Of a stretch of 64,000 bases of DNA, positions 1-64,000 are shown piece after piece; positions within the stretch are counted from its first letter, which is position 1, and every line of letters starts with the position of its first letter. The translations under genes and the position numbers were made by a program. The notes beneath the pieces were generated by a model, which made no database searches, was not told the DNA's origin, and was given only the letters and a program-made list of their open reading frames with translations. Origin of the DNA: Hyphomicrobium sp. LHD-15 (GTDB lineage: Bacteria; Pseudomonadota; Alphaproteobacteria; Rhizobiales; Hyphomicrobiaceae); NCBI RefSeq assembly GCF_031157355.1, contig NZ_JAVIFT010000001.1:186001-250000 (forward strand), written 5' to 3'.

Positions 1-69
1 ACGCGCTCGATCGCGCAGGACGACGACGTCGAGAAGCTGATCCCGACTATCACGCGCCAGGGGTGCTAG
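1..69 (+). CDS. C-terminal end of an upstream gene (partial)
   Basis: The frame beginning at base 1 is open for 22 codons and stops with TAG at 67-69. The visible tail is acidic then basic and shows no motif that identifies it. It ends four bases before the ATG of the DUF1254-like gene, so the two are probably co-transcribed. In Rhizobiales a DUF1254-type small membrane protein often follows a DUF1214 protein; that identity for this fragment is only inferred from position. Confidence 0.5.
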   Translation, partial: TRSIAQDDDVEKLIPTITRQGC

Positions 70-73
70 CCGC

Positions 74-664
74 ATGATCAAGACGCTCTGGGCGCGCATC
101 ACATCGATCAATGTTCCGCTGGTGGCTGCCGCGCTGTTCGCCAGCGCAATCCTGCATATCCTCGCGACGCTGGCGACGCCGCTGCTTACGCCGACGTCCG
201 GCTATGGGCGTCTCGCCGGCGATCTTCCCCAAAACTCCATGCAAATTCTCGCGCCGGTGACGCCTGACGCGCAGCCTTTGCCGTTCCTGGCGCCGGATGC
301 GCGTTACGCGATCTGCCGCTTCGATACGACAAACGGCGTCGTGGATTTGTCGGCGGTGCTTCCGGAGCCAGGCTGGGCTCTCTCTCTCTTCTCGCCGTCA
401 GGCGACAACTTCTTCAACTCCGTCGCCGGCCCCGGACGGCGGCCCGAGGTGTCGCTTCTGCTCGTCCCAGGTGAGGATGCCTGGCGGACCGGCGGCCAGA
501 TCAATACCAATGTCGCGGCCATTCGCGACTCGACGCTGTCGATCACAGCAAACGAAGGGATCGCCGTCATTCGGGCGCCAGACAGAGGCGAAGCTTATCG
601 CGCCCGCGCGATGGCCGACCTCAAACGGGCGCGCTGCCAATACCGGCGCTCACGCGCATCCTAG
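74..664 (+). CDS. DUF1254-like small membrane-anchored protein
   Basis: A 196-residue protein with one hydrophobic N-terminal segment (about residues 14-37) followed by a soluble domain, most likely periplasmic. The segment FLAPDARYAICRFD near residues 71-84 and the preceding VTPDAQPLP resemble the short DUF1254-family proteins that sit beside DUF1214 proteins in Rhizobiales. Function is unknown. The ATG lies four bases after the preceding stop, so translation may be coupled. Its TAG stop overlaps the stop of the convergent small gene at 661-858. The family call is from memory of the sequence pattern and is moderate in strength. Confidence 0.7.
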   Translation: MIKTLWARITSINVPLVAAALFASAILHILATLATPLLTPTSGYGRLAGDLPQNSMQILAPVTPDAQPLPFLAPDARYAICRFDTTNGVVDLSAVLPEPGWALSLFSPSGDNFFNSVAGPGRRPEVSLLLVPGEDAWRTGGQINTNVAAIRDSTLSITANEGIAVIRAPDRGEAYRARAMADLKRARCQYRRSRAS

Positions 665-858
665 TCATCCAACTCGAGCTGATCGCGCCGACGTGTCCGG
701 CGGCTGCGCTGTGACTCTTGCGGCGCGGGCTCTTCGCTCCAGCGCTCGTAGCGCACACCAGGAAAAAGAACGATATCGGCGGTGCTGTTCGCAGCCGCTT
801 GCTCATTCAAAGGTCGAAAACGAAACGCAGACTTGCGGAATTCAAGAATACTGGCCAT
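661..858 (-). CDS. Small conserved Rhizobiales protein (unknown function)
   Basis: A 65-residue soluble basic protein. The pattern MASILEFR at the N-terminus and DIVLFPGVRYERW in the middle matches a small protein I recall in many Rhizobiales genomes, without a known function. The frame is open upstream to 978, but the ATG at 858 is chosen because it is preceded by a clear ribosome binding site (GAGGGGAG, about 8 bases upstream) and because the conserved segment begins here. No transmembrane segment or cysteine motif is visible. Its stop codon overlaps that of the convergent gene at 74-664. Confidence 0.7.
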   Translation of the reverse strand: MASILEFRKSAFRFRPLNEQAAANSTADIVLFPGVRYERWSEEPAPQESQRSRRTRRRDQLELDD

Positions 859-1064
859 CGCGTGTGCTCCCCTCACGCTTCGCTTCGCCGTCTTTGCTTC
901 CCCGCCTGTGGCTTCGGTTCGTGGCTTTTTCCAGTCATCGGTGCGCGCTGGACGCCACGCATTCCTTTGCTCCAACACCCACGAATTCGCTGCTGCTTTG
1001 GTTAACGGAAGGTTAATTCAGATTCTCACGCGGTCGACTAGCGGCGGAGCGTGGCTTCGCGGCC

Positions 1065-1412
1065 TCACGAGTCGGACAACCAGCCTTCGAGTCCATGCGC
1101 GCCGTCGCGCGCTTCCACTTCGACGATCCAGAGATCAGGGTCGGTGCGCGCTTCGCGCTCGAGATAGAGATCGACCTCGGCATCCGGCCGCGTCTCGCCC
1201 TTGAAGTGGCCGACCCAACGCCGATCGGTTTCCAAGCCCGAAAGGCTCGCCGGCGCCGGACCAAACAACAGCGAGGTGCCGTCAAGGCGATTGATGCGGA
1301 TGTAAATGGCGCCGGCATCGTCGTCGCCGTGGCGCACGATGTAAGCTTGGTGGCCGCCGCTCGCCGAACGGCGGACGTAAGCCTTCACCCAGATTTCGGA
1401 TTTGAGGCGCAT
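1065..1412 (-). CDS. DUF1491 family protein
   Basis: A 115-residue soluble protein matching the DUF1491 pattern: an N-terminal segment with WVKAYVRR, a central IYIRINRLDG, and a C-terminal acidic stretch with DLYLEREARTDPDLWIVEVE. Function is unknown. It lies 50 bases downstream of the peptidoglycan-binding protein on the same strand, and the two are commonly neighbours in Rhizobiales, so they probably form an operon. The start is the ATG at 1412; the upstream region has only a weak ribosome binding site. Confidence 0.85.
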   Translation of the reverse strand: MRLKSEIWVKAYVRRSASGGHQAYIVRHGDDDAGAIYIRINRLDGTSLLFGPAPASLSGLETDRRWVGHFKGETRPDAEVDLYLEREARTDPDLWIVEVEARDGAHGLEGWLSDS

Positions 1413-1462
1413 CGCTTCGATCTAGATGTTTCGGGGAGCGTGTGCACACCCCTCGAAACGCC

Positions 1463-2170
1463 TTACTGCGTGCTGGTGCGCAGAGAGTCGCCCGCAAGGG
1501 TCGCCAGTTTTGCGAGCAGCTCGCCGGATATGCGGCCCGTCTCGCTGAGCTTTCGGTCTCGTTCGAATTTCCGGATCGCACGTCTGGTCGCGTCGTTCAA
1601 GCGTCCATCGGGGAGCGTCGAAATATAGCCGAGCTGCCGGAAGGCGCGCTGGACCGCGCGGATCACCGCTTCGGCTTCCGCACCCGGGGGCGTGCGAGCC
1701 CCCTCGGCAGCCGGCTGGATCTGGGCGGACCCCAAAATGATGTGCTGTAGCAACGCCTGGCGCGGCTCCGCCGTCAGCGGCAGGCCCGCGTCGCTCTCGT
1801 AGGCCATGATGGCGCCGCGTGTCACGAGACCGGTGACACCATCCACCGCACCCGCCTCGTACCCCTTGGCTTTCAACTCACGCTGGATCGCTTTCGTGAG
1901 GTCCGATCGATCGGCAGTCTCCGGGATCGGCTTGACGGCCCCTGTCTCCAACGGCGGCACGACGGCAGATCGTTCACCCGGCCCCGGAATGGAGGCCTGC
2001 TGCTGCGGCTGGCTCGTCCACCCTTCTCCCACCGAAGCGGGGCCTCGACGCGCGCTGTCGAGCGCAGCGATCTGGCGACCCGGCGGCTGGAAAACGAAGA
2101 TGTTCACTGCCATCGCCCCCGTGAGCAACACGAAGGTGAGGAGCGTCAACCTCACACTAAACGGCGTCAT
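1463..2170 (-). CDS. Membrane-anchored protein with two peptidoglycan-binding repeats
   Basis: A 235-residue protein with a single N-terminal transmembrane segment (about residues 8-28), a proline/glutamine-rich linker (about 40-85), and two peptidoglycan-binding type 1 repeats. The first covers about residues 88-135 (IQRELKAKGYEAGAVDG then an alpha-helix) and the second about 165-215 (VQRAFRQLGYISTLPDG). The domain family binds the cell wall, so this is probably an inner-membrane anchored periplasmic wall-binding protein with no visible catalytic domain. The DUF1491 gene follows on the same strand. The start is the ATG at 2170. Confidence 0.85.
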   Translation of the reverse strand: MTPFSVRLTLLTFVLLTGAMAVNIFVFQPPGRQIAALDSARRGPASVGEGWTSQPQQQASIPGPGERSAVVPPLETGAVKPIPETADRSDLTKAIQRELKAKGYEAGAVDGVTGLVTRGAIMAYESDAGLPLTAEPRQALLQHIILGSAQIQPAAEGARTPPGAEAEAVIRAVQRAFRQLGYISTLPDGRLNDATRRAIRKFERDRKLSETGRISGELLAKLATLAGDSLRTSTQ

Positions 2171-2451
2171 CGTCAGGTCGGACCCGCTTCCTCTCTCCCG
2201 GAAGCAGAAAGTATTGCGGGGCGCTTGTTAAGATCGCGTTAACCTGCTGGCGCGGCCCTCGTGCAGCGGCCGGCGCGCCTGCAAGCCAGCGGCGCGGGGT
2301 CGGTAAAATTCGCCTCAAATTTTCGATTAAGTTTCTTAAATGACATCTTAAATTTTGCCGTTTCTGGCCGCGGTTCCTCAAACCTTATCCGGTAGCGTCC
2401 GAAGCATCAGGGGGTTTCAGGCCCTCTTTCGCGACCGGAGTTGCGTGAGCC

Positions 2452-2808
2452 ATGTCGTTGTTCAGGATTGCAGTCGTTCTTTCGCTTGGCGTGGCGGTGA
2501 TGCCGTCCGACAAGGCGCAACAGGAGGCTCTTTACGAGCGCGCCGCCACGGCGGCGCACTGGACCATGACCTACTGCGACCGCAACGGGCCGCATTGCGA
2601 GATGGCGGGCGAGTTCTGGGATGCCTTCCTGCGCAAGGCAGAGTTTGCCGGCAAACTGGCCTACGACGTCGCGCTGCGCTCATCGCTCGAAAACGCCACG
2701 ATGGGTTCGACGGCGCCGATCCCGGCCAATGCGCGCGGCACCCTCAACTCGGACGATCTCCGTCCAGACTGGCGCGGAAACCGCGACCACGATCAAGGCG
2801 GGGCCTGA
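2452..2808 (+). CDS. DUF5330-like protein
   Basis: A 118-residue protein with an N-terminal hydrophobic stretch (residues 1-18) that may act as a signal or anchor, then a soluble region with cysteines in DRNGPHCEMAGEFWDAF. The pattern, an N-terminal helix followed by a YCDRN...C...FW segment, fits the DUF5330 proteins found next to DUF1491 and wall-binding proteins in Rhizobiales. Function is unknown. It is transcribed divergently from the peptidoglycan-binding gene. The ATG at 2452 has GGAG about 11 bases upstream. Confidence 0.7.
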   Translation: MSLFRIAVVLSLGVAVMPSDKAQQEALYERAATAAHWTMTYCDRNGPHCEMAGEFWDAFLRKAEFAGKLAYDVALRSSLENATMGSTAPIPANARGTLNSDDLRPDWRGNRDHDQGGA

Positions 2809-2852
2809 TAGCCTCCTCTCCCTAGCTCGCTGACACGTCCTTCGCGCCCGAT

Positions 2853-3123
2853 CTAGGTTGTGAACTCACTATGGCTGGTGCAGTGATGAGCCAAAGCGAG
2901 CCAAGGGCTAGGAAAAGCGCGCAGGTCGATGCCGTCGCATCGGACAAGCGGTTTGACGACGCCATTGGCTCGCTTTGGCTCACCCCGCAGGGGCGCGGTT
3001 CTTTTCCGCCTCAGGTTCGTCGCGAGACCTTGCAAACCATCGAGGTTTGCGGCGGCCTCGCTCCTGCCAGCGACGCAAAATCCCTCGCGTCAATGCACTA
3101 GCCATAGTGAGTTCACAGCCTAG
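2853..3123. repeat. ~271-bp structured intergenic repeat, copy 1
   Basis: The ends are inverted: CTAGGTTGTGAACTCACTAT at the left pairs with the right end, which reads as CTAGGCTGTGAACTCACTAT on the other strand. The outer stem is about 34 bp with 31 Watson-Crick pairs. Directly inside it lies an 18-bp perfect stem (2887-2904 with 2965-2982). A further stem joins 3022-3029 to 3054-3061 and encloses the hairpin 3032-3038/3044-3050. CCCCGCAGGGG follows the second stem and can form a small hairpin. A second copy in the same orientation lies at 41069-41340, and differences between copies are compensated in the stems. It sits between the DUF5330-like gene and sufE. The peptides encoded across it are judged spurious. 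Confidence 0.9.
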
Positions 3124-3233
3124 CCCTTTGATCGGGCGTATTTCTTTGCCCAAGACGGGTTTCCACGTCCGCTGAAGCATTATATGTCCAATAGGAAGCC
3201 TGATACCGCGGGCGCCTCAAGGACATTCTGCTT

Positions 3234-3659
3234 ATGACGCTTGCCAACCTTCAGTCGGATTTCGAGCTCCTGGACGATTGGGAGGACCGGTATCGCTATA
3301 TCATAGAGCTTGGGCGCACGCTCGAACCGCTCCCACCAGAGGCCAAGACCGAAGCCACCAAAGTGAGGGGCTGCGTGAGCCAGGTTTGGCTCACGAGCGA
3401 AACCAGCGACGCGACGAACGGCGGCGGTCCCGTGTTGCATTTCCGAGGCGACAGCGACGCCCATATTGTGCGTGGGCTCATCGCAGTCGTGTTCGCGCTC
3501 TACAACGGCAAGCCGGCCAAGGACATACTGGCGACCGATCCGGAGACAGTGTTCGCCGCACTCGGGCTCAAGGAACACCTGACCCCCCAGCGCTCCAATG
3601 GTCTCGCTTCGATGGTGAAGCGGATCCATGCCGATGCCGAGGCGGCACTCGCGCAATGA
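3234..3659 (+). CDS. sufE: SufE family Fe-S cluster assembly protein
   Basis: A 141-residue cytosolic protein. SufE accepts sulfur from the cysteine desulfurase SufS as a persulfide and hands it to the SufBCD scaffold. The family signature is present: YRYIIELGRTLEPLP near residues 20-34, then VRGCVSQVWL with the acceptor cysteine at residue 47, and GLKEHLTPQRSNGL near the C-terminus. Length is normal for the family. No other suf gene lies nearby, which is common for stand-alone sufE in Rhizobiales. The ATG at 3234 follows the structured repeat by about 110 bases. Confidence 0.95.
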   Translation: MTLANLQSDFELLDDWEDRYRYIIELGRTLEPLPPEAKTEATKVRGCVSQVWLTSETSDATNGGGPVLHFRGDSDAHIVRGLIAVVFALYNGKPAKDILATDPETVFAALGLKEHLTPQRSNGLASMVKRIHADAEAALAQ

Positions 3660-3699
3660 TTCACGCTTCGGACTGACAGGGTCCCAAAGCGATCATGGT

Positions 3700-4320
3700 C
3701 TAGGACGCTTCGCCTTCTGCCGTTTCTCCGCCGTCGATCGTCGGGCGATAGTCGCCCGCGCCCCAATGACGTACCTGCGCAGGGCGCGCCGGCACGGCCG
3801 CATGAGTCGCTGCAAATCCGTAGTGCCGCGCCAGAGCCGCCAGGGCGACGCCGAGCACGATCTTTCCCGATCGCTGTGGCCATCCGGCGCGCCGCTCCGC
3901 CTCCTCCAGGCCCTTCAGGTGGCAGCACACATCGATGAGGACGCCGGAAAGCTCCGGCCCCACGGCGGACAAGGCCCGGCGGACCCGTTCGCCCGCCGCG
4001 ATCACGTTGTCGGCGAGATCGACACCGGCTCCTGGTGCCCCGCGCCGACCGCCTCCGCTCGTCGCGGCCGGGTTCCAGCTCTGGGTGACGTTCGGCGTCA
4101 TCTGGGCAAACCAGAAATCCGCGCGCAACCGCTCGCCCGCATTGAACTGAGCTTCGCTGATCAGCGGATTGCCATCGCTGTCGCGACGATTGAAGAGCCA
4201 GGCCACAGGACTCTCCGCGAGGTTCCTCACCGGGCGGGCCCGTTCGCCGCTGGCGGGGCGGGGCTTATTGCGTGAGCGTGACCGGGCATTCGGCGCGGAC
4301 GGGCGTCCTGGTCGAGGCAT
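3700..4320 (-). CDS. DUF6456 domain protein
   Basis: A 206-residue protein. The first 35 residues are basic and low in complexity. The conserved body has ESPVAWLFNRRDSDGNPLI, EAQFNAGERLRADFWFAQM and VGPELSGVLIDVCCHLKG, the pattern of DUF6456 (remembered). Its molecular role is unknown. It lies 33 bases downstream of a gene encoding a DnaA-type helix-turn-helix protein on the same strand, a pairing typical of Rhizobiales, so the two probably form an operon and may act together on DNA. The ATG at 4320 has CCGGAGA six bases upstream. Confidence 0.85.
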   Translation of the reverse strand: MPRPGRPSAPNARSRSRNKPRPASGERARPVRNLAESPVAWLFNRRDSDGNPLISEAQFNAGERLRADFWFAQMTPNVTQSWNPAATSGGGRRGAPGAGVDLADNVIAAGERVRRALSAVGPELSGVLIDVCCHLKGLEEAERRAGWPQRSGKIVLGVALAALARHYGFAATHAAVPARPAQVRHWGAGDYRPTIDGGETAEGEAS

Positions 4321-4353
4321 GGCAGTCTCCGGATCGGTGCGAGAGGGTTTGGA

Positions 4354-4833
4354 TCAGCTGAGGCGATAGGGATGGAGATCGTGTCCGACGAGGGATGGAA
4401 TGATCCATTCCATCAACTCGAGCGCGCGATCGAAGACGGGGTCGTCGCGCCGGTCCTCGATCACGGCGCAGGCGTGAGCGACCGTGGTGCGGTCGCGCGC
4501 GAAAATCTGGCCGACATCGGTGAGCGTCAATCCGCACGAGACATGGGCAAGATACATCGCCGCTTGACGTGCCAGCGCGACCGGCGCCTTGCCGCGCGAT
4601 TGGCGCGAGAGATCGGATTGGGGAACACCGAACATGTCGCCGATCGCGCCTTCGATCACGCGCCTCAGGCGGATAGCCTCGCCATCGTCGAAACGTCCAA
4701 GGGGCTTGCGCGTTGCGTCGGTTTCGTCCGCAAGATTTACAGGGTTGCGCGGCGCATCCGGCAACCAGGCCGCCAAGGCATTCGGGCTTTTCGCCGGGGG
4801 TAAGGCCGTCTCGATACCGGATCTGAAGCTCAT
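4354..4833 (-). CDS. DnaA domain IV-like helix-turn-helix protein
   Basis: A 159-residue protein. The C-terminal two-thirds resembles the DNA-binding domain IV of DnaA: a helix ending in LARQAAMYLAHVSCGLTL, then DVGQIFARDRTTVAHACAVI, in which RDRTTVAHA corresponds to the DnaA signature that reads the origin box. It lacks the AAA+ ATPase domain, so it cannot replace DnaA. The ATG at 4833 is preferred over an upstream TTG at 4857. It precedes the DUF6456 gene on the same strand. A role in replication or transcription control is inferred only. Confidence 0.8.
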   Translation of the reverse strand: MSFRSGIETALPPAKSPNALAAWLPDAPRNPVNLADETDATRKPLGRFDDGEAIRLRRVIEGAIGDMFGVPQSDLSRQSRGKAPVALARQAAMYLAHVSCGLTLTDVGQIFARDRTTVAHACAVIEDRRDDPVFDRALELMEWIIPSLVGHDLHPYRLS

Positions 4834-5000
4834 GCTGGCACCGCGCTCGACGTTCAAGGGCTAAGCGTCATGACCCGATCATACGCACGGTTCTGGACGC
4901 GCCCAGACCGAAACTACCGGAGCGGTGAACGGCGAGGATAAGTGCCAATCCCCGCCTTTCGGGCACATGGGACAGTCGGCGTTCGCACAGAGGACGCCCC

Positions 5001-5372
5001 ATGCCGCGAACGCCCGTCTCCGCTCGGCCTGCCTGCCACCCGGTCTCCGCCTCGGACAAGCCCGCGGGCACGCAAGATCGTGAGCGGGAGATCGCGCGGC
5101 TGGTCGGGCTTTGGCCCTACGAAATCGCCGATGTTTCTCCTGAAGGGCGCGCGCGGCTGATCCGCAAGCTCGCGTTGGTGCTCAAAGCCGAACGTCTGCG
5201 CGGCCGAGCCGGCCATTGGAGCTACGACCTCGCCCGGCACGCCGCACTCGTCCGTGTGCTGCGCCGGGAACAGGCGGCGCTCGAAGCGCTCTGCCCCAAG
5301 ATAGGTGCACCGCACAAAGCCGCTGCGCGTTGTCCAAACGAAAACGCGCGGACCAGCGGTCCGCGCGTCTAA
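5001..5372 (+). CDS. Small hypothetical protein
   Basis: A 123-residue soluble protein with no family I can name. The central part is predicted helical: an acidic/basic helix (REREIARLVGLWPYEIADVS), a basic segment LIRKLALVLKAERLR, then AGHWSYDLARHAALV. The last motif resembles a helical pattern I recall in small alphaproteobacterial hypothetical proteins. The ATG at 5001 has AGAGGA about seven bases upstream, and third codon positions are strongly GC, as expected for a real gene here. It stands between the DnaA-like HTH gene (divergent) and mucR (convergent). Confidence 0.6.
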   Translation: MPRTPVSARPACHPVSASDKPAGTQDREREIARLVGLWPYEIADVSPEGRARLIRKLALVLKAERLRGRAGHWSYDLARHAALVRVLRREQAALEALCPKIGAPHKAAARCPNENARTSGPRV

Positions 5373-5414
5373 AATTCCGGAGATGATCAGCTGGCGTGCC
5401 GAAATCGGCGTCGC

Positions 5415-5825
5415 TTACTTGCCGTCGCGACGGGTTCCGAGGCCCATCTTCTTGGCCAAATCGGAGCGGGCGCGGGCATAGTTCGGGGCGACCATCGGAT
5501 AGTCGTGCGGCAGGCTCCACTTCTCGCGGTATTCCTCCGGCGAGAGGTTGTAGTGGGTGCGCAGGTGACGCTTCAGCGACTTGAATTTCTTGCCATCTTC
5601 CAGGCAGACGATGTGGTCCGGCATCACCGATTTCTTGACCGGAACCTTGGGCTTGAGCTCTTCGCGCTCGGGCTGCACCACGGTGCCGGTGGCGCGGCTC
5701 AAAGCGGCGTGGGTCTCGTTGATCAGCTGAGGAACGTTTTCTGCGCCGATCGTATTGTTGCTTACGAAAGCCGACACGATCCTGGCTGTCAGCTCCACCA
5801 ATTCTGGCTGGCTCCCGTCATCCAT
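5415..5825 (-). CDS. mucR: MucR/Ros family transcriptional regulator
   Basis: A 136-residue regulator. Ros/MucR proteins bind AT-rich promoter DNA and control exopolysaccharide, motility and other envelope genes. The zinc-finger region is clear: DHIVCLEDGKKFKSLKRHL followed by RTHYNLSPEEYREKW near residues 70-104. The second cysteine of the usual C-x2-C pair is replaced by aspartate (CLED), as in some rhizobial members that bind zinc differently or not at all. The ATG at 5825 has AAGGGA eight bases upstream. The upstream region is comparatively AT-rich, consistent with the autoregulation known for the family. Confidence 0.95.
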   Translation of the reverse strand: MDDGSQPELVELTARIVSAFVSNNTIGAENVPQLINETHAALSRATGTVVQPEREELKPKVPVKKSVMPDHIVCLEDGKKFKSLKRHLRTHYNLSPEEYREKWSLPHDYPMVAPNYARARSDLAKKMGLGTRRDGK

Positions 5826-6467
5826 CGTTCATTCCCTTCCACACAAACCGGCAGCGCTTTGCAGGCGCCGAAATCTTCACTTGGCGAAGTCATTCCCAAG
5901 GCTACTATAGTCTTTGCGTAGCAGCCTCAAGCTGAAATCAGCGTGATTTAACTGTGGTGAATTGAGAGTGCCGCGCCCTCGACAATTCAAGGCGCGTACG
6001 TCTTTGGACATCATTCCGAAGTTGATGTCAACTTAAGTCCCTGTGAGCTTATCCAAATCCCTAAATAGGTCAACGCGCTTCGAGACGCGGCTAAGAGCCG
6101 ACATTGCTGCCTTCTAGATTTGCGACAACGAGCGCTACAAGCTTTACTTGGCTGATCTCTGGGGTGCGGCAAATAGATCCTTCCCCGTGGCGGCCTGCTT
6201 GCATCGCCAATCCTTCACAAAAATTGCCAATTGTGGGGCCGACCAAGCCTATTGCCTCGCAGCACCGACCAGCCATTTCGGGCAACTGCGATTGCTGCGA
6301 AGCAGCATGGCCTCGGAGATTTGTATGTCCCTCTCTTAGCCCCTGGCTGACATTGGGAAACCGTCATTTGACTTTGGGGCCGCAGTTTGCCGAAACATGT
6401 GGCCATTGCCGGGCCCCGTCTTCGGCGTGCCGCTCAATCGCTTACACCACCATGGAAGGTTGCCGTC
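5826..6467. other. Intergenic region upstream of mucR and ptrB
   Basis: About 640 bases with no convincing gene; short open frames here lack ribosome binding sites and recognisable domains. It must carry the mucR promoter. An inverted repeat GACATCA at 6007-6013 pairs with TGATGTC at 6023-6029 across nine bases; it could be an operator or a weak hairpin. Confidence 0.5.
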
Positions 6468-8576
6468 ATGCATGGCCCCGTTTCGCGCGCCGAACTCCCG
6501 ACGCCGCCCATCGCTCAGAAAAATCCCGTCGCCTCCACGCATCACGGTGTTTCCCTGACCGACGACTACGGATGGCTGCGCGCGAAGAACTGGCAGGACG
6601 TGATGCGCGAGCCTTCACTGCTCGACGCCGAGATCCGCCGCTATCTCGAAGCCGAGAACGCCTACACGGACGCAGCTCTCGCCTCGACGGAGGCCCTGCA
6701 GGCCGCTCTCTTTACCGAGATGAAGGCCCGTCTCAAGCCGGATGACAGCTCGGTTCCCTCGCCCGATGGTCCTTACGCCTACTTCTCGAACTTCGTCGCC
6801 GGCGGCCAGTATCCGCGCCTCTGCCGGCAGCCGCGCGACGGCGGGCCGGAGCACGTGCTGCTCGACGGCAACGCGGAAGCGGACGGAAAGCCCTACTGGG
6901 ACCTCGGCGCCAAGGCGCACAGCCCAGACCATCGCCTGCTCGCCTATGCGGTCGACGACAAGGGATCGGAGCTGTTCACGATCCGCATTCGAGATCTCGC
7001 AACCGGCGTTGACCTTGCCGACGAGATCCCCGATACGCGCGGCGAGATCGTCTGGGCCAACGACAGCCAGACGCTGTTCTACATCCGGATCGATGCTCAC
7101 CACCGGCCGCTGTTCGTCTACCGGCATCGCATCGGCACGCCGGTTTCCGAGGACGTGCTGGTCTACGAAGAGAAGGACATCGGCTATTACGTCGGCCTCG
7201 AAAAGACGCTGTCCTCACGCTTCCTGATCGTCGATGCGCACGATCACCAGACCAACGAGATCTACCTGATCGACGCCGATCATCCGGATGGACCGCTGAC
7301 GCTCGTCGAGGGGCGCGAGCACGGGCACGAGTATCAGGTCGATCACATCGGCGACCGGCTGATCATCACCACCAACTCGGGCGGAGCCGAGGATTTCCGG
7401 ATCTGCGAAGCGCCTGTTGCCTCGCCGGGACTTGCCCACTGGCGCGAGATCGTTCCGCACAAACCCGGACGCCTGATCATCGATGTCATCGTGTTCAAGG
7501 ACCATCTGGTACGGCTCGAGCGCGAAGACAGCCTGCCGCGCATCACCGTGCGCGCCTTCGCGGACGGCGCCGAGCACGCGATCGCCTTCGACGAAGAAGC
7601 CTACGCGCTCGGCATGTCGGAAGGCTACGAGTTCGACACGACGACGCTGCGCTTCACCTACTCTTCTATGACGACGCCGGCCGAGACCTACGACTACGAT
7701 CTCGCGACGCGGGCGCGGGTTCTGCGTAAGCGGCAGGAGATTCCGTCCGGGCACAATCCGGCCGACTACGTCACGCGGCGCCTCTATGCGCCCGCTGCGG
7801 ATGGCGAAACGGTTCCGGTGTCGCTGCTCTATCGTCGCGACACGCCGCTCGACGGATCGGCACCGCTGCTGCTTTACGGCTATGGATCGTACGGCATCTC
7901 GATCCCCGCCTCTTTCTCGACGGCGCGGCTCTCCCTCGTCGATCGCGGCTTCATCTACGCCATCGCGCACATCCGCGGCGGCAAGGACAAAGGCTACCAC
8001 TGGTACACCGACGGCAAGCTCGACAAGAAGCTCAACACGTTCACAGACTTCATCGCTTCGGGCGAGCACCTGGTTGCGCAGGGCTTCACACAGCGCGGCC
8101 GCATCGTCGCCAACGGCGGCTCGGCAGGCGGCATGCTGATGGGCGTGGTCGCGAACATGGCGCCTGACCTGTTCCTCGGCATCATCGCCGACGTGCCGTT
8201 CGTCGACGTCTTGAACACGATGCTCGACGCCACGCTTCCGCTGACGCCGCCCGAGTGGCCCGAGTGGGGCAATCCGATCGAGAACCCACGCGAGTTCGAG
8301 ATCATCCGCTCCTACAGCCCCTACGACAACGTCGAAGCGAAGGCCTATCCGCACATCTTCGCCTACGGCGGCCTGACGGATCCGCGCGTAACGTACTGGG
8401 AACCGGCGAAGTGGATCGCGAAGCTGCGGACGCTCAACACCAGCGACAACCTCGTGCTGCTCAAGACCAACATGGAAGCGGGTCACGGCGGCGCGTCGGG
8501 GCGTTTCGAGCAACTGCGCGAAACGGCCGTCGATTATGCGTTTGCGCTCAAGATCGCGGGGCTCGCGGAGGTGTGA
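6468..8576 (+). CDS. ptrB: Oligopeptidase B (S9A serine peptidase)
   Basis: A 702-residue cytosolic serine peptidase of the prolyl oligopeptidase family that cleaves short peptides after arginine or lysine. The N-terminal part (about 1-410) is the beta-propeller that excludes large substrates; the C-terminal part is the alpha/beta hydrolase. The catalytic triad is readable: Ser552 in NGGSAGG, Asp638 in GGLTDPRV and His673 in EAGHGG, with spacings of 86 and 35 residues, close to the E. coli enzyme as I remember it. The ATG at 6468 is chosen over an in-frame start at 6387 because GGAAGG precedes it and the homologous region starts just after. No operon partner is evident. Confidence 0.95.
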   Translation: MHGPVSRAELPTPPIAQKNPVASTHHGVSLTDDYGWLRAKNWQDVMREPSLLDAEIRRYLEAENAYTDAALASTEALQAALFTEMKARLKPDDSSVPSPDGPYAYFSNFVAGGQYPRLCRQPRDGGPEHVLLDGNAEADGKPYWDLGAKAHSPDHRLLAYAVDDKGSELFTIRIRDLATGVDLADEIPDTRGEIVWANDSQTLFYIRIDAHHRPLFVYRHRIGTPVSEDVLVYEEKDIGYYVGLEKTLSSRFLIVDAHDHQTNEIYLIDADHPDGPLTLVEGREHGHEYQVDHIGDRLIITTNSGGAEDFRICEAPVASPGLAHWREIVPHKPGRLIIDVIVFKDHLVRLEREDSLPRITVRAFADGAEHAIAFDEEAYALGMSEGYEFDTTTLRFTYSSMTTPAETYDYDLATRARVLRKRQEIPSGHNPADYVTRRLYAPAADGETVPVSLLYRRDTPLDGSAPLLLYGYGSYGISIPASFSTARLSLVDRGFIYAIAHIRGGKDKGYHWYTDGKLDKKLNTFTDFIASGEHLVAQGFTQRGRIVANGGSAGGMLMGVVANMAPDLFLGIIADVPFVDVLNTMLDATLPLTPPEWPEWGNPIENPREFEIIRSYSPYDNVEAKAYPHIFAYGGLTDPRVTYWEPAKWIAKLRTLNTSDNLVLLKTNMEAGHGGASGRFEQLRETAVDYAFALKIAGLAEV

Positions 8577-8580
8577 GGTT

Positions 8581-9315
8581 CTATTTGCCGACGAGCAGGT
8601 GATCGACGTAGGCCGGCACGACGGCCGTCGCCTTGCCGTGGATGGCCTCGGCGAACAGCGAGCGTCCCTCGGATGGCTCGAGATTGAGTTCCACCGTATG
8701 CGCACCATTGGCGCGGGCTTCGGCGACGAAGCCCGCTGCCGGATAGACGTTGCCGCTGGTGCCGATCGAAATGAAAAGATCGGCCCGCTCCAAAAGCTCG
8801 CGGATGCGCTCCATGTGATAGGGCATCTCGCCGAACCACACGACGTCGGGACGCATCGCGCCTTTCTTTCCGCAAGCTGGGCACGGCGTTTCGATGCCGA
8901 TGTCCTCGTGCCAGGGGCGGCTCTTTTCACATGCCCCGCAAAGCGCGCGAAACAGCTCGCCATGCATATGGATCAGGTTGCGACTGCCGGCCCCTTCATG
9001 CAGCGCGTCGACGTTCTGGGTCACGACCCAAACCTCGCCGGGATATGACTGCTCGAGCCGGGCCAGAGCCTCGTGCGCTGCATTCGGGCGGACCGATGCA
9101 TGGGCGTTGCGGCGCATATTGTAGAACTCGTGCACCTGCGCTGGATTGCGGGCAAAGCCCTGCGGCGTCGCGACATCGCGATAGTCGTACTTGGCCCAGA
9201 TGCCGCCGGCATCGCGAAAGGTCGGCACGCCGGATTCAGCGGAGAGCCCGGCTCCGGTCAGGATGACGATCCGATCGCATGTCATGAGGCGCGCCTTCGC
9301 ATTGTTGCTCGCCAT
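8581..9315 (-). CDS. cobB: NAD-dependent protein deacylase, sirtuin class III
   Basis: A 244-residue sirtuin. It removes acetyl or succinyl groups from lysines using NAD. Visible motifs are GAGLSAESGVPTFRD (NAD binding), TQNVDALHEGAGSRNLIHMHG with the catalytic histidine, and a zinc ribbon formed by CGAC and CPAC. The FYNMRR segment supplies the Tyr-x-x-Arg pair that marks class III enzymes with desuccinylase activity. Length is normal. It is convergent with ptrB, with only four bases between the stop codons. The terminator at 9344-9384 separates it from the C2-like gene upstream. Confidence 0.95.
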   Translation of the reverse strand: MASNNAKARLMTCDRIVILTGAGLSAESGVPTFRDAGGIWAKYDYRDVATPQGFARNPAQVHEFYNMRRNAHASVRPNAAHEALARLEQSYPGEVWVVTQNVDALHEGAGSRNLIHMHGELFRALCGACEKSRPWHEDIGIETPCPACGKKGAMRPDVVWFGEMPYHMERIRELLERADLFISIGTSGNVYPAAGFVAEARANGAHTVELNLEPSEGRSLFAEAIHGKATAVVPAYVDHLLVGK

Positions 9316-9343
9316 TGTGCCTGGGGCCGCTCGCGGCGCGCAG

Positions 9344-9384
9344 CAAAAAAAAGCGGCCGCCCATTCGGGGGCGGCCGCTTTTTT
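9344..9384. terminator. Strong intrinsic terminator
   Basis: AAAAAAGCGGCCGCC pairs perfectly with GGCGGCCGCTTTTTT around a short loop, giving a GC stem flanked by A and T tracts. It works in both directions on paper. Its position, downstream of the minus-strand C2-like gene (9424-9942) and just before cobB, suggests it ends that transcript. Confidence 0.9.
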
Positions 9385-9423
9385 GTTCGGGATCTCTCGG
9401 AGAGGCCGATGTTGCGCCTTAAG

Positions 9424-9942
9424 CTATTTCACCGTGACGACGAACGAGATCTCGGCCTTCTTCTTTTCGGCGCCGGTGCGTGTGATCGTGTCGCCGCTCT
9501 TGTAGGTCTTGGTGAAGCCTTCGATCTTGCCGGTTCTGGTGTCGACTGCGAAATCGAGATCGCGCTTCCGGTCGAGCCTGTTGATGTCGATCGGATCGTC
9601 GACGCTGACGTCCTTGTCGATCAGCTCGAGCTTCACCTTGTGAACGCCAGCCGGGACGGCCTGAGTGATCTTCCAATCGGGATGAACCTCGGCCTTGTCG
9701 CTGATCTGAGCCGTGGTCTGCGACTTGCCGTCGATCGTCACCTTGGCGAAGAAATCGCCGTTCGAAAGCTCGTCGGCCTTGTCGAGCGCCTTGAACTTCG
9801 TGATCGAGACCGTGATCTCGTGGTTGTCCTGGGCGACCGCTTGCACGGGCGCGAGAACCGCAACTCCAAATCCAATCGCTGCGAGCCCGGCGCCGACCGC
9901 GAGGGCGTTCTTTGCCGTGGCTCTGCCAATAACTCCAAACAT
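9424..9942 (-). CDS. Secreted C2-like beta-sandwich protein, unknown function
   Basis: A 172-residue protein with a signal peptide (hydrophobic core about residues 12-35, likely cleavage after AVA). The mature part begins with EITVSITKFKALDKADE and contains GDFFAKVTIDG and LELIDKD, a pattern like C2 calcium/lipid-binding beta-sandwiches; conserved acidic residues (DELSNGDFF, IDKDVSVDDPID) could bind calcium. That fold call is inference. The ATG at 9942 is preferred to the upstream in-frame start because GGGGAGAG precedes it and it yields a proper signal peptide. A strong terminator follows the gene. Confidence 0.7.
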   Translation of the reverse strand: MFGVIGRATAKNALAVGAGLAAIGFGVAVLAPVQAVAQDNHEITVSITKFKALDKADELSNGDFFAKVTIDGKSQTTAQISDKAEVHPDWKITQAVPAGVHKVKLELIDKDVSVDDPIDINRLDRKRDLDFAVDTRTGKIEGFTKTYKSGDTITRTGAEKKKAEISFVVTVK

Positions 9943-10242
9943 GTGTCTCTCCCCATCAAAAAGCAGCAGGAGATCCGGCATTCCTTGGCACGCCTTCTCG
10001 CTCGAGATGGCCGCGCACGAAACGTCCGGTCGCCGGTCTTGAGGCTAGCAGCAAATGGTTCGCCGAGTCGCGCGAGGGGCTCGCCGGCGACAATGATCCT
10101 TGGGCTGCCGTTGCCGAACTGCGACATGGCGGCGGCGCCAAATCCGATTTGGCACCGCTGCCTGCCTACTCTCTGAATTTCATATGAGTTTTTCTGAAAA
10201 GGCGAGACAGACGCCTCACCTTACCGACACCTTACAGGCTCC

Positions 10243-11241
10243 TTACTGGGTCCGGCGCCCGAACGAAATCGCGTAGGCCGGGGAGCGAAGGGAGAAGATC
10301 CCATCGTCCTTGGGACCTTCGATACCGTCTACGACATTGGTCGGATCGAAGATGCCGGCATCGCAAGTCTTGTCGTCCTCAAGAGCGGAAATAGTGAGCG
10401 CACCGAGGGTGACGACCTTCCTCTCTTCGGGCCAGAACGCAGTCGGATCGTCAAGGGCGTCGCCTTCCTGGCCGAGGATGGCGGTCAGATCGAATTCGGC
10501 CGGTCCTTTGGCCAGACGCTCGGCAAGCTCGGGCTTGTAGAAATCCGGCGCTTTGGTCTTCGCTTCGTCATCGGTCAGGCCAACCTCGCCGCCCTTCGGG
10601 ACGAGTCTCCACTTGATGATCTGCGACTTGCCTTCGGCATTGGTCAGCGTGAACGTGTGAACGCCGAAGTAGCTGGCCGTCGCATAGCTCGCGGGCAGCG
10701 GGCGCGCCTTGAGCCAAGTTCCCTGATTGGTCGAGGTCGGGTTGGCCTTGAAGAATGCGCCGATCTTCTCTTTGTCCTTGGTGGCGACGGTCTGCAGAAG
10801 CTCGAGGAACTTCGCAGGCGTCTTGGCGACGAAAACGGGGGCTGAGATCATCACCATGTCAGTGACGTTGCCGCCGCCGACATCGATATGGAGCGCGAGG
10901 CCGCGCGCGTTGTCCTTCTGGGTGTTCGGGGCCTCGGGGTTGCCGCCGCCCATGGAGAAGCGGCCTACAACCGGCCACGGCCCTTTTCCGGACAAGTGCG
11001 GCGCCTTAGAGAGCGTCTTGGCTTCGTCGGTCGGCGTGAACGAGCCTTTTACGCAAAAGCCGTTGGCATGCCCCCGGCGCTTGCCGGCGTGCTCTCCGAA
11101 CACGGATTGCAACGCGTTCACGAGTGCTTCTGGATCGGTGTCATCGGCTTGAGCGGTCGACATCGCGCCGCCCGCCGCCATCACAAAGGACAAGGCGGCG
11201 ACAGCCGACGCGCTCTTTGCAAAGCTCATCGCAAATTTCAT
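10243..11241 (-). CDS. Periplasmic catalase-related peroxidase
   Basis: A 332-residue heme protein of the compact catalase-family peroxidases (SrpA-like). A signal peptide (about 1-33, ending AQA-DD) sends it to the periplasm. The distal histidine lies in KRRGHANGFCV; further family motifs are FSMGGGNPEAPNTQKDNARG and the C-terminal RSPAYAISFG with the probable heme-ligand tyrosine. It likely removes peroxides outside the cytoplasm. The ATG at 11241 has GGGAGAG nine bases upstream. No cytochrome b561 partner, which often accompanies this family, is next to it. Confidence 0.9.
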   Translation of the reverse strand: MKFAMSFAKSASAVAALSFVMAAGGAMSTAQADDTDPEALVNALQSVFGEHAGKRRGHANGFCVKGSFTPTDEAKTLSKAPHLSGKGPWPVVGRFSMGGGNPEAPNTQKDNARGLALHIDVGGGNVTDMVMISAPVFVAKTPAKFLELLQTVATKDKEKIGAFFKANPTSTNQGTWLKARPLPASYATASYFGVHTFTLTNAEGKSQIIKWRLVPKGGEVGLTDDEAKTKAPDFYKPELAERLAKGPAEFDLTAILGQEGDALDDPTAFWPEERKVVTLGALTISALEDDKTCDAGIFDPTNVVDGIEGPKDDGIFSLRSPAYAISFGRRTQ

Positions 11242-11351
11242 GGAAAAGTCTCTCCCGGATCATCGATCATCAAACGCATAAAACGGAGAAAGGCTGAGGC
11301 ATACGCTGCCTCCGCCTTCTCCTCCCGCATCTTCCTTATACGACAAAAAGA

Positions 11352-11411
11352 GGCTGCCCGTTTCCGAGCAGCCCCCAAAAAGACGAAGGGCCCCCTCTCG
11401 GGAGCCCTTCT
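11352..11411 (-). terminator. Tandem intrinsic terminators
   Basis: Read on the minus strand, the hairpin at 11385-11410 (GAAGGGCTCCC with one mismatch against its partner) is followed by GTCTTTTT, and a second hairpin, GGCTGC paired with GCAGCC (11352-11373), is followed by TCTTTTTG. Both lie directly downstream of the 11431-12639 gene. Confidence 0.85.
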
Positions 11412-11430
11412 TGAATTCGTTCGCCTATTT

Positions 11431-12639
11431 CTAGGCAGCTTCGGCTCTGTAGGCCGGCAGCTTCTTATCCTCCTCAAGTTCGAGATCGGATTTCAGTGCG
11501 ATTCCAACGTACCTCACACCATCCTTCTTCTTGACTTTCTGTATCCCGAACTCGGCAATTTCCCGACCAAACGTCGGAAGTGCTAGAGGCTCCTTCTGTC
11601 GTTCTTCACACCAAACACAGTATGCTTCGTAAAGTGATGTCGCTGAGACGGTGTGTCCGTCTTGGCTGTCGACACTCTCCTTGTAGAAACGCTGCACGTC
11701 CGTCTCTGGGACCAGCAGCTTGGTCGGCGGCAACGTACGATTGTCGTTGGCTCCGAAACGCGGCTTCTTTACTGCCACGGCCACCTGAGGTGCCGCCACC
11801 GCTGCCGCAGCGGTGCTCTGTACGGACGCCATTGCAGGCGCCGCAGGGGCTTCACGATCATAGAGACGCCACTGGCTGAAGGCGATGTACATGCCGAAGC
11901 CAGATCCGATCTCCAGAAGCAGAGCGATGAAAATCGTCATCGCCATCTGCACTTGATCGACGCTGAGGCCGGAGATCTGCGCAAGCACCGTGGCCTGCGG
12001 ATCCGACTCACCCATTACGGTCATTGCGTCGGTCTTGCCCAATTTACCCTGGATCTCCGCGATCCGGGCCTCGAGCGACTGCGCCTGCTGGCCAGAGGCC
12101 ATTTCGGCGGTCAAACCATGGTACTGCTGGCAGAAGTCCCGGCCTTGTTTGCCGGTGACGTCGGTGCAGGCCTTGGTGAAGGTCCAGGCGCGCTGGTTCT
12201 TGAGACCTTCGATCTCACCTTGAACCGTTGCTGCCGGACGATGCTGCGGAATCCAGGACAGCTGGTCCTGCGCCCGCTTCAGGTCACCCCGCAGATCCTT
12301 ATAGGTCTGCGCTTCGACTGCGCGATGGCCGGTCGTATCGAACCGGTTCAGCGCGGCATGGCCGAGTGCGGAGGTGAGCGAATAGGCCGTAACGACCACG
12401 CCAACGACGGCGGAGGCGGCAGCCTGCGACCACATCCTATTCTTGATTGCGGCGAAGAAGAAAAACGGGATCAGCGCTTTGAGGCAGTCCGCTGCGACGC
12501 TTGCGGCGCCGTAGATCATGCCGTCAAATTCGGTTCGTCCCAAACTGAACCCAAAACGCCAGTTCATAGCTGCAGATACGGCGATTAGTACGCCGGCAGC
12601 CAGAACACCGAACACGCCTAGAGCATGTCGTATTTTCAT
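11431..12639 (-). CDS. Membrane protein with coiled coil and phage-primase-type C-terminal HTH domain
   Basis: A 402-residue protein of unusual architecture. The N-terminal part has about three transmembrane segments (around residues 6-26, 40-65, 75-98) with FGFSLGRTEFDGMIYG between them, a region predicted helical or coiled coil (about 110-215), and another membrane segment near 235-260. A proline/alanine linker leads to a C-terminal domain with DVQRFYKESVD, SATSLYEAYCVWCEE and LPTFGREIAEFGI. That resembles the winged-helix module at the C-terminus of phage and plasmid primases. The ATG at 12639 has AGGAGAGG upstream and replaces a longer open frame to 12837. Function unknown; phage ancestry is possible. 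Confidence 0.75.
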   Translation of the reverse strand: MKIRHALGVFGVLAAGVLIAVSAAMNWRFGFSLGRTEFDGMIYGAASVAADCLKALIPFFFFAAIKNRMWSQAAASAVVGVVVTAYSLTSALGHAALNRFDTTGHRAVEAQTYKDLRGDLKRAQDQLSWIPQHRPAATVQGEIEGLKNQRAWTFTKACTDVTGKQGRDFCQQYHGLTAEMASGQQAQSLEARIAEIQGKLGKTDAMTVMGESDPQATVLAQISGLSVDQVQMAMTIFIALLLEIGSGFGMYIAFSQWRLYDREAPAAPAMASVQSTAAAAVAAPQVAVAVKKPRFGANDNRTLPPTKLLVPETDVQRFYKESVDSQDGHTVSATSLYEAYCVWCEERQKEPLALPTFGREIAEFGIQKVKKKDGVRYVGIALKSDLELEEDKKLPAYRAEAA

Positions 12640-12743
12640 TGCCCTCTCCTTTGAAGGTCCGCGCGCGCCGCCCGTATGGCAGCCGAAACGAACGGGCCTC
12701 ATGCAGTTTGGGTCTGGAAGGAGATCAGACCGGCCAGCTCCGA

Positions 12744-12857
12744 CTACGGACTTGCACCCGTTTCGGCCTCGTGCACCGCTTTCACCTGTTGAGCTAGGAC
12801 CGCCCCCCAAGGCAGGTCCATCAGGTTCGTCGGGCACCGCCTTCGGCGGGTACTCAT
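12744..12857 (-). CDS. Possible 37-residue small protein
   Basis: An open frame of 37 codons from an ATG at 12857, with a basic N-terminus and an amphipathic helix (PWGAVLAQQVKAVHEAE). No clear ribosome binding site precedes it, and no family is recognised. It lies about 100 bases upstream of the primase-domain membrane protein on the same strand, so it could be a leader peptide or may not be translated at all. Confidence 0.25.
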   Translation of the reverse strand: MSTRRRRCPTNLMDLPWGAVLAQQVKAVHEAETGASP

Positions 12858-13408
12858 GAGCTGAGCCCGCTTACGCTCTTCATCGTTTGTGCACAGGCGG
12901 TATCGCCGCTCGATCCCAATGTGCAAAACGATGCGCACGTAAGCGAAATTTACGCAGGACACATCCCTCGTTCGGGAAGTTACAGCGATTCGAGTTGAGG
13001 TCAGCCACCTTTTGGTAAGGGAATCAGTTTGCTAGACTTTTTGTGCGCTTCAACATCGCTGAAGGGCACCACCTGTGGCTTTTCTGCACGCCGTTTTTGT
13101 CCACATGCTGCAGCCCGCTTTTGCACCGGTTGTCCGCGATTCATCCCACGCAATCCACAGCCACGCGCAGCTTCTCACCAGACCGGATGACGCGCATGAG
13201 ACCCCTCGCGGAGCGCCCGATCAGACGCGCGCCGAGTTCCCGCGTCTAACTGCGTCTCGGTGTGCATTTTTTTGTGCGACATGCATCGTTCAGCATGGTC
13301 GTCATCGCGGCGATTTGTTAAACTTCTAAATTAGAGGCCGTATTTCGCGCCTCGTAGCCGAACGGCGGCGCGCCTCATACTGCGCGCCCAGGCCTGGGAG
13401 TACCTGTC
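12858..13408. other. Intergenic region between divergent genes
   Basis: About 550 bases between the primase-domain membrane protein (minus) and the peptidoglycan-binding protein (plus). Short open frames in it have no recognisable domain. It should hold both promoters; I see no convincing operator. Confidence 0.5.
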
Positions 13409-14587
13409 ATGCGGTGGTACATCAGCTATCCCATTCTTGCCGCGGGTCTCGCATTCGGAGCCGACGTTCTGTTCCCGGGCGGGCCTAGCGTTTCGCGCGT
13501 GTCGGTCGCCCAGCACGCGGCCCAGGAGCCCGAACTCACGTCCGTCCAACACCCTGACCATATCCAGACGGTGGTTCTCACCTCCGAGATCGAATTCGCC
13601 TCGCGCCTCGCCGCCTTCTCTCCGGGGGCCAAGATCCTTTCCCGGCAGGCGCCGCAAGTGTCCGTGCTCGATTACCTCGCCCAGAAGCTCTCGCCGCTCG
13701 ATTTTACGCCGGCAGTTACGACGCCGGCGACGGCGCAACCCATTTCCGGCGCAACATGGAAGAGCGTCGTGGTCCGCGAGGCCGAGCCGATCTATCAGCA
13801 AGCCCTGGTGCAGGAGCGCGCGGTCCACACGACACGTGACACGCTTGCCCGCGACATTCAAACCGAACTCAGGCGGGTCGGCTGCTATGTCGGCGAGATC
13901 GACGGCGTCTGGGGCGGGGGCTCCAAGCGTGCAGTTCTGATTTTCATGGACCGCATCAACGCATCGCTGCCGACACACGATCCAGACGTGTTCATGCTGT
14001 CGCTGCTCAAGGCCCAGGCCGATCCGGTCTGCGGGGAGACTTGCCCTCACGGGCAAAGCTTCACCTCCAACGGCCGTTGCGTACCGACAACGCTCGTCGC
14101 GTATGGCGGCAAAGCCGTTCACGAGCCTCCGCCGCAGACGATCGCGAGCGAGACAGAAGCGCTGCCCAGCGAGGTGGCGCGCGTCGAACCTGAAACGCCC
14201 TGGCAGACCGTCGTCGCGGCGGCGCCCGTGCTGGTCCGGCCGCCGACACTTTATAGCGGGCGGATGGGCATTGGCGGGCCGAAGCCTGCGGACGACATGC
14301 CGACGCTGACTGGCAACACCGCCGTTCCGGCGACTCAGCGCGAGGGATTGACCCGAACCGCTGCGCTCGAGGCGCGCCTTGCCCAAGATGACATCGGAAC
14401 GGCGCCGGAACAGCTGCCGACGCTGACCACGAGCTCCTTCGACACGGATCTCGCCGATAAGCCTACCCGGAAGCGGAGCAAAGCCTCGGCGAGCCGGTCC
14501 AAGCCGGCGGGCCGCGCCTCGCCCTCGCGCGCCGGCAATTACCGGCACGTGCAGCGCCTTTTCGAGCACCCGCTCGGGCGGATGTGA
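13409..14587 (+). CDS. Secreted peptidoglycan-binding protein
   Basis: A 392-residue protein with an N-terminal signal or anchor (about residues 5-22), a long variable region, and a peptidoglycan-binding repeat at about residues 149-190 (IQTELRRVGCYVGEIDGVWG). A following cysteine-rich segment (VCGETCPHGQSF...GRCV) may form disulfides. The C-terminal ~70 residues are rich in Lys/Arg/Ser and could contact DNA, wall polymers or membrane. No enzymatic domain is visible, so a structural wall-binding role is inferred. The ATG at 13409 begins the signal peptide. Confidence 0.75.
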   Translation: MRWYISYPILAAGLAFGADVLFPGGPSVSRVSVAQHAAQEPELTSVQHPDHIQTVVLTSEIEFASRLAAFSPGAKILSRQAPQVSVLDYLAQKLSPLDFTPAVTTPATAQPISGATWKSVVVREAEPIYQQALVQERAVHTTRDTLARDIQTELRRVGCYVGEIDGVWGGGSKRAVLIFMDRINASLPTHDPDVFMLSLLKAQADPVCGETCPHGQSFTSNGRCVPTTLVAYGGKAVHEPPPQTIASETEALPSEVARVEPETPWQTVVAAAPVLVRPPTLYSGRMGIGGPKPADDMPTLTGNTAVPATQREGLTRTAALEARLAQDDIGTAPEQLPTLTTSSFDTDLADKPTRKRSKASASRSKPAGRASPSRAGNYRHVQRLFEHPLGRM

Positions 14588-14628
14588 GGCAGTCGGCGAC
14601 GCTGCTTGTCTGAGGTCGTCAATCCTGC

Positions 14629-14976
14629 TCAGTCAGGTTTGGGCCTGCGCGGCTCGGTTTGCGCTTGGATCCAGGCCAGGAAGTCGGATGCGCCGCCCTC
14701 GATCGGCAGGACCAGCAGGGCTGGATTGTCATAGGGATGGCGGCCCCGGACCTCCTCGATCACCCTTTCTGCCAGCGAGCGGCGGGTCTTGATGATCATG
14801 ACCACCTCGGCGTCCCGGTGGCGGGTCCCGTTCCAGATGTAGATGGAAACCATGCTCGGCAGAATGTTGACGCAGGCGGCGAGCCCGGCGTCAACCAGCA
14901 CGGCCCCCTCCGTTTCCGCTGTTTCCAGCGACGGAAAGGTCGCGTAAACGAGAACGGCCTTGTCGTTTTCCTGCAA
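14629..14976 (-). CDS. cutA: CutA divalent-ion tolerance protein
   Basis: A 115-residue cytosolic protein of the CutA1 family, a trimer with a ferredoxin-like fold, historically linked to copper tolerance though its true role is unclear. Family motifs are present: VYATFPSLETAE at the start, LAACVNILPSMVSIYIWNG in the middle, and HPYDNPALLVLPIEGG near the end. The start codon is TTG at 14976; AGAAGG lies about nine bases upstream and no better start covers the conserved first strand. It is divergent from nadK. Confidence 0.95.
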   Translation of the reverse strand: MQENDKAVLVYATFPSLETAETEGAVLVDAGLAACVNILPSMVSIYIWNGTRHRDAEVVMIIKTRRSLAERVIEEVRGRHPYDNPALLVLPIEGGASDFLAWIQAQTEPRRPKPD

Positions 14977-15106
14977 GTAGGCGAGCCTTCTGTTTGCCGG
15001 GGTTCTTTGCTTGGAGACTAGCGCCTCCCCCGGCGATCCCCAACTGCTGCTTCAAGCCGAAAGGCGGCGAGCCGCCCTCGTCCCCTCCCACGCTTTCCGC
15101 ATCATC

Positions 15107-15889
15107 ATGGCAAAAACCAAAAGCAAGTTCGAGAACATCGCCTTTGTCGCAAGCGAGGTGGCCGAAGCGCAAGACGCGCTGCAGCGGCTAACCGATCGCT
15201 ATGGGTCGGTCGAGCCGCGTGAAGCGGAGGCCATCGTCGCGCTCGGTGGCGACGGCTTGATGCTGCAGACGCTGCACCGCTTCATGAACGACCGCATTCC
15301 GATCTACGGCATGAACCGGGGATCGGTCGGCTTCCTGATGAACGAGTATCGCGAGGATGGGCTAATCGAGCGCCTGACAGAGGCGGAGACCAGCCGGATT
15401 CATCCGCTCTCGATGGTCGCCTACGACACGCAAGGCAAGGCCAGCAAGGCGCTCGCGATCAACGAGGTCTCGCTGTTCCGCGAGACGTTCCAGGCGGCGA
15501 AGCTCCGCATCTCGATCGACGGCACCGTTCGGATGGAAGAGCTCATCTGCGACGGCGTGCTGGTTGCAACGCCGGCCGGATCGACGGCCTACAATCTCTC
15601 GGCCTATGGCCCGATCGTGCCGATCAACGCCCAACTGCTGGCGCTCACGCCGATCAGTCCGTTCCGGCCGCGGCGTTGGCGCGGTGCGCTACTGCCGAAC
15701 AAGGCGCGCATCAGCGTGACCGCGCTCGAATACGACAAACGCCCGGTGAGCGCGGTGGCCGACGCCTCGGAAATGCGCAACGTGGTGCGCGTCGAGATCG
15801 AGCAGGCGCGGACGATCGACCTCTTCATGATGTTCGATCCCGGCCACAGCCTCGACGAACGCATCCTCGCCGAGCAGTTCCGGTATTGA
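15107..15889 (+). CDS. nadK: NAD kinase
   Basis: A 260-residue enzyme that phosphorylates NAD to NADP, the only route to NADP in the cell. The GGDG motif occurs in [12 protein letters not shown], and the conserved NE-containing motif in [11 protein letters not shown], with [18 protein letters not shown] forming the active-site loop. Length matches the shorter alphaproteobacterial form. The ATG at 15107 is chosen because the conserved beta-strand follows within 12 residues; a longer frame to 15011 adds low-complexity sequence. Ribosome binding signal is weak. The next gene is convergent. Confidence 0.95.
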
Positions 15890-15907
15890 GGCTGAGCTGA
15901 ATTAGCC

Positions 15908-17878
15908 TCAGCCGAATACTCGCTTCGCCAATGTCTTGGAAACGCGAAGCGGCGATACGGTTTCCACGGATGCCGAGTAGCGGCCGGAGTAGAGCCTGCG
16001 AATGATCGCCAGCTTCTGCGCAACGTTGTTGTCGAAACGCACGCCAAAGTCTCGGTGCGACACCCGCGCAATCGATCCGTGAACCTCCAAGTCCGGAAAA
16101 ACAATCGTGACGGTCGAACCAATCGGGGCGGGCGAGCGACCGAACGCGCGCAAGCCCGTCGTCGAAATATCGCGCACGTTGATGGGAAAGAGGCCGCCGG
16201 CGATGACAGCGATTGCATTTTCTCCCGTCCCGAACCGTTCGCCTGCCCTTCGCTGTCGGCCCTCGACACACACGAAGCAAGCCAACACCAGAATGATGAT
16301 GTTGTACCAGGTCCAAAACAGTGCGAGGGCGCTCGCGTCAGCCAACGGCCTACTGGGATTGAGCGCAAAAGCCCAAAGGATGCCAGCCACATTCAGGCAC
16401 AGGTAGCCCGCAAAGATCTGCAGGAACGACCATTGGACAAATCCCGCGCTTCGATCGCCGCCCTTGGCCGTCACGTTGAATTTGTGTCCTAGCGGGCGGA
16501 GAAGCCCAACGGTGACCGACTGCACGATATGGGTTGCAGCCAGAAGCTGGCTGACATCTCCAAGGATCGGCAAAACGCGCGATTGCGTGAGCCATCCGAA
16601 AACCGCCCATTGGGCCACCATGAACGGAAAGATGTGCGAGATTGCCTCGGGTACGTTGGCGTAGACGGCCTGGATATCGAAGATGAGATAAAGAGGCGGC
16701 ACAATGAGAGCCGCGATGCGGAAATAGTACGTTGCGGTCCAGTGAAGAAACGTGTCGACGAGGTGCATCCTCTGCACGAGCTTCAGCTTGTTGCCGAAAG
16801 AAAATGGACCGCTCGGCCCGCGAAAGATCTGCATGAAGCCCAAAGACCAACGCGCACGCTGAACGACATACTCCTTAAGTCCCTCGGGCGCCAAACCGAC
16901 GGACAGCTTTTCGTTCAGATAGACGGTTCGATACCCGGTTTCACCGAGCCTCAGGGTTACGAGGTAATCCTCTGTGACACTGTCGGTCGGGAACCCACCG
17001 ATGTCGCGCAGCGGAGCAAACCGGATCAGCGAAGACGTTCCGCAACAAAATGCTCCATCCCAAGCGTCCTTTGATGCAAGGACCACGTCGAAGAAGAAGC
17101 GCTGCTCATCGGGCCAAACGTGCTTCGATGTGAGATTGGCTTGGATAGGATCGGGGTTGAAGAAGTGCTGAGGGGTTTGCACCACTCCAACGTCTTTATC
17201 CTTGGCCAGCGCAACAACGCGATCGAGGAACTGGGGCGTTACCGCAAAGTCCGCGTCTAGGATCGAGATGAAGTCGGGTTGAATTTCCTGCGACTCCAAA
17301 TACCGGAGCGCATTGTTGATGTTGCCCGCCTTGGCGTGGCTGTTGTCCGGTCGCGTGAGATAGCCACACCCCAGCTCGGCGCACATGTCTCGCAGCCAGG
17401 CCCTTTTTCCGTCGTCGCAAACCCAGACACGGAAATTCTCGTACGACATCGCCTGAGCGCAAATGATCGTGCGCTGCAATATCGCCTCGTCCTCGTTGTA
17501 AGTGCAGATCAGCACATCAACGAGTGGTTTGCGCTCGAGCGACGCCAGCCAGACGCCGTTGGCGGTCGCTTCGCTCGACCGCTGCTTGGTCCGCGTCAGC
17601 ACGAGCAACGAAAGCGTGGCGCCCACGACCGTCAAGAATTCGAGGAGCAGGAAAAGGATGCCGAAACCGAAATCAACATAGTGATCGACCGGCGCAAGGG
17701 TGTCGGTGATGCGCCAGATGAAGTATCGCCATTGCAGGCCTGCGCAAACAGCCAGCAGGCACGATCGCGCTATGGTCGAATTCCGATCCAACCACGGGAG
17801 CAATGCGATCGCGGCGAACATGATCGCAAGACCGGGTGCGAACGCTTCCCAATAGCTGAGCTCGGAAGTGACACTCAT
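15908..17878 (-). CDS. BcsA-like processive glycosyltransferase (GT2) with PilZ domain
   Basis: A 656-residue inner-membrane synthase of an exported polysaccharide. Two to three N-terminal membrane helices precede the GT2 domain with VCDDGKR (Asp155/156), the DAD motif at 208-210, TED at 302-304 and QRARW at 340-344, all needed for beta-glycan synthesis and chain threading. Further helices follow (about 365-530). The C-terminal PilZ domain shows GRQRRAGER and DISTTG, the c-di-GMP-binding signature, so activity is probably switched on by c-di-GMP. Its start overlaps the stop of the HlyD-like gene by four bases (ATGA). Without bcsB/bcsC nearby it resembles BgsA/curdlan-type systems more than cellulose operons; the sugar product is unknown. 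Confidence 0.9.
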   Translation of the reverse strand: MSVTSELSYWEAFAPGLAIMFAAIALLPWLDRNSTIARSCLLAVCAGLQWRYFIWRITDTLAPVDHYVDFGFGILFLLLEFLTVVGATLSLLVLTRTKQRSSEATANGVWLASLERKPLVDVLICTYNEDEAILQRTIICAQAMSYENFRVWVCDDGKRAWLRDMCAELGCGYLTRPDNSHAKAGNINNALRYLESQEIQPDFISILDADFAVTPQFLDRVVALAKDKDVGVVQTPQHFFNPDPIQANLTSKHVWPDEQRFFFDVVLASKDAWDGAFCCGTSSLIRFAPLRDIGGFPTDSVTEDYLVTLRLGETGYRTVYLNEKLSVGLAPEGLKEYVVQRARWSLGFMQIFRGPSGPFSFGNKLKLVQRMHLVDTFLHWTATYYFRIAALIVPPLYLIFDIQAVYANVPEAISHIFPFMVAQWAVFGWLTQSRVLPILGDVSQLLAATHIVQSVTVGLLRPLGHKFNVTAKGGDRSAGFVQWSFLQIFAGYLCLNVAGILWAFALNPSRPLADASALALFWTWYNIIILVLACFVCVEGRQRRAGERFGTGENAIAVIAGGLFPINVRDISTTGLRAFGRSPAPIGSTVTIVFPDLEVHGSIARVSHRDFGVRFDNNVAQKLAIIRRLYSGRYSASVETVSPLRVSKTLAKRVFG

Positions 17879-19224
17879 CGGATCGGCGCACTGAATCGTG
17901 CGGCGGCAATGCTTTGTGCTTCAGGCTTCGAAAATACGACCCGGCCAGAGCGGCCGATGCCGCAGTCTCGGGATTGCGTCAACTCCGGAACGTAAACCGA
18001 CACATGGAACGGCTCGCGAACCATAGCGCGCTGGTCGATGGCAAAATTTCCAGGGACGGCCGACAATCCGTTCAATCCGACAATCCAGCCTCTGTACTCC
18101 TCGCTGCCATTGCGAAAGCTGAAATCCGCCGGATCGCCGATCTCCAGTTTGTTGTAGTTGCCCTCGCTGACGGTCGCCGTGACTACGGCCTCTCCGCAAT
18201 CAAGGACGCGAAGCAGTTCCTGGCCCTGCCGCACTTGCTCGCCGGCGGTCACCAGGCGTTCCCAGATGCGTCCGCGCTTAGGCAGGGCAATCTCTGCAAT
18301 GTTGCGTTGGCCGAACGAAATTTGTTCCTTGGCGAGCGCTTCACGTGCTTGAGCGAGGCGCGTTTCCACATTTTCCAGATCAATCGCCAACTCGCCGATC
18401 TGCTGGTCCAAAAGGTAAGCCCGCTGCGAGGACTGCGGCGTGTCGTTATAGCTGTCGCCGACGAAGATGCCGCTGCGCGCGGCTGCGAGTTCGACCTCCG
18501 TCGCCGAAAGCCGGCTGCGGGCGGCCTGGGCGCTTTCGGTCAAGACCTTGAAGTCGCGCTCGTGCTTCTTGTACGTGGCGTCGGGCTGATATCCGGCTTG
18601 CAACAGCGCGCTTGTCCGATCGAGCGTTGCCTTGGCTTCAGCGACTTGCGCGTCCGCTGCGACGATGTCTGCCTTCAGTTCGGCGACCCTGGCCATCAGT
18701 TGCGCGGTACGGGCCTTTTTGTATGTTTCCGCTTGCTGTCGCATCGACTGCAACAAGCCTGAGAGCAGCACGTGTCGCTGCTTAAGAGACCCGCGCTCCG
18801 CCTCCATCTGCACGACGACTTTTTGAAGCTCATCGAGATGACTCCGATCGGTCCGCGCATTGCTGATCGAAAGGATCGTGCCAATTTCAAGCTGCCCGCT
18901 CTCCACCTGCGTAGAAAATTTGGTGATCTCGCCGTCAATGGGTGCTCGCAGCGTGATCAGGCGCGCGTTTACGGTCGCCTCGGCACTGCTTGTTACGAGA
19001 AGCCGGCTGATCGGGACCCAACCAAGAAGAACGGCGAGCACTGCGGCAATCGCTGTTTTGAGATAACGCCGGTAGTGTGGGGAAGCTTCGCGCGCAGGCT
19101 CGTCAGCCGGTTCCGTCGCCTCAGCGTTTTGGAACTCCTCCCGCAACGCTTCCAATCTCCGAACGGCATCAAATGATGCATCGTCTCCGGCGGGGGTGTC
19201 AGTCTGTATCTCTGTCGAGGACAT
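17875..19224 (-). CDS. HlyD-like periplasmic adaptor for polysaccharide export
   Basis: A 449-residue membrane fusion protein: cytoplasmic tail, one transmembrane helix (about 57-77), a lipoyl half-motif (TLRAPIDGEITKF), a long coiled coil (about 110-270), and a second lipoyl/beta-barrel part (IALPKRGRIWERLVTAGEQV). Such adaptors bridge the inner membrane synthase to the outer parts of an export route. It is translationally coupled to the downstream glycosyltransferase (4-bp overlap), so the two form one operon, like bgsB-bgsA of Sinorhizobium in general layout (from memory). Start is ATG at 19224. The AT-rich sequence 19225-19380 probably contains the operon promoter. Confidence 0.85.
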   Translation of the reverse strand: MSSTEIQTDTPAGDDASFDAVRRLEALREEFQNAEATEPADEPAREASPHYRRYLKTAIAAVLAVLLGWVPISRLLVTSSAEATVNARLITLRAPIDGEITKFSTQVESGQLEIGTILSISNARTDRSHLDELQKVVVQMEAERGSLKQRHVLLSGLLQSMRQQAETYKKARTAQLMARVAELKADIVAADAQVAEAKATLDRTSALLQAGYQPDATYKKHERDFKVLTESAQAARSRLSATEVELAAARSGIFVGDSYNDTPQSSQRAYLLDQQIGELAIDLENVETRLAQAREALAKEQISFGQRNIAEIALPKRGRIWERLVTAGEQVRQGQELLRVLDCGEAVVTATVSEGNYNKLEIGDPADFSFRNGSEEYRGWIVGLNGLSAVPGNFAIDQRAMVREPFHVSVYVPELTQSRDCGIGRSGRVVFSKPEAQSIAAARFSAPIR

Positions 19225-19522
19225 CAGAAATCACTCGTGCAACCATTAAAAAAAACACTCGTACAGCCAATAATGAAGCATTAGCCGTAATGTGTTTATT
19301 TTGTATTGCAGCATGAACGGCTAGCCTGATGATACTAAAGGCGAATTCTGCATAATACTGACGGTAATATAGATTACATTCTCCGCAATGAGCGCGGCAG
19401 TTGAAGAGCCGGCTGTCCGCGGTTTTCAAAGGTCGTTTGGTCAGTCATCATGGGGGGATCGGCGCGAGCGCTGGCAGCCGACTCCGACAAGCGCAACGTG
19501 GTGCGGATCGACTGGAGGGACG

Positions 19523-19966
19523 ATGTACTTTTTCGTGTTCGTCGCCGCTGCCGTGGGTTTGTACTTTGCGGTCTCGGCGTTGCGGCAACCACGCCTGGGT
19601 TTGATCGTAGCGGCCATCGCGTGGCTGCTCTACGCCGCCTACGAGTTCCTGATCGCCAACGGAACCTTGTGCGACGCGAATTGCAACATCCGCGTCGATC
19701 TCATTCTCATTTGGCCGCTCGTGTGGATCGCAAGCCTCTTCGGCATCTACGCGCCGGGCCAGTGGACGGGCGCCGCCAAGATTCTCGGCGGATTGGGCCT
19801 CTTCTTTTTCGCGTCCATGGCAGCGCTTTTTCTCTACATGGTGCTGGTGGAAGAGCCGGCAGCCGAGCGAGCGGCACAAGCAAAAGGCTGTGGCGCTCAA
19901 GGTCAGAGTGGGCCTGAGTGTCCGCCTGGTGACCCGTCGGGAGGTAGCGCGACCGGGGCCAAGTGA
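19523..19966 (+). CDS. Small integral membrane protein, unknown
   Basis: A 147-residue protein with about four transmembrane segments (residues 2-20, 25-46, 57-75, 86-110) and a cysteine pair in TLCDANCNIRVDL between the second and third. The C-terminal tail is soluble, with two more cysteines and a Gly/Ser/Pro-rich end. I do not recognise the family. The ATG at 19523 has GGAGG seven bases upstream, so the longer open frame back to 19388 is not used. It is divergent from the polysaccharide operon. Confidence 0.65.
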   Translation: MYFFVFVAAAVGLYFAVSALRQPRLGLIVAAIAWLLYAAYEFLIANGTLCDANCNIRVDLILIWPLVWIASLFGIYAPGQWTGAAKILGGLGLFFFASMAALFLYMVLVEEPAAERAAQAKGCGAQGQSGPECPPGDPSGGSATGAK

Positions 19967-20135
19967 CGGCCTTCAAGAGACAACGGGCGCCATCAAGGAC
20001 CAGCCGACAAATGCCTCCCGCTGAGATCAGCCAGCTTTGGGCGTCGCACCACACACGCAAATGCGTTTGGTGACACCTGGCCCATAGCCGACATCGGCAT
20101 TGGATTGCGATCCGTCGCCGTCAGGCCGCGTTCGG

Positions 20136-20711
20136 CTAGGCCGGCTGCCAGCGCGTGACGATGTCGGCGAGGTTGGGGCGCTCGCGTTCCTCGGGCTTTT
20201 CCGTGGCGGTGCCGATGTGAACGAACGCGACGACGCGCTCGTTCTCCGCAAGGCCGAGGCCGGCACGAACGGCGGGGCTGTAGGCGATCCATTCGGTAAG
20301 CCAGTTGGTACCGTAGCCGGCGGCGTTGGCAGCCAGGCACAGATTGAACGCGGCTGCGCCTGCCGACAGGATCTGCTCCCATTCCGGCGCGCCAGGGCGC
20401 TTCGCGACGCGCGAGATGACGGCCACGACGAGGGGCGCGCGCAAAAAGCGGGTGCGCTCGGTCTCGAGGCGGACATGCGACGGCTCGTTTTCCTCGGCCT
20501 TGCAGGCCGCTACGAAGAGCTCGCCTGCTGCCGCCCTCGCCTCCCCCTCGAACACCATGAAGCGCCACGGCACCAGCTTCTTGTGATCGGGAACACGCGC
20601 GGCAATGGTCAGAATGCGGTCCAGCTCAGCGCCGGAGGGGGCGGGCGCGGCCAGCTTGTCCGGCTTGACGGAGCGGCGGGTGGCCAGGAGCTCGAGCACG
20701 GCGTCGTTCAT
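20136..20711 (-). CDS. Nitroreductase family FMN enzyme
   Basis: A 191-residue flavoprotein. The FMN-contacting RRSVKPDKL at the start, ARVPDHKKLVPWRF, and the GYGTNWLTEWIAY segment match the YdjA-like branch of nitroreductases, which use NAD(P)H to reduce nitro or quinone compounds; the natural substrate is unknown. Length is typical. The ATG at 20711 has AGGGAAA about nine bases upstream. It stands alone, divergent from the VWA-domain gene. Confidence 0.9.
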   Translation of the reverse strand: MNDAVLELLATRRSVKPDKLAAPAPSGAELDRILTIAARVPDHKKLVPWRFMVFEGEARAAAGELFVAACKAEENEPSHVRLETERTRFLRAPLVVAVISRVAKRPGAPEWEQILSAGAAAFNLCLAANAAGYGTNWLTEWIAYSPAVRAGLGLAENERVVAFVHIGTATEKPEERERPNLADIVTRWQPA

Positions 20712-20845
20712 TGCGCTTATTTCCCTGAATCTCTATTTCCTTTGGGGAGCTTGTCCCTTTGGAAATCTTCGCCGGCCTCGCTAACCCAATTGACGCTCTG
20801 ATACAATCATCTCGTCATATTCGCGGAAGACGGATTCGAAAGCCG

Positions 20846-22798
20846 ATGCAGAGACTGCGCCGCTCCTTGCCTTTTTTCGCGCTATTGCTGACGTTTAGCC
20901 TGCCCGCGTTACCGGCGGTCGGAGCCGAGGGCAGTGGTCCCACCATCATCGTGCTCGACGGCTCCGGCTCGATGTGGGGGACGATCGGGACCGAACGACC
21001 GTCCAAGTTCGATCTGGCACGCGGCGCCCTGCGGGAGGCGCTTTCCACCGCGTCGCCCAGAGCCCGCCTCGGCCTGATGTCGTTCGGACAGCGCCGGAGG
21101 GCCGATTGCAGCGACGTGGAAGTCGTGGCACCGCCGGAAGGGGGACCGGCCGACCGCATTCCTTCCCTTGCCGACAAGCTCAACCCCAAAGGCAAAGGGC
21201 CGCTTGGGCTTGCGCTCCGGGAGGCCGCCAAGCAGATCCCGCCGGATCAGGGCGGCAACATCATCGTCATTCATGACGGGATGGACAATTGCGGCCAGGA
21301 TCCGTGTGCTTCCGCCGCCGACATCGCCAAAACCAACCCCAAGACGCGCGTGTTCCTGATCGGGTTCGGGCTCGAGAAAAGCGATCTGCAGCGCCTGCAG
21401 TGCGTCGTTCCGACCACCAACGGCGCCGTGTTCGACGCCAAGTCTTCGGCGGAACTGGGCGAAGCGCTTGCTGAAACCCTGACGCTCGCCAACCTGGAGC
21501 GCGTCGATCCCGCGACGGGCTTGGCTGTGCCGCTGCCGAAAGCGGCGCCCGCTCCGAACCCGGCCGGCGCTCCGGGACTGCGCCTCTCGGCGGCGCTCTC
21601 ACCTGAAGGAGCGCCGCTGGCCGCCGCCGTGTTCTCCGTTGCCAAGGCTGACACACCGAACGCCCCCGTGGCGAAATCGCTGCGGGGACGCGATCTCGCG
21701 CTCGATCTCGATCCCGGCTCGTACGTCGTTGAAGCCCGCTTCGGGCAGGCGTCGGCGCGGCAGACTGTCGAGGTCGCGGCGGATAAACCGACTGTCGTCA
21801 AAGTATCGCTCGGCGCGGGACTGCTGAAGCTCACGGCGCGCGCCGATAAGAGCGGCACGGCGCTCACGAACCCGTTCGTCACAATCTCCAACAAAGATGC
21901 AGGCGGCGCGCTGCGGCCAGTCTGGGTCGGGCGCGAAGCCGATCTCGAAATGGTGTTCCCGGCCGGGTCGTATCAGGTGCGGGTGCGGGATGGATTGGCC
22001 GAGCAGACGACCGACGTGACGATCGCGGAAGGCGCGGGCGTGGAAGTAAACCCCGTGCTCGGCACCGGACGGCTCGAGCTCAGCGCGGTCGCGGCGGCAA
22101 ACGGGGCCGCCTTGAGCGACGTCAGCTACACAATCGACGAGGACGATCCGGATTCGCCGCAAGGACGGCGCGAGGTCGCGCGTTCGGCCGATCCCACCGC
22201 AAGCTTCACCCTGCCGAGCGGAACTTACTATGTCACGGCGCGCTCGGGCGTTGCGGAAACGCGGGAGCGGATCGCGCTCGGAAGTGGCGGCGTCATCAAG
22301 CATGTCGCGACCTTCAACCTCGTGGAGCTGTCGGTGAATGCGCGGCCCGCGGGGCCTGTCGCCGGCGCCGCGACCCGGCCGATCCTGATCCGCATCCTGG
22401 GCGAAGCGCAGAACGCAGGCGAGATCGCACGATCGAGTGGTGGCACCGGCGTGTTCCAGCTGCCGCCGGCCCGCTATCGCGTGGAAGCCTCGGTGAGCGG
22501 GCTCAACATCAAGACGCTCGGGCTCGTCGATCTTTCGAACGGCCGCGGCGGCAGCGTGCAGCTGGCGCTCGAAGCAGGTGAAGTTTCGATCGTGGGCGGG
22601 GGTGGATCGGTGCGCCCGTGGCGCGTCAAGGACGGGACCGGCCGGACCGTCATGCATTCGGGGCCTGGCATGTCCTCATCCGCACAACTGGCGCCGGGCC
22701 GGTATGTGCTGCTGACCGACGCGGAAGATCGCCGCATCGAGCAGGCTTTCGATCTCAAGGCCGGCGAGCGGCGCCAGCTCGCCGTGGGCGCGCCATGA
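20846..22798 (+). CDS. Secreted von Willebrand factor A protein with repeated beta-domains
   Basis: A 650-residue protein with a signal peptide (about 1-27), then a VWA domain (about 30-210) with an intact metal-ion-dependent adhesion site: IIVLDGSGSMWG supplies DxSxS, and HDGMDNCG the later acidic residue. The rest consists of about four beta-sandwich repeats, each ending in a segment like LPSGTYYVTARSG, LDPGSYVVEARFG, FPAGSYQVRVRDG or LAPGRYVLLTD, reminiscent of PEGA or carboxypeptidase regulatory-like domains. It is probably a periplasmic or surface binding protein. The ATG at 20846 is chosen for the signal peptide; the frame extends back to a TTG at 20759. The related gene follows on the same strand. 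Confidence 0.8.
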   Translation: MQRLRRSLPFFALLLTFSLPALPAVGAEGSGPTIIVLDGSGSMWGTIGTERPSKFDLARGALREALSTASPRARLGLMSFGQRRRADCSDVEVVAPPEGGPADRIPSLADKLNPKGKGPLGLALREAAKQIPPDQGGNIIVIHDGMDNCGQDPCASAADIAKTNPKTRVFLIGFGLEKSDLQRLQCVVPTTNGAVFDAKSSAELGEALAETLTLANLERVDPATGLAVPLPKAAPAPNPAGAPGLRLSAALSPEGAPLAAAVFSVAKADTPNAPVAKSLRGRDLALDLDPGSYVVEARFGQASARQTVEVAADKPTVVKVSLGAGLLKLTARADKSGTALTNPFVTISNKDAGGALRPVWVGREADLEMVFPAGSYQVRVRDGLAEQTTDVTIAEGAGVEVNPVLGTGRLELSAVAAANGAALSDVSYTIDEDDPDSPQGRREVARSADPTASFTLPSGTYYVTARSGVAETRERIALGSGGVIKHVATFNLVELSVNARPAGPVAGAATRPILIRILGEAQNAGEIARSSGGTGVFQLPPARYRVEASVSGLNIKTLGLVDLSNGRGGSVQLALEAGEVSIVGGGGSVRPWRVKDGTGRTVMHSGPGMSSSAQLAPGRYVLLTDAEDRRIEQAFDLKAGERRQLAVGAP

Positions 22799-22887
22799 GG
22801 TCAGGTTCGGGCGCGCCATACTTCAACCACGGTCTCGCGGCCTCATCCCGGTCTCATCGCTCCATTCTGTGCGGGATTCGCGAAACG

Positions 22888-23853
22888 ATGTTCGAGGCAG
22901 GCCGCCTGAACCGGCTCAAATGCCCATGGCGCGGGCTTTTTTCCGCGCTGACGCTGCTTGCCTTATGTGCCGGCGGCTTTGCCGTGCCCAGCGCCCGGGC
23001 GCAGTCCCCTGCCGACTGGCTGACAGGCCTGCAGGGCCAGGGCACGCCCAAGGCCGATGCCCCGGCAGAAAACGCAGCGGGCGCAGAGCAGAGCAACGAG
23101 GCTGTCAATGTCCAGCTGCAGGCTCGCCTGACCGCCGATGGCGAAGAGATCGAGGAAGGGCTGGTCTGGCGGATCTACGGGCACGCGAACGGTCACGAAG
23201 GCAAGACATCGCTGATCGCGACCAAGCAGGATGCGCGGCCGACGTTCAAGCTCAAGACAGGCGATTACATCGTCAATGCCGCGTTCGGACGGGCGCACAT
23301 CACGCGGCGCATCTCGGTCAAGGCGGACGGCGCGAAAGAAGAGTTCGTGCTCAACGCGGGCGGGTTGCGCATCAAGGCGCTGGTGTCGGGTACCGATGCG
23401 CCGCACAACAGCGTCAGCTATGCGGTCTACTCCGATCGCGACCAGACCGACAACCGCAAGCTCGTGCTTTCGGCCGCGAAGCCGAACCTGATCCTCCGGC
23501 TCAACGCGGGCATCTATCACATCGTCTCGACCTACGGGGACTGCAACGCCGTCGTGCGCAGCGACGTGACGGTGGAAGCCGGAAAGCTCACGGAAGCGGT
23601 CGTCACCCATTCGGCGGCCAAAGCGACGCTCAAGCTTGTGCACCGCGCCGGTGGCGAAGCCCTGCCCGATACGCAGTGGACGATCCAAACCCCGCAGGGC
23701 GAAGAAGTGAAGGAAAGCGTTGGCGCACTGCCGACCCACATTTTGGCGCCCGGCAGCTACACGGTGATTGCGAAATCGCAGGGCCGCGTGTTTCAGCGCG
23801 AGATCACCCTCACCAACGGCGAGACGACGCAAGTCGAGCTGGTGATGAATTAG
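22888..23853 (+). CDS. Secreted protein with PEGA-like repeats, partner of the VWA protein
   Basis: A 321-residue protein with a signal peptide (about 12-38, ending ARA-QS). The mature part carries three beta-rich units ending in FKLKTGDYIVNAAFG, LRLNAGIYHIVSTYG and LAPGSYTVIAKSQG, the same type of repeat as in the preceding VWA protein, but no VWA domain. It is probably co-transcribed with that gene (same strand, 89 bases apart). An alternative ATG at 22795 overlaps the preceding stop codon and would couple translation, but adds 31 residues before the signal peptide. Function unknown. Confidence 0.7.
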   Translation: MFEAGRLNRLKCPWRGLFSALTLLALCAGGFAVPSARAQSPADWLTGLQGQGTPKADAPAENAAGAEQSNEAVNVQLQARLTADGEEIEEGLVWRIYGHANGHEGKTSLIATKQDARPTFKLKTGDYIVNAAFGRAHITRRISVKADGAKEEFVLNAGGLRIKALVSGTDAPHNSVSYAVYSDRDQTDNRKLVLSAAKPNLILRLNAGIYHIVSTYGDCNAVVRSDVTVEAGKLTEAVVTHSAAKATLKLVHRAGGEALPDTQWTIQTPQGEEVKESVGALPTHILAPGSYTVIAKSQGRVFQREITLTNGETTQVELVMN

Positions 23854-23857
23854 GGAC

Positions 23858-23905
23858 GGGCAGCGGGCAGGACAAAAGCGATCTCCTGCCTGTTGGCCCC
23901 TGCCC
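23858..23905. terminator. Bidirectional terminator between convergent genes
   Basis: GGGCAG at the left pairs with CTGCCC at the right, enclosing GCAGG paired with CCTGC. It fills the 54-base gap between two convergent genes. There is no strong T tract, so it may act through its stem or partner factors. Confidence 0.5.
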
Positions 23906-23907
23906 TT

Positions 23908-24543
23908 CTAGAAATCGTTCAACACCCAATCGGTGGGGCAGCCATGGCGCTGCATGAGCTTCTCGGTCTCGCCAAGCTCGGCCACCTGCTGCAACTGATG
24001 GAACAAGCCCCGCGCGATCTGCCAGTGCTCGCACGCCGTCGTCAGATCGCCGGCCGCACGGGCCAGCTCGGCCAACTCCAGACGCGCTTCGGCTTGTATG
24101 GACGCCAGCTTGCCCTTCGCCGCCGCGCGCACGCTCGAGCGCAAGTGCTCCGCGGCGCGCGCCGTCTCTCCGACCGCAATCTCCTCTCTCGCGAATGCCA
24201 GATAGGCGCTCGCGACCGTCGGCAGATCCTTCGCGGCCTCGGCGGCCTCGATGCGCTTTTGCCAATCTGATGCGGCGCGTTCGGGCTTGCGCGGCGCCGC
24301 GACGGCCTCGACAGCCGCGGTTGCAGGCTCGTCGACCTCGGTGGATTGCGGCAGCGCCTCGGTATGCATTGCACTCATTATCTTGGACTGTCTGATGGGC
24401 TGAGGCTGTGGCGTGCGCAGGGTGCGGACAACGACGATCAGGAGAACGGCCAACGGCAGCAGCAGAAGAATTGCGCCAGCGAGACCATTGATCTCGATCG
24501 CGGCGACTGCGAGCCCCGCGACGGCAACAAGCGTTGCGCTCAC
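23908..24543 (-). CDS. Membrane-anchored TPR-like protein
   Basis: A 211-residue protein with two short hydrophobic segments at the N-terminus (about 1-15 and 20-40), a linker, and a helical C-terminal half (about 90-195) that reads like two to three tetratricopeptide-type repeats (ASAYLAFAREEIAVGETARAA, ARLELAELARAAGDLTTACE). Such domains mediate protein contacts. The start is a GTG at 24543 with AAGGAG eight bases upstream. It precedes the convergent terminator and follows the binding-protein gene by 62 bases on the same strand, so an operon with it is possible. Confidence 0.6.
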   Translation of the reverse strand: MSATLVAVAGLAVAAIEINGLAGAILLLLPLAVLLIVVVRTLRTPQPQPIRQSKIMSAMHTEALPQSTEVDEPATAAVEAVAAPRKPERAASDWQKRIEAAEAAKDLPTVASAYLAFAREEIAVGETARAAEHLRSSVRAAAKGKLASIQAEARLELAELARAAGDLTTACEHWQIARGLFHQLQQVAELGETEKLMQRHGCPTDWVLNDF

Positions 24544-24605
24544 GTGCAGGGCTCCTTCATCGGTGCTTTACTGTCATCTGGCGATGCCTCGCGTTCGGCG
24601 TCATG

Positions 24606-25667
24606 TCAGCGCAACGGAGCCGCCGACATCAGCCCTCCTTTGGTCCAAAGGTTGTTGACGCCGCGTTCGAGGCCGAGTGGCGAGCGCACGCCGACGTTGC
24701 GTTCGAATATCTCACCGTAGTTTCCGCTCTGCTTTACGACCTGGTAGCTCCAGTCGCGCGACAATCCCATGGACTGGCCAAGGTCGGCCTCGAGCCCGAG
24801 AAACCGGCGAACATCGATGTTCGTGCTTTCACGCAGCGCGTCCGCGTTGCTGCTCGCGATGCCAAGCTCCTCGGCACCGATGAGAGCTTCCAGCGTCCAG
24901 CGCACGATGGAGAACCACTGCTCGTCGCCCTGGCGCACGACCGGCCCCAGCATTTCCTTGGCGATCAACTCCGGCAGGATCGTGTGCTCGGCCGGATTGA
25001 CGAGGCGGCTGCGCTCCGCGGCAAGGGCGGAGAGGTCGCCGGTCAATAGCGTGCAACCGCCGTCCGCATAGGACTTCGCGGCGTCGGCCCAGTGCTGCTG
25101 AAGCACCAGCTCGAAACGCATCTTGCGAGACTGGAAGTAACCTTGCAGCGCTTGCTCGGCCCGCGTTCCGCCCATCACGCAAACGGATGCGCCCGACAGT
25201 TCCAGCACGCTCGCGACGGCATAACCTCGTCTGACGAGAAAGCCCTGGCCTTCGTGAAACAGCGTCTCGACATAACGGATGCCGTGCTCAGTGTCGCGCG
25301 AGAGCGTGCGCCCGTTGGCGCGCGGCAGCAGATCGACCTCGCCGGAGATCAGGGCCTGGATGCGGTTCGACGGCGAGACGACACGATACTTGACCGCATC
25401 CTTGCGTCCGAGAACCGCCGCCGCGACAGCTCCGCAGAAGTCGATGTCGAAACCGGTCCAGGCGCCGCCTGGGGCGACGCTCGCAAACCCCTGCGCATCC
25501 TCGGTGACGCCGCAAACCAGGTGCCCGCGCGCCTTGACGTCGTCGAGTGTCGAGGCCTTCGCCAGCGGCGCAAAGAGCACGCCGGCCGCCGCGGTCAGGG
25601 CTGCCGCAATCCCGCAGGCCTTCAGGCTCCGATGAGCGCGATCGGACTTCTGGCGATCAGCGTTCAC
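24606..25667 (-). CDS. Amino-acid ABC transporter substrate-binding protein
   Basis: A 353-residue periplasmic binding protein of the AapJ/GltI class. A signal peptide (about 15-39) precedes TLDDVKARGHLVCGV, the usual start of the mature domain. Further family features are GFDIDFCGAVAAAVLG, RALISGEVDLL-type loop (IQALISGEVDLLPR) and WSYQVVKQSGNYGEIFERNVG near the C-terminus. No permease or ATPase genes are adjacent, so it is an orphan binding component in this window. The start is GTG at 25667 with GGAGG about eleven bases upstream; uncertain. Confidence 0.85.
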   Translation of the reverse strand: MNADRQKSDRAHRSLKACGIAAALTAAAGVLFAPLAKASTLDDVKARGHLVCGVTEDAQGFASVAPGGAWTGFDIDFCGAVAAAVLGRKDAVKYRVVSPSNRIQALISGEVDLLPRANGRTLSRDTEHGIRYVETLFHEGQGFLVRRGYAVASVLELSGASVCVMGGTRAEQALQGYFQSRKMRFELVLQQHWADAAKSYADGGCTLLTGDLSALAAERSRLVNPAEHTILPELIAKEMLGPVVRQGDEQWFSIVRWTLEALIGAEELGIASSNADALRESTNIDVRRFLGLEADLGQSMGLSRDWSYQVVKQSGNYGEIFERNVGVRSPLGLERGVNNLWTKGGLMSAAPLR

Positions 25668-25924
25668 AGATAAGAGCCTCCGGTTCAGCAGACTGTCATC
25701 GGCGGAACCATGCGCTATGGCGGGCCGGGACGAATTTCATGTACCTTTGCGGGGCCGCAAAGGGGGGAGATCGGAACGTTCACGCCTCCCTGCCCACACA
25801 TCCCGCGTTGCGGATGGATGGTCAAGCCCTTGACCGCAGTAGGAAGTTGCGTCAAAGGGCGCTCGGTGCCCCTTGTTTTATAACGGGGACTTCGGCCGGC
25901 ACCGCTAGCCAAGGAAATGATTTC

Positions 25925-27115
25925 ATGACGAAACCCAAGAAGGGCTCCAGCGCGACCCGCCATCCGGCGACCGCCGTGGTGCACAATGGCCGCGATCCGG
26001 CGCAACAGCACGGTTTCGTCAATCCGCCGGTCTATCGCGGCTCGACCGTCATCTTCCCTACGCTGGACGCGATCGAAGCCTACGATGCCCAGCCCTACAA
26101 GTACGGCCGCCACGGCACGCCTACGACGGCTGCGCTCGAAGATGCGCTCTGCCGTCTCGAAGGCGGCGCGCGCACGCTGCTCACGGTTTCGGGCTATCAG
26201 GCCGTCACGACAGCAATCCTGGCCTTCGTCAAGGCCGGCGACAACATCCTGATGGTCGACAGCGTCTATCAGCCGACGCGGCGCTTCTGCGATACGCTGC
26301 TCGCCCGTCTCGGCGTTTCCACCACCTATTACGACCCGCTGATCGGGGCGGGCATCGCCGATCTCATCCAGCCGAATACGCGGCTCGTGTTCACCGAGAG
26401 CCCCGGTTCGCTGACGTTCGAGATGCAGGATATCGGCGCCATCGTCAAAGCCGTGAAAGCGCGCGACATCTTCGTGCTGATGGACAACACCTGGGCGACG
26501 CCACTCTACTTCCGGCCGCTGGAGCATGGCGTCGACGTCTCGATCACGGCGTGCACCAAGTACATCGTCGGTCATGCGGACGCCATGCTGGGCGCGATCA
26601 CCGCCAACGAGCGCACGGCGCGGCTGGTCGAGGATGCGCGCGCCACGCTCGGCGGCTGCCCCGGCACCGAGGAGACGTTCCTCGGCCTGCGCGGGCTCAG
26701 AACGCTTTCAGTCCGGCTCGAACGCCACCAGCGCTCGGGACTTGCCGTCGCGGAATGGCTGCAGGGCCGCCCGGAGGTCGAACGTCTGCTGCATCCCGCC
26801 CTTCCCTCCGATCCCGGTCATGGGCTATGGAAGGCGCAGTTCGATGGCGCATCGGGGCTGTTCTCGGTGATCCTGAACCCGGCTCCACGCAAGGCGCTCG
26901 CGGCGATGCTCGACGGGCTCGAGCTGTTCGGCATGGGTTATTCGTGGGGCGGCTTCGAAAGCCTCATCATTCCGTTCAACCCGACGCGCTACCGCACGGC
27001 GACCGCCTGGACCGCCGAAGGGCCGGCCCTCAGGTTGCATATCGGGCTCGACGAGGTTTCCGATCTGATCGCCGATCTCGAAGCCGGGTTCGAGCGGCTG
27101 AACGCGGCGCGTTAG
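25925..27115 (+). CDS. metC: Cystathionine beta-lyase
   Basis: A 396-residue PLP enzyme that cleaves cystathionine to homocysteine, pyruvate and ammonia in methionine synthesis. Family motifs are SGYQAVTTAILAF (cofactor phosphate site), VLMDNTWATPLYFRPLEHG and the Schiff-base lysine in SITACTKYIVGHAD. The C-terminal YSWGGFESLI is typical of MetC rather than gamma-synthases. The ATG at 25925 has AAGGAAA upstream; a longer open frame to 25547 covers the divergent promoter region and is rejected. It is divergent from the binding-protein gene. Confidence 0.92.
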   Translation: MTKPKKGSSATRHPATAVVHNGRDPAQQHGFVNPPVYRGSTVIFPTLDAIEAYDAQPYKYGRHGTPTTAALEDALCRLEGGARTLLTVSGYQAVTTAILAFVKAGDNILMVDSVYQPTRRFCDTLLARLGVSTTYYDPLIGAGIADLIQPNTRLVFTESPGSLTFEMQDIGAIVKAVKARDIFVLMDNTWATPLYFRPLEHGVDVSITACTKYIVGHADAMLGAITANERTARLVEDARATLGGCPGTEETFLGLRGLRTLSVRLERHQRSGLAVAEWLQGRPEVERLLHPALPSDPGHGLWKAQFDGASGLFSVILNPAPRKALAAMLDGLELFGMGYSWGGFESLIIPFNPTRYRTATAWTAEGPALRLHIGLDEVSDLIADLEAGFERLNAAR

Positions 27116-27166
27116 CCACGCGTTCTCACCCGATACAGCAGGCGTGATCGCCCAAACTCACCGTCA

Positions 27167-27184
27167 CACCGGCGAGGGCCGGTG
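27167..27184. terminator. Hairpin between convergent genes
   Basis: CACCGGC pairs with GCCGGTG around a four-base loop, in a 115-base gap between metC and the convergent POT transporter gene. The surrounding sequence resembles GC-rich intergenic hairpins common in alphaproteobacteria. No T tract follows. Confidence 0.5.
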
Positions 27185-27230
27185 CCCAGACACGTCTCAG
27201 AGTTACGCAATGGCCACCCCGGTCCCGCTG

Positions 27231-28760
27231 CTATTTAACTGAGCCCATCAGCCCCCTGATCCACGGCGTCAGCGCAAAGAAGGCAAGCGCAGCGAGGCCG
27301 GCGAGACCTGCTTGCCACAGGAAGCTGCCGGCGAGCGCCTGTGGCTCGGCCGATTGGAAGCCTGTTGCGAACACGCCAGCGAGCTTGTTGCCGAGGGCGG
27401 CGCCCAGAAACCAGATGCCGAGCGCAAGGCCAACGGCACGCGCGGGCGCGAGGCGCGTCATGGTCGCGAGCCCGACCGGGCTCAGCAGCATCTCGCCGAC
27501 CGTCTGCAGAAAAAACAGCCCGACAAGCCACCACGGGCTCACGCGTCCTTCCGCGGCCTGGATCGACGCCGGTACCATCAGCACGAACGACAGCGCGAGA
27601 CACGCCAAGCCGAGGCCGAACTTCACCGGGCTCGACGGCTGGCGCTCCCCGAGCTTCATCCAGAGTGCTGCGAACAACGGCGCGAGCAGGATCACAAACA
27701 GAGAATTGAGCGACTGGAACCACGCCGACGGAAACGCAAAGCCGGCGATTTCGGATCGTGTGAGCTGGTCGGCGAACAGCGCGATGGTGACGCCTGCCTG
27801 CTCGAAGATGGCCCAGAAGATCATGGCACCGATCAACAGCACGAACATCGCGCCATAGCGTCTTTGCACGTCCTCCAGCGATAACGACAGCCAGAACGCA
27901 ATGGCGGCCGGCACCAGAACATAAGCCCAGCGCAGAAACTCGAAGCCCGCACGATCAGAGAGAAGGATCAGTGCCATCAGGGCCAACGTGCCGGCGGTTA
28001 CGGCGACGAGCGCGAGGATGGGGCTTGGCGTTTGCCGGTCATGCCCTTCGCTTTGCGGCGCAGCGGGGATGGTCTTTGGCAGCGTACGGTTAAAGGCCAG
28101 GATCAGCAGCCCGATCGTCATGCCCACACCGGCGGCTGCGAAGCCCCAGTGCCAGCTCGCGATCGGATCGAATCCGCGCTCCGCGAGCCAGCCTTTCATC
28201 GCCGGGCTCTGGGCCAGAAATCCGGTTACCAGCGGGGCCAAGAAGCCGCCGATGTTGATGCCCATGTAAAACAACGAGAAACCAGCGTCGCGGCGGGTAT
28301 CGTGCGGGCCGTATAGACTGCCGACGAGCGCGCTGATGTTCGGCTTGAAGAGGCCGGTTCCCAGCGCAACCAGGATCAGACCTGCGTAGAGGGTCCAGGG
28401 ATGGGCAATGGCGAGGGTGAAATGGCCGGCCGCAATCATCGCGCCGCCGATCAGCACCGCCGCCCGGGCGCCGAGGAGGGTATCGGCGGCGACACCGCCG
28501 GGGATCGACAACAGGTAAACGGCCATCGTGTAGTTGCCGTAAACCAGTGCAGCCTCGGCCGCCGGCATGCCCAGCCCGCCTTCGGCAGCGGGCGCCACCA
28601 TGAACAGCACCAGGAGGGCGCGCATCCCGTAGTAAGAAAACCGCTCCCACAGTTCGGCAAAGAAAAGTACGCCGAGCCCCTTCGGATGGCCGGCCAATCC
28701 CAGCACGGCCAAGACGCCGCCCGAAGGCGTCCCGGGCTCGATGTCTGCTTTCAGATTCAT
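27231..28760 (-). CDS. POT family proton-coupled di/tripeptide transporter
   Basis: A 509-residue inner-membrane protein with about 14 hydrophobic segments. The ExxER proton-coupling motif is present as ELWERFSYYGM near residue 36, and GTGLFKPNISALVG and FYMGINIGGFLAPLV match the PTR2 signatures. The family imports small peptides with protons. The nearby oligopeptidase-type metabolism is not linked in an operon here. The ATG at 28760 lacks a strong ribosome binding site but is followed directly by the conserved region. Confidence 0.93.
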   Translation of the reverse strand: MNLKADIEPGTPSGGVLAVLGLAGHPKGLGVLFFAELWERFSYYGMRALLVLFMVAPAAEGGLGMPAAEAALVYGNYTMAVYLLSIPGGVAADTLLGARAAVLIGGAMIAAGHFTLAIAHPWTLYAGLILVALGTGLFKPNISALVGSLYGPHDTRRDAGFSLFYMGINIGGFLAPLVTGFLAQSPAMKGWLAERGFDPIASWHWGFAAAGVGMTIGLLILAFNRTLPKTIPAAPQSEGHDRQTPSPILALVAVTAGTLALMALILLSDRAGFEFLRWAYVLVPAAIAFWLSLSLEDVQRRYGAMFVLLIGAMIFWAIFEQAGVTIALFADQLTRSEIAGFAFPSAWFQSLNSLFVILLAPLFAALWMKLGERQPSSPVKFGLGLACLALSFVLMVPASIQAAEGRVSPWWLVGLFFLQTVGEMLLSPVGLATMTRLAPARAVGLALGIWFLGAALGNKLAGVFATGFQSAEPQALAGSFLWQAGLAGLAALAFFALTPWIRGLMGSVK

Positions 28761-29119
28761 GGCGGAAGTGTCTGCGAGAGATCCGCGGCCTTCAAGGCTA
28801 ACTTCCGGCCTCCGAGCGCCTATGTCTTAGGCACAAGATCGTTGTGCAGTTGCGAACGCGGCACGCCCGTCCGGCTGTCCCCCACATCGTGCGTCTGCAG
28901 ATGTTCGATCCCGGCTTATTCTTTTCACAATCAAAGAGCTAATAAACCGGTGTCTCTAAGCTGACCGTGATCACGACAACGCGACGGGAAACTAGGACCT
29001 TTGGCGTATAGACGTTCGTCGTGCGCCTCTCTAATTAAACTGCACCCTAGTCAGATAAAAAAGAACCAGGCCGCCTTCCGCGCGCACCTGGATGATCCGT
29101 ACCCCCAAGGAGGATGCCC
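28761..29119. other. Divergent promoter region of POT transporter and aldehyde dehydrogenase
   Basis: About 360 bases with no gene. It contains the ribosome binding site AAGGAGG at 29108-29113. No sigma-54 element or clear operator was found by eye. Confidence 0.5.
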
Positions 29120-30640
29120 ATGATTCAACAGGCATTGAACGAGCTTTCTCAGCAGATCCGTATCCGCCCCCGCTATGACAACTTCATCGGCGGCCAGTGG
29201 GTGGCTCCGGTCAAAGGCCAGTATTTCACCAACCTCACGCCGGTCACCGGCAAGCCGCTGTGCGACATCGCCCGCTCGTCGGCCGAGGACATCGAGCTTG
29301 CGCTCGACGCCGCCCACAAGATCAGAGACACGTGGGGCAAGACCGCTCCCGCCGAGCGCGCGCGCATCCTCAACAAGGTCGCCGACAAGATGGAGAGCAA
29401 CCTCAAGCTGCTCGCCATGGTCGAGACGCTCGACAACGGCAAGCCGATCCGCGAAACGACCGCTGCCGACCTTCCGCTCGCCATCGATCACTTCCGCTAT
29501 TTCGCAGGCTGCCTGCGCGCTCAGGAAGGCTCGATCGCAGAAATCGATCACGACACCGTCGCCTATCACTTCCATGAGCCGCTCGGCGTCGTCGGCCAGA
29601 TCATTCCCTGGAACTTCCCGCTGCTGATGGCCTGCTGGAAGCTGGCTCCCGCTCTCGCCGCCGGCAACTGCGTGGTGCTGAAGCCCGCCGAGCAGACGCC
29701 CATGAGCATCATGGTGCTGATGGATCTCATCGGCGACATCCTGCCCGCAGGTGTGCTCAACGTCGTCAACGGCTTCGGCGTCGAAGCCGGCAAGCCGCTC
29801 GCCCAGAACAAGCGCATCGCCAAGATCGCGTTCACCGGCGAGACGACGACCGGCCGTCTCATCATGCAGTACGCCTCCGAGAACATTATCCCCTGCACGC
29901 TCGAACTCGGCGGCAAGAGCCCGAACATCTTCTTCGAAGACGTGGCCGACGCCGACGACGAGTTCTTCGACAAGGCGCTCGAAGGCTTCGCGATGTTCGC
30001 GCTGAACCAGGGCGAGGTTTGCACCTGTCCGTCGCGCGCTCTGGTGCACGAGAAGATCTACGACCGCTTCATCGAGCGTGCTGTCGCCCGCGTGCAGAAG
30101 ATCAAGCAGGGTCATCCGCTCGATGCCTCGACCATGATCGGCGCGCAGGCCTCGAACGACCAGCTCGAGAAGATCCTGTCCTACATCCAGATCGGCCGTG
30201 ACGAAGGCGCCAAGGTTCTGACCGGCGGCGAGCGGGCGATCATCGAAGGCGAGACCGCGGAAGGCTACTACGTCAAGCCGACCATCCTCGCCGGCAACAA
30301 CAAGATGCGCGTGTTCCAGGAAGAGATCTTCGGACCGGTCGTCTCGGTGACCACGTTCAAGACCGACGAGGAAGCGCTCGCCATCGCCAACGACACGCTC
30401 TATGGCCTCGGCTCCGGCGTGTGGACCCGCAACGGCACCCGCGCCTATCGCTTCGGCCGCGCCATCCAGGCCGGTCGCGTGTGGACCAACTGCTACCACC
30501 TCTATCCGGCGCACGCCGCGTTCGGTGGCTACAAGCAGTCGGGTATCGGTCGCGAAACCCACAAGATGATGCTCGATCACTACCAGCAGACCAAGAACAT
30601 GCTGGTTTCCTACAGCCCGAAGGCTCTCGGCTTCTTCTAG
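29120..30640 (+). CDS. NAD-dependent aldehyde dehydrogenase (acetaldehyde type)
   Basis: A 506-residue soluble enzyme oxidising short aldehydes to acids with NAD. Visible are [20 protein letters not shown] (cofactor site), the catalytic glutamate in [10 protein letters not shown], and the catalytic cysteine in [11 protein letters not shown]. This fits the ExaC/AldA group, commonly next to a DUF779 gene, as here. The start is placed at the ATG at 29120 because the ATG at 29114 abuts the AAGGAGG ribosome binding site with no spacing, while 29120 is six bases away. It may serve alcohol oxidation together with the downstream genes. Confidence 0.95.
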
Positions 30641-30677
30641 GGCCCGGCCAGGTCCTAGAAGCAGGTTCCCACCTTGC

Positions 30678-30705
30678 AGCAGCGCGGCCGAAAGGCCGCG
30701 CTGCT
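30678..30705 (+). other. 12-bp hairpin with GAAA tetraloop in the aldehyde dehydrogenase transcript
   Basis: AGCAGCGCGGCC and GGCCGCGCTGCT are perfectly complementary around a GAAA loop, a very stable RNA hairpin. There is no T tract after it. It lies 38 bases after the dehydrogenase stop and 50 bases before the DUF779 start, so it could protect the upstream message or reduce read-through. Confidence 0.7.
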
Positions 30706-30754
30706 TGCACATCGGGTCCATTTCAATCAACCCTTTCGAGGATCGGCGTCCAGC

Positions 30755-31153
30755 ATGCCCACTGTCATGGCGACGCCCCAGGCGCGCGCGCTCATTGAAG
30801 AACTCAAAAGCGAGCACGGGACGCTCTGCATTCACGCTTCGGGCAGCTACGGCGTGACGGTGATCTGTTTGAAGGCGCGCGAGCTCAGAATCGGGGCGCG
30901 CGACGAGCTGATCGGCACGGTCGAAGAGGTGCCGGTGTTCCTGATGACGAGCGAGATCGAATACTGGCGCGGCAGCGTGATGATCCTCGACGTCGGGCAC
31001 GGGATCGGACCTGGATTTTCGCTCGAGGGGCCGCGGGGCGTGCATTTCACACTGCGCAAGCGCGCCAGTCCGACTAAGCGCGTATGGGATGCCAACGCCA
31101 TCCTGGCGGCCGGCGCACCGCCGTCGCTTCCCTTTCCGGAGACCGAGACATGA
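30755..31153 (+). CDS. DUF779 family protein lacking the cysteine motif
   Basis: A 132-residue soluble protein. It aligns by eye with the DUF779 protein at 31922-32320: IEELKSEHGTLCIHASG against IAKLVALHGPLMFHQSG, EIEYWRGSVMILDVGHGIGPGFSLEGPRG against the equivalent segment. The usual GGCCDGSAPMC metal-like cysteine cluster is replaced by SYGVTVICLK here, so a ligand site is probably lost. DUF779 genes typically accompany acetaldehyde dehydrogenases; their function is unknown. ATG at 30755 follows GAGGA by about 15 bases. Its stop overlaps the next start (ATGA at 31150). Confidence 0.75.
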   Translation: MPTVMATPQARALIEELKSEHGTLCIHASGSYGVTVICLKARELRIGARDELIGTVEEVPVFLMTSEIEYWRGSVMILDVGHGIGPGFSLEGPRGVHFTLRKRASPTKRVWDANAILAAGAPPSLPFPETET

Positions 31154-31752
31154 CCGACGCACGCCCCACTCTCCGCTCTCTGCTGGCCTTGCCCGACGCG
31201 CCAGCACCGCTCTCAAAATCCGCGCTGGTGCTGATCGATTGCCAGAACACCTATCGCGAAGGGATCATGCAGCTCGAGGGCGTCGAGCCTGCGCTCAAGG
31301 AGTGCGCCAAGCTGCTCAAGCGGGCGCGAGACGCCGGCGCGCCGGTCATTCACATCCAGCATGACGCCGGCCCCGGCAGCCCCTACGACGTGCGCGCGCC
31401 GATCGGCACCATCGCCGACGTGGTCGCGCCAGCGGCGGGCGAGAAGGTCATCACCAAGGCCTTCCCCTCGTCGTTCGAGCAGACCGATCTCGACGCGGAA
31501 TTGAAGCGGCTCGGCGTCAGCGATCTTGTGATCGCGGGCTTCATGACCCACGTATGTGTGAACTCGACGGCGCGTGCCGCATTCAACCACGGCTACCGCA
31601 CGACGGTGGTCGGCAATGCGACGGCGACGCGGGCGCTGCCCAATCCGCTGGGCGGCGCTCTGCCGGCGGAGGCCGTGCACAACGGCGCGCTTGCGGCGTT
31701 GGCGGACATCTTCGCAATCGTGGTACCGTCCGAGGACAAGGTTCCGGCGTAG
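31150..31752 (+). CDS. Cysteine hydrolase, isochorismatase family
   Basis: A 200-residue enzyme of the isochorismatase-like superfamily. The catalytic triad is readable: Asp in ALVLIDCQNTY, Lys in VITKAFPSSF, and Cys in GFMTHVCVNSTARAAF. Members hydrolyse isochorismate, nicotinamide or other amides; the substrate here cannot be told. Its start overlaps the DUF779-like stop by four bases, so the two are translationally coupled and belong to the aldehyde dehydrogenase transcript. Confidence 0.9.
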   Translation: MTDARPTLRSLLALPDAPAPLSKSALVLIDCQNTYREGIMQLEGVEPALKECAKLLKRARDAGAPVIHIQHDAGPGSPYDVRAPIGTIADVVAPAAGEKVITKAFPSSFEQTDLDAELKRLGVSDLVIAGFMTHVCVNSTARAAFNHGYRTTVVGNATATRALPNPLGGALPAEAVHNGALAALADIFAIVVPSEDKVPA

Positions 31753-31783
31753 GTCGGATTTGCAGGTCTTCGCAGAAGGGCCA

Positions 31784-31822
31784 AGAGCCGTTCCGATTTT
31801 GGTGGAATTGGGGAACGGCTCT
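31784..31822. repeat. CTAG-ended palindromic hairpin, short family member
   Basis: AGAGCCGTTCC and GGAACGGCTCT pair perfectly over 11 bp, followed by AGGGTTTTGG. The core AGAGC..GTTCCGAT..GGAAT..GCTCTAG is shared with the left half of the element at 55234-55360, so they belong to one intergenic palindrome family. It lies between the cysteine hydrolase and the second DUF779 gene and could end transcription there. Confidence 0.7.
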
Positions 31823-31921
31823 AGGGTTTTGGATTATCTTGCTTCTCGTCGGACACTTTTGCTTGCACGGCTCCGCCGTGACCGCTTCACAGTTTTCCGG
31901 AAGCACTCTTGGGAGGTCGAT

Positions 31922-32320
31922 GTGGTCGAACGTGTTACGGCAACGCCGGAAACCGAAGCCATGATTGCGAAGCTCGTGGCTCTCCATGGGCCGCTGATGT
32001 TCCATCAATCGGGCGGATGCTGCGACGGCAGCGCGCCGATGTGCTACCCGCGGCGCGAGTTCAAGGTCGGCGCGCAGGACGTCTATCTGGGCGAGATCGG
32101 CGGGCAGCCGTTCTACATGGGCGCGGCCCAGTTCGATTACTGGCAGCAGACGCATCTCATCATCGACGTGGTGCCGGGGCGCGGCTCCGGCTTTTCGCTC
32201 GAAGCGCCGGAAGGCGTGCGCTTCCTCACGCGGTCACGCGTTTACACCGAAGCGGAGTACGAGGAGCTGGACAAGATCGGCCCACCGCCGACGGGTGTCG
32301 AGCGCCAGCCCGCGGCTTAG
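31922..32320 (+). CDS. DUF779 family protein (canonical)
   Basis: A 132-residue soluble protein with the DUF779 pattern: MIAKLVALHGPLMFHQSGGC, then CCDGSAPMCYPRREFKVG with three cysteines, and FSLEAPEGVRFLTRSR at the end. The cysteine cluster suggests metal or redox function; the family role is unknown but it accompanies aldehyde dehydrogenases. The start is taken as GTG at 31922, five bases after GGGAGG; the frame is open further upstream through a hairpin repeat, which is unlikely to be coding. Its stop overlaps that of the convergent gene. Confidence 0.85.
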   Translation: MVERVTATPETEAMIAKLVALHGPLMFHQSGGCCDGSAPMCYPRREFKVGAQDVYLGEIGGQPFYMGAAQFDYWQQTHLIIDVVPGRGSGFSLEAPEGVRFLTRSRVYTEAEYEELDKIGPPPTGVERQPAA

Positions 32321-32655
32321 GCAGGTTTCGGAACCACACTCAGCATCAGTGCGCCATAGCCAAGCGCGAAGGCGAGAAAGCTCCACCGGGCTGTGGCTAG
32401 GACGGGGCGCTGGAAGATAATTGCGTTCTCCTCGTTCGCCAGCTTCGGCACGACGAGAAGAAACAAGTAGGTCATCATCACTGAAGACAGAATCCAACAG
32501 CCGATTCCGGCCCAGAACAACCATGTCGTGATGGGAACGACCTCTCCCCGGACGACCCAGTTCGCCACCAGAAAAATTCCGGACACGTTGATCGCGAAGA
32601 GTGTCCGGTAAGTCGACAGAAGCTCTTTTGCCGACTCCTTGTTTCCGTCCTTCAT
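32317..32655 (-). CDS. Small three-helix membrane protein, unknown
   Basis: A 112-residue protein with three transmembrane segments (about residues 19-36, 43-68 and 86-106) and charged loops. No family is recognised. Its ATG follows the stop of the upstream gene by three bases, so the two are an operon and probably translationally coupled. Base composition is lower in GC than the surroundings, which hints at transfer. Confidence 0.65.
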   Translation of the reverse strand: MKDGNKESAKELLSTYRTLFAINVSGIFLVANWVVRGEVVPITTWLFWAGIGCWILSSVMMTYLFLLVVPKLANEENAIIFQRPVLATARWSFLAFALGYGALMLSVVPKPA

Positions 32656-32658
32656 GGC

Positions 32659-33171
32659 TCAATCGTCCGTATCCTCAGGACCAAGCAAGAGGAGATACGG
32701 CGTCCAGTCGTGAGACGCCCGCTTGCGTTGGGCTTTCGCGGATCTTGGCGCGATGGCGCGCAGGATGTGGCGTGTGTGCTCGGCGTCGATGAGGGCCTCC
32801 GGCAGAACGTGAAAATGAGCGACCGACGCCGTGCAGGGAATTGCACACTTGCCGAGAAGAAGATTCTCGCGTTCGGCAATACGGCTCGAAAAATGGCCCA
32901 ACGCCATAAAAAACAGGCTCGAAACGCTTTCGATCGTCCAGCTGTAATTGTCTTGGGCGGTTTTGGGGCACTCCAACGTTTGCAGGCGCTGGTCCAGTGC
33001 AAGCTGATAATGCCGACAAACGAGCTCAATAAGCCGGTTCAACCGACGCGAAAACTCATCACACTGAGTAGCCCCGGACGCCTCGATCCTGAAGCCTCGC
33101 AAGCTGCCGAGCACGTTCTTGGATACGCTGTCGAGTATGAGCAAGGCTCTCCCCCGATTGAATGTCCCCAT
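32659..33171 (-). CDS. Hypothetical cytosolic protein, partner of the small membrane protein
   Basis: A 170-residue soluble protein, largely helical, with scattered cysteines (CDEFSRRLNRLIELVCRHY, LECPKTAQDN, KCAIPCTASV). I recognise no domain. The start is the ATG at 33171; an adjacent TTG at 33174 is also possible and no ribosome binding site is seen. The upstream sequence (33172-33240) is markedly AT-rich. Together with the downstream membrane protein it makes a compact two-gene unit of unknown function. Confidence 0.6.
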   Translation of the reverse strand: MGTFNRGRALLILDSVSKNVLGSLRGFRIEASGATQCDEFSRRLNRLIELVCRHYQLALDQRLQTLECPKTAQDNYSWTIESVSSLFFMALGHFSSRIAERENLLLGKCAIPCTASVAHFHVLPEALIDAEHTRHILRAIAPRSAKAQRKRASHDWTPYLLLLGPEDTDD

Positions 33172-33259
33172 CAATCGAAGGTAGTGCAGAATTTATATTA
33201 TCGCAATCTAAAATTGTGCAAAAGGCAGCCGCTTCCCGTGTACCGGGAGGATGGAAGGC

Positions 33260-33733
33260 TCACTTCTTTGGGGTGACGATCAGCTCGGAGACCATGGTCG
33301 GCAGATGGGCCGAGCAGATGATGCTGTGACGGCCGGGCTTGTCGGCCGTAAATGTCACCGTGTTGACGTGGCCGCGCTTCAGCTCGAACGCTTGCCCGTA
33401 GGCCTCGATCGTGATCGGGTGGTTTGCGCCGTTGATGCCGACAAACTCCAGCGTCACCTCGTCGCCTTCGTCAACGAAGATCTGGCGCGGCTCGAATACG
33501 TAAACCGCGACCTCCCACCGCCCCTTGTCGTCCGGCTTCTTCAGAACGAAGCCGCCTCCTTCGGGCAGCGGCGTGGTCGGGAACGGCTCCTTGTCGACGG
33601 TGACGCCGCCCTTCGGCTCGACGGCGGTCACGACGATCTTGCGCTTCTCGGCGTGTGCGCCGGCTACAGGCAAAAGGAGCGTGAAAGCTCCGAGCGCGGA
33701 TGCAAGAACGACGCGCGAGACAGCAGCGATCAT
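33260..33733 (-). CDS. Periplasmic cupredoxin-like protein
   Basis: A 157-residue protein with a signal peptide (about 1-28, ending AHA-EK). The mature part has a cupredoxin fold with a complete type I copper site: His in GANHPITIEA and Cys, His and Met in IICSAHLPTM. Such proteins carry electrons in the periplasm or bind copper. No oxidase lies beside it. The ATG at 33733 is used because GGAGG lies five bases upstream and it gives a proper signal peptide. It is followed by the formate dehydrogenase operon on the same strand, but 110 bases downstream, with no clear link. Confidence 0.85.
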   Translation of the reverse strand: MIAAVSRVVLASALGAFTLLLPVAGAHAEKRKIVVTAVEPKGGVTVDKEPFPTTPLPEGGGFVLKKPDDKGRWEVAVYVFEPRQIFVDEGDEVTLEFVGINGANHPITIEAYGQAFELKRGHVNTVTFTADKPGRHSIICSAHLPTMVSELIVTPKK

Positions 33734-33845
33734 GATGACCTCCAACAGTTTCTCGCACTGTCGGACAGGCGGATGCGGAGCGTCAACGCTCACCCGTACT
33801 TAGGGATGCGCGGTTGTCCCGTCAGATTGCCGTGAGCAATTCGCT

Positions 33846-34208
33846 TTAGCGGCGAGCACTCTTGCCGTTGCTACCGGCCTTCGCCTTCGGCTGCTGGGCA
33901 GGTTGCTGCGCGGCGGCCTTCTTAGGCTCTCCGCCCTGCGAGGCCGCCTGGGCCGCGGCCAGCGCTTCCGCGGCCGTCGACTTGCCGTGCATCGCCGTTT
34001 TCAGCGACTGCAGCGCCTTCAACGTCAGTGGGGTCAGCCCTTCGCCGCCTTCATCCAGGTACGCGAAGATCTGCTTCTTCATGCGCGGTTCCCAGAACTT
34101 CTTGACGTGGTCGGCGATGCCCGCGACCGCACGCTCCTCACCCTGGGCCGAGAAGAACTTGCCGATCTGATTGGCCATGCGAACCAGCGTGTCGTTAGGG
34201 GAGTGCAT
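33846..34208 (-). CDS. fdsD: Formate dehydrogenase delta subunit
   Basis: A 120-residue protein. The N-terminal ~75 residues match FdsD (LVRMANQIGKFFSAQGEERA, IADHVKKFWEPRMKKQI), a small subunit needed for assembly or activity of the soluble NAD-dependent formate dehydrogenase. The C-terminal ~45 residues are an Ala/Gln/Lys-rich extension absent from typical family members. Its ATG at 34208 overlaps the end of fdhD by 14 bases, so it is the last gene of the fds operon. A longer frame to 34667 is the shadow of fdhD. Confidence 0.9.
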   Translation of the reverse strand: MHSPNDTLVRMANQIGKFFSAQGEERAVAGIADHVKKFWEPRMKKQIFAYLDEGGEGLTPLTLKALQSLKTAMHGKSTAAEALAAAQAASQGGEPKKAAAQQPAQQPKAKAGSNGKSARR

Positions 34209-35043
34209 GGGCGGGAGCCTCTTCGCGTTTCTCTTCGGCCGATTGCGCGGCAATGCGGTTCGGGTGGGTGAAAATTTCAAAGGCGTCGGGACGCGCGATG
34301 GCAACCAGCGTGATGCCCGCCGTCTCGGCGACGCGGAGCGCCAGCGCGGTCGGCGCGGACACGGCGACGATGATCTCGACGCCGAGGGCCGCCGCCTTCT
34401 GGACCATCTCGACCGAAACGCGGCTGGTGAGAACAAGGAAGCCCTTGGCGGGATCGAGCCCTGCGGTCGCAACCGCGCCGACGAGCTTGTCGAGCGCGTT
34501 GTGGCGGCCAACATCCTCGCGCAGGAACGCGATCGTGCCGGTGGTGGCATTCCAGAATGCCGCCGCGTGCACGGCCCGCGTCGCGACGTTGAGCATTTGC
34601 GCGGCTGGCATGGCCGCGAGCGCTTTCTGGATTTCCTCGGGCGTGGTCGTTGCCGATGCGCCGACACGGCGCGGCTCTGGAACCGCGGCGTCTAGGCTGT
34701 CGACGCCACATAGACCGCAAGCGGTCGGGCCGGTGATACGGCGGCGGCGCTCGACGTGCTTGCGCCCGCTCTGGGGCGTGAGCCACATGCGGGCTTCAAG
34801 CCCCTTCTCGTGCTCGACGATCTCGAGCTCGCTGATCTCGGAGCGAGAGGCGACGATGCCCTCCGTCAGCGAGAAGCCGACGGCAAAGTCTTCGAGATCC
34901 GCAGGAGTCGCCATCATGACGGCGTGGGTCGAGCCGTCATAGACGAGCGCGACCGGCACCTCCTCGGGGATGAGACGGCTCGTTTCCTCGACGCGGGTCT
35001 TAGACACCCGGCGCGAAGCAACGCGCAGAGATGCCTCCGTCAT
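34195..35043 (-). CDS. fdhD: FdhD sulfurtransferase for formate dehydrogenase
   Basis: A 282-residue cytosolic protein that carries sulfur from a cysteine desulfurase to the molybdenum cofactor, which formate dehydrogenase needs for activity. The key pair lies in TACGLCGVDS (Cys109 and Cys112), and further family motifs are FAVGFSLTEGIV and FLREDVGRHNALDKLVG. It lies four bases after fdsA and overlaps fdsD, as in other fds operons. The ATG at 35043 begins the conserved region after a short basic tail. Confidence 0.95.
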   Translation of the reverse strand: MTEASLRVASRRVSKTRVEETSRLIPEEVPVALVYDGSTHAVMMATPADLEDFAVGFSLTEGIVASRSEISELEIVEHEKGLEARMWLTPQSGRKHVERRRRITGPTACGLCGVDSLDAAVPEPRRVGASATTTPEEIQKALAAMPAAQMLNVATRAVHAAAFWNATTGTIAFLREDVGRHNALDKLVGAVATAGLDPAKGFLVLTSRVSVEMVQKAAALGVEIIVAVSAPTALALRVAETAGITLVAIARPDAFEIFTHPNRIAAQSAEEKREEAPAHALP

Positions 35044-35047
35044 GCCC

Positions 35048-37930
35048 CTACTCCGCGGCCTCGGCCGGCGCGATGCGACGGCTCACGTCGGAGAACTCTT
35101 CGTAGATCTCCTGGTACTGGGTCGGGCCGTTCGAGCGCGAGACCTCAACCGCCGTCACCTTGTACTCGGGGCAGTTGGTGGCCCAATCCGAGAAGTCGGT
35201 GGTGATGACATTGGCTTGCGTCATCGGGTGGTGGAAGGTCGTGTAGACGACGCCGGTGGCCACGCGATCGGTGATCAAGGCGTGCAGCGCGGTTTCGCCG
35301 GCACGGCTCTTGATCGTCACCCAATCGCCGTCCTTGATGCCGCGATGCTCGGCGTCGAACGGGTTGATCTCGAGCACGTCCTCGGGATGCCAGGCGACGT
35401 TCGCGGTGCGGCGCGTCTGAGCGCCGACGTTGTACTGCGAGAGAATGCGGCCCGTCGTGAGGATGAGTGGATAGCGGGCGCCGGTGCGCTCATCGGTCGG
35501 GACGTACTCCGTCAGCATGAACTTGCCCTTGCCGCGGTCGAACGTGCCGACGTGCATGATCGGCGTGCCCTCCGGGTGCTGCTCGTTGCAGGGCCACTGG
35601 ATGGAACCCATTTTGCGGATCTTCTCGTACGAGACGCCGGTAAAGGTCGGCGTGAGCCGCGCGATCTCGTCCATGATCTCCGACGGATTCTTGTAGTTCC
35701 AGTTCATGCCAAGCTTCTGGGCGATCATCTGCGTGATCTCCCAATCGCCGTAGCCGTTCTTCGGCCGCATGACCTTGGAAACCATCTGAATGCGACGCTC
35801 GGCATTCGTGAAGGTGCCATCCTTCTCGAGGAAGGTGCAGCCCGGCAGGAACACATGAGCGTAACGCGCGGTCTCGTTCAGGAAGAGATCCTGCACAACC
35901 ACGCATTCCATGTGCTCGAGGCCGGATGCGACGTGGTGCGTGTTGGGATCGGACTGAAGGATGTCCTCGCCCTGGATGTAGATGGCCTTGAACGTGCCCT
36001 CGACGGCGGCGTCGAGCATGTTCGGAATGCGAAGGCCGGGCTCGGGATCGAGCGTGCAGTTCCACTCCTTCTCGAACATGGCGCGCGTGACCGCGTCCGA
36101 GATGTGGCGATAGCCGGTGAGCTCGTGCGGGAACGAGGCCATGTCGCAGGAACCCTGGACGTTGTTCTGGCCGCGCAGCGGGTTCACGCCGACGCCCGTG
36201 CGTCCCATGTTGCCGGTCGCCATGGCGAGGTTGGCGATGGCCATGACCGTGGTCGAGCCTTGCGAGTGCTCGGTGACGCCGAGGCCGTAGTAGATCGCGG
36301 CGTTGCCGCCGGTCGCGTAGAGGCGGGCCGCGCCGCGGATCAGCTCGGGCTTCACGCCCGTGTACTGCTCCATGGCTTCCGGCGAGTTGACCTCCTGCGA
36401 GACGAACTCCGCCCACTCCTTGAACTCATCCCAGTCGCAACGCTCACGCACGAAGGCTTCGTTGACGAGCCCTTCGGTGACGATGACGTGGCCCATCGCC
36501 GTGACGACGGCGACGTTGGTGCCGGGCTGCAGCGGGAGGTGGAAGTCCGCCTTGATGTGGGGTGATTTGACGAGATCGGTGCGGCGCGGATCGATGACGA
36601 TCAACCTGGCGCCTTCGCGGATCCGCTTCTTCATGCGGCTCGCGAACACCGGATGGCCATCCGGCGGGTTGGCGCCGATGACGAGAATGACGTCGGTGTT
36701 CTCGACCGAGTCGAAGTCCTGGGTGCCGGAGCTTTCGCCGAACGCGGTCTTGAGGCCATAGCCGGTCGGCGAATGGCAGACGCGGGCGCAGGTGTCGACG
36801 TTGTTCACGCCGAAGCCGGCGCGGATGATCTTCTGGACGAGGTAGGCTTCCTCGTTGGTGCAGCGCGACGACGTGATGCCGCCGACGGCGGTGCGGCCGT
36901 ACTGGGTCTGAATACGCTGGAACTCGGAGGCGACGCGGCCGATGGCCTCTTCCCACGTGGTCTCGCGCCACGGATCGGTGATCTTGTCGCGCACCATCGG
37001 CTTGGTGATGCGATCCTGGTGCGTTGCGTAGCCGTAGGCAAAGCGGCCCTTGACGCAGGAATGGCCACGGTTGGCCTTGCCGTCCTTCCACGGCACCATG
37101 CGCACGACTTCCTCACCGCGCATCTCGGCCTTGAAGGCGCAGCCGACGCCACAGTAGGCGCAAGTGGTGATGGCGGAATGCTCCGGCTGGCCGATCTCGA
37201 TCACGGCCTTTTCGGTCAGCGTCGCCGTCGGGCAGGCCTGCACGCAGGCGCCGCACGAGACGCATTCGCTGTCGAGGAACGCTTCGCTCATGCCGGGCGA
37301 AACGCGGCTATCGAAGCCGCGGCCGGAGATCGTCAATGCGAACGTGCCCTGCACTTCCTCGCAAGCGCGGACGCAGCGATTGCAGACGATGCACTTCGAC
37401 GGATCGTAGGTGAAATACGGGTTGGACTCGTCCTTCGCCATCCATTGGTCGTTGGCGGCGCCATCGGTGCGGCTCTTGGCGAACACATGGTTCGCGCCAT
37501 CGTAACCGTAGCGGACATCGCGCAGACCAACAGCGCCGGCCATGTCCTGCAGTTCGCAATCGCCGTTGGCGGCGCAGGTCAAGCAATCGAGCGGGTGGTC
37601 GGAGATGTAGAGCTCCATCACGCCCTTGCGGATGGCCGCGAGGCGCGGGGTCTGGGTCTTGACCGAGATGCCGGGCGCGACAGGCGTCGTGCACGAAGCC
37701 GGCGTTCCGTTGCGTCCCTCGATCTCGACCAGGCAGAGCCGGCAGGATCCGAAGCTCTCGATCATGTCGGTCGCACAGAGCTTGGGAATCGCCGTTCCCA
37801 TCTCCATGGCAGCGCGCATGATGGACGTGCCCTCGGGCACCGAGACCTCGACGTCGTCGATGGTCAACGTCACCATCTTCTCGGACTTGGACGCCGGCGT
37901 ACCAAAATCAATTTCTTTGATCAGGCCCAT
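35048..37930 (-). CDS. fdsA: NAD-dependent formate dehydrogenase, alpha (catalytic) subunit
   Basis: A 960-residue molybdenum enzyme oxidising formate to CO2. The N-terminus is a [2Fe-2S] domain (CATDMIESFGSCRLC), followed by a His/Cys cluster (HPLDCLTCAANGDC), two 4Fe-4S ferredoxin-like clusters (CIVCNRCVRAC and CVSCGACVQAC), and a further CAYCGVGC cluster. The active-site metal ligand Cys385 with the essential His386 is in ARVCHSPTGYG. The C-terminal part binds bis-MGD. Length matches the Rhodobacter-type soluble enzyme. It lies five bases after fdsB and four before fdhD in one operon. Confidence 0.97.
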   Translation of the reverse strand: MGLIKEIDFGTPASKSEKMVTLTIDDVEVSVPEGTSIMRAAMEMGTAIPKLCATDMIESFGSCRLCLVEIEGRNGTPASCTTPVAPGISVKTQTPRLAAIRKGVMELYISDHPLDCLTCAANGDCELQDMAGAVGLRDVRYGYDGANHVFAKSRTDGAANDQWMAKDESNPYFTYDPSKCIVCNRCVRACEEVQGTFALTISGRGFDSRVSPGMSEAFLDSECVSCGACVQACPTATLTEKAVIEIGQPEHSAITTCAYCGVGCAFKAEMRGEEVVRMVPWKDGKANRGHSCVKGRFAYGYATHQDRITKPMVRDKITDPWRETTWEEAIGRVASEFQRIQTQYGRTAVGGITSSRCTNEEAYLVQKIIRAGFGVNNVDTCARVCHSPTGYGLKTAFGESSGTQDFDSVENTDVILVIGANPPDGHPVFASRMKKRIREGARLIVIDPRRTDLVKSPHIKADFHLPLQPGTNVAVVTAMGHVIVTEGLVNEAFVRERCDWDEFKEWAEFVSQEVNSPEAMEQYTGVKPELIRGAARLYATGGNAAIYYGLGVTEHSQGSTTVMAIANLAMATGNMGRTGVGVNPLRGQNNVQGSCDMASFPHELTGYRHISDAVTRAMFEKEWNCTLDPEPGLRIPNMLDAAVEGTFKAIYIQGEDILQSDPNTHHVASGLEHMECVVVQDLFLNETARYAHVFLPGCTFLEKDGTFTNAERRIQMVSKVMRPKNGYGDWEITQMIAQKLGMNWNYKNPSEIMDEIARLTPTFTGVSYEKIRKMGSIQWPCNEQHPEGTPIMHVGTFDRGKGKFMLTEYVPTDERTGARYPLILTTGRILSQYNVGAQTRRTANVAWHPEDVLEINPFDAEHRGIKDGDWVTIKSRAGETALHALITDRVATGVVYTTFHHPMTQANVITTDFSDWATNCPEYKVTAVEVSRSNGPTQYQEIYEEFSDVSRRIAPAEAAE

Positions 37931-37934
37931 TGGT

Positions 37935-39512
37935 CTACTCCGCTGCCTCGGCCAGCTTCCGCGCCGGCCGCCCGAAATCCTCGGGGAAATGTGTCAATGC
38001 GCTCATAACGGGATATGGGGTGAAGCCCCCCAAAGCGCAAAGCGATCCGAACTTCATAGTGTTGCAGAGGTCTTCGATAACAGCAAGATTCTGCGACGTG
38101 TTTTCGCCGGCCATTACCTTGTCCATGGTCTCGCGACCTCTGGTCGAGCCGATGCGGCAGGGCGTGCACTTTCCGCAACTCTCGATAGAGCAGAACTCGA
38201 ACGCGAAACGGGCCTGCTTGGCCATGTTCGCGGTCTCGTCGAAAACCACAACGCCTGCGTGTCCGATCAGGCCATCGCGGGCTGCGAAGGCTTCGTAGTC
38301 GAAGGGCGTGTCGAACAGGCCCCGCGGGAAATAAGCGCCGAGCGGTCCACCAACCTGCACGGCCTTGACCGGGCGGCCGGACAGCGTGCCGCCGCCGATA
38401 TCGTCGATCAATTCTCCGAGAGTGATGCCGAAGGCCGTCTCGAAAAGGCCGCCGAACTTCAGGTTGCCGGCGAGCTGGATCGGCATCGTGCCACGCGAGC
38501 GGCCCATGCCGTAGTCGGCGTACGCCTTCGCACCTTCGGAAAGGATAAACGGCACCGCGCAGAGCGAGAGCACGTTGTTGATGACGGTCGGCTTGTCGAA
38601 AAGGCCCTTGTGGGCCGGAAGCGGCGGCTTGGCGCGCACGAGGCCACGCTTGCCTTCGAGGCTTTCGAGCAGCGACGTTTCCTCGCCGCACACGTAAGCG
38701 CCCGCGCCGATACGAACCTCGAGTTCGAAGGCGTGGCTCGATCCGGCGACGCTCGGCCCGAGGTAGCCGGCCTTCTTTGCAGCAGCGATCGCGGCATTGA
38801 GCGCGATGGCGGCGTGAGGATATTCGGAACGCAGGTAGATGTAGCCGCGGGTCGCGCCGACGGCGATGCCGGCGATGGTCATGCCCTCGACCAGCAGGAA
38901 GGGATCGCCTTCCATGATCATGCGGTCGGCGAAGGTGCCGCTATCGCCTTCGTCGGCGTTGCAGACGATGTACTTCTGAGGGCCTGCCGTGTCGTGGACG
39001 GTCTTCCATTTGATACCGGTCGGGAAGCCTGCGCCGCCGCGGCCGCGCAGTCCAGACTTCGCAACCTCGTCGACGATCTCGATGGGCTTCAGGGCCAGAG
39101 CGCGCTCAAGGCCTTTGTAACCATCGTGAGCCTTGTAATCTTCGAGGGAAACAGGATCCGTCACGCCGCAGCGCGCGAACGTCAGGCGCGTCTGGCGTTT
39201 CATATAGGGGTGATCGTCGACAACGCCGATGGCCGCGGGATGCTTGATCTCTGCGACGGGCTTGCCCTGCAGAATGCCGGCTTTTACGAGACCTTCGACA
39301 TCACCCGGCGCGACCGGGCCGAACCCGTAGCGCACACCTTCGCGCTCGATTTCCACCAGCGGCTCGAGCCAAAGCATGCCGCGCGATCCGTTGCGGACGA
39401 TTTCAGCCTGGACGCCGGCTTTCTTCACAGCCGCGCGCAAGGCGGTTGCGACCTCATCGGCGCCGACGGCAATGGCTGCCGCGTCACGCGGAACGAAAAT
39501 GCGAAGCGTCAT
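37935..39512 (-). CDS. fdsB: NAD-dependent formate dehydrogenase, beta (NADH-binding) subunit
   Basis: A 525-residue flavoprotein homologous to NuoF, with an N-terminal thioredoxin-like domain (about 1-100). FMN and NAD sites are seen in GLRGRGGAGFPTGIKW and CNADEGDSGTFADR, and the 4Fe-4S cluster in ESCGKCTPCRIG. It passes electrons from the alpha subunit to NAD. The gene follows fdsG by 13 bases and precedes fdsA by four. Start is ATG at 39512. Confidence 0.97.
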   Translation of the reverse strand: MTLRIFVPRDAAAIAVGADEVATALRAAVKKAGVQAEIVRNGSRGMLWLEPLVEIEREGVRYGFGPVAPGDVEGLVKAGILQGKPVAEIKHPAAIGVVDDHPYMKRQTRLTFARCGVTDPVSLEDYKAHDGYKGLERALALKPIEIVDEVAKSGLRGRGGAGFPTGIKWKTVHDTAGPQKYIVCNADEGDSGTFADRMIMEGDPFLLVEGMTIAGIAVGATRGYIYLRSEYPHAAIALNAAIAAAKKAGYLGPSVAGSSHAFELEVRIGAGAYVCGEETSLLESLEGKRGLVRAKPPLPAHKGLFDKPTVINNVLSLCAVPFILSEGAKAYADYGMGRSRGTMPIQLAGNLKFGGLFETAFGITLGELIDDIGGGTLSGRPVKAVQVGGPLGAYFPRGLFDTPFDYEAFAARDGLIGHAGVVVFDETANMAKQARFAFEFCSIESCGKCTPCRIGSTRGRETMDKVMAGENTSQNLAVIEDLCNTMKFGSLCALGGFTPYPVMSALTHFPEDFGRPARKLAEAAE

Positions 39513-39525
39513 GACATTTTCCGTT

Positions 39526-39999
39526 TCATGCCTGGGCCTCTTTCAGAAGCTGATCGAGCCGAGCGTTGTCGAGGCGTCCGACGACGCGGCCGTCGATCAT
39601 CGCAGAGGGGGCGGTGGCGCAAAGCCCGAGGCAGTAAACCGCCTCAAGGGTCACGCGGCCGTCGGCACTGGTGTTCCCGCATTCGACGCCGAGACGCTGC
39701 TCCGCGCGCTCGACAAGCCGCTCGCAGCCCATCGACTGGCAGGCCTCGGCACGGCACAACTTTAAGATGTGCTTGCCCGGAAGCTCGCGGCGGAAATCAT
39801 GATAGAAGGTCACCACGCCGTGAACCTCGGCGCGCGACAAATTCAGCTCCCGTGCGAGCACAGGAATGGCTTCCTCCGGCACGTGGCCGAAGGCATGTTG
39901 CAGAGCATGCAGGATGGGCATCAATGGGCCCTCCAGCTTTTGATGATCGGCGATTATGCCGACCGTGCGCTCTTCGCTCCAAGGCTCATGACGGCCCAT
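39526..39999 (-). CDS. fdsG: NAD-dependent formate dehydrogenase, gamma subunit
   Basis: A 157-residue NuoE-like thioredoxin-fold protein carrying one [2Fe-2S] cluster. Cysteines are placed as LCRAEACQSMGC and YCLGLCATAPS. It completes the electron path to the flavin subunit. First gene of the operon fdsG-fdsB-fdsA-fdhD-fdsD. GGAGGAAC lies about seven bases before the ATG at 39999. The promoter region upstream (40000-40139) contains TTGACC on the minus strand and a LysR-type site. Confidence 0.95.
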   Translation of the reverse strand: MGRHEPWSEERTVGIIADHQKLEGPLMPILHALQHAFGHVPEEAIPVLARELNLSRAEVHGVVTFYHDFRRELPGKHILKLCRAEACQSMGCERLVERAEQRLGVECGNTSADGRVTLEAVYCLGLCATAPSAMIDGRVVGRLDNARLDQLLKEAQA

Positions 40000-40086
40000 T
40001 GGCGTTCCTCCGCGCTGTTTATAGTTATAGTTATTACAATGTAGATCACCCTCCCTGACCCAAAGGTCAATAGAGCGATTTCGTGC

Positions 40087-40129
40087 TTTGATAGGCCTCG
40101 TCTATCGATTTTTGAGCGCCGCTATCAAA
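40087..40129. promoter_or_regulatory. LysR-type operator upstream of the formate dehydrogenase operon
   Basis: GATAG at 40090-40094 and CTATC at 40102-40106 form an inverted repeat containing the T-N11-A arrangement typical of LysR regulators. A third half-site CTATC, within CTATCAAA at 40122-40129, mirrors TTTGATAG at 40087-40094. It sits between the regulator's stop and fdsG. Binding by the adjacent LysR protein is inferred. Confidence 0.6.
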
Positions 40130-40139
40130 CGGAGCCCCC

Positions 40140-41045
40140 CTAGCGTTCAACCTCCGCAAAAGTTGCATTAGAAATCCGCTTGGCCTGAGCAATGAAGGCC
40201 GCAACCAAGGGGGAATGGGGCTCGCGCTTAGTCACGATCAGGCCGAGCTTGTGCGTGACGGTGGGTTTTACCAACGGAATCGACCGGAGGCGGCTCGGCC
40301 GATCCAAGCTTTCGGCCACGCGGGATGGCAAAATGCTCGCCCATTCACCCGAGCGCACATGCGCATAGAGGATCAGCATCGAATTGCTTTCGAGGGTGGG
40401 CGTCTGGCGGACACCCACCTCCTGCAGATGGCGATCGATCAGCCGGCGGTTCTGCATATCGGGCGTCAGAAGACACAACGGCATCTCGCCCGCCTCGGCC
40501 CAGGTGACTTGCTCGCGCTCGGCGAACGGGCTTTCGGGGGCCACGAGAAGCACATACTGCTCGTCGTAGATGCGGATGGTCTCGAAGCGGGCCGGCGGTT
40601 CGGTATCGACGTAGGAGATGCCGATGTCGACCTCGAGATTTTCGAGGCGCGCGAGGATGGCGTCCGACGTCATCGACAGGACGGTCAGCGTAACGTCCGG
40701 ATAGCGGTGGCGCATCGGCACGGTCAAATCGGCCAGAAACGGCAGCGAAGTCGGGATAACGGCGAGCGTCAGGTGGCCGGATAGGCCGCGCTTCAGGGCC
40801 TCGATCTCCTGGCGCATCGCGCGCGTGTCGCCGACGATGCGTCTTGCCCAATCGAGAATTCGTTCGCCCTCCGGCGTAAAGCGACGAAACCGCGAGCCGC
40901 GCTCCACGATCAGCACACCAAACTGCTCTTCCAAGCTTTTGAGAGCCGAGGACAGCGTGGGCTGGGTGACACCCGAAGCATCTGCCGCGCGGCCGAAATG
41001 ACGTTCGCGAGCAAGGGCCAAGAGCAGTTCGAGCTTATCGATCAT
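40140..41045 (-). CDS. LysR family regulator of formate dehydrogenase
   Basis: A 301-residue regulator. The N-terminal winged helix is clear: LLLALARERHFGRAADASGVTQPTLSSALK, followed by the linker helix and a type 2 periplasmic-binding-like effector domain (about 90-300). It lies just upstream of fdsG in the same direction, as fds regulators do in other bacteria, and an inverted repeat with T-N11-A spacing lies between them. The effector is likely formate or a C1-related signal, by inference. The ATG at 41045 is 24 bases from the second structured repeat. Confidence 0.9.
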   Translation of the reverse strand: MIDKLELLLALARERHFGRAADASGVTQPTLSSALKSLEEQFGVLIVERGSRFRRFTPEGERILDWARRIVGDTRAMRQEIEALKRGLSGHLTLAVIPTSLPFLADLTVPMRHRYPDVTLTVLSMTSDAILARLENLEVDIGISYVDTEPPARFETIRIYDEQYVLLVAPESPFAEREQVTWAEAGEMPLCLLTPDMQNRRLIDRHLQEVGVRQTPTLESNSMLILYAHVRSGEWASILPSRVAESLDRPSRLRSIPLVKPTVTHKLGLIVTKREPHSPLVAAFIAQAKRISNATFAEVER

Positions 41046-41068
41046 GACCGGATTGAGAGCCGCTGGGC

Positions 41069-41340
41069 CTAGGCTGTGAACTCACTATGGATGGTGCAGT
41101 GATGATCCCAATCAAGCCAAGGGCTAGGAAAAGTGCGCCGCGCGATGCCGTCGCATCGGGCAAGCGCTTTGACGACGCCATTGGCTTGATTGGGATCACC
41201 CCGCAGGGGCGCGGTCCTTTTTGCCCCGCTGGTTCGTCGCAAGACCTTGCAAACCACCGAGGTTTACTGCGGTCTTGCTCCTGCCAGCGATGCAAAAGTC
41301 CTCGCGTCAATGCGCCATCCATAATGGGTTCACAGCCTAG
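41069..41340. repeat. ~272-bp structured intergenic repeat, copy 2
   Basis: Same orientation and ends as the copy at 2853-3123 (CTAGGCTGTGAACTCACTAT at the left, its complement at the right). The inner stem 41103-41120 with 41181-41198 is perfect over 18 bp although four of its pairs differ from copy 1. The stem 41239-41246 with 41271-41278 is perfect here. It lies directly upstream of the LysR gene and ahead of the TadG-like gene, so it could affect the promoter of either. Confidence 0.9.
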
Positions 41341-41570
41341 ACTATAGACGACGGAGCTGCCCGACGCACGGACTTGCTTACTTTTTGCCCATCACCTCGC
41401 CGCGAGCCCGCCCCCGTCCGGCGATCCGTCAAGTTTTACAGGACATCTTTCCCACCCGTTTACCAAAGGGTGGAGAACTCAATGTCTTATCGACTGAAGG
41501 ATAGTGGAATTTACCACTTATAAGACTTGGGCGCCGAACGTGATGCATTCCAAAGTGCGGAGCCGCGTTC

Positions 41571-42953
41571 ATGTTTTCGTTCATTTCCCGTCAACCCTTG
41601 CAGAAACACGTCCCAGGCTCGCAGCCCGGTCAGGCCGGGCTCAAAGATTGCGCGCGCCGATTTTCGGACGATCGGCGCGGCGGCGTGGCGATCATGTTCG
41701 CGCTGGTGATCACGTCGCTCTGCCTGTTCGCGGGAGCCGGGGTCGATTTCGGCCGTTGGGCCCAAGCGCAGCAACAGACGAACTCCGCCCTTGACGCGGC
41801 CGTGCTTGCGGGCGCTCGCATGCTGCAGATCGACCGCTCCAATGTGAGCGGCGCCATCCAAGCCGCGAAGAACTACTACACGGAGAACACCAAGGACCGG
41901 ATCGAACTGATCGATGATAGTGCCACGTTCACCCCGATCAACAACAACAAGGGCTTCTCCGGCACGAGTGTCTCCTATCTCAAGACTGCGTTTCTTGGAT
42001 TTGCCAACGTCACGCGGCTCAAGGTCAGCTCGTACTCCGAGGCCGCGTTACCCACGCAGCCCCTCGATATTTCCATGATGCTCGACGTAACGGGCTCGAT
42101 GGGCGGCACCAAGATAGCGGATCTGAAACTCGCGGCGACAGATCTTGTCGATATCGTGATCCCGGACACCGCGACCGACGCCCGCGTACGGGTCGCCCTG
42201 GTGCCATTCGCCGAGGGCGTTCGACTGCCGGCGAGTGCCAATGTGCTGGCCCGCGGATCGCCCGGCCCCGACACGGGAGCGCTCCCTTATCAATCCGGAC
42301 GCAATACCAAATACGCTACCTACTACCGCACGGACTGCGTTGTGGAGCGCGCTGGAGCCAACCGGTACACCGATGTAGCCCCCGGCACCGGCAACTATGT
42401 CATGACGCTGTACAACAGCTCGGGAACCTGCGGGCTACCCGCCGCCGACGAGCTTGTTCCGCTGACCGACAGCAAAACAACTCTGAAAAGCAAGATCAAA
42501 AATCTTGTGCTGTCCAATACGACGGCAGGCCAGATCGGCACAGCGTGGGCGTGGTATACGCTCTCGCCCAACTGGAACGCGCTGTGGTCGACAGCGAACA
42601 AGGCGGACGCTTACAATACGACGACTGCCAAGATCGCAATCCTGATGACTGACGGCGAGTACAATCTTCAGTACGACAGCAAAGGCGTTCAGACCTCGTC
42701 TTCTGGTGCGGGTGTCGCTGCCAACGCGGATTCGACCACGCAGGCGCGCGAGCTTTGCAAGAGTATGAAAGCCAAAGGCATTACCGTCTACACCGTTGGG
42801 TTTGCACTTGGCGGCAACGCGACCGCCATCGAAACGATGAACAAGTGCGCCAGCGATCTGACGAAGGCTTACACGCCAACCTCGGGTACCGAGCTGAGGC
42901 AGGCCTTCCGCGATATCGCGCTCAAGATCAACCAGCTGTATCTTACCCAGTAG
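41571..42953 (+). CDS. TadE/TadG-like pilus-associated protein with VWA domain
   Basis: A 460-residue protein. The N-terminal region has RRGGVAIMFALVITSLCLFAGAGVDFGRW, split here at RRGGVAIMFALVITS, the TadE-like membrane segment, and the remainder lies outside the cytoplasm. A VWA domain (about 165-450) has MMLDVTGSMGG for its metal site and LMTDGEYN later. Such proteins (TadG) belong to tight-adherence pilus systems; no tad ATPase or secretin is nearby, so it is an orphan here. The ATG at 41571 has GGAG nine bases upstream. The structured repeat ends 230 bases before it. Confidence 0.85.
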   Translation: MFSFISRQPLQKHVPGSQPGQAGLKDCARRFSDDRRGGVAIMFALVITSLCLFAGAGVDFGRWAQAQQQTNSALDAAVLAGARMLQIDRSNVSGAIQAAKNYYTENTKDRIELIDDSATFTPINNNKGFSGTSVSYLKTAFLGFANVTRLKVSSYSEAALPTQPLDISMMLDVTGSMGGTKIADLKLAATDLVDIVIPDTATDARVRVALVPFAEGVRLPASANVLARGSPGPDTGALPYQSGRNTKYATYYRTDCVVERAGANRYTDVAPGTGNYVMTLYNSSGTCGLPAADELVPLTDSKTTLKSKIKNLVLSNTTAGQIGTAWAWYTLSPNWNALWSTANKADAYNTTTAKIAILMTDGEYNLQYDSKGVQTSSSGAGVAANADSTTQARELCKSMKAKGITVYTVGFALGGNATAIETMNKCASDLTKAYTPTSGTELRQAFRDIALKINQLYLTQ

Positions 42954-43080
42954 CCCGCCCTAAGGGCGTCATCAGTCCGCCATGCGCGCGCCGGATCGTC
43001 GAGGTCCGACGCGTTTGCTTGTCGGAGCCAGGCAGGCTTTCCACAGGCCGCTCCGAAAGGCGTGATCGCAGCCGTCAGGC

Positions 43081-43581
43081 GTGCGAAACTCGCGGCGCCG
43101 ACGACACGCAACGAAGTTCATAGGGCACACCTTGACCGCGAAGACCGTTTTCCTTGCCGCTGCCGGGATGGTTCTGACCTCCCAGCTCCTCGCCGGCTGC
43201 TCGTCGGGCCCTGCCACTCCCCCACCCCCCGCATCGCCCGGCGCCGAGGCGGGAGATGGCATTCGCCGCAGTCCGGTCGTCGCCGGGCGGCGTGCGCGCG
43301 TCTTTGTGATGGCAGGGTTCGGCACCAACTGCGAAAGCCTTCCGGCTCCCAACATCATCATCACCGCCCCTCCCGCCAAAGGCAGCGTGACGTTCGAGCC
43401 CGGACAAGAAACGACGATCACCACCAGCGCTTCCGGCACTTGCATCGGACAGCGGGTTGCGGGCACCGGCATCTACTACACCGCACGGGCGACCGAGACG
43501 GGGCCCGACAGCTTCAGCATCCAGGCCGAGCTTGGCGGCGACATCACACGGCGCACGTTTTCGGTCGATATCGTCCAGTAG
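43081..43581 (+). CDS. Predicted lipoprotein, unknown function
   Basis: A 166-residue protein as drawn from a GTG at 43081. It contains a lipoprotein signal with the lipobox LLAGC (Cys40), a short proline-rich linker and a beta-rich C-terminal domain with two cysteines (GTNCESLPAPN, SGTCIGQRV). An in-frame TTG at 43132 with AGGG six bases upstream would give a normal 22-residue signal and is a strong alternative start. No family recognised. It follows the TadG-like gene on the same strand after 127 bases. Confidence 0.6.
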   Translation: MRNSRRRRHATKFIGHTLTAKTVFLAAAGMVLTSQLLAGCSSGPATPPPPASPGAEAGDGIRRSPVVAGRRARVFVMAGFGTNCESLPAPNIIITAPPAKGSVTFEPGQETTITTSASGTCIGQRVAGTGIYYTARATETGPDSFSIQAELGGDITRRTFSVDIVQ

Positions 43582-43836
43582 CTATGCGGCTGTCGCGGGG
43601 CTGATCCCCAGGTTTACCCTGGTACGCCTGCGTTCTCAGCCAAAAGTCGGATGAATGGCGGGTTGTGGCCTCTCCGCGAGGCTCGTAGGCTGGGTCGTCG
43701 GCGTCGATCGCGCCAACATTCCAACGTCTCGATCGATCATGCTTCCTCTCGAAACTCCGCTTTGCGGGTTTCGGAAGCGCTTTCCCGCCCGGCCGCGTCC
43801 GCGACCGGCCCTTCCGTTTTTCCATTTGCGACATCC

Positions 43837-46107
<2,271 letters not shown>

Positions 46108-46165
46108 CCGATACGCCGTCCTTCATGTCGACCGAACAATTCGGCGCGATACGGGTTTATGGCCT

Positions 46166-47185
46166 ATGCACACGCACTCCCATTCGCACTCCGATTCAAA
46201 GGGGCATTCGCATGAGGGCGCTGGCGGAGACCACCACGATCACGCCGGACATCGTCACGGGCATGGCCACGAGGGCCATAGCCACGGCGCTGGTGCAAGC
46301 GAGCGGCGGATCGGGCTCGCCGCACTTCTGACCGGCGGCTTCATGATCGCCGAATTGGCCGGCGGCCTGATTTCAGGATCGCTTGCGCTGATTGCCGACG
46401 CCGGGCACATGCTGACCGACAGCGCGGGGCTCGCGCTCGCGTGGCTCGGGTTTCGTCTCGCGCGACGGCCGGCCGACAAACATCGCTCTTACGGATACGA
46501 CCGCTTCGGCGTGCTGGTGGCATTCGGCAACGGCCTCGCGCTGTTCGCAATTGCCGCCTGGATCGTCTTCGAAGCCGCCCATCGCCTCCGCGATCCGGGA
46601 ACCGTGCTCGGTGGCGTGATGCTATGGGTCGCGCTTGCGGGCCTCGCCGTCAACGTGCTCGCGTTCTGGCTGCTGCATGGAGGTGACCGGACCAATCTCA
46701 ACATGCGCGCGGCCGCGCTGCACGTCATCGGCGATCTCCTGGGCTCGGTCGCGGCACTCGCCGCCGCGCTCGTCATTCTCACAACGGGATGGACACCGAT
46801 CGACCCCATTCTTTCGGTGCTGGTCGCAGTGCTAATTTTGGGCTCGGCTTGGCGCATCGTCCGCGACAGCGCGCACATCCTGCTCGAGGGAACACCGCCA
46901 GGGCTCGACGTGCACAAGATCGGCGAAGACCTCAAGGCGTCGGTTCCCTCGGTACTCGACGTGCATCATGTTCATGCCTGGTCGATCAGCCAGGAGCGGC
47001 CGGTCATCACGCTGCATGCGCGGATCGATCAGTCGCTCGCGCCGGAGAAAGTTGCGGCCGCAATCAAGAAGCACCTCAAAACCCACTACGGGGTTGGGCA
47101 CGCGACCGTCGAACTCGAATTCGAGCACTGTTCGGAAGCGACGGTGCCAACCGCGGAACGAGGCGGGCCTCTGTCGCACGGCTGA
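46166..47185 (+). CDS. Cation diffusion facilitator (Zn/Co-type metal exporter)
   Basis: A 339-residue inner-membrane metal/proton antiporter with six transmembrane segments. The N-terminus is histidine-rich (MHTHSHSHSDSKGHSHEG and further HGHGHEGHSHG), probably a metal buffer. The transport site has DAGHMLTDSAGL in helix 2 and LHVIGDLLGS in helix 5, each giving an H-x3-D pair typical of zinc exporters. The cytoplasmic C-terminal domain contains VLDVHHVHAWSIS. It follows maeB by 58 bases on the same strand. Confidence 0.93.
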   Translation: MHTHSHSHSDSKGHSHEGAGGDHHDHAGHRHGHGHEGHSHGAGASERRIGLAALLTGGFMIAELAGGLISGSLALIADAGHMLTDSAGLALAWLGFRLARRPADKHRSYGYDRFGVLVAFGNGLALFAIAAWIVFEAAHRLRDPGTVLGGVMLWVALAGLAVNVLAFWLLHGGDRTNLNMRAAALHVIGDLLGSVAALAAALVILTTGWTPIDPILSVLVAVLILGSAWRIVRDSAHILLEGTPPGLDVHKIGEDLKASVPSVLDVHHVHAWSISQERPVITLHARIDQSLAPEKVAAAIKKHLKTHYGVGHATVELEFEHCSEATVPTAERGGPLSHG

Positions 47186-47278
47186 CCACTACGCATGGTT
47201 CCCTATTGCGCGGCCCGGAGCCGGGCCGCCATACTCCCGGCCCAATAAAGAGAAGCCCCCGGGGGAGGGAGACAGCAA

Positions 47279-49183
47279 ATGTCCGAGCAAGACGTCGGCG
47301 TGACCCGACGGAGCGCCTTGAAGCTGGGGCTCGCCGGTGCCGCCGGCGCGGCAGGGCTCAAGGCCACGGAGTCGCTCGCTGCTCAGCCGGCTGCCGTCCC
47401 CCCGACCCCGCGCAAACCCAACATCCTGTTCCTGCTGGTCGACGAGCAGCGTTTTCCGACCGTCTACGAGAGTGCGGCGCTCAAGGAATTTCGTGCGAAG
47501 TACCTTCCCGCCCAGGGCCGCCTCGCCGCCGGCGGCGTAAGCTTCGAACGCCATTACGTCGCGTCGGTCGCCTGCGTGCCGAGCCGCACCTCGCTCTACA
47601 CCGGGCACTATCCGTCGCTGCACGGCGCCGCGAACACCGACGGAGCGGCGAAGGCCGCCAACGATCCGGACATGCACTGGCTGCAGCCCGGCTCGGTGCC
47701 GACGCTCGGCCACTATCTGCGCCATGCCGGCTATCGCACGTTCTGGAAGGGCAAGTGGCACGCCACCGAAGCCGACCTTAGGGTGCCGGGTACGGAGCAG
47801 GTCATCGCCAGCTACGACGCCAATGGCGTGACCGATCCGACGAAGGAAGGCCTCTACCTCAAGGCCGATACGCTCGATCCGTTCGGCTTCTCGGGCTGGG
47901 TCGGGCCCGAGCCGCACGGCCCAGATCCATTGCGCTCCGGATCGTCTGCAGCGCCCGGCAAGCAGGGCCGCGATCCCGCCATCTCGCAGCAGGTGGTCAA
48001 ACAGCTCAAGGATCTCGACGCTGCCTCGGACGACAGCCCGTGGTTTCTGATGGCGTCGTTCACCAACCCGCACGACATCGCGCTGTGGGGCTTCGTCACC
48101 AGCCTCTCCGCCAAGCTTCAGGAACAATACGACTTCAGCGTACCGGAAACGGTGCCCGAGGACGTGTTCGACCGGGCGCTGTTCGCGCGCACGCGGCTCG
48201 AGAAGCTCGACGAGAAGCCGTCGTGCCAAAAGTCCTATCGCGACGCCTATAGCCAGTTCATGCAGCCGAGCAACGCGAGCAAGGACTATTTCCGGCTCTA
48301 TTACCGTCTGCATGCCGACGTGGATCGCCATCTTGGCGAAGTGCTCGCGGCGCTCGAGGCGTCACGCTTCCGCGACGACACCATCATCATCTTCACGTCC
48401 GATCATGGCGACCTGCTCGGCGCGCACGGCGGCCAGTTCCAGAAGTGGTACATGGCCTACGAGGAAGCGCTGCGCGTCCCGCTTGTCGTCGCACTGCCCG
48501 GACAAAAAAACACGGCGCGCACCGTGCCGATCCCGACCAGCCATATCGATATCGTGCCGACGTTGCTCGGGCTCGCCGGCATCGACCACAATGCAACGCG
48601 CGAAGCAATCGCGCCCGCATTCACCGATCCGGCACCTCTCGTCGGGCGCGACCTTTCCAGCTTGATCCGCGGCGAAGTCGGACCGGAGAAACTTGCCGAG
48701 CCGATCTACTTCATGAGCGACGACGACCCAAGCCGCGGCCTCGACCAGAAGAACTTCATCGGCCTCCCCTACGATTCCGTCGCGCAGCCAAACCACGTCG
48801 AGACGGTGATTGCGGAGGTCGACGGGGAGATCTGGAAGTACTCGCGCTATTTCGATCATCCGCGCTACTGGAGCGCGCCGGGGACGCCGGGTAACGATGG
48901 CGTGCGCGACGTCGTCATCAAGTTCAAGGGACGCGAGGGCGACGATCCGGGCAGCGCTCGGCGCATATACGAGGAGCGCATCAAGACCCAGCCGGCGCCG
49001 AACGAGTACGAAATGTACAACGTCACGGCGGACCCGATGGAGCTCGAAAACCTCGCCGGAAAGGCCGAGTGGAAAGAGCGTGAGAACGGGCTGCGCATCC
49101 TGCTCGTCGCCCAGTGCACGAAGAAACGCCTCGTGCCGCAAAGCGGCCCCGTGCCGGGCGAAGTCGGGTGCCGGGAGGCTTGA
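47279..49183 (+). CDS. Tat-exported type I sulfatase
   Basis: A 634-residue hydrolase. The N-terminal TRRSALKLGLAGAAGAAG is a twin-arginine signal, so it is folded before export. The sulfatase motif C-x-P-S-R is present as CVPSRTSLYTGH with Cys99 to be converted to formylglycine; FTSDHGDLLGAHGG supplies further metal ligands. It removes sulfate (or phosphonate) esters from an unknown substrate. No formylglycine-generating enzyme lies nearby. GGGAGGGAG precedes the ATG at 47279. Confidence 0.92.
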   Translation: MSEQDVGVTRRSALKLGLAGAAGAAGLKATESLAAQPAAVPPTPRKPNILFLLVDEQRFPTVYESAALKEFRAKYLPAQGRLAAGGVSFERHYVASVACVPSRTSLYTGHYPSLHGAANTDGAAKAANDPDMHWLQPGSVPTLGHYLRHAGYRTFWKGKWHATEADLRVPGTEQVIASYDANGVTDPTKEGLYLKADTLDPFGFSGWVGPEPHGPDPLRSGSSAAPGKQGRDPAISQQVVKQLKDLDAASDDSPWFLMASFTNPHDIALWGFVTSLSAKLQEQYDFSVPETVPEDVFDRALFARTRLEKLDEKPSCQKSYRDAYSQFMQPSNASKDYFRLYYRLHADVDRHLGEVLAALEASRFRDDTIIIFTSDHGDLLGAHGGQFQKWYMAYEEALRVPLVVALPGQKNTARTVPIPTSHIDIVPTLLGLAGIDHNATREAIAPAFTDPAPLVGRDLSSLIRGEVGPEKLAEPIYFMSDDDPSRGLDQKNFIGLPYDSVAQPNHVETVIAEVDGEIWKYSRYFDHPRYWSAPGTPGNDGVRDVVIKFKGREGDDPGSARRIYEERIKTQPAPNEYEMYNVTADPMELENLAGKAEWKERENGLRILLVAQCTKKRLVPQSGPVPGEVGCREA

Positions 49184-49332
49184 AAGGTTTCCCTGAAGCG
49201 CGCAGCTGGGAAAGCTTCCGCGTCGATTTCCGCAAGGTCTTGTAACGCATTTCATATTTCGTGTTGCGGCGCCGCAAATACGCCCAGGTCTGGCGTCTAT
49301 AGGAGGCTTTCCGAACGCCGGACCGACGCCTC

Positions 49333-50799
49333 ATGCCCCTATTCAGACTCCTCGGCTGCCTGTTGTCCTCGATCGCGTGCACGCTCGTCGCATCTTCGCT
49401 CGGCGCGCGCGCCGACGAGCTTCTGGTCATGCCCTATTCCTGCCGCGTCGCCGGTGGCTATCCGGTGCTGACCCCGTCGGAGAACCAGGGCCATGCGGTG
49501 ATCGGACGGCGCGAGCAGCGGGAGTTTCGCGCCTGCTCGACCGAGAACCCGGACATGTGCCAGCGCTGGACCGTGCATCGTTTCGATCTCGACTGCGGCG
49601 GACGGCGCGTTCCCTGGACTGAGGTTGTCGCGGCGGCCGAAGACGTCAACCGAGGCCGTGCGTTCGTTGCCAGAGACGGGCGGCTCGAAGTCGAAATGCC
49701 GCCCCGCTGGAGCTTGCCACCCGGCTCGCCATGCGCCCGCGAGCGAGACGTGGAGGACCGGCGGTTCGGCAGGCTCGACGAATTCTGCGCCGAGCAGCTG
49801 GACAGAGCTCGACGCGTGACGGTCGCGATGCCGGCCGGGTTTGCCCCGATGCTGGGTCTCGATGGCATTTTCGTCGCCGATCAAGCGCCGCGTGGCGCTG
49901 TCGCCGATGCGGCTCCCGAACAGCCAGCGGCCGAGCGCCCAGCGAAGAGCAAACCTCACCGCAGCGAGGTACCCGCTCCGCAGCCCGTGCCCGCGCCAAA
50001 GAAAGCCGAAACGCCAGCTGCTCCATCGGCGCCGGCTCCCTCGGAGACTAAAAATTCGGCCGATACGAAAGTTGCAGCGGCGCATGCGGATCGACCGTCG
50101 GAGGCAAAGGCGAAGCCCGAGCCGGAAAAGACAGATCCTTCCCCCGCGTTGACGCCTTCGGGGCTCACTCCCATCATCCCTGAGATCATCAACAGTGGCC
50201 AGGCGCCCGCAAAAGCGCCGGAGAAGACTGAGGTGATTGAAACCAATATCGAGGTGGCCGGCAGCGGCGCGACCGCGCCCGATCCGGCGCCCACGCACGA
50301 ACACACCGAGCTTTCGACGCCTCCCGGGGCCGCACCCGCAGGGCTGCTCAGCTCCAACATGGCGATGATTTCGATCGGCGCCTTCGCAGCGCTCGCACTG
50401 CTCGGCTTTCTTTTCCTGCGCCGGGGCAGCGATCCCCTGCTCGCTCGCGACATCTCCGCCGTGTCGCTGGGTGCCAACGATCAGCCCCGCGCCGATCGCG
50501 CGCTCGTGCCGATGCCCAAGCCAGAAGCCAATCACGCGTTGACGCCGCATTTCCCTGCCGGACCGCCGGTTCCCGTGAGTGACGCCATGCCCACGACCCG
50601 CGAAGAGGCGATGACGATCCTGGGCATGGGTGTTGCGCCGGACGTCAACGAAGCCGCGATCAAGAAAATCATCGATGGCTTGCGGCTGAGCTGGCATCCC
50701 GACCACGCACGCGACGCGGAGGACCGCAAAAACCGCGAGCATCGGCTCAAGCAGATCAATGCCGCCTGGGACATCATCGCAGGGCGGCAGGCGAGCTAG
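49333..50799 (+). CDS. Secreted/membrane protein with C-terminal J-domain
   Basis: A 488-residue protein: signal peptide (about 1-27), a cysteine-containing periplasmic domain (about 28-165; YSCRVAGG, FRACSTENPDMC, LDCGG), a long Pro/Ala/Lys linker (about 190-340), a transmembrane helix (about 350-368), and a cytoplasmic C-terminal DnaJ-like domain with LSWHPDHARDAEDRKNREHR, where HPD is the Hsp70-activating motif. It would link the periplasm to cytosolic DnaK. Function unknown. Upstream ribosome binding site is weak. Confidence 0.8.
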   Translation: MPLFRLLGCLLSSIACTLVASSLGARADELLVMPYSCRVAGGYPVLTPSENQGHAVIGRREQREFRACSTENPDMCQRWTVHRFDLDCGGRRVPWTEVVAAAEDVNRGRAFVARDGRLEVEMPPRWSLPPGSPCARERDVEDRRFGRLDEFCAEQLDRARRVTVAMPAGFAPMLGLDGIFVADQAPRGAVADAAPEQPAAERPAKSKPHRSEVPAPQPVPAPKKAETPAAPSAPAPSETKNSADTKVAAAHADRPSEAKAKPEPEKTDPSPALTPSGLTPIIPEIINSGQAPAKAPEKTEVIETNIEVAGSGATAPDPAPTHEHTELSTPPGAAPAGLLSSNMAMISIGAFAALALLGFLFLRRGSDPLLARDISAVSLGANDQPRADRALVPMPKPEANHALTPHFPAGPPVPVSDAMPTTREEAMTILGMGVAPDVNEAAIKKIIDGLRLSWHPDHARDAEDRKNREHRLKQINAAWDIIAGRQAS

Positions 50800-51100
50800 C
50801 GCCGTGGAGGCGCCCGATCTCTGGGCTGCCCAATAACGCTCACGCCAACAACCAGGACTACGGCGATCAGCAGACCGACCCAGCAATAACGCACGTAAAA
50901 TTCCCTCTCGTCTCGCTCCTAACGGCCCAAGCGCTACATTCGCTTTTGATGCAGCTTTGCAACACGTTGGCGTGCTTCAAAGTTGACTATGAAGATCTAT
51001 ATACCTACGGTTTATACCGTCCGTAGCGACTAGCCAGCCCGACCGCGCGATCCAGTGTGGGGCAAGCCAACCTGCCAACACGTTTCGAGCCGGGGGGCCG
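50800..51100. other. Promoter region of the siderophore receptor
   Basis: About 300 bases without a gene. The palindrome ACGGTTTATACCGT (51007-51020), within CTACGG...CCGTAG (51005-51026), lies about 80 bases before the receptor start; it may be an operator or a leader hairpin. It does not match a Fur or RirA box I can recognise. Confidence 0.4.
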
Positions 51101-53383
51101 ATGAACATCAGCACTTTGAAGCGCGCCTCGATGGTGCTGCCCATCATGCTTTCGCTCGGCGCAGAGGCGGCATTCAGCCAAGACGCTGGGCCGGCCGCAG
51201 CTCCGGCCAAGCAGGACCCCGCGAGCACAGCGCTTCCTCCGCTCGAGGTGACCACGAGCGGGGCGAAAAAAGCCAAAGCTCAGAAGAAAACCAAGACCCC
51301 ACCGTCGCAAACGACTTCAACCGCCGCCCAAGCAGAACCTTCGGCGCCGAAGCCAAGCGACGGAAGCAGCACGCGCGCGGGTGCCGTCAACGGCTACGTG
51401 GTCAAGGACGGCACTGTCGGCACCAAGACCGACACGCCGCTTCAAGAGGTGCCGCAATCGATTTCGACCGTTACTCGCCAGCAGCTCGAGGATCGCAAAC
51501 CGCTGAGCCTCGGAGATTCGCTCGCCTATGTGCCGGGTGTGCGCATCAACCAGTCCGGCTTCGACCCGCGCTTCGACAGCTTCTACATTCGCGGTTTTGA
51601 TGCGACCAACACAGGCGTCTATCGCGACGGCCTGCGCCAGCTCAACAGCGGCTTCGGCCAGTTCAAGACGGAGATGTACGGTCTCGATAGCGTGACGGCG
51701 CTGCGTGGACCGTCGGGTGCTCTTTACGGCTCGAGCAACGCCGGCGGCATCATCGACATGTACACCAAGCGGCCAACCGAGACCCCGTTCAACGAAGTCG
51801 AATACGTGATGGGCAATCACGATCGCTTCCAGGGCAATTTCGACTTCTCCGGCCCCGCCCCTTCGAATAACAACGTCCTCTATCGTTTTACCGGCGTCGT
51901 GCGCGACAGCGATACGCAATACTGGGGCATCCCGGACGATCGCATTTACTTGGCGCCTGCGTTCACTTTCAAAATCGATTCCGATACCAAGCTGACCGTC
52001 TTCGGTGAGTACATGGATCTCAAAATCGGCTCCAACACCGCATGGTTTCAGGACCGCAGCGATCCTGACCACACGCGCCGCACGAACATCTGGTCGGGAG
52101 ACCCCGGCTTCGAATTCTATGACCAGACCCAGGAACGTGTCGGCTACGAGTTCGAGCGGCGGGTCGCGAACGGCATCACCGTGCGCCAGAAGGCGCGCTA
52201 TGAGCACCTGAGCGAAGAGTCAGCGTACATCGATATCGACGATACCTTGTACACTCCGCAGCCCTTGGCACCGGATGAGTTTTCGCGCTCGGCGGGCTCC
52301 GTACGGAGCAGCTTCCACGCCTTGAACATGGACAACCAGGTCGAAGCGAAGTTCAGCACGAGCGCGCTTCAGCATACGGTTCTGGCGGGCGTCGACATCG
52401 GCTACATCACTTTCAAAGAAGGTACCGGATACGAGACTGCGCTGCCGCTCATTGATTTCAACTACGGGCAACAATTCATTCCGGTGCCTCCGATCAGCTC
52501 CGTCACGAAGCAGAACCAGCTTCAGGTTGGCGCCTATCTCCAGGATCAGATCAAACTCGACAAGTGGGTCCTAACCCTGAGCGGCCGGCACGACTGGGTG
52601 AGCACGGAAACCGAGGGTGAGGAGGACGGCAACGACAAAGCCTTGTCTGGCCGCACGGGGCTCACCTATCTCTTCGACTCCGGCCTTGCACCGTACATCG
52701 CCTGGGGCACCTCGTTCGTTCCCAATGCAGGCACCGACGCAAGGACAGGCAAGGTGTTCGACCCCACGACCGCAGAGTCGGAGGAGATCGGCGTGAAGTA
52801 TCTCGTGCCGGGATACAATGCCTCGCTCAATGCCGCGCTGTTCAACATCGAACAGGAGGGCGGCACCTTTTACGATCCCAATCCTCTCATTGACGGCTAC
52901 GTTCAGCGCGGCCGGGTGCGCTCGCGCGGTTTCGAGATCGAGGGCATCACGACGCTCACCAACGGCTTGAGCCTTCAGGCGTCTTATACGTATGTCGACA
53001 TGAAGATCCTGGAAGGCATTGACGAGAACGGCGAGTCGGCGGTCGGAAACACGCCCAGCAGCACGCCGAGGCATTTGTTGTCGGTCTGGGGCTATTACAC
53101 AGTGAGCGACGGCGCCTTTCGTGGCCTCGGTTTCGGCTCAGGCGTCCGCTACACGGGTACGAGCTTCGGAAACGATCGCAATACGTTCGAGAACGGCGCT
53201 CGCGGAATTGTGGATGCCGCCATGCATTACGATCTTGTCGGTCTCTCGCCGCAATTTGAAGGCGCCCGCCTGCAGCTCAACGTCAGCAACGTCTTCGACA
53301 AGCTAGTCGACACCTGCTCGAGCGACTACTGCTACCAGGATCAGGGCCGCACAATCCTCGGCAGCTTGCGGTATCGGTGGTGA
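51101..53383 (+). CDS. TonB-dependent siderophore receptor
   Basis: A 760-residue outer-membrane receptor importing ferric siderophores with energy from TonB. A signal peptide (about 1-27) and a Lys/Ala-rich spacer precede a TonB-box-like LPPLEVTTSG, the plug domain (about 105-220; TPLQEVPQSISTVTRQQLEDR, LRGPSGALYGSSNAGG) and a 22-strand barrel ending in LGSLRYRW with the terminal aromatic. The pattern is that of FhuA/FpvA-type hydroxamate receptors; the ligand is unknown. A GGGGGG run precedes the ATG at 51101. No siderophore synthesis genes are seen. Confidence 0.95.
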   Translation: MNISTLKRASMVLPIMLSLGAEAAFSQDAGPAAAPAKQDPASTALPPLEVTTSGAKKAKAQKKTKTPPSQTTSTAAQAEPSAPKPSDGSSTRAGAVNGYVVKDGTVGTKTDTPLQEVPQSISTVTRQQLEDRKPLSLGDSLAYVPGVRINQSGFDPRFDSFYIRGFDATNTGVYRDGLRQLNSGFGQFKTEMYGLDSVTALRGPSGALYGSSNAGGIIDMYTKRPTETPFNEVEYVMGNHDRFQGNFDFSGPAPSNNNVLYRFTGVVRDSDTQYWGIPDDRIYLAPAFTFKIDSDTKLTVFGEYMDLKIGSNTAWFQDRSDPDHTRRTNIWSGDPGFEFYDQTQERVGYEFERRVANGITVRQKARYEHLSEESAYIDIDDTLYTPQPLAPDEFSRSAGSVRSSFHALNMDNQVEAKFSTSALQHTVLAGVDIGYITFKEGTGYETALPLIDFNYGQQFIPVPPISSVTKQNQLQVGAYLQDQIKLDKWVLTLSGRHDWVSTETEGEEDGNDKALSGRTGLTYLFDSGLAPYIAWGTSFVPNAGTDARTGKVFDPTTAESEEIGVKYLVPGYNASLNAALFNIEQEGGTFYDPNPLIDGYVQRGRVRSRGFEIEGITTLTNGLSLQASYTYVDMKILEGIDENGESAVGNTPSSTPRHLLSVWGYYTVSDGAFRGLGFGSGVRYTGTSFGNDRNTFENGARGIVDAAMHYDLVGLSPQFEGARLQLNVSNVFDKLVDTCSSDYCYQDQGRTILGSLRYRW

Positions 53384-53607
53384 GAGCAGCCGCCAGATGC
53401 TGAGCGGATGCGAAAAGACGAAACCGTTGGCCGCGTCATCGCGGGTCGGCTGATAAATGCGTAGCTTCCATTTGGAGTGGCCCGCTCCATGGCGGCTCAT
53501 GACCCTTTGCTGACATCGAACGGTTCGTGCCGCTGGCCGAAAAGTTGGTCCGTTTCCTGGCCCATCGCGTCGGCCACTTGAAGCAGCCAGATGCGAGACC
53601 TTGCTGA

Positions 53608-54159
53608 TTAGGCAGGAACGTACTTTAGCTTGATCACGCTCTCGCCAATGCGATCGCCGGCCACGAGTCGGAGCCGCGGTTGGGGACCTACGAAGAATGG
53701 CCTGCCGCGACCAAGTACGACGGGATGAAGAAAGAGCTGGTACTCATCGATCAGCCCGATCTCGGTTAGGCTTGCGGCGAGCTTCGGACCGCCGACCTCG
53801 ATCTCGCCGACGAGATCGGCCTTCAGCTTTCGCACTGCCGCCTCTACATCATCGCCGATCAACCTCGCATTCGGCCCCACCGATTTGAGCGAACGCGACA
53901 CCACCCATTTCGGCATGGCCCGCCACGCTTCCGCGAACGCACGCAAATCGCCGCCCATCGCCGGATCGTCCTGGTCCCAATTGTCCCCATCCCAATAGCG
54001 CATCAGCTCGTAGAGGCCGCGCCCATAGATGCTGCCGGCGGCTTTGCGCGTCTGCTCAATGAAATACTTGAACAGCACCGGATCAGGCGCGAATGCATCG
54101 TGGTCGTGGTCGACGTAGCCGTCCAACGACATGTTCATTCCGAATACGAGCTTTGCCAT
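53608..54159 (-). CDS. RibD C-terminal/dihydrofolate reductase-like protein
   Basis: A 183-residue protein of the RibD_C/DHFR-like superfamily. It begins KLVFGMNMSLDGYV and has IYGRGLYELMRYW and LFLHPVVLGRGRPFF, the NADPH-binding fold used in many uncharacterised reductases. The specific substrate is unknown, and it is not a true folate reductase by sequence. Start is ATG at 54159 with a weak ribosome binding site. It stands alone, next to a tRNA gene. Confidence 0.85.
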   Translation of the reverse strand: MAKLVFGMNMSLDGYVDHDHDAFAPDPVLFKYFIEQTRKAAGSIYGRGLYELMRYWDGDNWDQDDPAMGGDLRAFAEAWRAMPKWVVSRSLKSVGPNARLIGDDVEAAVRKLKADLVGEIEVGGPKLAASLTEIGLIDEYQLFLHPVVLGRGRPFFVGPQPRLRLVAGDRIGESVIKLKYVPA

Positions 54160-54350
54160 GATGAAATTGTATCACAATGCCGAGCACGTTAAGCGAACTG
54201 CTGGCACTCGCGCAGATGCAATCATGGTCCTGAGCTGACCCTGCGCCGAAATCACCTTCATGGCCGCTATTGGTTCAACAGCCGACTCAGGGGGCGACTT
54301 CCACCCCGGCCAAGATCTGCGCGATGTTGTGCTGCGGCCTGCTAGGCTGC

Positions 54351-54427
<77 letters not shown>

Positions 54428-54703
54428 GTGCCCCAGTCTTTTGGGGGGTTCGAGGGTCCGGGTCAAGACGCGCGGGCCTCGTCAGGCACGGCGGCGCTTA
54501 TTCTCTTGTCCAGTCTTTTGCCGAGCCTCAGCGCCTCAGCTGTGGTTCTCCCGCCGCAGGCCAGCGGACGAGCGCCGGTCCGGCCCCTTTTCAGCTGGGC
54601 GAGATGACGCACTGCCGGGCGCGGAGGCTGCCTCATTAACGGCTCAGAATCACTTTCAAAAGTAGTCCTCGCCCCTCAACAGCACGGGATGCTCTGCCGC
54701 GAC

Positions 54704-55201
54704 ATGAAGACCGCACGCTACGCCCTATCGTCTCTCACCTTCGCTCTCGCTGCCGGGAGCATCGGCCTGAGTGCCCTCGCCAGCCTTGCCTTCGCCAAAG
54801 CGCCCGGGGCGACCTACTGCTACAATGGCGTTTGCCATCGGGTGAAGACGCTTGCGGAAATGGACACGCTGGTCGGATACGAGGAGGTTGTCACGGCCTC
54901 CTACTATGACGATTGCAAGGTCGACAAGCACAACCCCTGCACGGCCTTGTCGTCCGGCGAGGATTTTCGCGCGGATCTTCCCGACAACGCTGCAAGTCCC
55001 GTCTATCCAAACGGCACGATCCTGGTGTTGCGCAACCCCAAGACCGAGTCCACCGCGCTTGTGCGCGTGAACAACTCCGGGCCCTACAAGAAGGGGCGTA
55101 TGCTCGATGTCTCGCGCGCCGCCGCCGAGCAGCTCGGCTTCATCAAGCAAGGCACCGCGCGCCTGAATGTGACCGTGATCAGCGGACCGTTGAGCAAGTG
55201 A
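54704..55201 (+). CDS. RlpA-like secreted double-psi beta-barrel protein
   Basis: A 165-residue secreted protein with a signal peptide (about 1-31, ending AFA-KA). The rest is an RlpA-type double-psi barrel: TASYYDDC, ALSSGEDFRADLPDNAAS, GTILVLRNPKTESTALVRVNNSGPY and GRMLDVSRAAAEQLGF. RlpA proteins cut or bind denuded peptidoglycan strands; the family's catalytic Asp is probably the one in RMLDVSRAA. No SPOR domain is attached. ATG at 54704 begins the signal peptide. Confidence 0.85.
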   Translation: MKTARYALSSLTFALAAGSIGLSALASLAFAKAPGATYCYNGVCHRVKTLAEMDTLVGYEEVVTASYYDDCKVDKHNPCTALSSGEDFRADLPDNAASPVYPNGTILVLRNPKTESTALVRVNNSGPYKKGRMLDVSRAAAEQLGFIKQGTARLNVTVISGPLSK

Positions 55202-55233
55202 AACTGTTCATGCGCCTCGTGCCGCTCGCTACC

Positions 55234-55360
55234 TAGAGCACGTTCCGATCCTCCGGAATCGGAGCCGCGCTCTAGATTCTTGTTTGGTCGCATTTTCTTT
55301 CGACGAACCGGAAGCCATCCCGGATCATGTCCGGGACAGGCATGTCGGAAAATGCTCTAG
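55234..55360. repeat. CTAG-ended palindromic Rhizobiales-type intergenic element
   Basis: Ends are inverted: CTAGAGCA at the left and TGCTCTAG at the right. The left half (55234-55276) is itself bounded by CTAGAGC and GCTCTAG and resembles the hairpin at 31784-31822. The right half has TCCCGGA paired with TCCGGGA. The segment ATTCTTGTTTGGTCGCATTT with the following GACGAACCGG resembles a repeat I recall in several Rhizobiales genomes. Its right end provides the TAG stop of arsC. Confidence 0.75.
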
Positions 55361-55779
55361 ACAACGCGCTCCCCCTTCTCGTTGATCACGACCTCGCCAT
55401 CGTCTTTCGTGAAGGGGCCGATGTCGGGGTTCGGCAGGATGTCGAGAACCTGCTCCGACGGCCGGCAGAGACGCGCGCCGAGCGGCGTTACGACGATTGG
55501 CCGGTTGATTAGGATCGGGTGCGCCAGCATGGCGTCGATCAGTTCGTCATCGCTCCACTTCGCATCCCCAAGCCCAAGCTCGTCATAGGGCGTTCCCTTC
55601 TGGCGCAGAAGCTCGCGCGGCGTAATCCCCATGGCGCGGAGGAGACCGATCAACTCGTCGCGACCGGGCGGCGTCTTCAGATACTCGATGACGCGTGGCT
55701 CCTCTCCGCTCTGACAGATCATGGCCAGCGTGTTGCGCGAGGTGCCGCAGGCGGGGTTGTGATAAATGGTGACGGTCAT
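55357..55779 (-). CDS. arsC: Arsenate reductase, glutaredoxin type
   Basis: A 140-residue enzyme reducing arsenate to arsenite with glutaredoxin. The catalytic cysteine is in HNPACGTSRNTL (Cys11), and NRPIVVTPLGARLCRPSE provides the binding arginines. Its start overlaps the aqpS stop by four bases. The stop codon is formed by the end of the palindromic repeat. Together with aqpS it gives arsenic resistance: reduction followed by channel-mediated exit of arsenite. Confidence 0.95.
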   Translation of the reverse strand: MTVTIYHNPACGTSRNTLAMICQSGEEPRVIEYLKTPPGRDELIGLLRAMGITPRELLRQKGTPYDELGLGDAKWSDDELIDAMLAHPILINRPIVVTPLGARLCRPSEQVLDILPNPDIGPFTKDDGEVVINEKGERVV

Positions 55780-56492
55780 ATTTCGTACTTCTCCTCGCCG
55801 GACATCAGCAATCCGGGCGCGTGTTGGCTTTCCCGTCCGACGAGCAGCCGCACGAGTGCGAGCGCCGACAGCGCACCGACGAACTGCGCCGCAATGAACA
55901 GTGGCACGCTGGCGAGATCGATACCCGCAAAGGTGTCCGAGAACGCCCGGGCCAGCGTCACCGCCGGGTTCGCGAATGACGTCGAGGCCGTGAACCAGTA
56001 GGCCGCCGTGATGTAGAGCCCGACGGACGTGGGCACCGCCAACGGTTTGGCCCGTGTCGTCAGTAGGATCGTCGCCACGAGGCCGAGCGTCGCGACCCAT
56101 TCGGAAAAGCCCTGGGACGCACCCTCGCGGGCCTTCATCGAGAGCTGCATCACTGGCAAATCGAACATCGCGTGTGCGGCCCATACGCCGATCACGGCAC
56201 CCGCGACCTGCGCGATCCCATACCCGGCCGCATCGCGGAGCGAGATGTCGCCTTTGAGGAGGAATGCGGCGGTTACGGCGGGATTGAGATGCGCGCCGGA
56301 AATCGGCGCGAGCATCGTGATGAGGACGATCAGGATCGCGCCCGTCGACACTGTATTACCAAGCAGGGCGATCGCCTCGTTGCCGCCGGCCAGCCGTTCG
56401 CCCATGATGCCGGAGCCGATTACGGCAGCGAGCAGCAGGCTTGTGCCGAACGCTTCCGCGAGCAGCCGTTGCGTTCGTGTCGGACTTTCCAT
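55776..56492 (-). CDS. aqpS: Aquaglyceroporin-type arsenite channel
   Basis: A 238-residue membrane channel with six helices and two NPA motifs, HLNPAVTAAF and FANPAVTLAR. In Sinorhizobium the AqpS channel replaces ArsB and lets arsenite leave down its gradient after ArsC makes it; the same arrangement is seen here (arsR-aqpS-arsC). Overlaps arsC by four bases at its end. Its ATG shares one base with the stop of the 26-codon open frame upstream. Confidence 0.92.
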   Translation of the reverse strand: MESPTRTQRLLAEAFGTSLLLAAVIGSGIMGERLAGGNEAIALLGNTVSTGAILIVLITMLAPISGAHLNPAVTAAFLLKGDISLRDAAGYGIAQVAGAVIGVWAAHAMFDLPVMQLSMKAREGASQGFSEWVATLGLVATILLTTRAKPLAVPTSVGLYITAAYWFTASTSFANPAVTLARAFSDTFAGIDLASVPLFIAAQFVGALSALALVRLLVGRESQHAPGLLMSGEEKYEI

Positions 56493-56572
56493 CAGGACCG
56501 CACGTGCTCGTGCGCCGAGGGTGCGTCGCGTCCGATATCGTCAAGGTCGCGGGGTTGCGAAGCGCTCATCAT
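56492..56572 (-). CDS. Possible 26-residue leader peptide in the ars operon
   Basis: An open frame of 26 codons (MMSASQPRDLDDIGRD then APSAHEHVRS) with GGGAGG five bases before its ATG and a TGA that overlaps the aqpS ATG (TGATG). aqpS itself has no good ribosome binding site of its own, so the small frame may be translated to couple aqpS expression. Its sequence is hydrophilic with no known domain. It could also be a remnant of a lost gene. Confidence 0.45.
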   Translation of the reverse strand: MMSASQPRDLDDIGRDAPSAHEHVRS

Positions 56573-56581
56573 AAGCCTCCC

Positions 56582-56917
56582 TTACTTGCAGACTGTTTTT
56601 GCTGACTTGAAGATCGCGCCGCACAGCTCGGGCTGCCCCTGGCAGCAATCCTCGGTCAGATAGGTCAGCAGCCGACGCATGCCATCGACGTGGATCGCAT
56701 AGCGGATGAAACGTCCTTGCCGCGTCGCCACGATGAGACCGGCCTGCTCCAGCTCCTTGAGATGAAAGGATGCGCCCGTCGGACTGATGCCGACTGCGTC
56801 CGCGATCTCGGAGGAAGGCAGGCCGGACGGACCCTTGTTCACCAGCAATCGAAACATCTTCAAGCGGTGCTCCTGCGCCAAGGCAGCGAGCATCGCAACG
56901 GCTGCTTCTTGTTTCAT
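56582..56917 (-). CDS. arsR: ArsR family arsenite-responsive repressor
   Basis: A 111-residue winged-helix repressor. The DNA-reading helix lies in SPTGASFHLKELEQAGLI and the wing in TRQGRFIRYAI. The arsenic site is probably the C-terminal cluster CCQGQPELC (Cys91, Cys92, Cys99), like the C-terminal type known from Acidithiobacillus rather than the E. coli helix-3 type, since no cysteines occur near helix 3. The start is ATG at 56917 or the GTG just before it; there is no ribosome binding site, and the promoter lies so close that the transcript may be leaderless. Confidence 0.92.
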   Translation of the reverse strand: MKQEAAVAMLAALAQEHRLKMFRLLVNKGPSGLPSSEIADAVGISPTGASFHLKELEQAGLIVATRQGRFIRYAIHVDGMRRLLTYLTEDCCQGQPELCGAIFKSAKTVCK

Positions 56918-56925
56918 CACGCAAT

Positions 56926-56945
56926 ACTACAATAATTATTGTAGT
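56926..56945. promoter_or_regulatory. Perfect 20-bp palindromic operator of the ars operon
   Basis: ACTACAATAATTATTGTAGT reads identically on both strands. On the minus strand it lies between a -35-like TTGCAC and a -10-like TAGTAT, with a spacer of 16 bases, and ends eight bases before the arsR ATG. ArsR binding here would block the promoter and is lifted by arsenite; inferred from family knowledge. Confidence 0.85.
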
Positions 56946-56981
56946 GTGCAAGTCTGAAGGGATGCCTTCGCTGGAAACGGA

Positions 56982-57014
56982 AAACGGCCCGCCGCATGGT
57001 GCGACGGGCCGTTT
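56982..57014. terminator. Terminator hairpin after the outer membrane protein gene
   Basis: AAACGGCCCG pairs with the right arm CGGGCCGTTT, with an inner CGC/GCG pair and a short loop. It lies downstream of the minus-strand gene at 57053-58468 and ahead of the ars operator. Weak T tract on the minus strand (GTTTTCC). Confidence 0.75.
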
Positions 57015-57052
57015 GATCGAAGTGTGTGTCCGGGCGCTAGGCCCCGATCACG

Positions 57053-58468
57053 TTAGAAGGAGAACTTGACGTAGGAGTTGACGTAGGCGCCTTCGCCACC
57101 GTGCGCTCCACCCGTGAAGCCGTTGTCGTCGTCCTCAACCCACTGATAACCGCCGGCGATGGACACGTCCAAGGGCAGTCTCGGAGACAGCTGGAAGGGG
57201 AACATCACGAAGGCACCGAGGCGGGTCGTGGCGTCGCCCTCTTCGCTCCAGATCTCGCCTTCGGGGCCGAACTTCACGCCGTTGCGGTTGGCACCGACAC
57301 GGAGCTGTCCGTAGAAGGTGTCGAACGCAGTCGAGTAGCTGGTGTCGAGGCCGACGTAGTAGGGCTTGTCGTCACCCGTCTCGAGTTCGAAGGCCACCTT
57401 GAAGCCGGTCTCGGTTCCGCGAATGTCGTTGGTCGGGTCATCCGGCGAGAGGTCGATGTCGCGGACTTCCATACCGACATATGCGATGGCGCTCGTGGTG
57501 CCGAAGTAATGGAGGTAACCGAGCATCACGTCGACCAAGCGATCCTTGGCGTCGATGTCGTCGCCGCCGGGGCCGTACGAATAGTCGGAGTAGATGCCGA
57601 AGGTGCGTGCGACGAGACCACTGCGCGAGAAGTCACCGTTGAGCGCGTAGACACCGCCGGAGTAGAGCGACCAGATGTCCTTCGCGACGTCGATACCGCC
57701 GTAGGTGATGGCCTTGGTGGTGCCGCTAGAGCCGTACTCCGAGCCATGGAAAGGCTCGCCGCGGCCAAGCTTGTAGATCAGGCCAATGCGGCCGGTCCAG
57801 AGCTCGGGATCTTCCTTGTCGACGTAGTCGACACCGAAGAGTGTGCCCGCGTTGGTGGTCTCTTCGTCATACTTGCTGTAACGGACTTCGCCGCGCAGGT
57901 AGAAGTTGTTACCGAGCCTCGTTTCGAGGCCGCCGCCGAGGAAATAACCGTCAAAGTAGACGGAGTTCTTTCCGGGCGCGATCACGCCGCTGTTCTCGAT
58001 ATCCCACCAACCGTCGTTGTCGAAGTGGGCGCGCGTGTAACCGGCGGTCACGAAAGCAAGCGTATTGGGCGTGAGCAGAGCGCCGAACCGACCGCCGATG
58101 GCGAAGGAGCGATCGATGACCATGCCGTCGCCGCGATCGCCGCGCTCGATGTTGGACCAGTCGACGTCAATAAATGCGCCGATGACGTAGCGTTCCCAAA
58201 CCTGGCAATCGACGCCCCAGACCAGCGAGACGAGACCGCCGTCGGCGTCTTCGCTGACCGATGAGCGATCGCCGCTGGAGTCGCGATAATTGTTTTTGGA
58301 GTCGTTGTGGCCGTAGCCGATGCTGGCACCGAAGTACGGACCCGACCATGTCGGCGCCGCCGGCGCGACCGTATCCTTCAAGGACGGCATTCCGTCCGCG
58401 AAGGCCGCACTGCTCGCCATTGCGAGCGACAAGCCACCTACGATCGAAGTCACCTTGCGCATATTCAT
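57053..58468 (-). CDS. Two-barrel outer membrane protein: Omp25-like plus BcsS-like
   Basis: A 471-residue protein with a signal peptide (about 1-24). The first half (about 25-235) resembles Omp25/Omp31 barrels: TWSGPYFGASIGYG, FAIGGRFGALLTPNTLAFVTAGYT, NFYLRGEVRYSKYD, ending ...GRIGLIYKLG. The second half (about 245-471) begins ITYGGIDVAKDIWSLYSGGVY and looks like BcsS, a barrel found with cellulose genes in alphaproteobacteria (from memory). The chain ends in VNSYVKFSF with a terminal Phe, the usual barrel end signal. The ATG at 58468 is chosen as GGGGGAA lies six bases upstream; the frame also includes a TTG at 58474. A terminator follows. Confidence 0.8.
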   Translation of the reverse strand: MNMRKVTSIVGGLSLAMASSAAFADGMPSLKDTVAPAAPTWSGPYFGASIGYGHNDSKNNYRDSSGDRSSVSEDADGGLVSLVWGVDCQVWERYVIGAFIDVDWSNIERGDRGDGMVIDRSFAIGGRFGALLTPNTLAFVTAGYTRAHFDNDGWWDIENSGVIAPGKNSVYFDGYFLGGGLETRLGNNFYLRGEVRYSKYDEETTNAGTLFGVDYVDKEDPELWTGRIGLIYKLGRGEPFHGSEYGSSGTTKAITYGGIDVAKDIWSLYSGGVYALNGDFSRSGLVARTFGIYSDYSYGPGGDDIDAKDRLVDVMLGYLHYFGTTSAIAYVGMEVRDIDLSPDDPTNDIRGTETGFKVAFELETGDDKPYYVGLDTSYSTAFDTFYGQLRVGANRNGVKFGPEGEIWSEEGDATTRLGAFVMFPFQLSPRLPLDVSIAGGYQWVEDDDNGFTGGAHGGEGAYVNSYVKFSF

Positions 58469-58793
58469 AAGCAATTCCCCCGTGCATTGCCGCGCTCAGG
58501 AAAACGCAAGGACTAATTTCCACCGCAAGCGATATGGAGCTACAAACCCGTGATTCACGCTCTAATGTCGAGCGGAAGATATTCTATGTTGCTATTCGGC
58601 TATTGAACGCGTCTCTCGCGCCACGCTCTCGAACCTGCAATACAGCCGCCCGCTAGAAAACAATCCGTGCTTGTGCGGGCAGACATGGGTTCGTGAGAGT
58701 GAGTCGATTCGGCGTATAGCACGCAAAGTGATTCGCGCATCCTCATGAATCGAGGGATGCACAACTCCGTGCGCGATATCGATTCGCCGGAGC
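58469..58793. other. Intergenic region upstream of the two-barrel outer membrane protein
   Basis: About 325 bases, relatively AT-rich near the outer membrane protein start. No convincing gene, operator or hairpin found. It likely holds the promoter of the outer membrane protein. Confidence 0.5.
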
Positions 58794-59345
58794 TCAGTTC
58801 ACCGGTGCGGTCACGTTCGGCGTGACAAGCCCGACGGGCACGCCATCCGGATCGGCAACGATCGCAAGCCGCCCAACATTGATGGCATCGAAGGGCGCTT
58901 TGAGAACCTTGCCCCCCTTCTTCAATGCCTCCATCACCGCGTTGTCGACATTGGCAACCTGAATGTAAGCGATCCAACCAGGCCGGACGCCCTCGGCACC
59001 GGTTCCCTCGGGATTGGTTGCGCCGGCCACTTCCTGGCCTTCGTGCGTGAAGACGGTGTATTCGGTCTCGCCGGGATTGGGGGGACGGGAGGTGTCGTTG
59101 GACGCGACGATTTTCGACGACCATCCGGCAACCGCCGCATAGAACTCGCGGCTGCGGGCCGGGTCGCTGCTGACGAGCTCGGACCACCACACGGTGCCGA
59201 CGTCCGCGGCCGAACCGGCTTGAGACGCATTTTCCGACAAAGCCACGCTCGACTGCAGGGCAAGAGCAGCAAACGCACAGACAGCAACACCGCGCGCGTA
59301 TTTCAGGACTGGTTTCAGGACCGGGGCAACACTCGAACGACGCAT
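58794..59345 (-). CDS. Secreted VOC/glyoxalase-like protein
   Basis: A 183-residue protein with a signal peptide (about 14-38) and a VOC fold half-module: [40 protein letters not shown] and [18 protein letters not shown] proteins often bind metals and act on small molecules, but secreted forms are uncommon. No partner is obvious. The ATG at 59345 has AGAGGAGC about six bases upstream. Confidence 0.8.
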
Positions 59346-59452
59346 TTTCAGCTCCTCTTCGGAACAACGACCGACGTTGAGATCCCGAAGTGCAATTCGA
59401 ATGCCAGTTGTCGGATCACCGACGCGCGCTTTCCCTGCTCCTGAAGACGTTC

Positions 59453-60205
59453 TCAGGATTTCGGACAGTCGAAGATGTAGGTAAACCCGGGGAACGTCCG
59501 GTAGTCGGCCGCGGGGTCGAACGGGACGACCGAGACCGAACGATCATCCTCAGGCGGTTCATGTAGGCCGAGCATATAGAGCGGGTCGATCAGCCTCGCG
59601 CTTCTGTTGCGCCATTCGCGGCCGCCAAAGCGATTGGTGGTCCAGGTGAGACGGTCGGCATCGGCCTCCCACACCTCCCAATGGACTTCCGGCAGATACT
59701 TCGCGTGACCTCCGGGACGGGAAACGCGGGCCAATTGCATTCCCCGGGGCACCTTCTGACCAACCTGGAGATGCTTGATCTCGTCGTAGCGAAGGTGATC
59801 GTAGACGGTGTAGTAGAACGGCGCGCCGTCGTCCAAATTCAGCTCGGATGCCTTGTGAACCAGGAGCAGGGCGCCCTCGTTGCCCCAGCCCCAGTTGGCT
59901 TCCCATACGGCTTTCACGACGCCGGGCCCCGGCGCGAGGATCCATTCGCCCAGACGGCCACCGTCGACGCCGGTGTGAATCTCCTGGCGGTGCGACCCGT
60001 CCACATCCACCCAGCTCGCATAGAGCGATGTCAACGGCGAGCACGCATAGCCTTGCGGATAGACCGGAACCAGGCTGGTGCCACGAACGTCGTAGCCTTT
60101 CTTCATTCCGCTCACGTCATCATCCGCAATATGTGCGACGGCCACGTTGCAGCCCGCGAAAAGGAAAAGTGCGACAGCCTTCCATATGACAACCACGCGC
60201 AACAC
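59453..60205 (-). CDS. M23-like lipoprotein, probably degenerate peptidase
   Basis: A 250-residue protein. The start is set at GTG 60205 because it yields an 18-residue lipoprotein signal with lipobox LFAGC (Cys19); the frame is open to 60406. The body resembles LytM/M23 domains: [23 protein letters not shown] with the H-x3-D ligands, [10 protein letters not shown], and VHWEVWEAD at the position of the usual H-x-H. There the first histidine is replaced by glutamate, so cell-wall cleavage is doubtful and it may be a regulator or binding protein. It is downstream of no visible partner. Confidence 0.65.
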
Positions 60206-60828
60206 ATCTCTCTCGCTAGCTGTCAGAACGTATCGGGCATAACGCGGCCTTACGCCCACCCACATTGCCGGAACGGACACGGAGCTGCTCCGGTTCGCCG
60301 TAGTTAATCTTAAAATGGCCGCTGATTTCAGCAGGGCAAGACGACCCCGAGCCCTCTCGCCCGTGCGCTTCCGCCGGGTTGCGTCAAACCCGTACGCGTT
60401 CACCATTTGGCGTTCCAGGCTAGGACATTTGCCCCATTTCGGCGTGGCCCGCGCCCTGCCCTCACTCGTGCTTTTGGCCGCTCTATGCGGCCTCTAATGC
60501 AGCCGAGTTGTGCAGGCCAAAGCTGCTTTTCTTCCTGCAAACGACCATAAGACAAGGGCTTTCGGCTCTCCAGACCGGACAAGACCGGATGGTGGCGCCC
60601 GTTGGCAGATCCCCCTCGAAAACCCCTGGCATACGCCTTGCTCCCTTCGTCTCGAAACTAGAAACCGAGACCGAGGATGACCGCCTGAGTTCGAGCTGCC
60701 TTGCCGAGTGTCCGGCCGCGCGGCGCACAACCTAGACGATCCCGCACAATCGAAGCTCCTGCAAGCTGCTGTCACCCCCGACAGCGGCAACGAGATCGAT
60801 TGTGCCTCGCCCAACGAGGCGCATGTCA
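60206..60828. other. Intergenic region before the peptide synthetase
   Basis: About 620 bases between divergent genes. Open frames here lack ribosome binding sites, domains and a consistent codon pattern. It probably contains the promoters of the M23-like lipoprotein and the synthetase. GAGG at 60816-60819 precedes the synthetase start. Confidence 0.5.
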
Positions 60829-63800
60829 ATGCTCAATACAGGCTGGGGAGCCCAAACACGACGCGCGCACAAGCTGTCGTCGGCCCGCCTCCTGCACCTC
60901 TTTTTCGAGGCGCAGGTCGAGCTGCGTCCGAACAAGTCCGCAATTGAATTCGCCGACGAAGCGCTGAGCTACGCCGATCTCGATCACCAGGCGAACCAGA
61001 TCGCCCACAGCCTCGTCGCGCGTGGTGTCGGCCCGGGCGACCTCGTCGCGCTTTATCTCAAGAAATCTCCCCGGCTTTTCGCCGCCATGCTCGGCATTCT
61101 CAAAGCCGGCGCCGGCTACGTCCCCATCGACCCCAAGGTTCCGCTCGAGCGTATTCGCGCCATTCTCGAGGACTCGCGCGCGACCGACGTCATCACGGAA
61201 CACGACCTCGCCGAAACGCTCGACGGCGCCGTTGCGACGCGCCTCCTCAGGCTCGACCTCGAAAGCGGCGCGATCGCCCGGCTGCCGACCACGCCGCCCG
61301 AGCCGCGCCGCGCGATCGATCCCAGCGACCTCTGCTACGTGATCTATACGTCCGGCTCCACCGGACGCCCCAAGGGCGTGATGATCGAGCACCGCAACGC
61401 GGCCACGTTCGTCAGGAGCCTGCGCACGGTTTACAAAATAACCGCGAAAGACCGTATCTACCAGGGCTTCTCGACCGCGTTCGACGCCTCCGTCGAAGAA
61501 ATCTGGGCCGCCTTCTCGCGCGGCGGCACGCTTGTCGTGCCGAGCGAAGAGGTCATGACCTCTCCCGGCGACGTCGCCGATTTCATCAACGAACACGAGA
61601 TCACCTACTTCTCGACCGTGCCCACGATGCTCGCGATGATCGATCGCGAGCTTCCGACCGTTCATACGCTCGTGCTCGGCGGCGAAGTCTGCTCGAGCGA
61701 GCTCGTCGCACGCTGGGCGAAACCCGATCGCCGGTTGCTCAACACCTACGGCCCGACCGAGGCTACCGTCGTCGCGACATGGACCGCGTGCGCGCCCGGC
61801 GAGGTTGTCAGCATTGGCGCGGCGCTGCCCGGCTATGCGGCGTACGTTCTCGACGAGGACATGCATCCGGTCGAGCCCGGTGCTTCGGGTGAATTGTATA
61901 TCGGCGGCGCTGCTGTCGCGCGCGGATACATGAACCTGCCGGACCTCACCGCCCAGCGCTTCATTCCGGATCCGTTCGACCCAACCGGAACCTCCCGCCT
62001 CTACAGAACCCACGACCATGTCCGTCTCGGCGAGCATGGCGAGTTGTACTTCGTCGGCCGGCTGGACGATCTCGTCAAAATCCGCGGCTTCCGCGTGGAG
62101 CTCTCCGAGATCGAAGCCGTGCTGATGATGCATCCTTCGATCAAGGCTGCAGCAGCGCGCGTGGTCGATACCGACACGCTCAAGGAACTCGCGGCCTACG
62201 TGGTCTGCGACGGCGGAGGCGCCGCGCTCGATCGCGATAGCCTCAACGCTCTTTTAAGGGAGCGGCTGCCGCCCTACATGGTGCCGCAATACCTCGACGT
62301 GCTCGACGTTCTGCCGATGATGGCGAGCGGAAAGATCGATCGCAAAAGCCTGCCGCTTCCGCAAAAGCCGCTGGTCTCGGCCCATACCATCGTGGCGCCC
62401 GCCGACGACATCGAGCGCAACATCGCGGACGCTTGGCAGGAGACCTTCCGCCTGTCCGAGATTTCCGTGGTATCCGACTTCTTCGTCGACCTCGGCGGCC
62501 ATTCCATGCTCGCGGCCCAGGCGCTGACGCTGATGCGCCGGAGCACGGGCCTCACCCATCTTTCGGTACGCGACGTCTACGCGCATCGCACGATCCGCGC
62601 GCTTGCCTCCCACATCCGCGAGACGGAGCAGCCCCGTTCCGACCGCGACGACGTCACGGAGGTCGAACCGCAGGATTGCGAGACCGCGTCCGATCAGGCG
62701 GCGCCGGGTGAAGCTGCCTTCAACAGCGTGCATCCCCTGGTGCGGTGGACGACGGCGACGCTTCAGGCGCTGGTCGCAACCGCACTCTACGGCCTGCTTG
62801 CAGCGCCGCTCACATATACCGTGCTCATCATGACGAGCGTGATCGACGGGCACGTCGACTGGTTCGTCGCGGCCGCGATCACGACCGTGGTCGGATTTAC
62901 GGTCTGGCCGTTTTTCCTGCTGTTGAGCATCGCCGTGAAGTGGATCGTGGTGGGCCGTTACAAGCCCGGTCGCTACCCGGTCTGGAGCTTTTACTATCTG
63001 CGCTGGTGGATCGCGAACCGGTTCCAGGTTATCGCCTGGGCCGAGATGTTTAAAGGCACGCCGCTGATGAGCCTCTATTGGCGGGCCATGGGCGCCAATA
63101 TCGGCCGCAACGTTACGCTATCGACGCACCTGTGCACCGCATTCGACATGGTGACGATCGGCGACGACACGAGCGTCGGCATCGAGACGCAGATCCTCGG
63201 CTATCGCGTCGAGGGTGGTTATCTCGTGATCGCTCCGGTCACGATCGGCAAGGAATGCTTCATCGGCATGCAGTGCTCGATCGGGCTCGGCGCGCGCATG
63301 GGCGACGGAGCACGCCTCGACGACATGTCTCTCCTGGCCGACGGCATCGAGATGGCGGCCGGCGAAGCGCGTCGCGGCATTCCGGCGCTGCCCGCCGAAG
63401 TTCCGGTTCCGACGAGCAGCCGAGAAACGCCTCCTTCCACGTGGCTGCGGCGAGCTGGCCTTGCCATGACGCGCGCGTTCTACGGCACGCTGCATCTCGG
63501 CCTCATCTACGTCATGGGCTACTTCCTGATCCTGACGACCCTTCCGGCCGTCGCGCTCGTGCTAGGCAGCCTGTACCTTGGCGGTCCATGGTGGGGCATC
63601 GCGGCTGCATTCGCAGGCATCCCCGTCTGGCTCTTCTCCTACGTACAGGGCGCTATTCTCCTGAAGCGGCTGATCGGACCGCTCGGAGCCGGCACCAAGT
63701 CGATCTATAGCGTCACTTACCTGCGCCATTGGTTCTCCGCCTATCTGCTCGAGAACACCAAGACGATCCTGATGCCGGTGTATGCCACGGTCTATTTCCC

Positions 63801-64000
63801 GCGGCTTCTGCGGGCGTTCGGCGCAAAGATCGGCAATGGCGTGGAGATCTCGACCGTCTCGCACATTTGCCCCGACGTGCTCGAAGTGGGCGACGGAAGC
63901 TTTCTTGCCGATGCCTGCGTCGTGGGCGGCGAGCGCATCCATAACGGCACGCTCGAAATCGCTCCGGTCCGGATCGGCTCGCGCACCTTCATCGGCAACA
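60829..64000 (+). CDS. Pls/PosA-type non-ribosomal peptide synthetase (5' part, truncated by window end)
   Basis: The frame stays open to the window end, giving 1057 codons. An adenylation domain (about 20-520) has the ATP loop YTSGSTGRPKG near 173, Asp219 in the amino-acid-binding TAFDASVEEIW, TYGPTEATV, RLDDLVKIRGFRVEL and the catalytic Lys in SGKIDRKSLP. A carrier domain follows with the phosphopantetheine Ser559 in DLGGHSML. Then membrane helices (about 642-708), a left-handed beta-helix region (about 755-830, GANIGRNVTLS, VTIGKECFIGMQCSIG), more helices near 885, and a second beta-helix part near 998. This adenylation-carrier-membrane architecture is that of epsilon-polylysine synthetase (Pls) relatives. 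Start ATG 60829 (alternative 60823). Confidence 0.88.
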   Translation, partial: MLNTGWGAQTRRAHKLSSARLLHLFFEAQVELRPNKSAIEFADEALSYADLDHQANQIAHSLVARGVGPGDLVALYLKKSPRLFAAMLGILKAGAGYVPIDPKVPLERIRAILEDSRATDVITEHDLAETLDGAVATRLLRLDLESGAIARLPTTPPEPRRAIDPSDLCYVIYTSGSTGRPKGVMIEHRNAATFVRSLRTVYKITAKDRIYQGFSTAFDASVEEIWAAFSRGGTLVVPSEEVMTSPGDVADFINEHEITYFSTVPTMLAMIDRELPTVHTLVLGGEVCSSELVARWAKPDRRLLNTYGPTEATVVATWTACAPGEVVSIGAALPGYAAYVLDEDMHPVEPGASGELYIGGAAVARGYMNLPDLTAQRFIPDPFDPTGTSRLYRTHDHVRLGEHGELYFVGRLDDLVKIRGFRVELSEIEAVLMMHPSIKAAAARVVDTDTLKELAAYVVCDGGGAALDRDSLNALLRERLPPYMVPQYLDVLDVLPMMASGKIDRKSLPLPQKPLVSAHTIVAPADDIERNIADAWQETFRLSEISVVSDFFVDLGGHSMLAAQALTLMRRSTGLTHLSVRDVYAHRTIRALASHIRETEQPRSDRDDVTEVEPQDCETASDQAAPGEAAFNSVHPLVRWTTATLQALVATALYGLLAAPLTYTVLIMTSVIDGHVDWFVAAAITTVVGFTVWPFFLLLSIAVKWIVVGRYKPGRYPVWSFYYLRWWIANRFQVIAWAEMFKGTPLMSLYWRAMGANIGRNVTLSTHLCTAFDMVTIGDDTSVGIETQILGYRVEGGYLVIAPVTIGKECFIGMQCSIGLGARMGDGARLDDMSLLADGIEMAAGEARRGIPALPAEVPVPTSSRETPPSTWLRRAGLAMTRAFYGTLHLGLIYVMGYFLILTTLPAVALVLGSLYLGGPWWGIAAAFAGIPVWLFSYVQGAILLKRLIGPLGAGTKSIYSVTYLRHWFSAYLLENTKTILMPVYATVYFPRLLRAFGAKIGNGVEISTVSHICPDVLEVGDGSFLADACVVGGERIHNGTLEIAPVRIGSRTFIGN

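Follow-up and report, generated by a model that had tools for sequence, protein, structure and literature searches.

The window, a stretch of 64,000 nucleotides from Hyphomicrobium sp. LHD-15 (genome G000), contains two copies of an intergenic element on the plus strand, located at positions 2853 to 3123 (271 bp) and 41069 to 41340 (272 bp). Both carry CTAG at each end, as had been claimed in a sequence-only reading of this DNA, and the second copy adjoins a gene for a LysR-type regulator. The element lacks a transposase gene and is too short to hold one. The first copy, delimited by sequence, BLAST against its own genome, and folding, begins with the left terminal inverted repeat and flanking CTAG (2853 to 2886, the left arm of an outer stem) and ends with the right terminal inverted repeat and its CTAG (3090 to 3123), both assigned from sequence and stem pairing. 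The interior starts with stem A, whose left arm TGAGCCAAAGCGAGCCAA (2887 to 2904) and right arm TTGGCTCGCTTTGGCTCA (2965 to 2982), identified by sequence and pairing count, enclose a structured 60-nt loop (2905 to 2964). This loop holds the motif of a hairpin type designated M in sense, with AGGA at 2910 to 2913 and GACG at 2955 to 2958. A mini-hairpin, CCCC-GCA-GGGG, follows with a GNA triloop (2983 to 2993; sequence and folding). Hairpin C (2994 to 3089) lies on the minus strand, where motif M is again in sense (GGCAGGAGC...GCGACGAACC, 3014 to 3068). The second copy is built alike, with the stem A arms TGATCCCAATCAAGCCAA (41103 to 41120) and TTGGCTTGATTGGGATCA (41181 to 41198), the mini-hairpin CCCCGCAGGGG (41199 to 41209), a minus-strand hairpin C with M in sense on that strand (41210 to 41306), and the right terminal inverted repeat (41307 to 41340); these parts were assigned on the same grounds.

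The 18-bp arms of stem A were paired at 18/18 positions both for TGAGCCAAAGCGAGCCAA/TTGGCTCGCTTTGGCTCA and for TGATCCCAATCAAGCCAA/TTGGCTTGATTGGGATCA, and the four differences that had been read between the copies were found on each side, every one of them matched in the opposite arm. The reported change of a second stem from GCGAG/CTCGC to GCAAG/CTTGC was also present, as was the replacement of a C-G pair by an A-T pair in the outer stem. The two G-T wobbles per copy described for the outer stem were recovered, but this stem additionally contains real mismatches that the reading had missed (1 transversion in the first copy, 1 A-C and 1 transversion in the second). An A-C mismatch is also found in the second stem of the first copy. 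Single-strand folding gave energies of -165.8 kcal/mol for the first copy and -168.2 kcal/mol for the second, compared to shuffle means of -101.33 and -98.57 (z of -12.35 and -13.47), and 0/200 shuffles of each copy were as stable. Searches of the window against Rfam at gathering and permissive thresholds returned only a tRNA, with no match at the element up to an E value of 1; eight related loci yielded two matches, both under the gathering score.

The element is a member of a dispersed multicopy family. BLAST against its own genome identified five full-length places, including that of the query itself, and the matches of at least 200 bases besides copy 1 were 76 to 94% identical. The same search also returned stumps, a copy truncated at a contig end, and a diverged relative whose terminal repeat is a different one (L007). 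When 100 genomes, the element's own included, were searched by BLAST with the element, 6 were matched. For hairpin C, 13 copies were used to build a covariance model (R1). At an E value of 1e-3, it had matches in 4 of 103 genomes of the bacterial family, namely, 6 in G000, 20 in G006, 13 in G020, and 4 in G030; the search filters were strict, and truncated copies in G003 that were detected by BLAST gave no R1 match. The distribution of the copies across genomes is patchy. G006, a genome of the same genus, contains many copies in addition to 49-bp stumps made solely of the two terminal repeats. Stumps of about 50 bp with the two terminal repeats alone are found at L049 and L059 (G006) and at L021/L072 (G000). 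Class-wide, a terminal-repeat pattern matched 4 of 385 genomes. A pattern scan of contigs delivered 9 loci, with three useful Sphingomonadales loci among them; the element was not visible at the three Nitrosomonas loci and the one Anaerolineales locus. BLAST against plasmids gave no match for the window element, L080, or L204 as queries, and two short matches outside Alphaproteobacteria, at the query edge, for L206. A description of the family was not found in a literature search that left subscription journals and ISfinder outside its scope.

The comparison of occupied and empty sites suggested along with the first description could be carried out at two places. At the sufE locus, the upstream gene was found by blastn in seven loci of the same genus (L237 to L243), and the element was absent from 7/7. 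Next to the LysR gene, the intergenic copies of G000 and G006 lie about 11 to 13 bp apart, and each genome is empty at the other's insertion point. The sole close empty site, that of G006 in the LysR region, reads CTCG instead of CTAG; thus, a target duplication is not proved. Among the copies of G000 and G006, 20 of 23 showed TA directly outside the GG...CC ends on both sides. The flank scripts each resolved part of the 23 copies (the first one 7, 6 of them with TA; the second one 16 with TA), and the tally of 20 consists of these 16, two more by script (G006_j and G006_n), and two by eye (G006_c and G006_m); G006_f, G006_l, and G000_e were counted as copies without a TA flank. A single TA or CTAG was common to adjacent element ends at L104/L105 (G400) and at L223 (a plasmid of Novosphingobium sp. 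RL4), as if a second element had inserted at the edge of the first one. The multicopy nature, the site polymorphism, and the IS5-like, TA-flanked ends described below indicate a non-autonomous transposon of the MITE type rather than a gene fixed at its site. From the letters alone, the element had been proposed to be a structured RNA, a non-autonomous mobile element with hairpin ends, or the two at once. The mobile-element half of this proposal is well supported by the many copies, the presence or absence at individual sites, the ends, and the flanks; any function of the fold may lie in RNA or in single-stranded DNA.

The terminal repeats link the family to IS5 elements. When plasmids were searched by blastn with a 42-bp end from G006, 9 records matched, 7 of which were examined. 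IS5-family elements of Methylobacterium (L084) and Mesorhizobium (L086), both with an annotated "IS5 family transposase," terminate in the sequence CTAGGTCGTGAACTCATAA, and so does one of Novosphingobium PP1Y (L085), recognized by reading frames that are present without annotation. The second end resembles the first at 17/25 bases 859 bp away in L084, at 16/25 bases 1201 bp away in L086, and at 17/25 at 1122 bp in L085. A Rhizobium locus (L087) has an adjoining IS5 transposase and a second end with 15/25 bases alike, and L083 and L089 showed a second end weaker than 15/25 and no annotated transposase. In Sphingopyxis indica (L088), the matched end belongs to another MITE of about 277 bp, beside an IS5 element with different ends. 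The copies in G400 have the ends TAGGCCGTAAACTCATAA and TTATGAGTCTGCGGCCTA, and 8 of 10 end matches pair over 856 bp; one TA is common to a tandem pair of these elements. The frames of the G400 element match DUF4096, DDE_Tnp_1, and NCBIfam IS5_3, the last above its cutoff. Likeness of the terminal repeats to IS5 is closest in the CTAGGTCGTGAACTCATAA subfamily and amounts to 12 to 13 bases for the window's own GGYTGTGAACTCA. Relatives of the matching transposase were not found in G000, G006, G003, and G020 at an E value of 1e-3, and G000 contains no match to DDE_Tnp_1 (PF01609). The partner transposase of the window subfamily is therefore absent today or was never resident, and we infer its type from the 12 to 13 shared end bases; a resident transposase is not essential for a relic MITE. 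The sole DDE_Tnp_1 match in G006 (L073, 910 to 1992) is of the IS5_4 type, and its element has ends like CAGGCTGTTGA with CTAA on both sides, unlike the ends of these MITEs. L135, also from G006, carries the singleton terminal repeat GGCACCAAACCCCCCTCAGG; its differences from relatives are mostly matched at both ends, which makes it a good case for arm-to-arm copying.

M is an imperfect hairpin with the internal loop NAGGA/GACGNN, in the order helix 1, 5′ NAGGA, helix 2, tip, 3′ GACGNN, and helix 1′. In G000 and G006, both internal hairpins are of this build, hairpin A in sense and hairpin C reversed. An interior of two oppositely oriented M copies was found in the window lineage and in two other families (f15 and f10), and M is present at least once in elements from four families of the order and from Sphingomonadales. 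The paired AGGA/GACG motif was present at 41 distinct sites in the first locus set (about 3 of them apparently by chance, as judged by eye), compared to 7 sites for the next best of 72 letter permutations; in later loci, it was present at 13, compared to at most 2 for permutations. These counts rest partly on loci found by searches that required the motif. With simple patterns, the 6 copies from G000 showed AGGA in 4 A hairpins and 6 C hairpins, and the 17 copies from G006 showed it in 15 and 16, respectively. Among the 13 copies of G020, only 2 A hairpins and 0 C hairpins had the exact AGGA; hairpin C of this genome mostly has AGAA or similar at the 5′ motif, with GACG..CC kept in 10. The GNA loop of the mini-hairpin was present in 17/23 copies of G000 and G006 versus 1/13 copies of G020. 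Several hairpin positions harbor a nested palindrome of 24 to 30 bp, of the TCATGCCGGAGGCGTGCTTCCAGCACGA type, which as judged by eye frequently sits at TTC|GA or beside the GACG motif (L004, L005, L040, L041/L140, L063/L138, L131, L133, L137, L139, L142 to L144, and L146). This palindrome resembles two CGTC-tagged REPs joined as a dimer, and its insertion sites become visible when copies that have it are set beside copies that lack it.

Outside the window lineage, an order-wide M pattern matched 52 of 397 genomes, most of the matches looking coding or unpaired by eye, and its reversed control gave many matches too. Six paired-looking loci (L203 to L208) were fetched, and L208 failed as an M element on closer look. 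In L203, L204, and L207 (f15 and f10), both hairpins carry the motif; since the second hairpin lay outside the search pattern, these loci provide independent support for the M pair. In L205 and L206 (f34), the motif was confirmed only in the hairpin that the pattern had found. A motif-free structural scan, which was too strict, gave 1 match. Twelve Sphingomonad elements were fetched by similarity or ends (L078 to L080, L088, L210 to L213, L218, L219, L221, and L223). AGGA/GACG was present in one hairpin in 10 of them, L210 and L212 having a changed letter, and the exact motif was missing from the second hairpin. R1 nevertheless had a match to each of the two L088 hairpins, one per strand (E of 2e-6 and 1.8e-4; filters off, 15 loci). 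The same interior is combined with terminal repeats of the GGTCGTAAACTCATAAA type in L088, L210, and L218 and of the GGGTCAGGACCCATTA type in L211, L212, L213, and L221, and G068 contains a single M with a third end type (L031 and L035). The G068 loci L026, L031, and L035 are MITE-like with the ends GAGCCTGTTTCAAAAGTCGG, and L026 holds part of an M hairpin. Across families and two orders, the flanking helices change yet stay mostly paired, and the unpaired motif recurs.

Since two copies alone cannot demonstrate selection on a fold, 34 copies of module C were examined (matches at an E value of 1e-6 from 35 loci; L122 was dropped). Aligned to R1, 92.6% of the cells were paired and 20 of 30 pairs showed two-sided changes. 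Covariation reached 0.275, compared to 0.132 ± 0.008 for shuffled and at most 0.083 for slid alignments; as the alignment was fitted to the model structure and the copies are related, independence is overstated. Stem pairing thus covaries above chance on a structure-fitted alignment. For stem A, 28 of 36 copies were kept (at least 12/18 matching), and 25 of these entered a subfamily test. The 5 copies of G000 had 5 two-sided positions, all 5 compensated (0.33 expected by chance), four of these being changes of the window's second copy. The subfamily G006z (6 copies, one of them from G000) had 4 two-sided positions, 4 compensated (0.78 expected), and 11 one-sided changes. In the old copies of G020 (6 copies), the two arms changed independently of each other, with 2 positions two-sided and 0 compensated (2.52 expected); G006x (5 copies) had 0 two-sided positions, all 6 changes being one-sided, and G006y (3 copies) had 0 two-sided and 1 one-sided. 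Differences between lineages are therefore compensated, private changes are mostly not, and old copies decay. The statement that compensated pairs imply a maintained fold holds at most for the lineage of the element, but not for the arms of G020 and G006x, where changes were uncompensated. In addition, hairpin A had an inverted loop in 2 of the 21 copies that could be assigned (15 of 36 could not) and in one G003 copy from outside that set (G000_e, G020_m, and G003_a).

The ratio of G-T to A-C mismatches, expected to tell selection on an RNA from a cause at the DNA level, gave a mixed picture. G-T and A-C mismatches stood at 23:19 in stem A, at 37:30 in the terminal stem (33 of 36 copies kept, with at least 18 aligned pairs), and in module C at 33:31 without two near-fixed columns and 91:31 with them. 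Eight inner columns of module C, read in the M sense, gave 37:4 (28:0 for G000/G006 and 5:4 for G020). A ratio of 39:7 in a hand-chosen set is biased because G-T was counted as paired; symmetric scoring yielded 83:53 in helix 1 and 48:61 inside. By lineage, the extremes for helix 1 were 23:2 (Sphingomonads) and 2:12 (hairpin C of G020). Stems and lineages thus disagree on a preference for G-U over A-C, with opposite trends by lineage.

We consider it fairly probable (roughly 0.72) that the window element is a non-autonomous IS5-type transposon, a MITE, whose M hairpins would be kept by template switching and perhaps by selection and which decays after insertion. An IS5-family transposase acting in trans, from an element not now in the genome, would recognize the ends GGYYGTGAACTCA. 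As suggested by ends, flanks, and relatives, the unit of about 271 bp would be inserted at TA, mostly within CTAG. Its interior would consist of two imperfect M hairpins in opposite orientation around a tiny hairpin. Owing to this orientation, each DNA strand, and a transcript in either direction, holds one M in sense, and the inverted pairing renders the element symmetrical in both strand and transcription direction. In the active lineage, arm-to-arm template switching would keep the arms paired and also invert loops, and selection for a folded single strand may preserve the unpaired NAGGA/GACGNN. An inserted copy would be left alone and then decay. The simplest account is that template switching contributes to keeping the hairpins of an IS5-type MITE paired and that M is kept in active lineages for a reason that needs a folded single strand. 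Pure template switching should erase an unpaired motif, so that something else must keep it. Among the findings counted against the IS5-type MITE account were the match of only 15 to 17/25 at the second end of the plasmid IS5 elements and the rarity of the exact AGGA in G020. Like the MITEs of the IS5 family (IS5_3/DUF4096 transposases, the IS427 group), the element is short, gene free, and dispersed, with TA or CTAG flanks and terminal inverted repeats resembling those of autonomous IS5 elements. Unlike them, it contains imperfect hairpins with a shared motif in place of an evident transposase remnant, and these M hairpins are combined with terminal repeats of several dissimilar kinds. Palindromic intergenic repeats of Hyphomicrobiales also include the rhizobial RIME and Brucella Bru-RS, which are shorter; the likeness concerns their general description.

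The hairpins could also be a mere by-product of palindrome correction in a MITE, with M being functionless, which we regard as possible but doubtful. Template switching can keep perfect inverted repeats (PMC8794818), and arm homogenization together with spacer inversion, its reported mark at inverted arms (PMC8604942, PMC8794818), fits the multibase compensated changes and the three inverted loops; the near parity of G-T and A-C in three tests (23:19, 37:30, and 33:31) and the mostly degenerate 5′ motif of G020 also favor this reading. However, the unpaired motif persists in many modules of four families and in Sphingomonadales, where homogenization would tend to pair it, and wobbles are one-sided in inner module C (37:4) and Sphingomonad helix 1 (23:2), although many of these pairs are inherited in common. 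Template-switch hairpins are described for RNA genes and yeast coding repeats, unlike the transposon found here, and the accessible text of PMC8794818 and PMC8604942 includes no transposon case with a conserved unpaired motif. A bolder, tentative reading is that M acts as a functional folded RNA or single-stranded DNA, with the inverted pair giving either strand one working copy. The M interior would then be an independent selfish or service module that changed terminal repeats and transposases and spread through Hyphomicrobiales and Sphingomonadales. The scarcity of the exact motif in G020 and its restriction to one hairpin of the Sphingomonad elements make this reading somewhat less probable; if it were right, the M interior might be a structured passenger of a new class among bacterial transposons.

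Two further explanations appear far less probable. Movement as single-stranded DNA by a Y1 (RAYT-like) transposase, with M as the CGTC-tagged palindrome of a REP/BIME-type element, is improbable, even if parts of the structure recall it. CGTC- and GTAG-tagged REPs and BIMEs are palindromic, often paired, and common in Alphaproteobacteria, where CGTC-tagged REPs prevail and seem to have no dedicated transposase (PMC3733652). CGTC, the antisense of GACG, directly precedes the hairpin when M is read antisense, the two hairpins of opposite orientation resemble a BIME, and CGTC-like hairpin dimers are nested in several copies. However, REPs are units of 20 to 40 bp without long terminal repeats, and their CGTC stems start almost always with complementary A-T pairs (PMC3733652), whereas the present element is longer, has long terminal repeats in common with DDE-type IS5 elements, and mostly has G-C beside the motif (29 modules: G-C, 24; A-T, 4; G-T, 1). 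We consider it slightly less probable still that a structured RNA or regulatory element selected by the host happens to be repeated. The strong fold, the covariation, and the conserved internal loop would agree with such an element, but its absence at the sufE locus in 7/7 same-genus genomes, the IS-type ends, the uncompensated decay in G020, and the lack of an Rfam match at the element argue against it. On the preferred reading, an IS5-type MITE with M hairpins, the fold is a property of the element that arises partly by mutation and that may be under selection in M.

It is common to regard compensatory changes as proving that an RNA is functional; in the present family, they are found in a mobile palindrome, the old copies of which are decaying. 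The family therefore lends itself as a natural test of the shares that template switching and selection have in covariation. The element itself is probably a small, gene-less piece of jumping DNA that was moved by a common type of bacterial transposase, while its hairpin motif, which recurs in distant Alphaproteobacteria, may have a job of its own. Should M prove functional, it would show MITEs to be capable of carrying a conserved folded module, independent of orientation, across families of transposases.
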